From positions 1 to 34,373 of IMG/VR virus record IMGVR_UViG_3300043539_000241: a DNA stretch of 34,373 nt. The stretch is one strand, 5' to 3'. The notes beneath the pieces are model-generated. The model was not told where the DNA came from. It made no database searches and saw only the letters and a list, made by a program, of their open reading frames with translations. How positions within the stretch are numbered: the stretch's first letter is position 1; every line of letters starts with the position of its first letter. The stretch comes from a virus. This document shows, one piece after another, positions 1 through 34,373 of this stretch. The position numbers and the translations under genes were made by a program.

Positions 1-348
1 AGTCGGCATTTTATAAAAAGATCTTTAGAAGTATATGCTAAAGATAATGACTTATTAGATGAGTTAGCTCAAGGTTATTATGATCTTAAGTCAAGCAGTC
101 AAAAACTAGGCAGATCTAAATTTACTGAAGATCAAGAAAGCAATAGAATAACAGCATTAAAAAATATTGACTATGCCGCTAGATCATTAAAAACCGGTTC
201 TAGAAAAGGATCATTAAATCCAACATTTGGTAAAACTTGGTCTCATATTAAAATGATGTGCCCATATTGTAATAAAGAAGTCGGCGGAAAGCGTTGGCAT
301 TTTGATAACTGCAGGAGTAAAAATGAAAATCAAATCAATAAAATTTAA
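1..348 (+). CDS. Homing endonuclease, C-terminal part (5' end outside window)
   Basis: The reading frame is open from base 1 to a TAA at 346-348, giving 115 residues. It contains a NUMOD3-like DNA-binding motif (GSLNPTFGKTWS, about residues 73-84) and then a zinc-finger-like tail (CPYC, then WHFDNC, about residues 89-108). This ending is typical of T4-phage GIY-YIG and HNH homing endonucleases. The catalytic domain lies upstream of the window, so the nuclease family cannot be decided. The last 26 bases overlap the next gene in another frame. That gene starts with an intein C-terminal half, so this looks like a free-standing endonuclease gene lying between the two halves of a split intein. Its likely role is spreading the intein by cutting intein-free uvsX alleles (inference). 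Confidence 0.75.
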   Translation, partial: SRHFIKRSLEVYAKDNDLLDELAQGYYDLKSSSQKLGRSKFTEDQESNRITALKNIDYAARSLKTGSRKGSLNPTFGKTWSHIKMMCPYCNKEVGGKRWHFDNCRSKNENQINKI

Positions 349-931
349 TACACGTAAGGCAGATGTTTACGACATTGAAACTCCTACACACGATTATATA
401 TTAAAAAACGGAATAATTTCTCATAATACACAGGAGCTTTACAGCAAACCTGTAGTTTCTGGTGGAACTGGTGTTTACTTATCTGCTGATAATATTTTTA
501 TTCTTGGAAGACAACAAGAAAAAGAAGGAACAGAAGTCATTGGTTATAACTTTATCATCAATGTAGAAAAATCAAGATATGTAAGAGAAAAATCAAAAAT
601 TCCAATTAGTGTTCTATTTGAAGGTGGTGTTTCTAAATGGTCAGGATTATTAGAAATGGCATTAGAATCTGGTCATGTCATTAAGCCAAATAATGGTTGG
701 TATTCTAGAGTAGATAAAATTACTGGTGAGCTTGAAGATAAACGATATAGATTAAAAGATACTATCAATAAAGAATTCTGGCTTCCTATATTAGCAAAAA
801 AGGATTTCCAACAATGGATAAAAGAATCTTATAAATTGACAGAATCAGAAATGCTATCTGATTCAGTAATTGAATCAGAATTATCAAAGGTTGAATTAGA
901 GGATTTGGAAAAAATTTCTGAATTAGTTTAA
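323..931 (+). CDS. uvsX: Split-intein C-half fused to the C-terminal part of UvsX recombinase
   Basis: Residues 1-35 form an intein C-terminal fragment: a block F-like stretch (VYDIETPTHDYIL) and the block G ending IISHN, followed by Thr as the +1 nucleophile. Residues 36-202 (from base 428) match the C-terminal region of T4 UvsX, the RecA-type strand-exchange protein: ELYSKPVVSGGTG, GRQQEK, INVEKSRYVREKSKIP and a KPNNGWY segment. The splice junction aligns with the conserved Thr before MELY in T4 UvsX. ATG at 323 is chosen because AGGAG (313-317) precedes it by 5 nt. The longer frame from TTG at 302 adds no intein sequence. Functional UvsX would need trans-splicing with an N-half encoded upstream of the window. 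Confidence 0.88.
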   Translation: MKIKSIKFNTRKADVYDIETPTHDYILKNGIISHNTQELYSKPVVSGGTGVYLSADNIFILGRQQEKEGTEVIGYNFIINVEKSRYVREKSKIPISVLFEGGVSKWSGLLEMALESGHVIKPNNGWYSRVDKITGELEDKRYRLKDTINKEFWLPILAKKDFQQWIKESYKLTESEMLSDSVIESELSKVELEDLEKISELV

Positions 932-938
932 CTGTGTT

Positions 939-966
939 GAGAGTGTATGCCAGTGTGTACACTCTC
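939..966 (+). terminator. Hairpin after uvsX, probable terminator
   Basis: A perfect 9-bp inverted repeat, GAGAGTGTA (939-947) and TACACTCTC (958-966), with a 10-nt loop is followed by a TATTTTTAT run. It starts 8 nt after the uvsX stop. The 3' arm overlaps the -35 element of the promoter at 955-983. Confidence 0.6.
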
Positions 967-983
967 TATTTTTATGATATAAT
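955..983 (+). promoter_or_regulatory. Early-type promoter upstream of gp40-like gene
   Basis: GTGTAC (955-960), 17 nt, then TATAAT (978-983) with TGA directly before it. This matches the early-promoter pattern repeated through the window. It would start transcription about 10 nt before the ATG at 1001. Confidence 0.7.
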
Positions 984-1000
984 AACATTTTGAGAATATT

Positions 1001-1291
1001 ATGACTACTAAATTCGAAACATATAACTACTTTGATGCTTCTGGAACAGAAGTTGTTGCATTAGAAATCCTAGAAGATAAATTCAAAGGCTCTATCTTTT
1101 CATTTGGAAAAGTAGAATTTCCAGACCCTAACGAACCAATCCTTAATTTTGAATATACTCTTCATCAAGGATATATCTCTGATGATAATAAGGAAGATTT
1201 CAAAAATTGCTTGGGTGATATATTAGTACAAATTTTAGAAGAATCTCTTAAAGACAAAACTACTGTTTTTAAAGGTGGCATTGATGAGTAA
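1001..1291 (+). CDS. gp40-like head vertex assembly protein
   Basis: A 96-residue acidic protein between uvsX and the gp41 helicase gene, the position of gene 40 in T4. The core pattern, FKGSIFSFGKVEFP followed by a LNFEYTLHQGY stretch and an acidic helical end, resembles the gp40-type 'head vertex assembly chaperone' of T4-like phages. In T4, gp40 stimulates formation of the gp20 initiator complex of the prohead. The call rests on gene order and a remembered family pattern rather than a catalytic motif. The gene ends overlapping the start of gp41. Confidence 0.55.
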   Translation: MTTKFETYNYFDASGTEVVALEILEDKFKGSIFSFGKVEFPDPNEPILNFEYTLHQGYISDDNKEDFKNCLGDILVQILEESLKDKTTVFKGGIDE

Positions 1292-2651
1292 GATAGAAAC
1301 TACTATTTTATCTAATTTAATTCATAACGCTGAATATAGTCAAAAAGTTCTTCCATTTATTAAAAGAGAATATTTTAAAGAAAGACCTGAAATTATTGTA
1401 ACTGAAGAAATTCTGTCTTTTGTTGATCAGTTCAATAAGATGCCAACTCAGGAAATCCTGTCAATTCAAGCATCAAACCGTCAGGATGTCAATGACCAAA
1501 CTTTAGTAGAAGTTGAATACTTAATTAAGTCATTAGAGAATCAACCAACAAATGACGAATGGCTTATTGAAGAAACCGAGAAATTTTGCAAAAACAGGGC
1601 AGTATTCAATGCAATCATTTCTTCAATGCAAATCATTGATGGCAAAGATAAAAAATATACTCAGGAAGCAATTCCAACCTTATTATCAGAAGCTCTTAGT
1701 ATTTGTTTTGATACTAATGTTGGCCATGATTTCTTCGAAGATTCTGACTCTAGATTTGAATATTATAGAAGAGTAGAAGAAAAGATTCCGTTTGATATTG
1801 ATATACTAAACAAAATTACTAATGGTGGTCTAGCAAGAAAATCTCTCAATATATTACTTGCGGGAACTGGTGTTGGGAAATCTTTGGTGATGTGCCATTT
1901 TGCTGCTGCAGCTCTAATGCAAAGTAAGAATGTGTTATACATTACTATGGAAATGGCAGAAGAAAGAATTGCTGAACGTATTGATGCTAATCTTCTAAAC
2001 CTAGGAATGTCAGAATTAAAGACTATAGAGCAGAATATTTTCTCTTCTCGTGTTAATAAGCTTAAACAGAAGTCTCATGGCACATTAATCATTAAAGAAT
2101 ATCCGACATCTACTGCTCATACCGGCCATTTTAGAGCATTGATTGAAGAATTAAAATCAAAGAAAAGTTTCTCTCCAGATATAATCTTTGTTGATTACTT
2201 AAACATTTGTTCTTCACAACGAATGAAATACGGAGCAGGCGTAAACAGTTATTCTTATGTGAAAGCAATTGCTGAAGAATTACGAGGATTAGCAGTAGAG
2301 TATAATGTTCCACTTGTTAGTGCTACTCAATCTAATAGAGAAGGTATCAATAGTTCAGATTTAGATTTGACAAATACTTCTGAAAGTATTGGTCTTCCTC
2401 AGACATGCGATTTGATGCTAGCATTAATTTCTACAGAAGAATTAACAAATCTTGGTCAAATAATGATTAAGCAATTAAAGAATCGGTATAATGATCCAAG
2501 TTATTACAGCAAATTCATGGTAGGAATAGACAGAAATAAAATGAGGATATTTGATGTTGAATCAGAAGCTCAAACTGGAATTTCTAATCACACTCCATTT
2601 GTAGCAAGATCTAACAAACAAGAAAAAGATACCTCAGGATTTGTATTCTAA
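1284..2651 (+). CDS. 41: Replicative DNA helicase, gp41-like (DnaB family)
   Basis: A 455-residue DnaB-type helicase. Walker A is visible as AGTGVGKS, followed by VLYITMEMAEERIAERI (motif 1a region), Walker B IIFVDYLNIC, the VSATQSN motif and the KQLKNRYNDPS arginine-finger region. In T4 the gp41 hexamer unwinds DNA 5' to 3' at the fork and binds the gp61 primase. ATG at 1284 is preferred because AAAGGTGG (1271-1278) precedes it; GTG at 1275 is possible. The start overlaps the gp40-like stop (1289-1291), which suggests translational coupling. The order uvsX-40-41 matches T4. The C-terminal residues overlap a hairpin that controls the next gene. Confidence 0.93.
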   Translation: MSKIETTILSNLIHNAEYSQKVLPFIKREYFKERPEIIVTEEILSFVDQFNKMPTQEILSIQASNRQDVNDQTLVEVEYLIKSLENQPTNDEWLIEETEKFCKNRAVFNAIISSMQIIDGKDKKYTQEAIPTLLSEALSICFDTNVGHDFFEDSDSRFEYYRRVEEKIPFDIDILNKITNGGLARKSLNILLAGTGVGKSLVMCHFAAAALMQSKNVLYITMEMAEERIAERIDANLLNLGMSELKTIEQNIFSSRVNKLKQKSHGTLIIKEYPTSTAHTGHFRALIEELKSKKSFSPDIIFVDYLNICSSQRMKYGAGVNSYSYVKAIAEELRGLAVEYNVPLVSATQSNREGINSSDLDLTNTSESIGLPQTCDLMLALISTEELTNLGQIMIKQLKNRYNDPSYYSKFMVGIDRNKMRIFDVESEAQTGISNHTPFVARSNKQEKDTSGFVF

Positions 2652-2692
2652 AATTGATAAATAATTTATTATTGTCGAAATGGAATCAAAAT
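2639..2692 (+). promoter_or_regulatory. Imperfect hairpin hiding the 2691 start, late promoter in its loop
   Basis: The left arm 2639-2648 (ATTTGTATTC) can pair with 2683-2692 (GAATCAAAAT) at 8 of 10 positions. The right arm covers the weak ribosome-binding region and the AU of the start codon. The loop holds the late promoter-like GATAAATA. The layout and sequence parallel the perfect hairpin at 3187-3242, with one compensatory A-T to G-C change between the two. Confidence 0.5.
2656..2663 (+). promoter_or_regulatory. Probable late promoter (GATAAATA)
   Basis: A one-mismatch match to the T4 late consensus TATAAATA, 35 nt before the ATG at 2691. The surrounding sequence resembles the leader of the next gene, which has a perfect late box. 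Confidence 0.55.
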
Positions 2693-3182
2693 GAAAACGT
2701 ATAAAAATTTTATTGCAGAACAAGACCCATGTTGGAAAGGATATGAACAATATGGAATGAAAAAGAAAAATGGAAAAAAGGTCCCTAATTGTATTCCCGA
2801 AAGTTTAGAAGAACAGTTTGATTTAATTGAAGAAGTAATTGAAGAACTATCATTAGAACACGGAATCGATTCTGAAATCTTTTGGGAAAACTTTGAAGAA
2901 TTTACTGATGAAGAACTACTAGAATATGCTATTGATGCAAAAGGTCATAAAAGTTCTACTGGCGGATTAACTCAAAAAGGAGTTGATGCCTATAATAGAA
3001 AAACCGGCGGTCATCTACAAACTGCTGTTACTACTCCACCTTCAAAACTGAAACCTGGAAGTAAGGCCGCAAAACGAAGAAAATCATTTTGTGCTCGCAT
3101 GAGCGGAGTTGATGGACCTATGAAAGATAAAGACGGAAATCCAACTAGAAAAGCATTAGCCCTCAAAAAATGGAATTGTTAA
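2691..3182 (+). CDS. Putative internal head protein with capsid-targeting N-terminus
   Basis: A 163-residue protein beginning MKTYKNFIAEQ, almost the capsid-targeting sequence of T4 internal proteins (MKTYQEFIAEA). The T4 prohead protease gp21 cuts after (L/I)XE, so cleavage after Glu10 is expected. Next comes CWKGYEQYGMKKKNGKKVPNC, a module I recall from other T4-like phage proteins. After an acidic middle, the C-terminal domain (about residues 85-163) has GGLTQKGVDAYNRKTGG and a basic KAAKRRKSFCARMSG stretch, suggesting nucleic-acid binding. A late promoter-like box lies 35 nt upstream. Packaging and injection with the DNA is inferred from the targeting signal. Confidence 0.65.
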   Translation: MKTYKNFIAEQDPCWKGYEQYGMKKKNGKKVPNCIPESLEEQFDLIEEVIEELSLEHGIDSEIFWENFEEFTDEELLEYAIDAKGHKSSTGGLTQKGVDAYNRKTGGHLQTAVTTPPSKLKPGSKAAKRRKSFCARMSGVDGPMKDKDGNPTRKALALKKWNC

Positions 3183-3186
3183 TATT

Positions 3187-3242
3187 ATTTGGGTTCTAAA
3201 AATTTATAAATAGATTATTACTGTTATAGATGGAACCCAAAT
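3187..3242 (+). promoter_or_regulatory. Perfect 10-bp inverted repeat around a late promoter and a start codon
   Basis: ATTTGGGTTC (3187-3196) pairs perfectly with GAACCCAAAT (3233-3242), whose last bases are the AT of the ATG at 3241. The late promoter TATAAATA lies in the loop. A read-through mRNA would carry both arms and hide the ribosome-binding region. An mRNA started at the late promoter would lack the left arm. T4 uses this logic for the lysozyme gene e; its use here is inferred. Confidence 0.65.
3205..3212 (+). promoter_or_regulatory. Late promoter (perfect TATAAATA)
   Basis: An exact match to the T4 late promoter -10 element, in a gap between genes and 36 nt before the ATG at 3241. 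Transcription would start near 3218, inside the hairpin loop. Confidence 0.8.
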
Positions 3243-4935
3243 GAAAACATACCAATCATTATTTAATCCAAAGACTAATAAGATAGATTTTAAAAAGGTT
3301 GATCTCATTGAGTCTTTGGATAATTCTCCATATTCAAAGCATTCTAATCCAAATATCGAATTTGAAAAAACCACTGAATTAGATACTATTCGTGAGCAAT
3401 ACTTTCGCGGAGAAATCTTTAATGTGGGAGATATAGTTGAATCCAATGATACATATTTGGAAATACTTAGTAGAGGTAGCAATTACCTTACAGTTACAGA
3501 TTCTGATGGTAATATACAACGCAAATGGCTTGTAGAAGTTAAGATGGTTGATGAAGAAACTAGTAATCTTTTAAAAGAAGATTTTGGTAATGTCACAACA
3601 AACCAAGTTACATATAAAGGATTTACTACTAAGAATTTTGATATAAGTAAAGAAGCAATCTTTGAATACACGAAATTAACTCAAACACCGAACATTGATC
3701 CCGTAGCATTGCTTAATGCTATTAAGGCAACTGACCAAGCATTCGGTATTCAAAAAAGCATCGTATCGGGTTCATTATCTATAGATGATTTCCATACATT
3801 CCAAAGAGCTCAACAAGTAGCCGTGGATATTCTTAAAAGATTGGGTGTCTATCTTCATCACGAAGATTACTTAATGAATTCATATCACAAAATGGAATTA
3901 GCAGTATCCGATTATGGAAGCCAAGATTCTTATTCAGCAGGAAAAATACAAGAAATGACATACTCAAGTTCAGACAAACTAAAAATTGCCAAGATTGTTG
4001 CTGGTACTCTTGGTGTTGATTCTGATTCTTCATCACCAGAAGAACTTATCAATAAGGCACTCAAAACACTTTCAAAGAATCCACTGAAATCTGATTCATT
4101 AAAGATTCTTAAAAATATGTTGAATACTGCCACTGAAGCAGGAATCATGTATGATAAGAAACTTATGCCGGCATTAGTAAAAGAAGATTCATCCAAATTA
4201 GTAAGCTCACAAAAAGTAAAAAGAGTTACTAATCCAGACCAAGTTCACCCAAACGATAGTGACGAAGATGACAATGGCGGTCCAGGAGATCAAGATTCCG
4301 ATGATTCAAAAAATACTCAAAGTGATTTTGACGATGAAAGCAAAGGTTCTCATAGAGTTGGAAGTACTATAGAACCAAATGGAGATAAAGACTCTTTACG
4401 CAGAATGAAAATCAAATATAAATTACATGAAGATTCTGAAGAAGATGATTCTGAAATGTCGGATGACGAATTGGATGATATGCTCAATTCCGTGTCTGAT
4501 GAAGATATTCTAAGTACCTATGACGACGATGAACTTCATGTAGTTGACGATGAAGGAAACCATGTTGCTCATGTTAAAGACCTTGATGGAATGAACGAAT
4601 CATATCTTACTGAAGTATTATCAAGAATGGAACGCATCAAAGCTGCTATAAGATTCAAACAGTCTCAAGGTAAACGTATGCGTAAGATGAAGATTGCTTT
4701 GCATACTCGTTCTAGTCCACAAAGAATTAATCATCGAGCGCGTAATGCCGCAATCAATGCACTTAAAGCAAAACTTGCAAGGAAACCTTTGAGTCAATTG
4801 ACCGTCCAAGAAAAAGAACGTATTGAAAGAATCGTAGCTAAGAAAAAGAAACTAATCGATAAAGCAGCAATGAAGTTAGTGCCTAAAATTAGAAAAATTG
4901 AAAATGCTCGTCTTCATCCAATCAACAGAGACTAA
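3241..4935 (+). CDS. Large late virion-associated protein, function unknown
   Basis: A 564-residue protein starting MKTYQ, the same five residues as T4 internal proteins. LIES near residue 23 fits a gp21-type (L/I)XE cleavage site. The middle (about 335-460) is a long Asp/Glu/Ser-rich disordered stretch. The C-terminal 100 residues are very basic (ERIKAAIRFKQ, KRMRKMKIALHTR, then RIVAKKKKLIDKAAMKLVPK) and resemble a Lys/Arg-rich helical domain seen in structural-gene regions of other T4-like phages. The split between an acidic middle and basic end suggests a core or DNA-associated head protein (inference). It is driven by the perfect late promoter at 3205 and followed 3 nt later by the Dps-like gene. 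Confidence 0.6.
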   Translation: MKTYQSLFNPKTNKIDFKKVDLIESLDNSPYSKHSNPNIEFEKTTELDTIREQYFRGEIFNVGDIVESNDTYLEILSRGSNYLTVTDSDGNIQRKWLVEVKMVDEETSNLLKEDFGNVTTNQVTYKGFTTKNFDISKEAIFEYTKLTQTPNIDPVALLNAIKATDQAFGIQKSIVSGSLSIDDFHTFQRAQQVAVDILKRLGVYLHHEDYLMNSYHKMELAVSDYGSQDSYSAGKIQEMTYSSSDKLKIAKIVAGTLGVDSDSSSPEELINKALKTLSKNPLKSDSLKILKNMLNTATEAGIMYDKKLMPALVKEDSSKLVSSQKVKRVTNPDQVHPNDSDEDDNGGPGDQDSDDSKNTQSDFDDESKGSHRVGSTIEPNGDKDSLRRMKIKYKLHEDSEEDDSEMSDDELDDMLNSVSDEDILSTYDDDELHVVDDEGNHVAHVKDLDGMNESYLTEVLSRMERIKAAIRFKQSQGKRMRKMKIALHTRSSPQRINHRARNAAINALKAKLARKPLSQLTVQEKERIERIVAKKKKLIDKAAMKLVPKIRKIENARLHPINRD

Positions 4936-4938
4936 AAC

Positions 4939-5376
4939 ATGGATAAGTTAATTGCAACCTCAAGAATAGTATTTGCTAACAACTTTGTGTTATACTTTAA
5001 AAGTGCTTCATATCATTGGAATGTAGAATCTTTCTATTTTCCACAATTCCACAATTTCTTTGGTGATTTCTATGCTGCCACTTATGGTGCTATAGATACA
5101 TTAGCTGAATTCATTAGAACTTTTGATGCTTATGCTCCTATTAGTTTGACTGAATTGACTAGATACAAAACAATCAATGAAGATATGGTTAAACCAGATA
5201 ATGTGAATGCTATGTTGGTTAATCTATATGAAGCTAATGTGTTGATGATTGAATCGTTGGAATCTGCATTTCAAGTATCACAAGAAGTAAATGAACAAGG
5301 TTATGCTAATTTCTTAGCAGACCGTTTAACAGCACATAAAAAGCATCAGTGGATGCTTAAATCAATTTTAAAATAA
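4939..5376 (+). CDS. Dps-like ferritin (mini-ferritin, DNA protection)
   Basis: A 145-residue four-helix protein with the Dps ferroxidase pattern. His26 (in YHWNV), His38 (QFH), Asp53 and Glu57 (in DTLAEF) sit at the same relative spacing as His51, His63, Asp78 and Glu82 of E. coli Dps. Position 42, matching E. coli Asp67, is Gly, but Asp43 follows. Dps proteins form 12-mers that oxidise and store Fe(II) and protect DNA from Fenton damage. The usual basic N-terminal DNA-binding tail is absent, so DNA binding is uncertain. The gene lies 3 nt after a late head-type gene, suggesting late expression and possibly virion association (inference). Confidence 0.82.
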   Translation: MDKLIATSRIVFANNFVLYFKSASYHWNVESFYFPQFHNFFGDFYAATYGAIDTLAEFIRTFDAYAPISLTELTRYKTINEDMVKPDNVNAMLVNLYEANVLMIESLESAFQVSQEVNEQGYANFLADRLTAHKKHQWMLKSILK

Positions 5377-5386
5377 GGAGAACTAA

Positions 5387-6250
5387 ATGTACACATCAGA
5401 ATTAGAAGCATTACAATCAATCCAAGAAACTTATATTACTATGAATGAGTTATCAACAGCAACTCTTAAAAGTTATAAAGATAAAGTACACAACACTTCG
5501 GGCAATGATGATAGAAAGGCAGGAAGTGATATGGCTTTCTCTAAAATGGTTTCGCATGGGGATCCTAAAGTCCAATCTTCAGAAATTATTAGTAAAGCAA
5601 AATCTGAAATAAAAGGATTGATAGATCCTAAACATCACTCGAAATATCCTATAGATAAAATTACAGGCAATGAAAGCGCACGTAAAATTTATAAGCAAGC
5701 ACACAGTGCTGGGCACTTAAAAGAAGATGTAATGGATGAATCAACTCATGATCTAAGTAATGTCAAGACTGATACCTTGACAAGTCTTCACGCATTACAT
5801 GCAAAAGAACCTAAAGGTACTCGTAGTTATGACCAAAGACAAAGAGTTGCAGCGGAACTCAAGAAACGTGGCATTAAAGTACAAGAAGATGTAATGGACG
5901 AAAAATTTGCTCATCCTAATCATAAGAAATTGGATGCTAATGATAACGGTAAAGTAGATGCTCAAGATTTTGCATTGCTTCGTAAAAAGAAAGGAATGAA
6001 AAACTTTAAAGAGTTTAAAGAATCATTAGAACAACTTGATGAATTGTCAAAGAAAACTTTAGGTTCTTATGTCAAGAAAGCTAGTGCAGAATCAAATTTT
6101 GCTTCTAAAGTTGCAGGCAGTGCTAGTGCTGGAGAATATTCTAAAGATGCAATTGCCAAAGAAAAAGAACATTTAGCACTTGCTAAAAAACGTAGAACTG
6201 GCATTAATAAAGCAGTTGATAAATTGACTAAAGAAGATCTTGAAGATTGA
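5387..6250 (+). CDS. Modular late protein with EF-hand-like loop
   Basis: A 287-residue Lys/Asp-rich, mostly hydrophilic protein behind a strong AAGGAG site. It looks assembled from short modules. MNELSTATLKSYKDK (about 19-33) and LDELSKKTLGSYVKK are copies of one module that I recognise from other T4-like phage late proteins. EDVMDE occurs twice, at about 113 and 166. DANDNGKVDAQD (about 183-194) fits a calcium-binding EF-hand or dockerin-type loop. MKNFKEFKESLEQ, just after it, resembles the capsid-targeting N-termini of nearby genes, as if such a gene had been fused in. A virion or head-internal role is inferred from context. Confidence 0.6.
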   Translation: MYTSELEALQSIQETYITMNELSTATLKSYKDKVHNTSGNDDRKAGSDMAFSKMVSHGDPKVQSSEIISKAKSEIKGLIDPKHHSKYPIDKITGNESARKIYKQAHSAGHLKEDVMDESTHDLSNVKTDTLTSLHALHAKEPKGTRSYDQRQRVAAELKKRGIKVQEDVMDEKFAHPNHKKLDANDNGKVDAQDFALLRKKKGMKNFKEFKESLEQLDELSKKTLGSYVKKASAESNFASKVAGSASAGEYSKDAIAKEKEHLALAKKRRTGINKAVDKLTKEDLED

Positions 6251-6251
6251 T

Positions 6252-6437
6252 ATGATTACCTTCAAAGAATTCATTACTGAAGAAATGAAACTTGTCAACG
6301 GGAAACTTGCCATGACTTCTAAGAAGACCGGCAAGGTTCTTGCCTATTATAAAGGTCAACACAAGCATACTGACAGATGGTTTACTTCTCAGAATAAAAA
6401 AGAAGAATACGTTCCACCAATTACGGTTGAAAAGTAA
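6252..6437 (+). CDS. Small protein with capsid-targeting-like N-terminus (paralogue 1)
   Basis: A 61-residue protein starting MITFKEFITEE, which fits the T4 capsid-targeting pattern with a possible gp21-type cut after ITE. The rest, VNGKLAMTSKKTGKVLAYYKG and then a DRWF segment, is a small basic domain shared with the next gene. ATG at 6252 is preferred over TTG at 6240 because the targeting motif then begins at residue 1. It starts one base after the upstream stop (6248-6250), and its stop overlaps the next start. Function is unknown beyond likely packaging in the head. Confidence 0.6.
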   Translation: MITFKEFITEEMKLVNGKLAMTSKKTGKVLAYYKGQHKHTDRWFTSQNKKEEYVPPITVEK

Positions 6438-6619
6438 TGATTACCTTCAAAGAATATCTTGAAGAAGTATTGAAACAAGTAGACGGCAAGTGGGCAATTG
6501 TTTCTAAGAAATCCGGTAAACCTCTCGCATATTATAAAGGTGAGGGGAAACCTTCCGAAGAATGGTTCAATAAGCAAGAAAAGCGTATTGGATACTTCAA
6601 ACATTTAAACAAAGGGTAA
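6437..6619 (+). CDS. Small protein with capsid-targeting-like N-terminus (paralogue 2)
   Basis: A 60-residue paralogue of the preceding gene. MITFKEYLEEV corresponds to MITFKEFITEE, and VDGKWAIVSKKSGKPLAYYKG to VNGKLAMTSKKTGKVLAYYKG; both have a Trp-Phe pair downstream. The pair is a tandem duplication whose genes overlap by one base (TAATG). The (L/I)XE cleavage motif is less clear here (YLEE). The basic module suggests DNA or core binding, which is speculative. Confidence 0.6.
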   Translation: MITFKEYLEEVLKQVDGKWAIVSKKSGKPLAYYKGEGKPSEEWFNKQEKRIGYFKHLNKG

Positions 6620-6623
6620 TCAA

Positions 6624-7364
6624 ATGGCAGAATTTGGTGATTTCCTAAAATTGATGTCTGATGCCAAATTGGCAAAGATACAAGAGCAATCTGAAAAAGA
6701 AAATAGATTGACTGAAATATCAGAACGGGTAAAGGAATCAAATCCATTCAAGTTTCATACGCTTGAAGAAGTTTATATTGAACCAGAACCTATTATGGAG
6801 GAATTACCAGAATCTGTTTTAACCCCAGAACTAACTAAATTATTCAACGAACAATCTTATCAACAACCAGAAGTCGGTCCTGTTGATAATGATGTTAGAC
6901 AAATTAGAGATAAGTTAAAATTCATAGAGCAATGGATGGGTAAGATTTCTCTTGCTGGTCCTGGTGGTGGTGAAGTGAATCTTCGTTATCTTGATGACAT
7001 TGTAAGAAGTTCAATCTATGATGGTAGATATCTGAGATACAATGCAACCTTAAAGAAATTTGAGTTTGCTGAAGTTAATCCTCATGATATAGTTTATACT
7101 ACCAACAATGTAACGACTTCTACATATACTATCTCATCTGATGATTATTATGTTGGTGTTACCTATAACGGACCAACTACTATTACTTTACCTAGCAATC
7201 CAAGTTCTGGTCGAATGTTGATAATCAAAGATGAATCCGGTAATGCTTCAGTTAATCCAATAACTGTTTTAGGAACTGTTGATAATGATCCAACCGGTTT
7301 CATTATTCAATTAGACAATGGTGCAATTCAATTACTTTATAGAAATGGCTGGAGAATAGTGTGA
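6624..7364 (+). CDS. Virion protein, tail-fibre-like
   Basis: A 246-residue protein. The N-terminal part (1-115) is helical and acidic, ending in RDKLKFIEQWMGKI. A short hinge, SLAGPGGGEVNLRYLDDI, follows; I associate it with structural proteins of marine T4-like phages. The C-terminal 110 residues are a beta-rich, Thr/Asn/Gly-rich domain (TITLPSNPSSGRMLIIKDESGNA, ending NGWRIV) of the kind found at the tips of tail fibres and adhesins. Its stop overlaps the GTG start of the next gene. A host-contact role is inferred from composition. Confidence 0.55.
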   Translation: MAEFGDFLKLMSDAKLAKIQEQSEKENRLTEISERVKESNPFKFHTLEEVYIEPEPIMEELPESVLTPELTKLFNEQSYQQPEVGPVDNDVRQIRDKLKFIEQWMGKISLAGPGGGEVNLRYLDDIVRSSIYDGRYLRYNATLKKFEFAEVNPHDIVYTTNNVTTSTYTISSDDYYVGVTYNGPTTITLPSNPSSGRMLIIKDESGNASVNPITVLGTVDNDPTGFIIQLDNGAIQLLYRNGWRIV

Positions 7365-7978
7365 GTTACCTTTTTACAAACAATCAAGAAATTAAAAATG
7401 ATGTTGGAAATCCTATACCAGTATCGGGCACAGTAACAGCAAATGTTGGTAATATTATAACAGTTGTTACTTCTGAAGAAGCTGGTGAGTTGTATGCATT
7501 TAATAATCATGCTACGAATACTAATCGTGGCTGGACTATGGATAATACTATGAGACCATTGATTAGTTTTCAAAATGGTAGTGCTAATTCTGCTGATATA
7601 ATTAAAATTATGGAATACGAAATTGGTAATAATAATGCTAATCAATCTACTATTATCTATGAGTGGTATGAAGGTCCGTTGAATATTGCTGGTACAACTG
7701 TACCAGCTTGGACTACATTTGGAATCCATAGTCAATACCGAGTGTATCAGGATGTTTATTCTAGTAACCAAGGTAATACATTTACTGTACCAAATGGAAA
7801 TGGAACCTATATGAGACACAGTGGAGTTATTATTGGAAAGAATACTTCAGGTGATGAAGGTCCAGCAAGCATGCATGGTGGAGGAAGTCCAAATATGTTA
7901 ACACTTTGCATTAGACGGGTTGATAATGCCACTAAATTAGATGTTTGGTTTGCATTTACAGTTAAAGAACTAACTTAA
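7361..7978 (+). CDS. Putative tail or fibre structural protein
   Basis: A 205-residue beta-rich protein starting at GTG 7361, which overlaps the upstream TGA (GTGTGA). The N-terminus, FTNNQEIKNDVGNPIPVSGTV, resembles a phage tail or baseplate segment in which a 'N-x-x-P-V-P-V-S-G-T-V' run recurs. The rest is rich in Asn, Gly, Thr and aromatic residues with no enzymatic motif and a single Cys. It likely works with the preceding gene as a fibre or decoration protein, judged from position and composition only. Confidence 0.5.
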   Translation: MSYLFTNNQEIKNDVGNPIPVSGTVTANVGNIITVVTSEEAGELYAFNNHATNTNRGWTMDNTMRPLISFQNGSANSADIIKIMEYEIGNNNANQSTIIYEWYEGPLNIAGTTVPAWTTFGIHSQYRVYQDVYSSNQGNTFTVPNGNGTYMRHSGVIIGKNTSGDEGPASMHGGGSPNMLTLCIRRVDNATKLDVWFAFTVKELT

Positions 7979-7985
7979 TATATTA

Positions 7986-7993
7986 AATAAATA
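7986..7993 (+). promoter_or_regulatory. Possible late promoter (AATAAATA)
   Basis: A one-mismatch match to TATAAATA in the 41-nt gap before the gene at 8020, which has a strong AAGGAG site. The AT-rich setting lowers confidence. Confidence 0.35.
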
Positions 7994-8019
7994 TATCTAC
8001 AATCAATAAGGAGATAACA

Positions 8020-8604
8020 ATGAGTTTATGGGGAAAAACGGACGCTGATGCTAGCGTCCCAAAATATTTAAACGAAGAACAACGTGCAAAAGCAATCTTC
8101 ATTGATAATACTGAAGCCGCTGATGCAGATACAAAAGCAAAAGGTATTACTGGTCCAGGTTGGTGGTTGTATGAACAGTATAAAAATGCGGCTGGAGCAA
8201 TCCGTCACAAAGCAGAATGCTTGATTCCAATGACCGTTACTGCAGTTGCTGCTGGCGACCGTACTAATGATGCTGGTATCGACACTGCGGGAACTTATGA
8301 TATTACTTTAACAACTAAACCAGTTGCACGTTCTGTAACAGCTCCCGCTGCTACTACATTTGCAGTTGTTGCTGCAATCAGTTCTGGTGGTGGTGCATTG
8401 TCTTATCAGTGGCAAAGATCAACAGTTGCTAATGGCAACACTTATGCTAACGTGACTGATGCTGGTGTTTATACTGGTGCTACTACTGCTACATTAGCAA
8501 TCAGTGCAACAACTGGTCTAAACGGATTCAAATATCGTGTTATTGTTTCGGCTACTAATGCTGTAAGTGAAACATCACCCGCAGTCAAACTTACTGTAGC
8601 ATAA
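8020..8604 (+). CDS. Virion protein with C-terminal Ig-like domain
   Basis: A 194-residue protein behind a strong ribosome-binding site. The N-terminal module (MSLWGKTDADASVPKYL, then IDNTEAADADTKAKGITGPGWW and RHKAECLIPM) resembles an abundant structural protein of marine T4-like phages. The C-terminal 90 residues form an Ig-like beta-sandwich: ALSYQWQRS with the core Trp, then ATLAISATTGLNGFKYRVIVSATN. The canonical Ig cysteines are absent. Ig-like domains on phage particles usually give weak carbohydrate or surface binding. Codon use is richer in GC than the neighbours, typical of a highly expressed or recently acquired domain. Confidence 0.65.
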   Translation: MSLWGKTDADASVPKYLNEEQRAKAIFIDNTEAADADTKAKGITGPGWWLYEQYKNAAGAIRHKAECLIPMTVTAVAAGDRTNDAGIDTAGTYDITLTTKPVARSVTAPAATTFAVVAAISSGGGALSYQWQRSTVANGNTYANVTDAGVYTGATTATLAISATTGLNGFKYRVIVSATNAVSETSPAVKLTVA

Positions 8605-8605
8605 G

Positions 8606-8953
8606 ATGAAATTAAGCACTGAGAATTTTATACAATTTGCAATGAATTGCTATGAAAACCCTCAGTGCTTTTCCATTAGAGAATTCGAATCAGACCTATG
8701 TAGATTCGATTATATAAATAAATTATTCAAGCGGTACGTTGAACAAGATACACTGAGAGAACGATTGATTCTGAATCATATAATTGTTCTCTACAATGTA
8801 TTTGGTGATAATGCTACCAAAATGTTACTTTTTAAAATAGATGATAGTTATGGTGATATGTTATTGCCATTCTTATTGTATCTTAACAGAATACCAGAAC
8901 AAGATTTAGGTCATCTGGATCCAACTATAATATCTGTACTTCGGAAACTATAA
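8606..8953 (+). CDS. Conserved T4-like phage protein, unknown function
   Basis: A 115-residue helical protein. The pattern LRERLILNHIIVLYNVFGDNATKMLLFKI matches a small family I recognise from many T4-like phages, including cyanophages, with no assigned role. Its stop overlaps the next start (TAATG). A perfect TATAAATA sequence lies inside it at 8713. Confidence 0.7.
   Translation: MKLSTENFIQFAMNCYENPQCFSIREFESDLCRFDYINKLFKRYVEQDTLRERLILNHIIVLYNVFGDNATKMLLFKIDDSYGDMLLPFLLYLNRIPEQDLGHLDPTIISVLRKL
8713..8720 (+). promoter_or_regulatory. Possible internal late promoter (TATAAATA)
   Basis: An exact late-promoter box inside the 8606 gene, where it encodes part of DYINK. It could drive the gene at 8953 and the spanins at 9434-10015. 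It may instead be chance in AT-rich code. Confidence 0.35.
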
Positions 8954-9459
8954 TGAGAATTATCGACAATCTCCTAGCCTATAGAATACTTTCAATGTTA
9001 GTAACTCCATTTGAAGAATCAGATGCATTCAAGTTGGGTATTATAGATGCTAAGGGTAAAATCCTCAAAAAGCAAAATCAACTCACTACTCCAGAAGAAA
9101 AGGATGCTTACACGTATCTTCAACGTCTAGTATTCAATCTTAAAAGATTACTCAATAAGTTACCAGGTGGAGACAAATACACCAAGAATCTTATTGCTGC
9201 TTATTTCCTAATCAAAGAATCATACCAACATAATGACGATTCAAATTTAGAATCAAGATTTACTACATTACTTGAAACCATTGACCAAAAGAATATCATA
9301 TTGGTTGAAGAAGAAATCCTCGTTAAGAAATTCCTCGATGAAGAAGGTGGAGTACTTCCTGCTAATAATACTTCAGGTGTTGCTAATCCCGAATTCAAAT
9401 TAGGCCAAAAGAAAGTCATTAAGAGAAAAGCTAATGTTCCTACTGAATCTAATTCCTGA
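8953..9459 (+). CDS. Conserved T4-like phage protein, unknown function
   Basis: A 168-residue helical protein with LLAYRILSMLVTPFEESDAFKLGIID and YTYLQRLVFNLKRLLNKLPGG. These blocks are shared with an uncharacterised family in marine T4-like phages. The C-terminal 40 residues are low-complexity and basic (GQKKVIKRKA). It overlaps the preceding gene by one base, and the spanin gene starts inside its last 26 bases. No motif gives a function. Confidence 0.65.
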   Translation: MRIIDNLLAYRILSMLVTPFEESDAFKLGIIDAKGKILKKQNQLTTPEEKDAYTYLQRLVFNLKRLLNKLPGGDKYTKNLIAAYFLIKESYQHNDDSNLESRFTTLLETIDQKNIILVEEEILVKKFLDEEGGVLPANNTSGVANPEFKLGQKKVIKRKANVPTESNS

Positions 9460-10015
9460 GTGGTTAACCTACCTTCTTAGTGGCATCTCATTCTTAGGAC
9501 TTGTTCTAGGTGTATTGATACCAATTCCTGCTCATTACAAGATGGCTCTGTATTCTGGGTTAGGCATGTTACTATGCCTGAATTCATTTGCTATAGGAGT
9601 TTCGGTAAACGAAGCAAACTGGCAAGTAAAAGTTAAAGATATGCAAATCCAGATTGCACAACTAGAAACCAAAACTGCTGAAGTGACGACAAAAGTTGTT
9701 ACTGAATATATAGAAAAAGTCAAAATAGTGGAAGGCAAAACTCATGTTATCATTAAGAAAGTTCCTGAATATATTACCAAAGAATCTGATGCTAAGTGTA
9801 GTATCAATACTGGTGCTATCGAGTTGCTCAACGCTGCCGCAGAAAACAAAGTTCCCGAATCCTCCAGAACTTCTTATGAAGGACCCTCCGATGTTAAACT
9901 CTCTACCCTTGTTGAATCCGTCAGTGGAAACTACGGTACGTACTATCAAGTAGTAGAACAACTTAAATCACTCCAAGATTGGATTAGAAAACAAAAGGAT
10001 TTGAACAATGAGTGA
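9434..10015 (+). CDS. i-spanin (Rz-like inner-membrane lysis protein)
   Basis: A 193-residue protein with two N-terminal hydrophobic segments (about 11-32 and 36-58) and then a long, charged periplasmic domain. That domain includes a predicted coiled coil (VKDMQIQIAQLETKTAEVTTKVV) and a conserved end with KVPEYITKESDAKCSINTGAIELLNAAAENKVP, typical of Rz-like spanins. With its o-spanin it would bridge inner and outer membranes and fuse them at the last step of lysis. Most i-spanins have one membrane segment, so the two here are unusual. A complete o-spanin gene is nested in the +1 frame, as in lambda Rz/Rz1. No endolysin or holin is recognised nearby. Confidence 0.82.
   Translation: MFLLNLIPEWLTYLLSGISFLGLVLGVLIPIPAHYKMALYSGLGMLLCLNSFAIGVSVNEANWQVKVKDMQIQIAQLETKTAEVTTKVVTEYIEKVKIVEGKTHVIIKKVPEYITKESDAKCSINTGAIELLNAAAENKVPESSRTSYEGPSDVKLSTLVESVSGNYGTYYQVVEQLKSLQDWIRKQKDLNNE
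9744..9953 (+). CDS. o-spanin (Rz1-like lipoprotein) nested in the i-spanin gene
   Basis: A 69-residue protein lying wholly inside the i-spanin gene in another frame. It has a basic n-region, a hydrophobic core (about 15-25) and the lipobox LSSC with Cys28 as the lipidated residue. The mature 42 residues are Pro-rich (KFPNPPELLMKDPPML), the hallmark of Rz1-type outer-membrane lipoproteins. GGAAGG at 9730-9735 precedes ATG 9744 by 8 nt. An internal start at 9789 would leave a very short signal peptide. The nested arrangement plus lipobox makes this a real gene rather than a shadow frame. Confidence 0.82.
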   Translation: MLSLRKFLNILPKNLMLSVVSILVLSSCSTLPQKTKFPNPPELLMKDPPMLNSLPLLNPSVETTVRTIK

Positions 10016-10445
10016 CCATAATTCACCATGTAATGACCTTAATAAACTTGTAACTGAAGTAGCTGTTCTGCAGAATGTAGTTTACAAGATAGATAATACA
10101 GTTGCAGAAATTGCTAAAGCATCGTCAGAAGTATCAAGATTATTAATAGTACACGACAACAGACTAAACAATCTTGAGAATAATAATAAAGAAACTACAA
10201 CTGATGTCAAGGATCTATACAAGAAAATGGAAGAAACTACTAAAGAGATTGTGGATAAGTTAGATGATATGGAATTTCGTATTGAATCTAAACTTAAAGA
10301 ACATGAAGAAAAATCAGATGAATATAGAGAAGATATTTCTGAAAGGTTGAATGCATTAGAAACTTGGAAGTGGTTAGTAGTTGGTGGCAGTATAGTAATT
10401 GGATACCTTATTGACCATTCAGATATATTGAAACTATTCAAATAA
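10008..10445 (+). CDS. Coiled-coil protein with C-terminal membrane anchor
   Basis: A 145-residue protein starting inside the i-spanin stop region. Residues 25-118 are a nearly continuous Glu/Lys/Asp-rich coiled coil. A hydrophobic segment (WLVVGGSIVIGYLI, about 122-135) and a short basic tail end the protein, so it is probably C-tail anchored in the inner membrane. Its place directly after the spanins suggests a lysis or lysis-timing role, but no holin family is recognised. Function unknown. Confidence 0.6.
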   Translation: MSDHNSPCNDLNKLVTEVAVLQNVVYKIDNTVAEIAKASSEVSRLLIVHDNRLNNLENNNKETTTDVKDLYKKMEETTKEIVDKLDDMEFRIESKLKEHEEKSDEYREDISERLNALETWKWLVVGGSIVIGYLIDHSDILKLFK

Positions 10446-10643
10446 TAATAAATTAGTATTGATAAGACCAGTTAATTTATTATACATCAAACCCAGTCAA
10501 AAGTAAACATTATTCCCTAAAATAATTCAACAGTTATCACTTTATAGGTGATGCTGTGTCACGAGTAAAATTTGCTAAATAGTGTGTACAAATATCAAAA
10601 ATATGATATAATATAATCTTTATTCTACTACAAAAGGTGATCT
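10446..10643 (+). other. 198-base intergenic region before the sugar operon
   Basis: It begins with an AT-only inverted repeat, TAATAAATTA (10446-10455) and TAATTTATTA (10473-10482), that overlaps the stop region. It could slow polymerase or stabilise a 3' end but has no GC stem. A weak ATCAC/GTGAT hairpin lies near 10537. The early promoter at 10584-10612 and an AAAGGTG ribosome-binding site (about 10633) finish the region. I see no tRNA or small gene in it. Confidence 0.45.
10584..10612 (+). promoter_or_regulatory. Early promoter of the glucosyltransferase operon
   Basis: GTGTAC (10584-10589), 17 nt ending TGA, TATAAT (10607-10612). It is the only visible promoter before the four overlapping or abutting genes at 10644-15018. 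Confidence 0.75.
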
Positions 10644-11750
10644 ATGAAATTAGCAGTATTGAAATTAGGCGCAAGAATTGTTTTTGGCCAAAAGGTTGGA
10701 TCAAGCGGAGGATCAGGTGAAGCTGCTTCTTTAATAGAAATGATGGTTGAAGGTGGATGTGAAGTTGACTGTTATACTAAGGTATTGTCTTCAGATCAAC
10801 AAAACAGATCAGTCAACGTGCTTAATATTGAAGACCATTATGAGAATATTACCAGTAATGTATACGATGCATTAGTAGTCATTAATGGCGCTGTTAATTT
10901 CTTTGGTGGCCAAGAAGACAGACCACAGATTCTTAATTATAAAGCAATAAACAACTTTAATGGAAAAATCATTTACTTGTACTGTGACCCGAATTTATCT
11001 CTAAAACAAATTTGGCCTTCTATTGAGAAGAAACCCTGGGCTTCAAATTGGAATAAGGAAGATATTAATATTACAAAGCCTATTAATGTGATTTCGCAAT
11101 CATACAATTTAGAAAAAAATAAAGCACTATTTGAGAAAAATGGATATCCTGTAGAATCTATTGTGCAATATGATTTCCAAAAATTCCCAATGATGAAACC
11201 AAGAGAAACTTCTATTCTAGGAAAGACTGTTGATTTGTCTTATGGAGGAACCTTTAGATCTGGTAGAAGAGAAAAGAAATTAATAGAATTCTATTTTGGA
11301 CTCCCAGAAGATATTTCGGTAGAAGTATTCGGTAAAATTAAAATTACGGACTTTAATGAGAAAAAAGTAACCGGATTACGTCCGCCAAAGTTTCTTCCTC
11401 CAGTCGATTATAATAATATGATTCAGAAAATGTCTTCTTCTAAAACCCATATTGCTATTGGTGATAATCAATACCCAGATTTTGAAATGATCTCTCAAAG
11501 AGTATATGAATCTATTATGGCGGGAACTTTATTATTCATTGATAATGAATTTGATAAGAATAAAAGAATTTTTGGAAACAATACTGAACTTTCCAATTTG
11601 CTATATATCAATGACAGAAATCAATTTGCAGATAGATTAAAATCATTGTCAGATTCTGATTACGAATCACTAATAGAACTTCAACATTCATGTGTAGATT
11701 TTAATAAATCAGAATATTGTTTAAACTTTGTAAAACTTTTGGAGGTATAA
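10644..11750 (+). CDS. DNA glucosyltransferase, homologue of T4 beta-glucosyltransferase
   Basis: A 368-residue homologue of T4 beta-glucosyltransferase (351 residues), which moves glucose from UDP-glucose to 5-hydroxymethylcytosine in DNA. Matching blocks include YDALVVINGAVNFFGG, IIYLYCDPNL...WP...PWA, ITKPINVISQ, SYGGTFRSGRRE and RVYESIMAG...FIDNEFD. The key T4 residues are kept: Glu22 as Glu26, the catalytic base Asp100 as Asp115, the UDP-sugar-contacting Arg191 and Arg195 as Arg205 and Arg209, and Glu272 as Glu289. A Gly-rich loop (SSGGSGE) replaces the T4 sequence before Glu26. The donor sugar may not be glucose, because the next three genes look like nucleotide-sugar enzymes. gp42 in this window would supply the acceptor base. 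Confidence 0.88.
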   Translation: MKLAVLKLGARIVFGQKVGSSGGSGEAASLIEMMVEGGCEVDCYTKVLSSDQQNRSVNVLNIEDHYENITSNVYDALVVINGAVNFFGGQEDRPQILNYKAINNFNGKIIYLYCDPNLSLKQIWPSIEKKPWASNWNKEDINITKPINVISQSYNLEKNKALFEKNGYPVESIVQYDFQKFPMMKPRETSILGKTVDLSYGGTFRSGRREKKLIEFYFGLPEDISVEVFGKIKITDFNEKKVTGLRPPKFLPPVDYNNMIQKMSSSKTHIAIGDNQYPDFEMISQRVYESIMAGTLLFIDNEFDKNKRIFGNNTELSNLLYINDRNQFADRLKSLSDSDYESLIELQHSCVDFNKSEYCLNFVKLLEV

Positions 11751-11751
11751 T

Positions 11752-12564
11752 ATGGAACAAGAAAAAGACGTATTTGATGACAGTTCAGCAGTATTTTTTA
11801 AAAATGGATTCCTTGGTAAAATAAAATTTTCCAGTGCATGGCATATTGCATTCATTAGCAGATATACTTCAACATGCACAGAAATTACCAAAATCAAAAG
11901 AAAAAATACTGAAGATTATGTTACTATATTAGATGTTGGGTGTGGTAATAAAACATTCTATCAATTTTGGTCTAAAAGTTTTGAAAGTTTATTGCGTCCC
12001 AGAGTGGATTACTTGGGTTTAGAATATGAACAATCTGTTGTAGATGAAGCAAATTCACCAACTGGAAGAGAATCTGTCAACAAATACAAAGTCATTCACT
12101 GTGATCTAAATACTACTTCATTTCATGACATTAAGCATCACGACAAATATGACGTAATTCTGTTGCAGGAAATTCTAGAACATATTCCAAAAGAAACTGC
12201 ATTGAAACTTATAAAAGAAGCATCTGAATTGGTATCAGATAGAGGATTTATTGTCATATCATCTCCTAATCCAAAAAAGGACGAAGGTCAAGAATTTGTA
12301 TGGCCAGAGAATCACATTCAAGAGTTTACTTTGGACGAAATGCATGATATGATAACCACTAATGGATTAAGTATCAGAAGAGTCAATGGGTGGTTAGGTA
12401 AAGCCAGATATTTTAAAAAGCATTTGAGTTCTAACAATATGGCTCTATATAACCAATTAAAAGGGATTTCGCAAGGATTCGCGGCAAGTACGATAGCATT
12501 TCTAAATCCAAAGATTGCAGAATGTTATATTTTTATTGCAGAAAAAAATAAGGGTATATTATGA
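11752..12564 (+). CDS. SAM-dependent methyltransferase (small-molecule type)
   Basis: A 270-residue class I methyltransferase. Motif I is ILDVGCGN (about 59-66), the acidic motif II region is YLGLEYE, and motif IV is DVILLQEILEHIP, followed by GFIVISSPNP. It lacks the NPPY or PC motifs of DNA base methyltransferases. The LQEILEHIP pattern is typical of enzymes acting on sugars and other small molecules. It starts 1 nt after the glucosyltransferase and ends overlapping the next gene by 4 nt. Methylation of the sugar attached to DNA or of its precursor is my inference; a host-glycan target is possible. Confidence 0.72.
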   Translation: MEQEKDVFDDSSAVFFKNGFLGKIKFSSAWHIAFISRYTSTCTEITKIKRKNTEDYVTILDVGCGNKTFYQFWSKSFESLLRPRVDYLGLEYEQSVVDEANSPTGRESVNKYKVIHCDLNTTSFHDIKHHDKYDVILLQEILEHIPKETALKLIKEASELVSDRGFIVISSPNPKKDEGQEFVWPENHIQEFTLDEMHDMITTNGLSIRRVNGWLGKARYFKKHLSSNNMALYNQLKGISQGFAASTIAFLNPKIAECYIFIAEKNKGIL

Positions 12565-14273
12565 AAATCGTAATATTTTCAGGTGGCACTGGTTCAGTTC
12601 AATTACAGAAAGGTCTATATGAAACATTTGGTAAAGATGTATTAGACTATACGGTCATTACAAACTTAGCGGATAACGGTCTTTCTACTGGAGAATGCAG
12701 AAAAGTTATGGATGGAAAAATTATGGGTCCGTCCGATTTAAGAAAGAATCAAATGCTAAGAGCAAAACTGGAAAATAGTATATCAGAAAAATTGTATGAA
12801 TTCCTAAATGACAGAATAACTATTTCTGCCGATGAAGTTCAATCGGTGCTTTTAGACAGAATCCATAAACTAGACATTGATATGTTTTATAGAGGTGTAT
12901 TAGCTTCTGGAGTGAATCAATTCTTTGATAGCCAGTTATCATCACAGATAGATTATATTGACTTTTCAATTTCTAATATCATTTATTCTGGAATAGCAAA
13001 GAAACATAACTATTCATTGGATTCTGCAGGAAAAGTATTTGAAGGAATATTAGACATTCCAGAGAATAGTGTAATTTCTAATACTGATTCTCCGATGTAT
13101 CTTATGGCTAAAACCCAATCTGGTTATATTATACATGACGAAGCTGATATAGTATCATGGAATAATCCTGATGATAAAATCGTAGATTGTTTCTTTGTTG
13201 ATAACCATAATAAGCCAGTAATTCCAGAATTATCAGAACTTTCGAAATCTGTAATATTATCAGCAGACATTATAATTTTTTCATCCGGGACTCAATGGTC
13301 ATCTCTTATTCCGACATATAAATCCATAGGATTCTCTGAAACTATATCAGAATCGAAAGCAAAGAAATATTTAATTCTTAATGCTAGTCAAGATGCTGAT
13401 ATGAAAGGTGTATCTGGTGACGAATTGATTAATATTCTTATGGGTTATTTACCAAAAGATACTACTATCATTTCTGCTTTAGACGGTGACCCTTTATTAA
13501 TTCCTGATTCGTATCAAAAAATCTCAGCTTTCTTACTTAATCAGGGTAAACACGACGGGAAGGCATTGGTAAAAACTATTTTTGACCACTATTATAATTA
13601 CCCAAAGATTAGTGACCAATACGTTTTCGATTATGATGATACTATTGTTGCTAGAGGCTCGCAGCACTCTAAAGTATCTAAATCCAATGTCAAAAGAGTT
13701 CAAGAACTTTATAATAAGACTAATAATGTTTGGATATCTACTGGAAATACTATCAATGCTTTGCATGGAAATTTTTCTAATATTAAAGCATTAGCAGATG
13801 GTGGTGTTAATCTATACAAATTTAATAAAGAAGGAATTCCGCAATTCGAAAAATGCCTAGATAATGATTTACTTTTCTCTAAAAATGATATAGAATATAT
13901 TACGGCAGATATTGTAGACTGTGGAATTGATATTACTAAAATCCAAATACGTGGAAAGGTAATGATTTCTATCAAACCAATATCTCCTGAATACAGACAT
14001 AGCATTAAATTATTATTAGAATCTAAACTAAGCAAATACGATCTATTAATTAGAATGTCTGGAAGAACAACGATTGACATTACAAAACCAAACTTGGATA
14101 AAATTTTAGCAACAGAAACTCTATTCGTTAATGATTTTACTTATATTGGTGATGAAGGTGAATCTGGCAATGACCACCAAATATCACAATGTGGACATTG
14201 CAATTTTATACCAGTTAAAGATGTCAAAGATACTAACATGTACTTAGCAATTCTATTGGGAAAAGATGATTAA
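12561..14273 (+). CDS. Fusion of CofD/YvcK-like domain with HAD (phosphomannomutase-like) phosphatase domain
   Basis: A 570-residue two-domain protein. Residues 1-335 match the CofD/YvcK fold: IFSGGTGSVQLQKGL, VITNLADNG, GPSDLRKN, then SSGTQWSSLIPTY and SKAKKYLILNA. CofD transfers a phosphorylated group in F420 synthesis, while YvcK binds UDP-sugars. Residues 350-570 are a HAD domain with motif I DYDDT (Asp357 and Asp359), STGNT as motif II and GDEGESGNDHQI (about 530-542). The last block resembles eukaryotic-type phosphomannomutase (GDxTxxGGNDxEI). It overlaps genes on both sides (4 and 8 nt). I infer a role in sugar-phosphate or nucleotide-sugar chemistry; no exact reaction can be read from sequence. 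Confidence 0.75.
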   Translation: MKIVIFSGGTGSVQLQKGLYETFGKDVLDYTVITNLADNGLSTGECRKVMDGKIMGPSDLRKNQMLRAKLENSISEKLYEFLNDRITISADEVQSVLLDRIHKLDIDMFYRGVLASGVNQFFDSQLSSQIDYIDFSISNIIYSGIAKKHNYSLDSAGKVFEGILDIPENSVISNTDSPMYLMAKTQSGYIIHDEADIVSWNNPDDKIVDCFFVDNHNKPVIPELSELSKSVILSADIIIFSSGTQWSSLIPTYKSIGFSETISESKAKKYLILNASQDADMKGVSGDELINILMGYLPKDTTIISALDGDPLLIPDSYQKISAFLLNQGKHDGKALVKTIFDHYYNYPKISDQYVFDYDDTIVARGSQHSKVSKSNVKRVQELYNKTNNVWISTGNTINALHGNFSNIKALADGGVNLYKFNKEGIPQFEKCLDNDLLFSKNDIEYITADIVDCGIDITKIQIRGKVMISIKPISPEYRHSIKLLLESKLSKYDLLIRMSGRTTIDITKPNLDKILATETLFVNDFTYIGDEGESGNDHQISQCGHCNFIPVKDVKDTNMYLAILLGKDD

Positions 14274-15018
14274 TTTAATTATTATAGCTGCTGGAAACGG
14301 CAAAAGAATGGGAAACATTAATGTTCCAAAAGTATTATATCCAGTAAATGGAGTTCCTAATTTAAAAAGAATTATTACTAATGCTATAGAGTCCGAAGTA
14401 TTTGACTCTATAGATTTAGTAATTAAAGATTCTGCAGTAAAAAGTTTTAAAGAATTTTTGGATAATAGTGAATTTGATATTAAAATAAATCTAATTCCTA
14501 TAAATTCGGGACTAGGAGATGGACATGCAATTCTTTCCATGTATAAGAATGCTCATCAATATAACAATTCTATATTGGTATGGGGCGATGTTTATATTGA
14601 TAGTCCAATGATATTCAAAGAATTGAAAGATGTTGGAAGTTCTACTGGTAATAACTTTTCAAGCGCAGTAATTCCGGTATGTACTGAAAAGAATCCTTAC
14701 GTTACTATATTGACTGATTCTAATATGAACGCATTATCAGCAGACTTCTCTAAACTTGGAGAAACTCATTTGGAAGGATTCCACGATCAGTCTATATTCT
14801 ATATCAATAACGATGTAATATATGATAGTCTTCAAAAAATGCATGAAGTGTTATGGAAAAATGGACAATACATTACTCAATCAAAAGAATTAAATTTCTT
14901 ACATATTCTTCATTATTTAAGAAATATTAATTACCCAGCAAATTGTTATATTACTGAGTACCCAACAAAGTCGTTTAATAGTATTGAAGAATTGACAAAA
15001 TTGGAAAATTCATTATGA
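14266..15018 (+). CDS. Sugar-1-phosphate nucleotidyltransferase-like protein
   Basis: A 250-residue protein of the NTP-transferase (GT-A fold) family. The N-terminal signature AAGNGKRMG...PKVLYPVNG (about 8-30) is the nucleotide-binding loop and catalytic Lys of enzymes such as GlmU and GDP-mannose pyrophosphorylase. VWGDVYID (about 105-112) carries the metal-binding Asp. It lacks a left-handed beta-helix domain, so it is a minimal enzyme. It overlaps the CofD-HAD gene by 8 nt and the zinc-finger gene by 4 nt. It would make an NDP-sugar, plausibly the donor for the glucosyltransferase homologue at 10644 (inference). Confidence 0.78.
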   Translation: MINLIIIAAGNGKRMGNINVPKVLYPVNGVPNLKRIITNAIESEVFDSIDLVIKDSAVKSFKEFLDNSEFDIKINLIPINSGLGDGHAILSMYKNAHQYNNSILVWGDVYIDSPMIFKELKDVGSSTGNNFSSAVIPVCTEKNPYVTILTDSNMNALSADFSKLGETHLEGFHDQSIFYINNDVIYDSLQKMHEVLWKNGQYITQSKELNFLHILHYLRNINYPANCYITEYPTKSFNSIEELTKLENSL

Positions 15019-15329
15019 TAAAAACCGATAAAAAATATATCCTATTGGGATCATCGAGACTTAGAAATTTTAAACAAGTTAATGATTCTGCTTGGAGATT
15101 CTCTTGCAATTATTGTGGTGATTCTGTAAAGAATCCAAAGAAGACCCGCGGAAATATATACATGAAACACCACAAATTTCTTTATAAGTGTTTTAACTGC
15201 GGAATTTCTAAATCTATTTCTGAATTCATTAAAGATTTGGATTCTAATTTGCATACAAAATATGAAATGGAAAATTATAAAGAAGGATCCTCAATCTCAC
15301 CAGATTTATCAATGTTCGGAGTAAAATGA
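15015..15329 (+). CDS. Zinc-finger protein
   Basis: A 104-residue protein with two Cys pairs, CNYC (near residue 31) and CFNC (near 58), in the frame FSCNYCGDSVKNPKKTRGNIY...KFLYKCFNCG. The spacing and the GDS...K.RG pattern resemble the primase-type zinc ribbon found in several T4-like phage proteins. The C-terminal 35 residues are acidic. It may contact DNA, but no catalytic domain is present. It overlaps the nucleotidyltransferase gene (ATGA-type), although its product looks unrelated to sugar metabolism. Confidence 0.6.
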   Translation: MIKTDKKYILLGSSRLRNFKQVNDSAWRFSCNYCGDSVKNPKKTRGNIYMKHHKFLYKCFNCGISKSISEFIKDLDSNLHTKYEMENYKEGSSISPDLSMFGVK

Positions 15330-15403
15330 AACTTTTGTTGCATCAACTATTAATTCCATTAATTACTTCCATAGTAATAACATACATAATTTACATATTG
15401 TAA
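15326..15403 (+). CDS. 25-residue hydrophobic peptide
   Basis: ATG 15326 overlaps the upstream TGA (ATGA), so it could be translated by coupling. The peptide is almost wholly hydrophobic (LLLHQLLIPLITSIVITYIIYIL), a single membrane span. Such peptides are common in phage early regions. It is not a recognised family. AAGGA at 15402-15406 follows and precedes a 9-codon frame (15412-15441) that runs into the NrdB start. Confidence 0.4.
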   Translation: MKLLLHQLLIPLITSIVITYIIYIL

Positions 15404-15430
15404 GGAATCGCATGACACACAGGGGAATAC

Positions 15431-16423
15431 ATGGCTATTAGAATCTTAAGCCCAAAGAGTGAATATATTACTGATTATCCAACTGCTATAGAATTTTCAG
15501 AACAACAGGCATCAATAATTTGGTTTCCAGATGAAATAGAAGTAGAAAAGGATCTTCATGATCTGAAGACGAATTGCACAGAATCAGAGTATCACGGCGT
15601 AATATCAACACTGAAATTATTCACTCTATATGAATTAAATGTTGGTAATGATTACTGGCAAAATTATGTCAGTAAAGTCTTTCCTAGACCAGATATTCAA
15701 AGAATGGCCTCTACCTTCTCGTTTATGGAATTAGGAGTACACGCTCCATTCTATAATAAAATCAACGAAGTTCTTGGATTAGATAATGTTGACTTTTATA
15801 ACTCTTACAAAGAAGATGAAGTACTAGCCAATAGAATGAATTGGATTGCAAAAAGAACTACTAAAAAAGATTCTGTGTACAATGTCCTAAAATCGGTTGG
15901 AGTGTTTTCAATGATTGAAGGAGCTATTCTTTATAGTTCATTTGCATTTCTTAAACATTTCAACTCGGCAGGAAAAAATAAACTCATCAATATAAATGCT
16001 GGAATAAATTTTTCAGCAATTGATGAAACCTTACACTCACAAGCAGGCGCATGGTTATTCAGAACATTAAAGTCAGAAGCTTTCGCCGATGAACAATTGA
16101 CCTCTATTGAGTTAGTTGGCCTCAAAGAAGAATTGATAGAAACCGCAAGAGTTATTCTAGAGCACGAATCAATTATTATTGATAAAATTTTTGAGAAGGG
16201 CCATATTAAGGGAATAACAAACACCCAATTAAAAAACTTTGTTGAATCTAGATTAGATATATGTCTAGAAAATCTTTCATATAGTGGAATATTTAAACCG
16301 TCTTATAACCCAATTAAAACCTGGTTCTATAAAGATATTGAAAGCTCAACTTTACATGACTTCTTTTCAAGTCAAGGTAATGATTATAGTCGCAATTGGT
16401 CAGAAGGAAAATTTCAATGGTAA
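15431..16423 (+). CDS. nrdB: Ribonucleotide reductase class I, beta subunit (NrdB)
   Basis: A 330-residue radical-generating subunit. The di-iron ligands are visible: Glu68 or a nearby acid (LYELNVG), Glu100 and His103 (MELGVH), Glu163 (MIEGAI), and Glu199 and His202 (DETLH). Tyr107 lies four residues after His103, the place of the radical Tyr122 in E. coli, so this is a tyrosyl-radical class I enzyme. With NrdA it reduces ribonucleoside diphosphates to feed phage DNA synthesis. AGGGG (15420-15424) precedes the ATG. The order nrdB-nrdA is the reverse of T4, and the genes overlap by 7 nt. Confidence 0.92.
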   Translation: MAIRILSPKSEYITDYPTAIEFSEQQASIIWFPDEIEVEKDLHDLKTNCTESEYHGVISTLKLFTLYELNVGNDYWQNYVSKVFPRPDIQRMASTFSFMELGVHAPFYNKINEVLGLDNVDFYNSYKEDEVLANRMNWIAKRTTKKDSVYNVLKSVGVFSMIEGAILYSSFAFLKHFNSAGKNKLININAGINFSAIDETLHSQAGAWLFRTLKSEAFADEQLTSIELVGLKEELIETARVILEHESIIIDKIFEKGHIKGITNTQLKNFVESRLDICLENLSYSGIFKPSYNPIKTWFYKDIESSTLHDFFSSQGNDYSRNWSEGKFQW

Positions 16424-18123
16424 GAGAATTATCAATCTATGAAGAATTAGGTGAAGAACGTAAACTACTACAAGAGAATGGTTCTCTTCCCCATTGGTGC
16501 ACTACTGCCGCATGGCAAATGCTAAAAGAAAATTATCTTTCAAACAAATATACTGATTTGAAGTCTGTATATTCTAGAATAGCAAAACACGCGGCAACAT
16601 ATACTAATGATCCAGCAACATGGGAATTAAAGTTCTTTGACTTATTATGGAATGGTTGGTTAGCAGCATCAACACCAGTGTTATCTAATATGGGAACTGG
16701 TATTGGATGTCCTGTATCATGCTCAGGCGGATTCATTAGTGATTCTGTCTATTCATTTTATGAATCACAAAAGGAAGCTGCGGTATTATCAAAAAATGGA
16801 TTTGGAACTTCTGGTTATTTAGGTGACATCAGACCAAGAGGATCTAAAATATCTGGAATAAAAGGAAGTTCGTCTGGAGTTCTTCCAGTATTCAAAGACT
16901 TTGTTCAAATGTCAAGAGACATTAGCCAAGGAAGTCAACGACGCGGAGCTTGGGCAGGTTATATAGAAATTGACCATCCAGATTTCCATGAACTAGTCAA
17001 TTATATTAACAAACAACCAGATGATGCAAATATTGGTTGGAATATTAGTAATGACTTTATTAAAAGATTAGATGCCGGAGATAAAGATGCTATTGAAAGA
17101 TATCAAAAGGCATTGAAATTAAAAATGATTACAGGAAAAGGTTATTTTGAATTCATTGATAAAGTTAACGAACAAAATCCTGCAATGTATAAAGATTTGG
17201 GCCTTACAGTAAAAGCTTCCAATCTCTGTTCGGAAATACAATTATTCTCAGATGACGAACATACTTTTAGTTGCGTATTATCATCAATGAATGCATCACT
17301 TTTTGATGAATGGAAAAATACAACAGCAGTATTTGATGCCACAGTTTTCCTTGACTGTGTTAACCAAGATCTAATAGAGATTGGAAAGAACACTCGTGGA
17401 ATGGAAAAGGTTGTTAGATTTGCAGAGAAAAGCAGAGCACTTGGATTAGGTTTATTAGGATTCCATACGTATCTTCAAGATAATAATATTGCTTTTGAAT
17501 CGTTTGAAGCCCAATTAAAGAATACTGAAATCTTTAAACATATCAATGAAGAATCATTAAAAGCTTCTCAATGGATGGCATCACAATTTGGCGAACCTGA
17601 ATGGTGCAAAGGTTATGGAGTTAGAAACACTCATAGAATTGCTGTTGCGCCAAATCTCAGTTCCGCTTTAATCTGTGGTTCTGTTAGTCAAGGCATAGAG
17701 CCAATTTATAAAAATGCATATGTTCAAAATACGGCAGCAGGAAAGATTGACCGAGTTAATCCAACACTATTAAAGTTAATGAAAGAACGTGGTGTCTATT
17801 CTGATGATACTGTAAAGGATATTATCAACAAGAAAGGTTCGGTACAACATGTTGAATGGTTAGATGACCATGAGAAACTAGTATTTAAGACTGCATTTGA
17901 AATTGACCAAATGCATATTATTAGATTAGCATCAAGCCGTCAGAGATATATAGATCAAGCGCAAAGCATTAATTTATTTTTTAGCTCAGATGAGACTGAA
18001 CAGTATATTAGTGAAGTACATAAAATGGCTTTCAAAGATCCCTATATTAAGAGTCTTTATTATATTAGATCTGAAAGCGGAGTTCAAACTAATAAAGGCG
18101 AATGTGTAGCCTGTCACGGATAA
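16417..18123 (+). CDS. nrdA: Ribonucleotide reductase class I, alpha subunit (NrdA), short form
   Basis: A 568-residue catalytic subunit, much shorter than T4 or E. coli NrdA (about 750). Motifs in order: CPVSCSGG (active-site Cys), NLCSEI (Asn/Cys/Glu triad), FSCVLSSMN (second redox Cys), a GLGLLG block, the radical-path YYIRSESG, and the C-terminal CVACHG pair re-reduced by thioredoxin or glutaredoxin. It begins directly at the catalytic-domain lead-in, with no N-terminal ATP-cone. Loss of that domain normally removes overall dATP inhibition, which would suit a phage. ATG 16417 is chosen because AAGGA (16404-16408) precedes it and it overlaps the end of nrdB. Confidence 0.92.
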   Translation: MVRELSIYEELGEERKLLQENGSLPHWCTTAAWQMLKENYLSNKYTDLKSVYSRIAKHAATYTNDPATWELKFFDLLWNGWLAASTPVLSNMGTGIGCPVSCSGGFISDSVYSFYESQKEAAVLSKNGFGTSGYLGDIRPRGSKISGIKGSSSGVLPVFKDFVQMSRDISQGSQRRGAWAGYIEIDHPDFHELVNYINKQPDDANIGWNISNDFIKRLDAGDKDAIERYQKALKLKMITGKGYFEFIDKVNEQNPAMYKDLGLTVKASNLCSEIQLFSDDEHTFSCVLSSMNASLFDEWKNTTAVFDATVFLDCVNQDLIEIGKNTRGMEKVVRFAEKSRALGLGLLGFHTYLQDNNIAFESFEAQLKNTEIFKHINEESLKASQWMASQFGEPEWCKGYGVRNTHRIAVAPNLSSALICGSVSQGIEPIYKNAYVQNTAAGKIDRVNPTLLKLMKERGVYSDDTVKDIINKKGSVQHVEWLDDHEKLVFKTAFEIDQMHIIRLASSRQRYIDQAQSINLFFSSDETEQYISEVHKMAFKDPYIKSLYYIRSESGVQTNKGECVACHG

Positions 18124-18124
18124 T

Positions 18125-18562
18125 ATGAAGAAATTATTATTACTATTAACATTAATCAGCACCTCGGTTTCGGCCGAGGTTTACAACTATCCTATTACTA
18201 GGGTCATTGACGGTGATACTGTCGAATTCAAAGCTGAATTCTTGCCTAAACCATTAAAGCCAGTGTTATCAATTCGCGTATTAGGAGTTGATACCCCAGA
18301 AAAAGGATTCCGTGCAAAGTGTCCAAGTGAAGCAGAAAAAGGTAAATCTGCGTCGGAATTTACTAAACGCCTAGTTGCAGAATCTAAAGTCCAACAGGTT
18401 TCTATTAAGGATTGGGATAAATACGGTGGTAGAGTATTGGGTGATGTTATTCTTGATGGCAAATCTCTATCAGAAGAACTAATAAAAAACGGATATGCTC
18501 GTTCATATCATGGTGAGAAAAAAGAATCTTGGTGCGGTATGACTACAGGGAAAGTAAAATGA
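18125..18562 (+). CDS. Secreted SNase-type nuclease (thermonuclease family)
   Basis: A 145-residue protein with a clear signal peptide (MKKLLLLLTLISTSVSA, cleavage after Ala17). The staphylococcal nuclease fold is supported by Asp31 (DGDTV), Arg51, Asp56 and Glu59 (RVLGVDTPE) and Arg103 (YGGRVLGD). The spacing of Arg51/Asp56/Glu59/Arg103 equals that of Arg35/Asp40/Glu43/Arg87 in the Staphylococcus enzyme. It should cut DNA or RNA with Ca2+ in the periplasm or outside the cell. Possible roles are degrading incoming rival phage DNA or scavenging nucleotides (inference). It starts 1 nt after nrdA and overlaps the next gene by 4 nt. Confidence 0.85.
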   Translation: MKKLLLLLTLISTSVSAEVYNYPITRVIDGDTVEFKAEFLPKPLKPVLSIRVLGVDTPEKGFRAKCPSEAEKGKSASEFTKRLVAESKVQQVSIKDWDKYGGRVLGDVILDGKSLSEELIKNGYARSYHGEKKESWCGMTTGKVK

Positions 18563-18708
18563 CAAAACAAATGTTTGACTGTGACTCATGCGAGACACAA
18601 GGGATTATAACAATCCGAACAGATGGTGTTGAGAAAAATGATATTATCTATTGCCCAATCTGTGCAAGTCCAATCTTTAGAGATGAAGACGACACGGATG
18701 ACGAATGA
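18559..18708 (+). CDS. 49-residue zinc-ribbon protein
   Basis: ATG 18559 overlaps the nuclease stop (ATGA), and the gene ends in another ATGA overlap with the next. It contains two Cys pairs, CDSC (near 8-11) and CPIC (near 33-36), separated by a beta-hairpin-like stretch, then an acidic tail. This is a minimal zinc ribbon. Many T4-like phages carry such proteins and their targets are unknown. Overlaps on both sides support that it is real. Confidence 0.6.
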   Translation: MTKQMFDCDSCETQGIITIRTDGVEKNDIIYCPICASPIFRDEDDTDDE

Positions 18709-19145
18709 GTTGGACTCATAACGGAAAATTAGTAACCGAATTGCCAGAGTGCGAAGGCTTTGTCTACTTGATATCTAACAAGATTGATGGTAGACAGTAT
18801 ATCGGCAAGAAATTAGCAAAGTTTTCCAAAACGTCTATTAAGACTGTAGTACTGAAATCTGGTGAAAAGAAAAAGAAACGAGTAAAGACAAAGGTTGAAT
18901 CTGACTGGATGAAATACTGGTCATCATCAATTGAATTGCAACACGATGTTAAGACATTAGGTGAAGAAAATTTTACTCGTGAGATTATTCATTTCTGCCA
19001 AACCAAGGGTGAATGTTCGTACCTTGAAATGAAAGAACAGATCATAAACGAAGTACTAATACAACCAGACAAATGGTACAATGCCTTTGTTGGTGGTAAG
19101 ATTCATCGTAATCATGTAAAAAATTTATTTAAAGAGGTAAAGTAA
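18705..19145 (+). CDS. GIY-YIG-type endonuclease-like protein
   Basis: A 146-residue protein with GFVYLISNKIDGRQYIGKK (about 18-36), a GIY-YIG variant (VYL...YIG) with the usual following Lys. A Lys-rich loop and FTREIIHFC...YLEMKEQ complete the small nuclease fold, including a Glu in the metal-binding helix region. No homing-endonuclease DNA-binding domain is attached. Similar free-standing proteins are widespread in T4-like phages and are usually annotated as putative endonucleases; activity is untested here. Confidence 0.68.
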   Translation: MSWTHNGKLVTELPECEGFVYLISNKIDGRQYIGKKLAKFSKTSIKTVVLKSGEKKKKRVKTKVESDWMKYWSSSIELQHDVKTLGEENFTREIIHFCQTKGECSYLEMKEQIINEVLIQPDKWYNAFVGGKIHRNHVKNLFKEVK

Positions 19146-19633
19146 TGTTCCATGAAAGTCCGGAATTCATAAAGCATCTTGATAGATGGTTAGATATGAG
19201 TGAACAAGTAGATGCAAAATTTCTTAATACTAATAAGACAAAAATACCTGCAATGTTTAGAACATATACTAAATCATTATATCGAGGTTTAGTATTAAAT
19301 CAAACTGAACTGACTGCTTACCAAAAGACTGGTAAATTAACTTTACCAAAACATACATCATGGTCTAAAGATAAAAAGATTGCAATAAAATTTGTTGATG
19401 ATCCGCAATATAAAATAAGCGGTAGCGGCAGTATAAAACTTATTTTGACCAAATCCTTCACGCCTGCTAATATTATTCTTGACATTAATGCTTTATTTCT
19501 TTTCTATGGACAGTCAAAAATGATACAGTTAGGAATAGATGATATGAGTGCGGATAGTGCTATGAAGGAACAAGAAGTATTGATTGCATCAGGTATAAAA
19601 ATAACGCCCGCAGAAACTGAATTGTGGTTTTAA
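19145..19633 (+). CDS. Putative ADP-ribosyltransferase (Alt/Mod-like)
   Basis: A 162-residue protein with the R-S-E triad of arginine-type mono-ADP-ribosyltransferases: Arg47 in LYRGL, a TSWS stretch (Thr71-Ser74) in the STS position, and Glu142-Gln-Glu144 as the ExE motif in EQEVLIASG. T4 has three such enzymes (Alt, ModA, ModB) that modify host RNA polymerase and translation proteins. T4 Alt has the same order (VYRAQ...VSTSL...EAEVILPRG). The protein is close in size to ModA/ModB (about 200). No strong sequence identity is claimed; the assignment rests on motif order and spacing. Host targets are unknown. Confidence 0.65.
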   Translation: MFHESPEFIKHLDRWLDMSEQVDAKFLNTNKTKIPAMFRTYTKSLYRGLVLNQTELTAYQKTGKLTLPKHTSWSKDKKIAIKFVDDPQYKISGSGSIKLILTKSFTPANIILDINALFLFYGQSKMIQLGIDDMSADSAMKEQEVLIASGIKITPAETELWF

Positions 19634-19639
19634 TTTAGT

Positions 19640-19647
19640 GATAAATA
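19640..19647 (+). promoter_or_regulatory. Possible late promoter (GATAAATA)
   Basis: The same GATAAATAAT string as at 2656, 7 nt after the ADP-ribosyltransferase stop and 49 nt before the ATG at 19689. Confidence 0.45.
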
Positions 19648-19652
19648 ATCTA

Positions 19653-19674
19653 TTAAAGGAACAAAACCCTTTAA
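19653..19674 (+). other. Short hairpin in the 19689 leader
   Basis: TTAAAGG (19653-19659) and CCTTTAA (19668-19674) form a perfect 7-bp stem with an 8-nt loop, just before the AAAGGAG ribosome-binding site. With no T-run it is more likely a leader structure than a terminator. Confidence 0.4.
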
Positions 19675-19688
19675 CAAAGGAGCAAAGA

Positions 19689-19802
19689 ATGGAGTTGCTC
19701 TATACAGCAAAGATTCTGGATAAGGATGGAAACTACCACCCAGATTTCTTTAGTGAAGAAACCGTTCGGAAAAGTAAGGAAGCTAAGCAAATCGAGGAGT
19801 AG
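19689..19802 (+). CDS. 37-residue small protein
   Basis: ATG 19689 follows AAAGGAG by a good distance. The product, MELLYTAKILDKDGNYHPDF then a charged helix (SKEAKQIEE), has no recognised family. It ends 3 nt before the GNAT gene, whose ribosome-binding site (GAGGAG) lies in its last codons, so the two are probably co-translated. Confidence 0.45.
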   Translation: MELLYTAKILDKDGNYHPDFFSEETVRKSKEAKQIEE

Positions 19803-19805
19803 CCT

Positions 19806-20306
19806 ATGGTAACCATAGAATTTACTTATGATTATGATCCGAAGTTTCTACCAATCTATAGAGAATTTTTTGAATCTGAATTTACTGGTAGAGACTGGTT
19901 TGATAGAATACAATATATACCAGACAGAGTTCTGGAACTTAGACTCAGGAAAAGATTACTAGAACGATTGTTGGATGAAACTCAAATGCCAATGACTGTT
20001 ATCAAATACAATAACATTCCAGTTGGATTATCATTTCCAAGAACCCTATTTACTGAAGAAGAAAAACAGAAGTTTGAAGTTGAGGATTTTGAGTATTATA
20101 AGATTGGTTCAATTATCATTCTTAAAGAATATAGGAATAAGGGGATTGCTTATGAGGCTTGTAAGCTGTTCATGGAACGCTATGGTCCCATCATATATCA
20201 TGTAGATGAACTTAACCATGCTTCAATAAAATTAGCATTAAAACTAGGGCTTACTTTTTCACACAGAACAAATATCAATAATGTGCATTACCTAGTATAC
20301 AAATAG
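19806..20306 (+). CDS. GNAT-family acetyltransferase
   Basis: A 166-residue protein whose second half has the GNAT acetyl-CoA-binding pattern: YKIGSIIILKEYRNKGIAYEAC (motif A, with R-N-K-G-I-A as the Q/RxxGxG/A loop), then HVDELNHASIKLALKLGLTFSH (motif B). The N-terminal 80 residues are more diverged. The substrate is unknown. Phage GNATs can modify host proteins, small molecules or modified bases; context here does not decide. A terminator follows at once. Confidence 0.7.
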   Translation: MVTIEFTYDYDPKFLPIYREFFESEFTGRDWFDRIQYIPDRVLELRLRKRLLERLLDETQMPMTVIKYNNIPVGLSFPRTLFTEEEKQKFEVEDFEYYKIGSIIILKEYRNKGIAYEACKLFMERYGPIIYHVDELNHASIKLALKLGLTFSHRTNINNVHYLVYK

Positions 20307-20331
20307 CCCAGTCAGTCTGGGTTTCTTTTTG
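20307..20331 (+). terminator. Intrinsic terminator after the GNAT gene
   Basis: CCCAG (20307-20311), loop TCAGT, CTGGG (20317-20321), then TTTCTTTTT. It starts at the stop codon and precedes a fresh set of promoters. Confidence 0.8.
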
Positions 20332-20354
20332 TTTCTTATCTATTGACACTCTTT

Positions 20355-20362
20355 TATAAATA
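20355..20362 (+). promoter_or_regulatory. Late promoter (perfect TATAAATA)
   Basis: An exact late box in intergenic DNA, inside a CTTTTA/TAAAAG palindrome and directly upstream of an early promoter. It suggests the 20440 gene is made both early and late, which fits its capsid-targeting N-terminus. Confidence 0.65.
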
Positions 20363-20365
20363 AAA

Positions 20366-20394
20366 GTGTACTATTATTGAAATCTTGATATAAT
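20366..20394 (+). promoter_or_regulatory. Early promoter, repeat copy A
   Basis: GTGTAC (20366-20371), 17 nt, TATAAT (20389-20394). It is the first of three copies with identical spacers. Confidence 0.75.
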
Positions 20395-20411
20395 AGACTC
20401 ATACCAAATAA
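20366..20411 (+). repeat. 46-bp promoter repeat, copy A
   Basis: Identical to 20795-20840 and 21078-21123 over the -35, spacer, -10 and initial transcribed bases. Beyond 20411 the leader diverges. Confidence 0.9.
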
Positions 20412-20439
20412 ATATTTTAAACGTAACTTAGGAATAAAA

Positions 20440-20721
20440 ATGAAAACTTTTAATCAATTCGCATTAGAACTTATTGAAGCAAAATTACCTATAACTTCAT
20501 CAGAAGATGAACTTACTTGGGATCCTAAATCTCGTCAAACTACATTGTCGCCAAAGCAAGCACTTGCTTATGCAGTTTCTCAATTATCGCCTGAAGAAGT
20601 TGCTGCAGTACTTGCTGCAGAAAAATTAAAAAAGATGTCAAGAACACCTCAGCAAAAAGCATTTGATAAGAAAATGGCTAAACTTGCCAAAAATCACGAA
20701 AACGATACTAGATTAAAATAA
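20440..20721 (+). CDS. Small protein with capsid-targeting-like N-terminus
   Basis: A 93-residue protein starting MKTFNQFALELIEAK. The start fits the T4 capsid-targeting pattern, and LIE then Ala near residue 13 fits gp21-type cleavage. The remainder is an Ala-rich helical domain (SPKQALAYAVSQLSPEEVAAVLAAEKL) with a Lys-rich tail. A perfect late promoter and an early promoter both lie upstream, and a strong terminator follows. Packaging in the head is inferred from the N-terminus. Confidence 0.6.
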   Translation: MKTFNQFALELIEAKLPITSSEDELTWDPKSRQTTLSPKQALAYAVSQLSPEEVAAVLAAEKLKKMSRTPQQKAFDKKMAKLAKNHENDTRLK

Positions 20722-20750
20722 TTAAGTTTTCAATATAAGTTATTATAATT

Positions 20751-20776
20751 AGCCGGTAATTATACCGGCTTTTTAT
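20751..20776 (+). terminator. Intrinsic terminator
   Basis: AGCCGG (20751-20756) and CCGGCT (20765-20770) enclose an 8-nt AT loop, followed by TTTTTATTG. It is a strong GC stem in an AT-rich genome. Confidence 0.85.
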
Positions 20777-20785
20777 TGTCCGGTG

Positions 20786-20853
20786 AAAATAATAGTGTAC
20801 TATTATTGAAATCTTGATATAATAGACTCATACCAAATAACCAATGAGGAATT
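20786..20853 (+). repeat. 68-bp promoter-leader repeat, copy B
   Basis: Identical to 21069-21136, covering the whole promoter and leader through the GAGGAATT ribosome-binding site. The inner 46 bp also match copy A. Confidence 0.9.
20795..20823 (+). promoter_or_regulatory. Early promoter, repeat copy B
   Basis: GTGTAC (20795-20800), 17 nt, TATAAT (20818-20823), downstream of the terminator at 20751. Confidence 0.75.
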
Positions 20854-20857
20854 ACAC

Positions 20858-21070
20858 ATGAATAAAGAACAACAGATCCAAACCCTTCTAGATACTTTGT
20901 TTGAAAATGCAAAAGAATCATCTCAAAACGCTAGTTGGAATATTGATAAAACGGTGAACTATGCTTATGTTACTGGTTATTATGAATCTTCATTCAGCAA
21001 TCTTCTGAAAAGTATGAATCTTACCAAAGCACAGATGGATATCTTATCACAAAGATGTGAAATTAAATAA
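20858..21070 (+). CDS. Small early protein, unknown
   Basis: A 70-residue hydrophilic, mainly helical protein (LLDTLFENAKESSQNASWNID, then ESSFSNLLKSMNLTKAQMDIL). GAGGA precedes the ATG, which follows repeat copy B. No family is recognised. Its place behind a strong early promoter suggests a host-takeover role, as for many T4 small early proteins (inference). Confidence 0.6.
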   Translation: MNKEQQIQTLLDTLFENAKESSQNASWNIDKTVNYAYVTGYYESSFSNLLKSMNLTKAQMDILSQRCEIK

Positions 21071-21136
21071 AATAATAGTGTACTATTATTGAAATCTTGA
21101 TATAATAGACTCATACCAAATAACCAATGAGGAATT
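21069..21136 (+). repeat. 68-bp promoter-leader repeat, copy C
   Basis: Identical to copy B. It begins inside the stop region of the 20858 gene. An ATG within it (21127) is in frame with the next gene here but out of frame in copy B, so it is probably not the used start. Confidence 0.9.
21078..21106 (+). promoter_or_regulatory. Early promoter, repeat copy C
   Basis: GTGTAC (21078-21083), 17 nt, TATAAT (21101-21106). Confidence 0.75.
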
Positions 21137-21141
21137 TAATT

Positions 21142-21369
21142 ATGAAAAACTATAAAGCATTAAAAGACAACGAGGCCATTTTAATAGTAATGGCCGCTGA
21201 ACACAATGCCAGGCTAACGATGATAGAGAATGGTCTTGATTTCCAAGATTATGATAATCAGGACTTGCTGGATTCTTATATAGAGAATAGTATTATTGGT
21301 ACCTTATCTTCTGAAAAATATTCAGAAGATGTTATTGCTGAATTTGCCAGTATCGGCATTGAAGCATAA
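21142..21369 (+). CDS. Small acidic early protein, unknown
   Basis: 75 residues from ATG 21142, placed after GAGGAATT; an in-frame ATG at 21127 overlaps that ribosome-binding site and is less likely. The protein is acidic and helical (LKDNEAILIVMAAEHNARLTMIENG, ending VIAEFASIGIEA). No family is recognised. It is transcribed from repeat copy C. Confidence 0.55.
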   Translation: MKNYKALKDNEAILIVMAAEHNARLTMIENGLDFQDYDNQDLLDSYIENSIIGTLSSEKYSEDVIAEFASIGIEA

Positions 21370-21395
21370 ACCACCAACACGAGGCGTGGAATACT

Positions 21396-21743
21396 ATGAG
21401 AAAAGGTGAAAAGAAATTTGTATCTGCGATGCCGACTACGCGTCAAACCACTCCGTATGAACTTGAAAAAGCATACAAGACTATTGCCTTTTCAAGATCA
21501 AATAAGGTGGAATATAAAAATCTTGATGATCTTGACAATGAAGCATCGCGTATTAGAAGATGTGTTGAACACTATTACACATATTCAAATCACGACTTAT
21601 CTTTCTCTGACTTCTGCACCAAATTTATTATGGAAAATTTCAAAGAAATGGTATTTGGAACAGAATTCGATGGAACATACTTAGATGATTTGGAAGTGAA
21701 TCGTGCTGACGAATACATTGATGATTATAGATTGGTGGCTTAA
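21396..21743 (+). CDS. Small early protein, unknown
   Basis: A 115-residue protein with a basic N-terminus (MRKGEKKFVSAMPTTRQTT), which could mark disorder or nucleic-acid contact, and an acidic second half (DGTYLDDLEVNRADEYIDDY). GAGG lies about 12 nt before the ATG. It abuts the next gene (TAAATG) and shares its transcript. No family is recognised. Confidence 0.55.
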   Translation: MRKGEKKFVSAMPTTRQTTPYELEKAYKTIAFSRSNKVEYKNLDDLDNEASRIRRCVEHYYTYSNHDLSFSDFCTKFIMENFKEMVFGTEFDGTYLDDLEVNRADEYIDDYRLVA

Positions 21744-22079
21744 ATGATAAATGCAAAAGAAGAACTTGTAAACACGCTTGATGATATTACCAAAAAGCAT
21801 TCGGTATCTTTAAAGTGTGCTTGGGTAACATACGAAAGTCATTATAAGGCATCTCATGCCTATTCTTCTCTGCCAATAGGATTTGAATTGGATGAATTCT
21901 TGTCATTTTTAGAAGAATTAGATTTTGACTATAACAATGGATATGGCGGCCAGCATTTACATGGCACAGTATGGTTTGATGACGGTTCATGGATGGAACG
22001 AGGTGAATACGATGGTTCGGAATGGTGGGAATACAAAACAACACCAGAGATTCCTGAAGATTTAAAATGTGTACAATAA
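21744..22079 (+). CDS. Conserved phage protein, unknown function
   Basis: A 111-residue acidic protein. The C-terminal half has many Trp, Gly and Asp residues: YNNGYGGQHLHGTVWFDDGSWMERGEYDGSEWWEYK. I have seen this block in other T4-like phages without an assigned role. The -35 element of the ligase promoter overlaps its last codons. Confidence 0.6.
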   Translation: MINAKEELVNTLDDITKKHSVSLKCAWVTYESHYKASHAYSSLPIGFELDEFLSFLEELDFDYNNGYGGQHLHGTVWFDDGSWMERGEYDGSEWWEYKTTPEIPEDLKCVQ

Positions 22080-22097
22080 CAAAATTTGTGATATAAT
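22069..22097 (+). promoter_or_regulatory. Early promoter of DNA ligase
   Basis: GTGTAC (22069-22074), 17 nt ending TGA, TATAAT (22092-22097). It overlaps the upstream stop codon. Confidence 0.75.
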
Positions 22098-22124
22098 GTA
22101 ATTTTAAACAACTTGGAAAATATT

Positions 22125-23396
22125 ATGATTTATTCTATTATTGAGCAGTTAAGATCTACCAATTCCCGACTAGGAAAAGAAACCATTTTAGAAGCAAACG
22201 TCAATAATGACCTTTTGAAATCGGTACTTACTAGAACATTTGCTCCTCATATCAATTATTATCAAAGGAAAATTCCAGCGTATTCTACATCAGGAAATTT
22301 AGACTTAAAAGAAGCTCTTGAACAACTAAATGACTTAGCCGATAGAAAAGTTACTGGAAATAAAGCCATTGAATTTTTGTCAAATATACTTTCATCAGTT
22401 TCTGCAAGAGATGCATTCGTTATTGAATGCATCATTAAGAAAGATTTAGGTTGCGGAATTGGTATTCCTACTGTTAATAAAATATGGAAAGATTTAATTC
22501 CTACCTTTGATGTTATGCTTTGCTCTCCATTGAGTGATAAAGTTTTAGCAAAGATAAAATACCCTGCTATGGCTCAATTAAAAATGGACGGATTGCGATG
22601 TAATGTGGTTGTTAAAGACAATACAGTAACTTTCTATTCACGCAATGGAAAAACCTTTGATTTGCTTGGTAATCTTGAACAAGAATTCATTGATGCTGCT
22701 CGTGGATTAGATGTTGTTTTTGATGGTGAACTGTTGGTTACTAAAGATAGCAAGGTAGTCGATAGACAAACTGGTAATGGCATTCTTAATAAAGCGAATA
22801 AAGGTACTATAAGCGAAGAAGAAGCTAAGTTAGTTACTATGACAGTATGGGATATTATCTCGTATGATAATTGGATTGCTGGTAAAGATTCAATGATTTA
22901 TGTACACAGATATAATCGTCTTATCAGTCTGAATCTTCGCGGCAAAATCAATATAGTTCCAAGTATAGAGGTCAGATCTTTAGATGAAGCTAAAATTGTC
23001 TATGAAAATTATTATGCCAAAGGATATGAAGGTATCATCCTTAAAAATACTGACAACATCTGGGAACCAAAACGATCTCAAACTCAGATTAAATTTAAAG
23101 GTGAAGAAACCGCATCCTTACACGTAGTAGGTATTCAACATGGTAATGGTAAATATGAAGGTCAGATTGGTTCTTTGATTTGTGAATCTGAAGATGGCGA
23201 ATTGATGGTAAATGTTGGTTCAGGATTGACTGATGAAGATAGACTCCGAACAGATTTCATTGGTAAAATCATTGATGTGAAATACAACGCCAAAATCAAA
23301 TCGAAAGGTTCTGATACCTGGTCACTGTTTTTACCACGTTTTCTTGAAATTCGCTTTGACCGCGATACTGCTGATACTATCGACCACATCAAATAA
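22125..23396 (+). CDS. 30: ATP-dependent DNA ligase, T4 gp30-like
   Basis: A 423-residue ligase. The adenylated Lys153 lies in LKMDGLR (motif I, KxDG). Motif III is VFDGELLV, motif IV EGIILKN and motif V QIKFKGEE, followed by an OB-fold domain. The N-terminal 145 residues form the T4-type helical DNA-binding domain. It seals nicks in replication and repair. ATG 22125 follows a GGAAA site; TTG 22113 would add four residues. It is a little shorter than T4 ligase (487). It has its own early promoter. Confidence 0.93.
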   Translation: MIYSIIEQLRSTNSRLGKETILEANVNNDLLKSVLTRTFAPHINYYQRKIPAYSTSGNLDLKEALEQLNDLADRKVTGNKAIEFLSNILSSVSARDAFVIECIIKKDLGCGIGIPTVNKIWKDLIPTFDVMLCSPLSDKVLAKIKYPAMAQLKMDGLRCNVVVKDNTVTFYSRNGKTFDLLGNLEQEFIDAARGLDVVFDGELLVTKDSKVVDRQTGNGILNKANKGTISEEEAKLVTMTVWDIISYDNWIAGKDSMIYVHRYNRLISLNLRGKINIVPSIEVRSLDEAKIVYENYYAKGYEGIILKNTDNIWEPKRSQTQIKFKGEETASLHVVGIQHGNGKYEGQIGSLICESEDGELMVNVGSGLTDEDRLRTDFIGKIIDVKYNAKIKSKGSDTWSLFLPRFLEIRFDRDTADTIDHIK

Positions 23397-23398
23397 TA

Positions 23399-23427
23399 GT
23401 TGACAATCTGACAATATGGTTTATAAT
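23399..23427 (+). promoter_or_regulatory. Early promoter (TTGACA variant)
   Basis: TTGACA (23400-23405) and TATAAT (23422-23427), 16 nt apart, or GTTGAC with 17 nt in register with the other promoters. ATGGT and ACCAT flank the -10 as a small inverted repeat. Confidence 0.7.
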
Positions 23428-23457
23428 GAACCATCTTAACTGAACTGAGGAATTAAA

Positions 23458-23841
23458 ATGATTTTTATCGATGAAACACGAACAAAGAAAAAACTTGTAA
23501 TCAGAAAAGAAGATGGCATATTCTCTGATGCTATCGTAATTAAGTTTAAACATATTCCAATCTTTCTGATGATGATACAGAAACATTATGGTGAATTTTC
23601 TGAAGGTGAATCATTTGGAAAACACGAAGTTGTCAAAAGAGAAAATGGATTAGATACCATCGTTAAAAAGAAAGGATGTTCTGATGCCAGTTCAAAGTAT
23701 GCAATAGGCAACTATGATGATATTGAAAGATTGTATGGTCTGGATTTTGAAGATTATCTTGTCATTACTGAAGATGAATCTAAAGACTTGATTTTACAAT
23801 TGGCTGATTATTACATTACGGTTATGAATGAAGAAAATTGA
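23458..23841 (+). CDS. Hypothetical early protein
   Basis: A 127-residue protein with a basic first third (RTKKKLVIRKEDG), a short hydrophobic stretch (IPIFLMMIQ) and an acidic C-terminus (DYLVITEDESKDLILQLADYY). GAGGAATT precedes the ATG. No family is recognised. Its end overlaps the start of a small basic gene. Confidence 0.55.
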   Translation: MIFIDETRTKKKLVIRKEDGIFSDAIVIKFKHIPIFLMMIQKHYGEFSEGESFGKHEVVKRENGLDTIVKKKGCSDASSKYAIGNYDDIERLYGLDFEDYLVITEDESKDLILQLADYYITVMNEEN

Positions 23842-23989
23842 TATACTGTTAAGAATGATTGGTAATAGGGTTGATAGGATTCCAAAACGAACTATGAATG
23901 CTAATAGATTGCACAAGATGCTAACAGGAAGAAACCAAAAGATGTACTTTCATGGGAGAACCAACAGGTGGACGCGGTGGAAGAAATAG
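23828..23989 (+). CDS. 53-residue basic protein
   Basis: ATG 23828 lies in the last codons of the upstream gene. The product is very basic (MIGNRVDRIPKRTMNANRLH, then HGRTNRWTRWKK), like many phage nucleic-acid-binding or host-inhibitor peptides. No family is recognised, and coding is supported only by the overlap style and lack of any competing frame. Confidence 0.4.
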   Translation: MKKIDILLRMIGNRVDRIPKRTMNANRLHKMLTGRNQKMYFHGRTNRWTRWKK

Positions 23990-24135
23990 TCGAATATAAA
24001 CATAACTGGGTTAAGGCAGAATTGTCAGACCCAAAATATCGACATAAAGTTGTTAGATTGAAAACTGATTATAAGAGAGACCAAAAGTCTCTAACTAAAT
24101 TATTGAAACGTGAAATGGAGAATGAAAATGACTAA
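23968..24135 (+). CDS. 55-residue small protein with GTG start
   Basis: GTG 23968 is preceded by GGGAG (23954-23958). The product is a charged helical protein (MDAVEEIVEYKHNWVKAELS, then KVVRLKTDYKRDQKSLTKLLK). It overlaps genes on both sides. The frame has no ATG upstream, so the start is less certain. Confidence 0.45.
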   Translation: MDAVEEIVEYKHNWVKAELSDPKYRHKVVRLKTDYKRDQKSLTKLLKREMENEND

Positions 24136-24379
24136 AGAAGATTTGATTAACCAATTAAAAATATCAGAAGTTACTATTAACTTTACGAAAAAGGATGGAA
24201 CCGACAGAATATTGGTAGGAACATTGGATCCTGACAAATTGCCGGTTCGTGAATCTACTGAACAGAAAGAACGTAAAGAATCAACAACTGATGCTATTGC
24301 AGTATACGACATTGAGAATGAAGGATGGCGCTCATTCAATTTTGCTAATGTAAATTTTATTAATGGAGAACCACAATGA
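24128..24379 (+). CDS. Small SH3-like (WYL_2-type) phage protein
   Basis: 83 residues from ATG 24128, which follows GGAG (24117-24120) by 7 nt. The pattern VTINFTKKDGTDRILVGTLDPDKLP...AIAVYDIENEGWRSFNFANV matches a small beta-barrel family common in T4-like phages and known to me as WYL_2. Its role is not established. It overlaps the next small gene by 4 nt. Confidence 0.65.
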   Translation: MTKEDLINQLKISEVTINFTKKDGTDRILVGTLDPDKLPVRESTEQKERKESTTDAIAVYDIENEGWRSFNFANVNFINGEPQ

Positions 24380-24456
24380 TTTTATTATACTTGGTAACTG
24401 GTGCTACTATTGCTACTGGAATCTGGTTAACTATCTACACACTGAAAGGATTATAA
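24376..24456 (+). CDS. 26-residue membrane peptide
   Basis: ATG 24376 overlaps the upstream TGA (ATGA). The product is one hydrophobic span (LLYLVTGATIATGIWLTIY) with a short basic end. It is similar in size and style to the peptide at 15326. Function unknown. Confidence 0.42.
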   Translation: MILLYLVTGATIATGIWLTIYTLKGL

Positions 24457-24457
24457 T

Positions 24458-24859
24458 ATGGTCTGGTTTACTAACGAAAAAAAGATACAAGAATTAGCAA
24501 ACAACCTTGCTAATCTGCATGTTAAGTTTGATAATCTTAAACGTAAGAATAATGAGTTAGAAGATAAAATATCCAATTTAGATATTCAACTTACAAGACT
24601 TCAAGTAGATAATCGTAATCTTAAAATTGCTTTCAGTGAGAATTTTAAAAAATCAGTAACCACGTTTCCAGCAACTCCAAGTTTGGTTGACCATTCTAAC
24701 ATAGTTACTAATGCTAATATAGTTTCAACCGTGGTACCCAATCCATACAGCACTAATGATATTATTAGCAGTTCATCATATGCAAGTTCTTATGATTGTG
24801 CTTATAGTTCTGATTCATCTTCATGTTCTGACTCATCTTCATCTTGCTCATCTGACTAA
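24458..24859 (+). CDS. Coiled-coil protein with Ser/Asp/Cys-rich tail
   Basis: A 133-residue protein. Residues 7-60 form a coiled coil (ELANNLANLHVKFDNLKRKNN and onward). The last 30 residues are almost only Ser, Asp, Tyr and Cys, with three spaced Cys residues in the end repeat. A multimer would display a cluster of acidic Ser/Cys tails, perhaps for metal binding or as a phosphorylation target (speculative). No family is recognised. Confidence 0.5.
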   Translation: MVWFTNEKKIQELANNLANLHVKFDNLKRKNNELEDKISNLDIQLTRLQVDNRNLKIAFSENFKKSVTTFPATPSLVDHSNIVTNANIVSTVVPNPYSTNDIISSSSYASSYDCAYSSDSSSCSDSSSSCSSD

Positions 24860-24871
24860 TAGGAATATATT

Positions 24872-25123
24872 ATGACAACCATTTCAAATCCAAAAGACCA
24901 AGAAAAAATCCGTACTATGTTATCTGAAATTTCTAATTCATATACTCGGATTTCAGCGGAACGCGATCTTATTAACGAAACTATTCAAGCACTTTCTGAA
25001 GACTTTGAAATCGACAAGAAAATTCTTCGTAAAATGGCGCAAATATTCCATAAGCAGAATTATACTGAAGTTGAGAACGAACAAGAAGAGCTTGCACTAT
25101 TATACGAATCTATTGTAAAATAA
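24872..25123 (+). CDS. dsbA: DsbA-like dsDNA-binding protein
   Basis: An 83-residue protein that aligns with T4 DsbA (89 residues) along its length: ISNSYTRISAERDLINETIQ, FEIDKKILRKMAQIFHKQN and the ending EEELALLYESIVK-type helix. T4 DsbA binds double-stranded DNA near late promoters and enhances late transcription. In T4, dsbA is next to rnh; here a 378-codon gene separates them. Co-occurrence with late promoters of T4 type is consistent. Confidence 0.75.
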   Translation: MTTISNPKDQEKIRTMLSEISNSYTRISAERDLINETIQALSEDFEIDKKILRKMAQIFHKQNYTEVENEQEELALLYESIVK

Positions 25124-25124
25124 T

Positions 25125-25153
25125 GTGTACATAACACAAGGATGTGTTATAAT
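25125..25153 (+). promoter_or_regulatory. Early promoter
   Basis: GTGTAC (25125-25130), 17 nt, TATAAT (25148-25153), directly after the dsbA stop. It places the next gene's start at ATG 25184, because ATG 25142 would lie upstream of the transcript start. Confidence 0.72.
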
Positions 25154-25183
25154 AGACTTTTATTAAACTTACCGAGATCAACC

Positions 25184-26320
25184 ATGGGAAAGACAATATC
25201 ACTAAAACCAACCTCATCGTCAAAGGCTGAAAAACAAGCCTTAAAACGTAGATCTCTTATAGACAGAGTAGACGCAAAATTCAAAGGCGTCGGAGAACCA
25301 CAAATATCATTTCTGAATTACAGACTAGATTTGATGCATGCTTTAAATTGGTTTAATGTTTATGCATCAAACATAGACAAAAAGAAATGGACTCTAGCAT
25401 CAATTGAAGATAAGAAACAAAGGTTGTTATTGTCAAACCTAGACGACTCTCTATTTAGACAACTAGGAGTGTTAATTCGCTTAAGAGACAATGGACAATA
25501 TCTCGATGACAAAGAATTAAAATTCATTAGCGATAGAATTTCTCAATTAGAAAAAATTGCTACTACTCCTAAAGAAATAAAAGAGAATGGCATTGCTCCT
25601 AAGTCTAAACCAATAGTTACTATTGATAAGAATAAATTAGAAGCAATTCAGTTTGCTTGTGAAATTGATGGTGAGATAGATGAGTTTATAAAATCTGGAT
25701 ATCCTAGAACATTTGAATTCAAAAATTCGGTAAAGACTATTAGTGGATCAGCTGCTAAACAGGTTCCTCCTTTATATAAGCCACTAATAATGGAAATTGA
25801 AGAAGCACTAGAAGGATCCTGTGATCAATTAAATGAAGCATATTCGCATGTCAAGACGGTACAATTGAAACATTTCTTAAAAATGCTAAAGGATTTAATA
25901 TCATCGTGTTCTCAACATGTTGTTAGCATCAGAAAGCCAAAAGTGATTAAACAGAAATCACCTGGAGAATTAGTAAAGAATCTTAAATATCTTCCAAAAT
26001 TTGAAGAACTTAATATCAAATCTGAAAATCCTATTAAGTTAGTAGAATGCCAGGAAGTGTGGCTATATGATACTGTTAATCGTAAACTGTTTAATTATAA
26101 AGCAGTAAAGGACCAAAAGCTATCGGTACATGGAACATCCATTAGTGGATTTGACGTAGAAACTTCATTGGTCAAGAGTATCAGAAAGCCTGAAGTGATT
26201 AAGGAATTCATCGGAAATAAAAAGGACTTTGCTATTAAATTTTCTGAATTAACAACTCGTCCTCAGAAGCCAAATGGCAGAACAAATGCTAATATTATTA
26301 TTTTAAAAATCTTTTCATAA
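25184..26320 (+). CDS. Conserved T4-like phage protein, unknown function
   Basis: A 378-residue, Lys-rich, mainly helical protein. Blocks such as SFLNYRLDLMHALNWFNVYA, LSNLDDSLFRQLGVLIRL and the C-terminal TTRPQKPNGRTNANIIILKIF recur in an uncharacterised protein of marine T4-like phages, where it also sits near replication genes. The basic middle (SIRKPKVIKQKSPGELVKNL) suggests DNA or RNA contact. No catalytic motif is visible. It lies between dsbA and the FEN nuclease. Confidence 0.6.
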   Translation: MGKTISLKPTSSSKAEKQALKRRSLIDRVDAKFKGVGEPQISFLNYRLDLMHALNWFNVYASNIDKKKWTLASIEDKKQRLLLSNLDDSLFRQLGVLIRLRDNGQYLDDKELKFISDRISQLEKIATTPKEIKENGIAPKSKPIVTIDKNKLEAIQFACEIDGEIDEFIKSGYPRTFEFKNSVKTISGSAAKQVPPLYKPLIMEIEEALEGSCDQLNEAYSHVKTVQLKHFLKMLKDLISSCSQHVVSIRKPKVIKQKSPGELVKNLKYLPKFEELNIKSENPIKLVECQEVWLYDTVNRKLFNYKAVKDQKLSVHGTSISGFDVETSLVKSIRKPEVIKEFIGNKKDFAIKFSELTTRPQKPNGRTNANIIILKIFS

Positions 26321-26332
26321 CTGGAGAACATA

Positions 26333-27226
26333 TTGATTATTATCGACTATTCACAAGTGGCATTGGCATCTATCTTTATGTTTGAAAAAGATCTCACTTC
26401 AGATGATGTAGAAAAGAATAAGGATATTATTAGACACGCAATTCTTACTAGTATCCTTTCCAATAAGAAAAAATTCGAATCTGAATTTGGTAATGATGTA
26501 GTATTGGCATGTGACGGATTTAATTATTGGAGAAAATCTGAATTTGCTCCTTATAAAGCAGCAAGAAAAAAAGCTAGAGACGATTCTAAACTAGATTGGA
26601 AATTTGTATTTGAGATTTTGTCTGAAACGAGAGAAGACTTACAAAAGTATTTTCCTTATAAAGTCATTAGGATTGAAAGAGCAGAAGCTGATGACATTAT
26701 TGCTTGTCTATCAAAATGGACTCAGACTAATGATTTAATGTCTGAAGGCATTGAACCTATTCCTAAAAGAACTCTTATTATAAGTTCTGATAAGGACTTT
26801 AAGCAATTGCATAAGTATTCCAATATTAAACAATACAGTCCAATGTTTAAGAAGTATGTCGAGAAACCTCCAAAGGTACTGGACTTTATTAATGAACATA
26901 TTGCAAAGGGAGATGCTAGCGACGGAATTCCCAATATACTAAGTGTTGATAATAGTTTTATTGACAAGATTAGACAAAAGTCAATGACTAAACCTAGATT
27001 GGAAGAATTCATAAAACATGGAATTGGAGCTTGCAAAACGGAAGACGAAATCAGAAATTGGCATCGAAATGAATTGTTAATCTCATTTGATAAAATTCCA
27101 ATAGATATTGAAGAGTCTATACTGAAGGCCTTTAATGAACCTGCTAAAGGTAATAAGAGTGAAATATTTAACTACTTAGTCAAAAACAGAATGAGACTAC
27201 TACTAAACGATATTGATAGTTTCTAA
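26333..27226 (+). CDS. rnh: RNase H / 5'-3' exonuclease (FEN family), T4 Rnh-like
   Basis: A 297-residue flap nuclease. MIIIDYSQVALASI carries the first metal-binding Asp, VVLACDGFNYWRKSEFAPYKAARK the helical-arch region, and ERAEADDIIA plus SSDKDFKQL the acidic cluster. It removes RNA primers and flaps from Okazaki fragments, working with the ligase. The start is TTG 26333, chosen because GGAG (26323-26326) is well placed and no ATG is available; the protein then begins like T4 RNase H. A DNA-binding helix-hairpin-helix-type region (DASDGIPNILS) follows. Confidence 0.88.
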   Translation: MIIIDYSQVALASIFMFEKDLTSDDVEKNKDIIRHAILTSILSNKKKFESEFGNDVVLACDGFNYWRKSEFAPYKAARKKARDDSKLDWKFVFEILSETREDLQKYFPYKVIRIERAEADDIIACLSKWTQTNDLMSEGIEPIPKRTLIISSDKDFKQLHKYSNIKQYSPMFKKYVEKPPKVLDFINEHIAKGDASDGIPNILSVDNSFIDKIRQKSMTKPRLEEFIKHGIGACKTEDEIRNWHRNELLISFDKIPIDIEESILKAFNEPAKGNKSEIFNYLVKNRMRLLLNDIDSF

Positions 27227-27241
27227 CAACAAAGGAAAATT

Positions 27242-27799
27242 ATGGAATTGAATAAACGTGAAAGCGTACCAGAAATGTTACAACGATTTAATGATGGTGA
27301 TACTCTTACATTATTAAAGCAGAATTTCAGTAATGAAAGCCTTAAAATGCTATTTGGTTATGGGTTTATTCCAAAAGGTAAGTGGCTTTTGCCTGAAGGA
27401 ACTCCACCTTACAGAGAAGATGCTGCTCCTGTCGGTATGGCAAGGGCAAATCTCTGGATGGAGATTAAAAAGTTTGAAAGATTCATGAGAGCAGATTTGA
27501 ATAAACTAAGACGCGAACAGTTGTTCATTCAACTCTTAGAAGAATTACATCCATTAGAATCAAAATTAGTATTAGCTATTAAGGACCAGACTATACCAGA
27601 TCTCTATCCTAACATTACACTAGACAAAGTAGTCGATGCAGGATTCTTCATTTGGCCGCATGGTATTGATGAAACCGAATATAGAAATTCTGTAAAGAAT
27701 AAGGAGGTCAAACCAGCACCAATCCCAAAGTCAGAATCGAACCCACCAGTCTCTGGAAAAAAACGAGTACAGAAACAAAAGACAGTAGAAAACACTTAG
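27242..27799 (+). CDS. Conserved T4-like phage protein (DUF6433-like)
   Basis: A 185-residue protein with LKMLFGYGFIPKGKWLLPEG, YREDAAPVGMARANLWMEI and LRREQLFIQLLEELHPLESKLVLAIKDQ. These blocks belong to a family present in many T4-like phages near replication genes, with no known role. The C-terminal 35 residues are Pro/Lys-rich and disordered. It may be a replisome or nucleic-acid accessory factor (inference from neighbours). Confidence 0.68.
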   Translation: MELNKRESVPEMLQRFNDGDTLTLLKQNFSNESLKMLFGYGFIPKGKWLLPEGTPPYREDAAPVGMARANLWMEIKKFERFMRADLNKLRREQLFIQLLEELHPLESKLVLAIKDQTIPDLYPNITLDKVVDAGFFIWPHGIDETEYRNSVKNKEVKPAPIPKSESNPPVSGKKRVQKQKTVENT

Positions 27800-27853
27800 A
27801 TAGCATTCAGGTCTTATTAATCAAATTATCACAATTCTTATTAGGAGTTTAAA

Positions 27854-28009
27854 ATGATCAAATCTTGCAACTGCCCAGATAATACACCTGCTGCAAAATG
27901 CCAAACTGAAACTTATGGGAAAGGCCAACGAGTATGGACTCAGGATAAGGGTATTGCAAAGGCATGTACAATTTGTGGTGCTAGAGGTGACGGAAGCAAA
28001 AAGAAATAA
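27854..28009 (+). CDS. 51-residue putative zinc-binding protein
   Basis: AGGAG (27843-27847) precedes ATG 27854. The product has Cys-rich ends: SCNCPD near the start, then a Cys near 18 and CTIC near 40-43, followed by a basic tail. This fits a small zinc knuckle or ribbon. It is too short for confident family assignment. Confidence 0.5.
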   Translation: MIKSCNCPDNTPAAKCQTETYGKGQRVWTQDKGIAKACTICGARGDGSKKK

Positions 28010-28010
28010 T

Positions 28011-28040
28011 GTTTACAAATGTGGCATTTTGAATTATAAT
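28011..28040 (+). promoter_or_regulatory. Early promoter (T4-type GTTTACA)
   Basis: GTTTACA (28011-28017), 17 nt, TATAAT (28035-28040). GTTTAC is the T4 early -35 sequence, a one-base variant of the GTGTAC used elsewhere here. Confidence 0.7.
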
Positions 28041-28060
28041 TAATTTTTTTGGAGTTTAAT

Positions 28061-28465
28061 ATGAGTACAAATTTTGTAAAAGATATTTCTGACATGCACA
28101 CCAAGTTTGGTGTTAACACTACAGTTAATAAGTTTGATAAAGAAAGATTAACAGCATTTCTGGATTTTAGAATTGGGTGTTTGCAGGAAGAATTAGATGA
28201 ACTTAAACATGCTGAAAATGCTGATGATGCGGTAGATGCCTTAATAGATCTAATAGTATTCGCAGTAGGTACCTTAGATGTGTACCAGGTTGACTCTGTT
28301 AAAGCCTGGCAAAGAGTGTATGATGCTAATATTGTTAAAGAAGTAGGAATTAAGGAAGGTAGACCCAATCCTTTTGGATTACCCGATCTAATTAAACCAG
28401 AAGGTTGGGTTGCTCCATCACATGTAGATAATGTTGGTTTATTAGATATAGTGTTTGCGGATTGA
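28061..28465 (+). CDS. MazG-like nucleoside triphosphate pyrophosphohydrolase
   Basis: A 134-residue all-alpha NTP pyrophosphatase. The metal-binding pattern is visible: GCLQEELDELKHA, then DDAVDALIDLIVFAVGTLDV (E-x2-E-x-D-E-type followed by E/D-x2-D). The C-terminal KEGRPNPFGLPDLIKPEGW is typical of phage MazG-like proteins. In a hydroxymethylcytosine phage it could serve as the dCTPase/dUTPase (T4 gp56 role), since no gp56 relative is seen; that is inference. ATG 28061 follows GGAG at 28051-28054. Confidence 0.75.
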   Translation: MSTNFVKDISDMHTKFGVNTTVNKFDKERLTAFLDFRIGCLQEELDELKHAENADDAVDALIDLIVFAVGTLDVYQVDSVKAWQRVYDANIVKEVGIKEGRPNPFGLPDLIKPEGWVAPSHVDNVGLLDIVFAD

Positions 28466-28466
28466 T

Positions 28467-29447
28467 ATGTATTCTCTGACGGCCTTTGCATCGATATACG
28501 ACAACAAAACTCACCGTCAAGTAAGCCATAACACCTGGGAGTCGTTTGAGAAAATGCTATATGGCATGTCAAAACTTCCAGGTTATAAACTTAAAAAGGG
28601 AGAATTCAGAGCGCCTAAAGGTGTTAAGGCTTCTCCCTTAATCACACCAGCTTCTTATAGAGAAGGAACAACCCGTTCTAATGATGCTGTTGTAGAATGG
28701 TCTGGTTGGGCTGCACTTGATATTGATAACCATGTCTTTAAAGGAAACCTTAAAGAAGAGTTAAGTGAGAAATATGGAAAGACCTATTTTGTATGCTATT
28801 CTACATCAGGGTCAACGGTAGAACATCCTAAATTTAGACTAGTATTTCCATTAACTGGTTCTGTGAAAAAGGAAAAGATAAAACATTTTTGGTTTGCCTT
28901 GAATAGAGAGTTTGACGATCTTGGTGATGGTCAAACAAAGGATCTTTCCAGAATGTATTACGTGCCTGCGATTTATCCTAATGCTTATAATTTTATCTTT
29001 ACTAATATTGGTGAGATTATAGACCCTGATAGATTAATGTTCAATCATCAGTATGAGCAACCGCGAGGACCTCTAAGTATATTAGAACAGATGCCGTCAG
29101 ATATTCAAAAAATGATACTAGCTCAAAGAGCAGATATGCTTGAGGAAATCTCGCATAAGAATTATTCGTGGTCTTCTTATGAGGATTGTCCGTTCGTAAA
29201 CAAAAAAATGATTCATGAGTATAGTTCTATAGCACATACCGATGGTTCTGGAAGATATGCGATGATGTATAAAATCATGACAAGTATTGCGTGTAATGCT
29301 ATAAGAAGAAAGTATCCATTGAATGCTGTACAATTGGAAGAATTAATCCGTCAATTGGACAGAAACACTTCTAACTGTTATTCTAAGCGTCCTCTTCATA
29401 CCGAGTCATCTAGAGCAATAGAATATGCTTATAGGAATATTAACTAA
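28467..29447 (+). CDS. Possible primase-polymerase-like (AEP) protein
   Basis: A 326-residue protein. WAALDIDNH (Asp85 and Asp87) followed by YSTSGSTVEHPKFRLVFPLT and KDLSRMYYVPA resembles the N-terminal primase-like domain of the archaeo-eukaryotic primase superfamily: DxD, then an sTS...H block, then an R-containing strand. The C-terminal 130 residues are helical and unassigned. If true it would act in priming or origin recognition. T4 instead uses gp61, not seen in this window. ATG 28467 is preferred; it lies one base after the upstream stop. This is a motif-level suggestion only. Confidence 0.5.
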   Translation: MYSLTAFASIYDNKTHRQVSHNTWESFEKMLYGMSKLPGYKLKKGEFRAPKGVKASPLITPASYREGTTRSNDAVVEWSGWAALDIDNHVFKGNLKEELSEKYGKTYFVCYSTSGSTVEHPKFRLVFPLTGSVKKEKIKHFWFALNREFDDLGDGQTKDLSRMYYVPAIYPNAYNFIFTNIGEIIDPDRLMFNHQYEQPRGPLSILEQMPSDIQKMILAQRADMLEEISHKNYSWSSYEDCPFVNKKMIHEYSSIAHTDGSGRYAMMYKIMTSIACNAIRRKYPLNAVQLEELIRQLDRNTSNCYSKRPLHTESSRAIEYAYRNIN

Positions 29448-29448
29448 T

Positions 29449-29477
29449 GTGTACAAATATAGAAATTAAGTTATAAT
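29449..29477 (+). promoter_or_regulatory. Early promoter
   Basis: GTGTAC (29449-29454), 17 nt, TATAAT (29472-29477), upstream of the 29497-31117 gene group that includes gp42. Confidence 0.75.
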
Positions 29478-29496
29478 ATTAATTTATGAGAATTAT

Positions 29497-30039
29497 ATGA
29501 TTAGAAAAATAGCATTAATGCTAAAAGATGCTGGAACAGTTGAGATTGACAAAGATACTATTCATAATGATGTACATTTAATGGCTTCTAGTATTTTTGA
29601 AAAACCTTTCATGAGAAAGGAAAGATCATTTGAACAAGTGTATGAACACTGCGCGTATACTGCTATCGAGTATGCTCTTGCTAATGTTATTGACGGACAA
29701 CGCAATCCTTTAAAATTCGATAAGACTAATCCTGAGTCTTACAAATATGATGTTATTAAGGACGATTTGAAATTTGAAGTAAAGAAACATGCTTTTAACA
29801 ATTCCTATTTTACATATCAAAAGTCTAATATTAATACATTTCTTAAGCACTGTCAAACATTAGACTATTTGGTAACTGCTACAATGGCAACTAATGTTGA
29901 TTCTTACTTAATAGATTTTTACATGATTATTAATGCAAAGAAATTCTCAGATAATTTCAAGCAATCAAAATTTAATGAAGGATGGTATTATGACCATCGA
30001 TTCAATAATGACAATATTATTATTAAAACCCTGGAGTGA
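29497..30039 (+). CDS. Possible PD-(D/E)XK-type nuclease
   Basis: A 180-residue protein. Asp85 in YDVIKDD and Glu94-Val-Lys96 in LKFEVKKH have the D...ExK spacing of the PD-(D/E)XK fold, and an earlier helix (FEQVYEHCAYTAIEYAL) supplies a Glu. The rest is beta/alpha with many aromatic residues. In a phage with modified cytosine, such an enzyme might degrade unmodified host DNA (inference). It leads an operon with the Nmad1-like gene and gp42. The fold needs confirmation. Confidence 0.4.
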   Translation: MIRKIALMLKDAGTVEIDKDTIHNDVHLMASSIFEKPFMRKERSFEQVYEHCAYTAIEYALANVIDGQRNPLKFDKTNPESYKYDVIKDDLKFEVKKHAFNNSYFTYQKSNINTFLKHCQTLDYLVTATMATNVDSYLIDFYMIINAKKFSDNFKQSKFNEGWYYDHRFNNDNIIIKTLE

Positions 30040-30041
30040 AT

Positions 30042-30449
30042 ATGACTGAAGCAAAACGTAAATCTGTTGAAGTATTAGAAGAAGCAATTGCTCTTCAAAT
30101 TAAGAAAGGTAATGATTACCAGAATTCTGCATCAAGAGTAAGACAGGCAGATTACTATCCTCACGGAATCAATAGTATTTTAGATACTATTAATGCTAAA
30201 GTCTTACGAATGTTTTCTGTTATTGAAACAATGGAAGCGGGTGGATCTGTCAATTTTGAATCAATCGAGGATTCTGCTATCGATGGAATCAATTACTTAT
30301 CATTCTTAGTTTCATACATGAGAGGTGAAATCGATGGTCAACAACCTGATAGAGATATTTTCAATAAGACGGGTCAACAAAATCGTGCCTTAATTCCTAC
30401 TAAATTCAGAACACAAACTGGCGGCAATATTATTGGAGTAAACAAATAA
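30042..30449 (+). CDS. DUF1599-like (nucleotide modification-associated) protein
   Basis: A 135-residue helical protein with KKGNDYQNSASRVRQADYY, ILDTINAKVLRM and NFESIEDSAIDGINYLSFLVSYMRG. This is the pattern of DUF1599, which has been described as a nucleotide-modification-associated domain and is related to MazG/dUTPase folds. It starts at ATG 30042, 5 nt after GGAG, and its stop overlaps the gp42 start (TAATG). That coupling supports a role in hydroxymethyl-dCMP metabolism, such as sanitising the nucleotide pool (inference). Confidence 0.65.
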   Translation: MTEAKRKSVEVLEEAIALQIKKGNDYQNSASRVRQADYYPHGINSILDTINAKVLRMFSVIETMEAGGSVNFESIEDSAIDGINYLSFLVSYMRGEIDGQQPDRDIFNKTGQQNRALIPTKFRTQTGGNIIGVNK

Positions 30450-31117
30450 TGGAACAATACTCTGTAAAAGATATTAGAAATGAATTTAAGTCACTATTGG
30501 AAAATGACGAATTTGTAATAGACAAGACCGGTTGCAAAATGGTTGAAATTGCCGGAACATCATTTATTGCTAGTGAACCTACTATCTTTGGAACTCTTAA
30601 TGAAGACTATGCTAAAAGAGAAATAGAATGGTACAAATCCATGTCTCTTAACGTTAATGACATTCCAGGTGAAACTCCAGCAGTGTGGAAACAGGTTGCT
30701 GATGCAAATGGAATGATCAATTCTAATTATGGTTGGTGTGTTTATTCAAGAGAAAACCATTATCAATTCCAGAACGTACTTCAAGAATTAGTAAGAAATA
30801 GATTCTCTAGAAGAGCAATAATGATTTATACCCGGCCTTCTATTTGGGCCGAATTTGAAACCGTGGGAATGTCTGATTTTATTTGCACCAATACAGTTCA
30901 ATATCTTATTAGAAATAATAAACTTCACGCATTTGTACAAATGCGGTCAAATGATGCAATTTTTGGATATAAAAATGACTTATATTGGCAACAGCACGTC
31001 CATACTGAATTGCATGAATGTCTTAATGAGAGTGGAGTACAATGCGAAATCGGTGATATTATCTGGAATGCAACATCGCTTCATGTTTATGAAAAACATT
31101 TCCATTTGATAAAATAA
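30449..31117 (+). CDS. 42: Deoxycytidylate hydroxymethylase (gp42)
   Basis: A 222-residue close relative of T4 gp42, which makes 5-hydroxymethyl-dCMP from dCMP and methylene-tetrahydrofolate. Shared blocks include INSNYGW, SRRAIMIYTRPS, GMSDFICTNTVQYLIR and MRSNDAIFGYKND. Catalytic Cys146 and Asp177 are 31 residues apart, as are T4 Cys148 and Asp179. Asp in place of the thymidylate-synthase Asn marks cytosine-specific enzymes. It ends at HVYEKHFHLIK, about 24 residues before the T4 end. Its presence implies hydroxymethylcytosine in the phage DNA and supplies the acceptor for the glucosyltransferase at 10644. Confidence 0.93.
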   Translation: MEQYSVKDIRNEFKSLLENDEFVIDKTGCKMVEIAGTSFIASEPTIFGTLNEDYAKREIEWYKSMSLNVNDIPGETPAVWKQVADANGMINSNYGWCVYSRENHYQFQNVLQELVRNRFSRRAIMIYTRPSIWAEFETVGMSDFICTNTVQYLIRNNKLHAFVQMRSNDAIFGYKNDLYWQQHVHTELHECLNESGVQCEIGDIIWNATSLHVYEKHFHLIK

Positions 31118-31119
31118 TA

Positions 31120-31148
31120 GTATACTTTTATAATTAGTATGATATAAT
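31120..31148 (+). promoter_or_regulatory. Early promoter (GTATAC variant)
   Basis: GTATAC (31120-31125), 17 nt ending TGA, TATAAT (31143-31148), just after the gp42 stop. Confidence 0.7.
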
Positions 31149-31155
31149 AGCTTCA

Positions 31156-31175
31156 GGTTACTAATAATGGTAATC
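31156..31175 (+). promoter_or_regulatory. 5'-terminal leader hairpin (copy 1)
   Basis: GGTTACT (31156-31162), loop AATAAT, GGTAATC (31169-31175). Pairing needs two G-U wobbles and would be the first structure in the mRNA. A perfect version is at 32011-32030. Confidence 0.55.
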
Positions 31176-31201
31176 ATAAATTAACACAGGAATTTTATAT
31201 T

Positions 31202-31468
31202 ATGAGCAGCAATCCAAGATCTTCTAAAAATTATGTTACCACTGTCAAAATGACCAACCCAGTTGACCGAGTATTTGTTGAACAGTTACGCCAATATATT
31301 AATGAAACAAACCATCTTCGTAAAGTCAAACAAAGAGTAGTTCTTCGTGGTAGACTAGGCCATGATAATCCCGCGGCTCCTTACTATTATAACCAACCAA
31401 CATGGTTCTATAACGTTAAAATTCAGCACTCTGAAAGATCTGATGTGTATATTTACGAACGAAGATAA
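31202..31468 (+). CDS. Small early protein, unknown
   Basis: An 88-residue basic protein (QRVVLRGRLGHDNPAA, then YYYNQPTWFYNVKI). AGGAATTT precedes the ATG. It overlaps the dCMP deaminase start by one base (TAATG). No family is recognised. Confidence 0.55.
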   Translation: MSSNPRSSKNYVTTVKMTNPVDRVFVEQLRQYINETNHLRKVKQRVVLRGRLGHDNPAAPYYYNQPTWFYNVKIQHSERSDVYIYERR

Positions 31469-31914
31469 TGATGGAAAACAAATGGAATAATAGATTCATG
31501 GACATGGCGAAAGCTGTGTCCTTATGGTCCAAAGACCCCAGTACTAAAGTCGGTGCGGTTGCAGTAGGAAGCAAAAAACAAATCTTAGCTACTGGGTTCA
31601 ATGGTTTTCCAAGAGGAATATCTGATACTATTGAGAGATTAGAAAATCGTGAAATTAAGTATGACTATATTGTACATGCTGAAAAGAATCTAATCTATAA
31701 TGCTTCATATACAGGAACATCATTAGATGGAGCAGCAATATATGTGTATGGACTTCCAGTATGTCTTGAATGCGCCAAGGGAATTATTCAAGTTGGAATT
31801 AGTGAGATTTACGTAAGTAAAGAATGTCTAATGTCTAAACCAAATTGGTATGACTCTTGGCTTAAATCAAAAGCTATGTTTGAAGAAGTTGGGTTATTCG
31901 TAGATTTAGTTTGA
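31468..31914 (+). CDS. cd: dCMP deaminase
   Basis: A 148-residue zinc enzyme. His70-Ala-Glu72 (VHAEKN) supplies a zinc ligand and the proton shuttle, and Cys99 and Cys102 (PVCLEC) complete the site. DPSTKVGAV and GFNGFPRG are the usual N-terminal motifs. It converts dCMP to dUMP for thymidylate synthase at the window's end, balancing dCMP between dUMP and the hydroxymethylase. ATG 31471 is an alternative start. It is short compared with T4 Cd (193). Confidence 0.92.
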   Translation: MMENKWNNRFMDMAKAVSLWSKDPSTKVGAVAVGSKKQILATGFNGFPRGISDTIERLENREIKYDYIVHAEKNLIYNASYTGTSLDGAAIYVYGLPVCLECAKGIIQVGISEIYVSKECLMSKPNWYDSWLKSKAMFEEVGLFVDLV

Positions 31915-31927
31915 ACATCCTTGTCCA

Positions 31928-31943
31928 TGCATATCCCTATGCA
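31928..31943 (+). terminator. Weak hairpin after dCMP deaminase
   Basis: TGCATA (31928-31933), loop TCCC, TATGCA (31938-31943), then a moderately T-rich stretch without a long T-run. It could be a weak terminator. Confidence 0.35.
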
Positions 31944-31974
31944 GTTCCATTATTGTATTTATACTAAAATAATA

Positions 31975-32003
31975 GTGTACTATTTCGATAATCATGATAT
32001 AAT
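31975..32003 (+). promoter_or_regulatory. Early promoter
   Basis: GTGTAC (31975-31980), 17 nt ending TGA, TATAAT (31998-32003). Confidence 0.75.
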
Positions 32004-32010
32004 AGTTTCA

Positions 32011-32030
32011 GATTACCAATAATGGTAATC
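32011..32030 (+). promoter_or_regulatory. 5'-terminal leader hairpin (copy 2)
   Basis: GATTACC (32011-32017), loop AATAAT, GGTAATC (32024-32030). It is a perfect 7-bp stem starting at the expected first bases of the transcript, with the same loop as the hairpin at 31156. Confidence 0.6.
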
Positions 32031-32052
32031 ATCATTGAAGAGGAATTTTATA

Positions 32053-32331
32053 ATGGCTTATTTTAATAACACTATTACTAATGGCGGATTATTCAACAAT
32101 GGTCTTGCCAATTTTGAATACAGAGTTAGTACAGGTGATGCAGAAGGTCAAGGAACTTGGGGCATTGAAAACGGGTTTAAGTATGAAATAGCAATGTCTG
32201 ACGGTTCCGTTAGATTTGCAAACATTAAGAAAACTGTTGCTTATGTGTGCATCGATATTGATGATCTATGTAAACCAATAGTAGAAAAGTGGAAAATTAA
32301 ACATGTTTGGACCAACGAATTTTTAAAATAA
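32053..32331 (+). CDS. Small early protein, unknown
   Basis: 92 residues from ATG 32053, which follows AGAGGAATTT. The first half is Gly/Asn-rich (NNTITNGGLFNNGLANFEY) and the second half beta-like (FKYEIAMSDGSVRFANIKKT). No family is recognised. The -35 of the next promoter lies 3 nt after its stop. Confidence 0.5.
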   Translation: MAYFNNTITNGGLFNNGLANFEYRVSTGDAEGQGTWGIENGFKYEIAMSDGSVRFANIKKTVAYVCIDIDDLCKPIVEKWKIKHVWTNEFLK

Positions 32332-32333
32332 TA

Positions 32334-32362
32334 GTGTACAAGATGGTACTATATGATATAAT
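32334..32362 (+). promoter_or_regulatory. Early promoter with palindrome across the -10
   Basis: GTGTAC (32334-32339), 17 nt ending TGA, TATAAT (32357-32362). A 13-bp inverted repeat (32340-32373) covers its spacer and -10. Confidence 0.75.
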
Positions 32363-32373
32363 AGTACCATCTT
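32340..32373 (+). repeat. 13-bp perfect inverted repeat over the promoter
   Basis: AAGATGGTACTAT (32340-32352) and ATAGTACCATCTT (32361-32373), separated by 8 nt. The position fits an operator for a dimeric repressor or a promoter cruciform. Confidence 0.75.
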
Positions 32374-32394
32374 AACTTGACGAGGAACTTAATC

Positions 32395-32616
32395 ATGCTA
32401 TCAAAAATCACCAAAGCAAATCCTGCTTTCAAAACCAATATCCTATTTGCAATATATGGATTACTCATTGGCGCCGTACTTACCAGTGGAATCATCTATC
32501 AATCCACTAAGCATTCATATTTCAAGGTATTTAATACTAAAATTGGCTTGATGGTTATCGTCAATGGCGGAGTCTATACACTTGAAGAAATCCGTAAATG
32601 TTCTAATGATTGCTAG
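32395..32616 (+). CDS. Small single-span membrane protein
   Basis: 73 residues from ATG 32395 after CGAGGAA. A transmembrane segment spans about residues 16-37 (ILFAIYGLLIGAVLTSGIIY). The C-terminal part (YFKVFNTKIGLMVIVNGGVYT) is probably outside the cytoplasm or amphipathic, ending in two Cys. No family is recognised. Small early membrane proteins of T4 (Imm, for example) block superinfection; that role here is only a possibility. Confidence 0.5.
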   Translation: MLSKITKANPAFKTNILFAIYGLLIGAVLTSGIIYQSTKHSYFKVFNTKIGLMVIVNGGVYTLEEIRKCSNDC

Positions 32617-32677
32617 GAGAACTAAGATGAATGTAATTGAACCAACTTGAAGCTGAAAGAACCATTGGAACCAAATT

Positions 32678-32905
32678 ATGAAAGATAAAATTAAAGAACT
32701 TGCTTACCAAGTTAAACTACTCGATGACGACGGATGGAATACTTCTAACTTGACTCGGGACGTTGAAAAGTTTGCTGAATTGATTATTCAAGAATGTATT
32801 GGTCAATGCTTGTCTGTAACAGGAACTGAACACTATGGTTCAGTGGATGGATTTGTTGTGGATGAATGTGTAAAAAGAATTAGAAACCATTTTGGAGTAA
32901 AATAA
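32678..32905 (+). CDS. Conserved small phage protein, unknown
   Basis: A 75-residue protein with VEKFAELIIQECIGQCLSV and the ending IRNHFGVK, a pattern common among small early proteins of T4-like phages. It has three Cys residues and an acidic mean charge. Its stop overlaps the next start (TAATG). Function unknown. Confidence 0.6.
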   Translation: MKDKIKELAYQVKLLDDDGWNTSNLTRDVEKFAELIIQECIGQCLSVTGTEHYGSVDGFVVDECVKRIRNHFGVK

Positions 32906-33091
32906 TGACTACTGTTGCTGAATTTATGGCCGTATCTACAAACTCTTCCTCAGGATGCACAAGTTAAAGTTTTATCATATGATACTGGAAGATGGGAACC
33001 TTTGTTCATCGCGGCAGAATTGGATCCTTATTACAGTGATACTTGTTGGTTTGATGTTGATGGTAATGAACTTAGACTTGGAGAAAAATAA
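32905..33091 (+). pseudogene. Frameshifted small gene
   Basis: ATG 32905 opens MTTVAEFMA and soon reaches a stop at 32965-32967. A different frame then reads PYLQTLPQDAQVKVLSYDTG and on to a stop at 33089-33091. Joined by a one-base shift near 32928-32932 (ATGGCCG to ATGCCG), they give a normal protein of about 61 residues of a TVAEF..L.TLPQDA.VKV type common in T4-like phages. It is either a real lesion, a sequence error or a programmed shift; the site has no slippery sequence. Confidence 0.6.
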
Positions 33092-33342
33092 TGGCTAATG
33101 TATATGTTGTAACTGCTTATCGATTTGGTGACCGTGAAAGACATTCTTACGTGGTTGGAGTTTTTACTAATGCAGAATTGGCAATTGAAGTTGCTGAACA
33201 AGTACCGGATGAACGTGCAGGAAAATATTACGCTGAGGTACTTAAATTTGGTCTTAACAAAACTGATAATGATGAATTTGATGCTGTGTGGCCATTATCA
33301 CGGTACGATGAAATCAAAAAACTATATGGCGAGGGAGTATGA
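33091..33342 (+). CDS. Conserved small phage protein (DUF7336-like)
   Basis: An 83-residue protein beginning MANVYVVTAYRFGDRERHSYVVGV, then ELAIEVAEQ and GKYYAEVLKF. This block is typical of a small family in T4-like phages with no known role. It overlaps genes at both ends (TAATG and ATGA). Confidence 0.65.
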   Translation: MANVYVVTAYRFGDRERHSYVVGVFTNAELAIEVAEQVPDERAGKYYAEVLKFGLNKTDNDEFDAVWPLSRYDEIKKLYGEGV

Positions 33343-33530
33343 GAAGATTTAAGTTAAACGCGGGTATCCATTTGATGGAAGAATCAGATGATGGTTATTG
33401 GGTAAGATACATAGATTTGGAACCAATCGTAAAAGCAATAGCATCAGGCAATACTGATGACTATGGCGATTTAATTATTCCGGTAGAAAAAGTACAAATA
33501 CTTTTAGATTTTGCACAGGTAAAGCGATGA
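33339..33530 (+). CDS. Small phage protein, unknown
   Basis: A 63-residue protein (MRRFKLNAGIHLMEESDDGY, then VRYIDLEPIVKAI and IIPVEKVQILLDF). It overlaps the preceding and following genes by 4 nt each (ATGA), so it is translated in a coupled run into thymidylate synthase. No family is recognised. Confidence 0.6.
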   Translation: MRRFKLNAGIHLMEESDDGYWVRYIDLEPIVKAIASGNTDDYGDLIIPVEKVQILLDFAQVKR

Positions 33531-34373
33531 AACAATATTACGATCTTCTTCAGAAAATCATGGAAACTGGTAATCCAACTAATGATAGGACAGGAGTTGG
33601 CACTCTTTCACTTTTCGGCGAGCAACTTAAATTCAATCTTCAATCTGGATTTCCTTTACTTACTGGCAAGTTTACTTCATTCAAGACAATCTCAAACGAA
33701 CTGTTGTGGTTCCTGAATGGGTATACAAACAATGAAGATTTAAGAAAATTGAATGGTAATGATAAACCAACCATTTGGGAAGAATGGTCAACGCCTTCGG
33801 GTGACTTAGGTCCAATCTACGGTAAACAGTGGCGTAACTGGGGTGCCGTTCCTATTCCAAATATGCCAACAGAATCTATGGATGGTATTGACCAAATTGA
33901 AAATCTTATCCGTGGTCTTAAAGAAAGACCATTCAGTCGTCGTCATATTATATCAGCATGGAATGTTGCTGATTTGCCAAGCGAAGAATTAACGCCTCAA
34001 GAAAATGTAGAATCAGGTAAGATGGCTTTGGCGCCTTGTCATGCATTTGTTCAGTTTGGTGTTAGAGAATTATCCTTCAGTGAACGCGCTGTTCTGTATG
34101 TCCAGAAATATTTTGGTACTCATTTTGGACTTGGATATGATAGGGACTATGAGAATCTTATGAATAATGTTGGTGTTCCTAAATATGGATTATCTTGTCA
34201 TTTATACCAAAGAAGTGCTGATATCTTTTTAGGAGTTCCCTATAACATTGCTAGTTATGCGTTGTTCACTGAAATACTCGGCAATTTGACAAATATGTTA
34301 CCAGAGAATTTGATTATCTCATTTGGCGATGTTCATCTATATAAGAATCATATCAACCAAACAAAAGAACTAC
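33527..34373 (+). CDS. td: Thymidylate synthase (3' end outside window)
   Basis: 282 codons are visible, starting at an ATGA overlap. RTGVGT (from Arg21), SRRH (Arg138 and Arg139), catalytic Cys171 in LAPCHA, Asn240 in VPYNIASY and GDVHLYKNH are all present. Asn240 marks dUMP specificity, in contrast to the Asp of gp42. An insertion of about 40 residues (ERAVLYVQKYFG to VPKYGL) separates CHAFVQFGV from LSCHLYQRS compared with E. coli ThyA; similar insertions occur in other large T4-like phages. About 50 C-terminal residues lie beyond the window. No group I intron, as found in T4 td, interrupts the visible part. Confidence 0.92.
   Translation, partial: MKQYYDLLQKIMETGNPTNDRTGVGTLSLFGEQLKFNLQSGFPLLTGKFTSFKTISNELLWFLNGYTNNEDLRKLNGNDKPTIWEEWSTPSGDLGPIYGKQWRNWGAVPIPNMPTESMDGIDQIENLIRGLKERPFSRRHIISAWNVADLPSEELTPQENVESGKMALAPCHAFVQFGVRELSFSERAVLYVQKYFGTHFGLGYDRDYENLMNNVGVPKYGLSCHLYQRSADIFLGVPYNIASYALFTEILGNLTNMLPENLIISFGDVHLYKNHINQTKEL

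Follow-up and report, generated by a model that had tools for sequence, protein, structure and literature searches.

The window analysed here was the whole 34,373-nucleotide stretch of the virus record IMGVR_UViG_3300043539_000241 from IMG/VR. Four genes lie in a row on its plus strand: a homologue of the T4 beta-glucosyltransferase (BGT; 10644..11750, 368 aa; PF09198 T4-Gluco-transf, 2.7e-30; PHROG 7922, 2.1e-62), a class I SAM methyltransferase (MT; 11752..12564, 270 aa; Methyltransf_31, 2.8e-10), a fusion of a GlmR/YvcK (CofD-fold) domain with a phosphomannomutase (PMM)-like HAD-IIB domain (12561..14273, 570 aa; CofD, 5.4e-21, plus HAD) and a sugar-1-phosphate nucleotidyltransferase (NTase; 14266..15018, 250 aa; NTP_transf_3, 2.1e-7). 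The Pfam profiles confirmed that the four genes were present and had been correctly typed in an earlier note on this DNA. The BGT and MT genes are separated by 1 nt, while MT overlaps the fusion gene by 4 nt and the fusion overlaps NTase by 8 nt. These abutting and overlapping frames agree with the four-gene operon which the note had proposed, but the start of a fifth gene, encoding a primase-like zinc-ribbon protein (15015..15329, plus strand, 104 aa), overlaps the NTase stop by 4 nt, and the transcription unit may therefore exceed four genes. The zinc-ribbon gene is probably co-transcribed and is outside the conserved cassette described below. The single early promoter of the same proposal is plausible as a consensus match at 10585..10612 (plus strand; TGTACA-16-TATAAT with a TG-extended -10), although such matches were no commoner than chance in a scan of the surrounding region (37 observed, 32 ± 5 expected).

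The profile of the window BGT aligned over its full length with T4 BGT (PDB 1bgt, 4.2e-53). All eight key residues which, from the T4 structures, we take to be catalytic or to bind the UDP phosphates (E22, D100, R191, R195, D258, Y261, R269 and E272) are identical in the window protein, thereby confirming the catalytic set claimed for it. T4-type BGTs use UDP-glucose and transfer its sugar to hydroxymethylcytosine (hmC) in DNA; the homologue may do likewise, but has Gly (Gly22 in its own numbering) where T4 BGT has the donor-loop residue V18. At T4 position 179, dCMP hydroxymethylases have Asp and thymidylate synthases have Asn. The gp42 homologue (30449..31117, plus strand), which had been reported elsewhere in the window, retains Asp179, as does every related phage homologue aligned, and is a true dCMP hydroxymethylase. 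Asn is found in the second thymidylate synthase, which sits at the window's end. The plus strand also carries a dCMP deaminase (31468..31914; PHROG 174, 5.8e-37) and a MazG-like nucleotide pyrophosphohydrolase, a possible dCTPase (28049..28465), whose homologue is located within the cassette in some 10 lineages of related phages.

In the 570 aa fusion protein, the GlmR/YvcK domain spans residues ~1-330 and the PMM-like domain ~350-565. Foldseek with the AF2 model (pLDDT 87.8) retrieved GlmR-family 2ppv (6e-14) and the alpha-phosphoglucomutase/PMM structure 4bnd (1.1e-9). The fold of the N-terminal domain matched GlmR/YvcK-type structures with a TMt of 0.71-0.80 and CofD/FbiA with 0.66 (3c3d) and 0.65 (6uw3), and its sequence matched the GlmR/YvcK profile TIGR01826 at 1.9e-16, under the curated cut-off, and a PDB profile at 2.7e-16. 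CofD (LPPG:Fo phospholactate transferase) was rejected as the identity of this domain, being weaker than GlmR by both sequence and fold. Thus, the proposed CofD/YvcK-HAD fusion is real, its first part being nearest GlmR/YvcK and its HAD part specifically PMM-like. The triple mutant of D40, D41 and N198 in Listeria monocytogenes GlmR reportedly has about 100-fold lower activity. One Asp of the D40/D41 pair (D38 in the fusion) and an Asn of the N198 region (N274, corresponding by region only) are invariant across all 33 members from phages and bacteria, whereas the second Asp is replaced by Asn in 31 of them, and also in Staphylococcus epidermidis 2ppv. GlmR (YvcK, UPF0052) is moreover a stand-alone protein, whereas its counterpart here is joined to a PMM-like domain and has an NTase as partner. 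The DxDxT nucleophile, the motif III Lys, G(D/N)E..G(N)(D/E) and two substrate-phosphate Arg are all present in the C-terminal domain (D357, D359, T361, R479 and K514 in 33/33 members, R464 in 32/33); by these motifs it is a PMM-like HAD-IIB domain, predicted to act as mutase or phosphatase. The fusion showed no recognisable DNA-binding part. We found no description of a GlmR-PMM fusion in the open-licence literature, and the cassette offers a possible function for it.

The NTase carries the AAGxGxRMG..PK signature, and its profile matched PDB 4jis (7.3e-12) as well as GlmU. With the AF2 model (pLDDT 92.4), HddC, UGP, GlmU and RmlA were retrieved by Foldseek at ~1e-14; fold and signature both agree with the sugar-1-phosphate nucleotidyltransferase named in the note. 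A CofC/MobA/LicC identity was rejected, as sugar-1-phosphate nucleotidyltransferases rank first in the structure search, and CofC was absent among the structure matches listed. The GlmR-like domain and the NTase give the locus two possible nucleotidyl-transfer domains, which would be redundant on a donor-making model.

BGT, fusion and NTase were found together with 26 different phage BGTs of 37-85% mutual identity (all those counted as different being <85% identical), and so the linkage is not peculiar to one contig. The phage contigs bearing this trio reach ~430-460 kb. The usual order is BGT-fusion-NTase, with the dCMP hydroxymethylase within ~10 kb in most lineages. In LR756500 (L010) the order is rearranged to fusion-NTase-hydroxymethylase-BGT, yet the genes remain clustered. 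All 26 trio BGTs keep the key T4 residues, apart from one that lacks E272, and the three proteins co-diverge (Mantel r 0.89-0.92, p 0.0001). A search for the same gene order in other phages, as the note had advised, thus recovered BGT, fusion and NTase, but MT was present in only 5 of the 26 lineages. MT, whose nearest NCBIfam was UbiG (1.9e-10, below cut-off), is a real class I methyltransferase gene, accessory to the unit rather than a core member of it. Four related phages (L106, L109, L110 and L117) keep BGT and a dTMP-kinase-like gene and lack both fusion and NTase (hereafter, the pair); a guanylate-kinase-like gene is also kept in L106 and L110, the two checked. The domains are re-cut in L105 into a lone GlmR domain and a mutase-NTase fusion, and in L066 a GlmU C-terminal-type glucosamine-1-phosphate acetyltransferase (TIGR01173, 8.4e-71) lies beside BGT. 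One 28-kb contig fragment (L038) has the pair with no BGT in view.

T4 BGT differs from the trio clade at K16-T17-V18 near Glu22 and at T99/I101 around Asp100. Eighteen BGT positions divide the trio from T4-type enzymes. The 18 were rejected as a set of donor determinants, since most are shared by the relatives without the pair and hence reflect ancestry. Among them V18 (and also I162 and W341) separates with presence of the pair: the position is Gly in 26 of 26 BGTs with the pair, and Val or Thr in 13 of 13 without it. The BGTs of the relatives without the pair form one clade, so that few independent events are represented by the V18 change; this clade may or may not nest within that of the trio, an AU test with the trio BGTs held together giving p 0.48. 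The Val-to-Gly change may open the putative donor loop to a bulkier sugar and, with the L066 acetyltransferase, is a hint of a donor other than plain glucose.

The same pair occurs in bacteria, namely in Firmicutes and a Bacteroidales MAG. There NTase precedes the fusion, adjacent to it, in 12 of 12 loci, the order being swapped as compared to phages. The flanks, where taken, were surface-glycan clusters (GT2/GT8, Wzx, Wzz, NeuB), an ordinary glycosyltransferase usually adjoined the pair, and the 3 bacterial genomes that were searched lacked BGT. The form found in bacteria is rare, as a phylum-level scan centred on the genome of L070 recovered the fusion in only 3 of 392 genomes. A constant link of the last genes to surface glycans, which the note had named as evidence against its reading, was not found: the pair lies in surface-glycan loci in bacteria and beside BGT in phages. 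Most likely, therefore, the pair supplies an activated sugar to whichever glycosyltransferase adjoins it, which in phages is the DNA BGT.

Known systems resemble the cassette in part. The T4 pathway (gp42 and b-gt) likewise has a dCMP hydroxymethylase and a GT63 BGT whose catalytic residues are the same, but takes UDP-glucose from the host and has no linked sugar-activation genes. In RB69, hmC is combined with a phage set (ORF003c, ORF052/053, ORF055) proposed to make a nucleotide sugar for arabinosyl-hmC (PMC6024577), though with another glycosyltransferase family and other enzymes (SIS isomerase, ORF052). An RB69-type nucleotide-arabinose module was rejected, as RB69 ORF051-055 had no similarity by blastp in the phage loci screened and no SIS family, whether sugar isomerase or GlmS, was present in 10 phage records. 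Shewanella phage Thanatos (TH1_060, TH1_063) also employs a phage sugar nucleotidyltransferase for a cytosine deoxypentose, and UDP-xylose pyrophosphorylase activity was shown in vitro; in the available parts of the published description, TH1_060 resembles RB69 ORF053_052 and neither a BGT nor a CofD/PMM fusion is described (PMC12838424). Bacillus phage SP-15 decorates its DNA by a sugar-metabolism cluster akin to bacterial cell-wall genes, its modified base carrying glucose and phosphodiester-linked glucuronolactone (PMC5977210), but this system is thymine/uracil-based, with teichuronic/teichoic-type enzymes and a partly phosphodiester-linked sugar. Bacterial relatives of the GlmR-like domain bind UDP-GlcNAc, which they also form from UTP and GlcNAc-1-phosphate (PMC10128056).

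We consider it probable that the locus is a DNA-glycosylation cassette which itself produces the sugar donor. Cytosine would be replaced with hydroxymethylcytosine, as the phage hydroxymethylase suggests; the PMM-like domain would generate a sugar-1-phosphate by interconverting or trimming a sugar phosphate; the NTase would convert this to a nucleotide sugar, either together with the GlmR-like domain or by way of it; and BGT would move the sugar onto hydroxymethylcytosine in DNA. In some lineages, including that of the window, MT probably adds an O-methyl group to this sugar or to a precursor of it. The conserved order, the presence or absence of the pair as a unit and the mutase-NTase fusion give strong genomic support to a phage-made nucleotide sugar, as the note had read the locus; the reading as a whole is only partly supported, because product and sugar identity are inferred and plain UDP-glucose supply fits too. 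We lean slightly towards a sugar other than plain glucose, candidates for which include an amino or N-acyl hexose. The fuller proposal is tentative, and we would put it somewhat below an even chance: hmC bearing a sugar new to DNA, for example a GlcNAc-like N-acylated amino hexose, O-methylated in some lineages, or one phosphodiester-linked through GlmR/CofD, with a donor pathway common to bacterial surface-glycan loci and a Val-to-Gly BGT loop that admits it.

Alternatively, the mutase (glucose-6-phosphate to glucose-1-phosphate) and an NTase acting as UDP-glucose pyrophosphorylase may simply boost UDP-glucose, from which BGT would make T4-like beta-glucosyl-hmC. Duplication of host metabolism is common in phages, E22 and D100, which contact UDP-glucose, are kept, the best Foldseek mutase for the C-terminal domain is alpha-phosphoglucomutase 4bnd, and UDP-glucose pyrophosphorylases are among the top NTase folds. 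Alpha-PGM/UGP-like folds would suit such simple supply as well. We nevertheless think ordinary supply unlikely, as it leaves the GlmR domain, MT in 5 lineages and the L066 acetyltransferase unexplained, the change at V18 tracks the pair, and the pair is retained in the variable glycan loci of bacteria that are presumably self-sufficient in UDP-glucose.

The GlmR/CofD domain could instead transfer a phosphorylated sugar rather than aid nucleotide-sugar synthesis. On such CofC/CofD-like chemistry, the NTase would activate a phosphorylated compound, which the CofD-fold domain would then attach through a phosphodiester at a hydroxyl of either hmC or glucosyl-hmC, giving an SP-15-like phospho-sugar. 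SP-15 provides the precedent of a phosphodiester-linked sugar on phage DNA (PMC5977210), NTase always neighbours the fusion, and CofD/FbiA folds do match the N-terminal domain. This domain is nearer GlmR/YvcK, however, the NTase is of the sugar-1-phosphate type with CofC missing from the matches listed, and the fusion has no recognised DNA-binding part; we judge this chemistry slightly less probable than ordinary supply. It is very improbable that the pair serves the surface glycans or the UDP-GlcNAc metabolism of the host, sharing only early expression with its neighbour BGT. The bacterial loci would suit such a role, but in phages the pair adjoins genes for nucleotide modification and for a DNA glucosyltransferase, the only glycosyltransferase that recurs beside it, and it co-diverges with BGT.

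No description of CofD or PMM combined with phage DNA modification was found in the open-licence literature, which is weak evidence of novelty. Sugars on cytosine protect phage DNA against restriction and against some CRISPR systems, and hosts counter with sugar-specific enzymes, namely GmrSD-type nucleases and the Brig1 glycosylase (PMC13216743). Since the linked pair seems able to make an activated sugar, phage DNA may bear a sugar decoration as yet unmeasured. If our reading is true, T4 BGT V18 marks a defined position bearing on donor specificity, bacteria and phages have activated-sugar pathways in common, used in surface-glycan loci by the former and for DNA modification by the latter, large environmental phages bear a class of DNA sugar so far unmeasured, and bacterial defences may fail to recognise this decoration.

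Four closely packed genes lie at 10644-15018 of the window, a 34,373-base IMG/VR virus record. By Pfam and PHROGs they encode a T4-type DNA beta-glucosyltransferase (BGT) homologue, a methyltransferase of class I, a protein with CofD and HAD domains, and a member of the NTP_transf_3 family, the last being a sugar-1-phosphate nucleotidyltransferase (NTase). ORFs and family types agreed with the four tightly spaced genes of the earlier note. However, the unit may extend beyond four genes, since the last 4 nt of the NTase gene are shared with a fifth small gene. The one promoter proposed in that note does match the consensus, but such matches are as frequent as expected by chance. The BGT matched PF09198 (2.7e-30, Pfam) and PHROG 7922 (2.1e-62, PHROGs), and T4 BGT was the sole PDB match to a profile of the window protein and its relatives (4.2e-53). 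Alignment with T4 BGT revealed that the key residues of the T4 structures, E22, D100, R191, R195, D258, Y261, R269 and E272, are all kept. The gp42 homologue at 30449-31117 retains T4 Asp179, the mark of dCMP hydroxymethylase, where the thymidylate synthase encoded at 33527 of the window carries Asn. The window further encodes dCMP deaminase and a possible dCTPase, which is a MazG-like pyrophosphohydrolase.

Elsewhere in the window, the UvsX recombinase gene (1-931), read by eye, appears to be interrupted by a split intein. On this reading the ORF at 302-931 opens with an intein C-terminal-like segment (DYILKNGIISHN followed by T) and continues as the C-terminal part of UvsX, and another ORF, lying upstream (1-348), finishes before it; of this, the recombinase part is confirmed. 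The 162-aa protein at 19145-19633 has an R / S-x-S / E-x-E pattern (YRG, TSWS, KEQEVL) suggestive of a T4 Alt/ModA-type ADP-ribosyltransferase, and matches PHROG 27460, a family of unknown function. The phage also encodes a protein that by eye resembles Dps/ferritin (4939-5376) and an SNase-like nuclease (18125-18562, PF00565 4.2e-15), which appears to bear a signal peptide.

The 570-aa fusion was modelled together with its relatives by AlphaFold2 (pLDDT 87.8). The closest structures to its N-terminal domain were GlmR/YvcK (2ppv 6e-14, TMt 0.75; 2o2z 0.80), CofD/FbiA being a weaker match (TMt about 0.60-0.68), while alpha-phosphoglucomutase and phosphomannomutases were closest to the C-terminal domain; sequence profile matches agreed. 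Both domains look catalytically alive, because D38, N274, D357, D359, T361, K514 and R479 occur without exception in 33 fusions of phages and bacteria, and R464 in 32 of them. The NTase model (pLDDT 92.4) matched the sugar-1-phosphate nucleotidyltransferases HddC, UDP-glucose pyrophosphorylase, GlmU and RmlA. GlmR of Listeria, Staphylococcus and Bacillus reportedly uses UTP and GlcNAc-1-P to make UDP-GlcNAc (PMC10128056). Given these folds and this chemistry, the fusion and NTase fit production of an activated sugar.

IMG/VR was searched with single sequences and alignments of fusion, NTase and BGT, and neighbourhoods were scored with local profiles. BGT was adjoined by fusion and NTase in 26 different BGT lineages (37-85% mutual identity), on contigs of a few kb to 429 kb and on LR756500 (462 kb, same lineage as the 429-kb contig), where the gene order is rearranged (LR756500/L010) and the cassette genes are still clustered. 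Pairwise identities of the three proteins were correlated (Mantel r 0.89-0.92, p 0.0001, 20 lineages). Genes resembling dTMP kinase, guanylate kinase and MazG recur around the trio, and most loci have a dCMP hydroxymethylase within about 10 kb; on the 345-kb contig L004 a thymidylate-synthase-family gene is sited elsewhere. The interpretation of the earlier note is partly supported: the 26 lineages, co-divergence and joint absence (below) speak for a phage-made donor, but the methyltransferase is not part of the core: being present in only five lineages (window, L004, L043, L066, L107), it is a tailoring enzyme. In the non-T4-like Enterococcus phage VFW, a T4-type BGT is encoded close to thymidylate synthase and to a gene with the annotation 'nucleotide sugar synthetase-like' (L088:6830-9443), which may be a further cassette for DNA glycosylation that supplies its own sugar.

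Four related phages (L106, L109, L110, L117) keep a same-clade BGT and lack both fusion and NTase; their contigs, 152-332 kb long, contain no detected fusion at any position, and those inspected retain the flanking kinase genes. The pair is gained or lost as one unit. The tree suggests, short of proof, that these phages may descend from ones that had it; a tree holding the trio lineages together is not rejected (AU p 0.48). At L105:3924-6288 the domains of the pair are divided differently: GlmR stands by itself (338 aa) and the HAD (mutase) domain is joined to the NTase (444 aa), an arrangement that links these two activities to a single pathway.

Scanning one genome per bacterial species yielded 12 loci, mostly in Firmicutes MAGs, with the fusion directly downstream of the NTase (gaps -53 to +75 nt); bacterial and phage fusions fall into separate groups. 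In the 11 loci with flanks, the pair is set among surface-polysaccharide genes, with GT2 or GT8 glycosyltransferases, Wzx-type flippases, Wzz, NeuB and an epimerase as neighbours, and BGT was absent from all three bacterial genomes checked. What phage and bacterial loci have in common is a glycosyltransferase close by, as would be required if the pair makes a donor.

As to the sugar, the nearest folds include alpha-phosphoglucomutase and UDP-glucose pyrophosphorylase, so that simple supply of UDP-glucose is a possible, though less likely, alternative. L066 carries a stand-alone GlmU C-terminal-type glucosamine-1-phosphate acetyltransferase half (3691-4563, TIGR01173 8.4e-71), flanked by a methyltransferase on one side and BGT on the other. 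At the position of T4 Val18, four residues ahead of Glu22, 26/26 BGTs accompanied by the pair have Gly, whereas 13/13 lacking it have Val or Thr, including those of the four related phages, which share most other clade-specific residues; this association rests on few independent events. These two sequence features hint at a sugar other than plain glucose. A phosphodiester-linked sugar is known from SP-15 (PMC5977210), and one made here by CofD-like transfer is possible but rather unlikely.

The cassette uses the BGT family of T4, whose own enzyme relies on host UDP-glucose. RB69 carries arabinosyl-hmC (PMC6024577), and Thanatos a cytosine deoxypentose together with a phage UDP-xylose pyrophosphorylase (PMC12838424). 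Both phages were already shown or proposed to make their own donor, and the present cassette would work alike, although the RB69 ORF051-055 set has no detectable enzyme in common with it. Homologues of RB69 ORF052 and ORF055 (arabinose-5-phosphate isomerase), followed by a small HAD-like protein, occur in bacterial glycan loci with the pair (L069:8359-10829, L076:11798-14353), and another such locus has the ORF055 homologue only (L070:1880-2845). Both phage modules therefore resemble enzymes of one kind of bacterial locus, which offers a clue to where the arabinosyl-hmC module came from. No description of the BGT, GlmR-PMM and NTase combination was found in the open-licence literature. The cassette is real and conserved and probably functional; a phage-made donor for cytosine glycosylation is of an already known kind, of which this is a variant, and the sugar itself stands a fair chance of being new.
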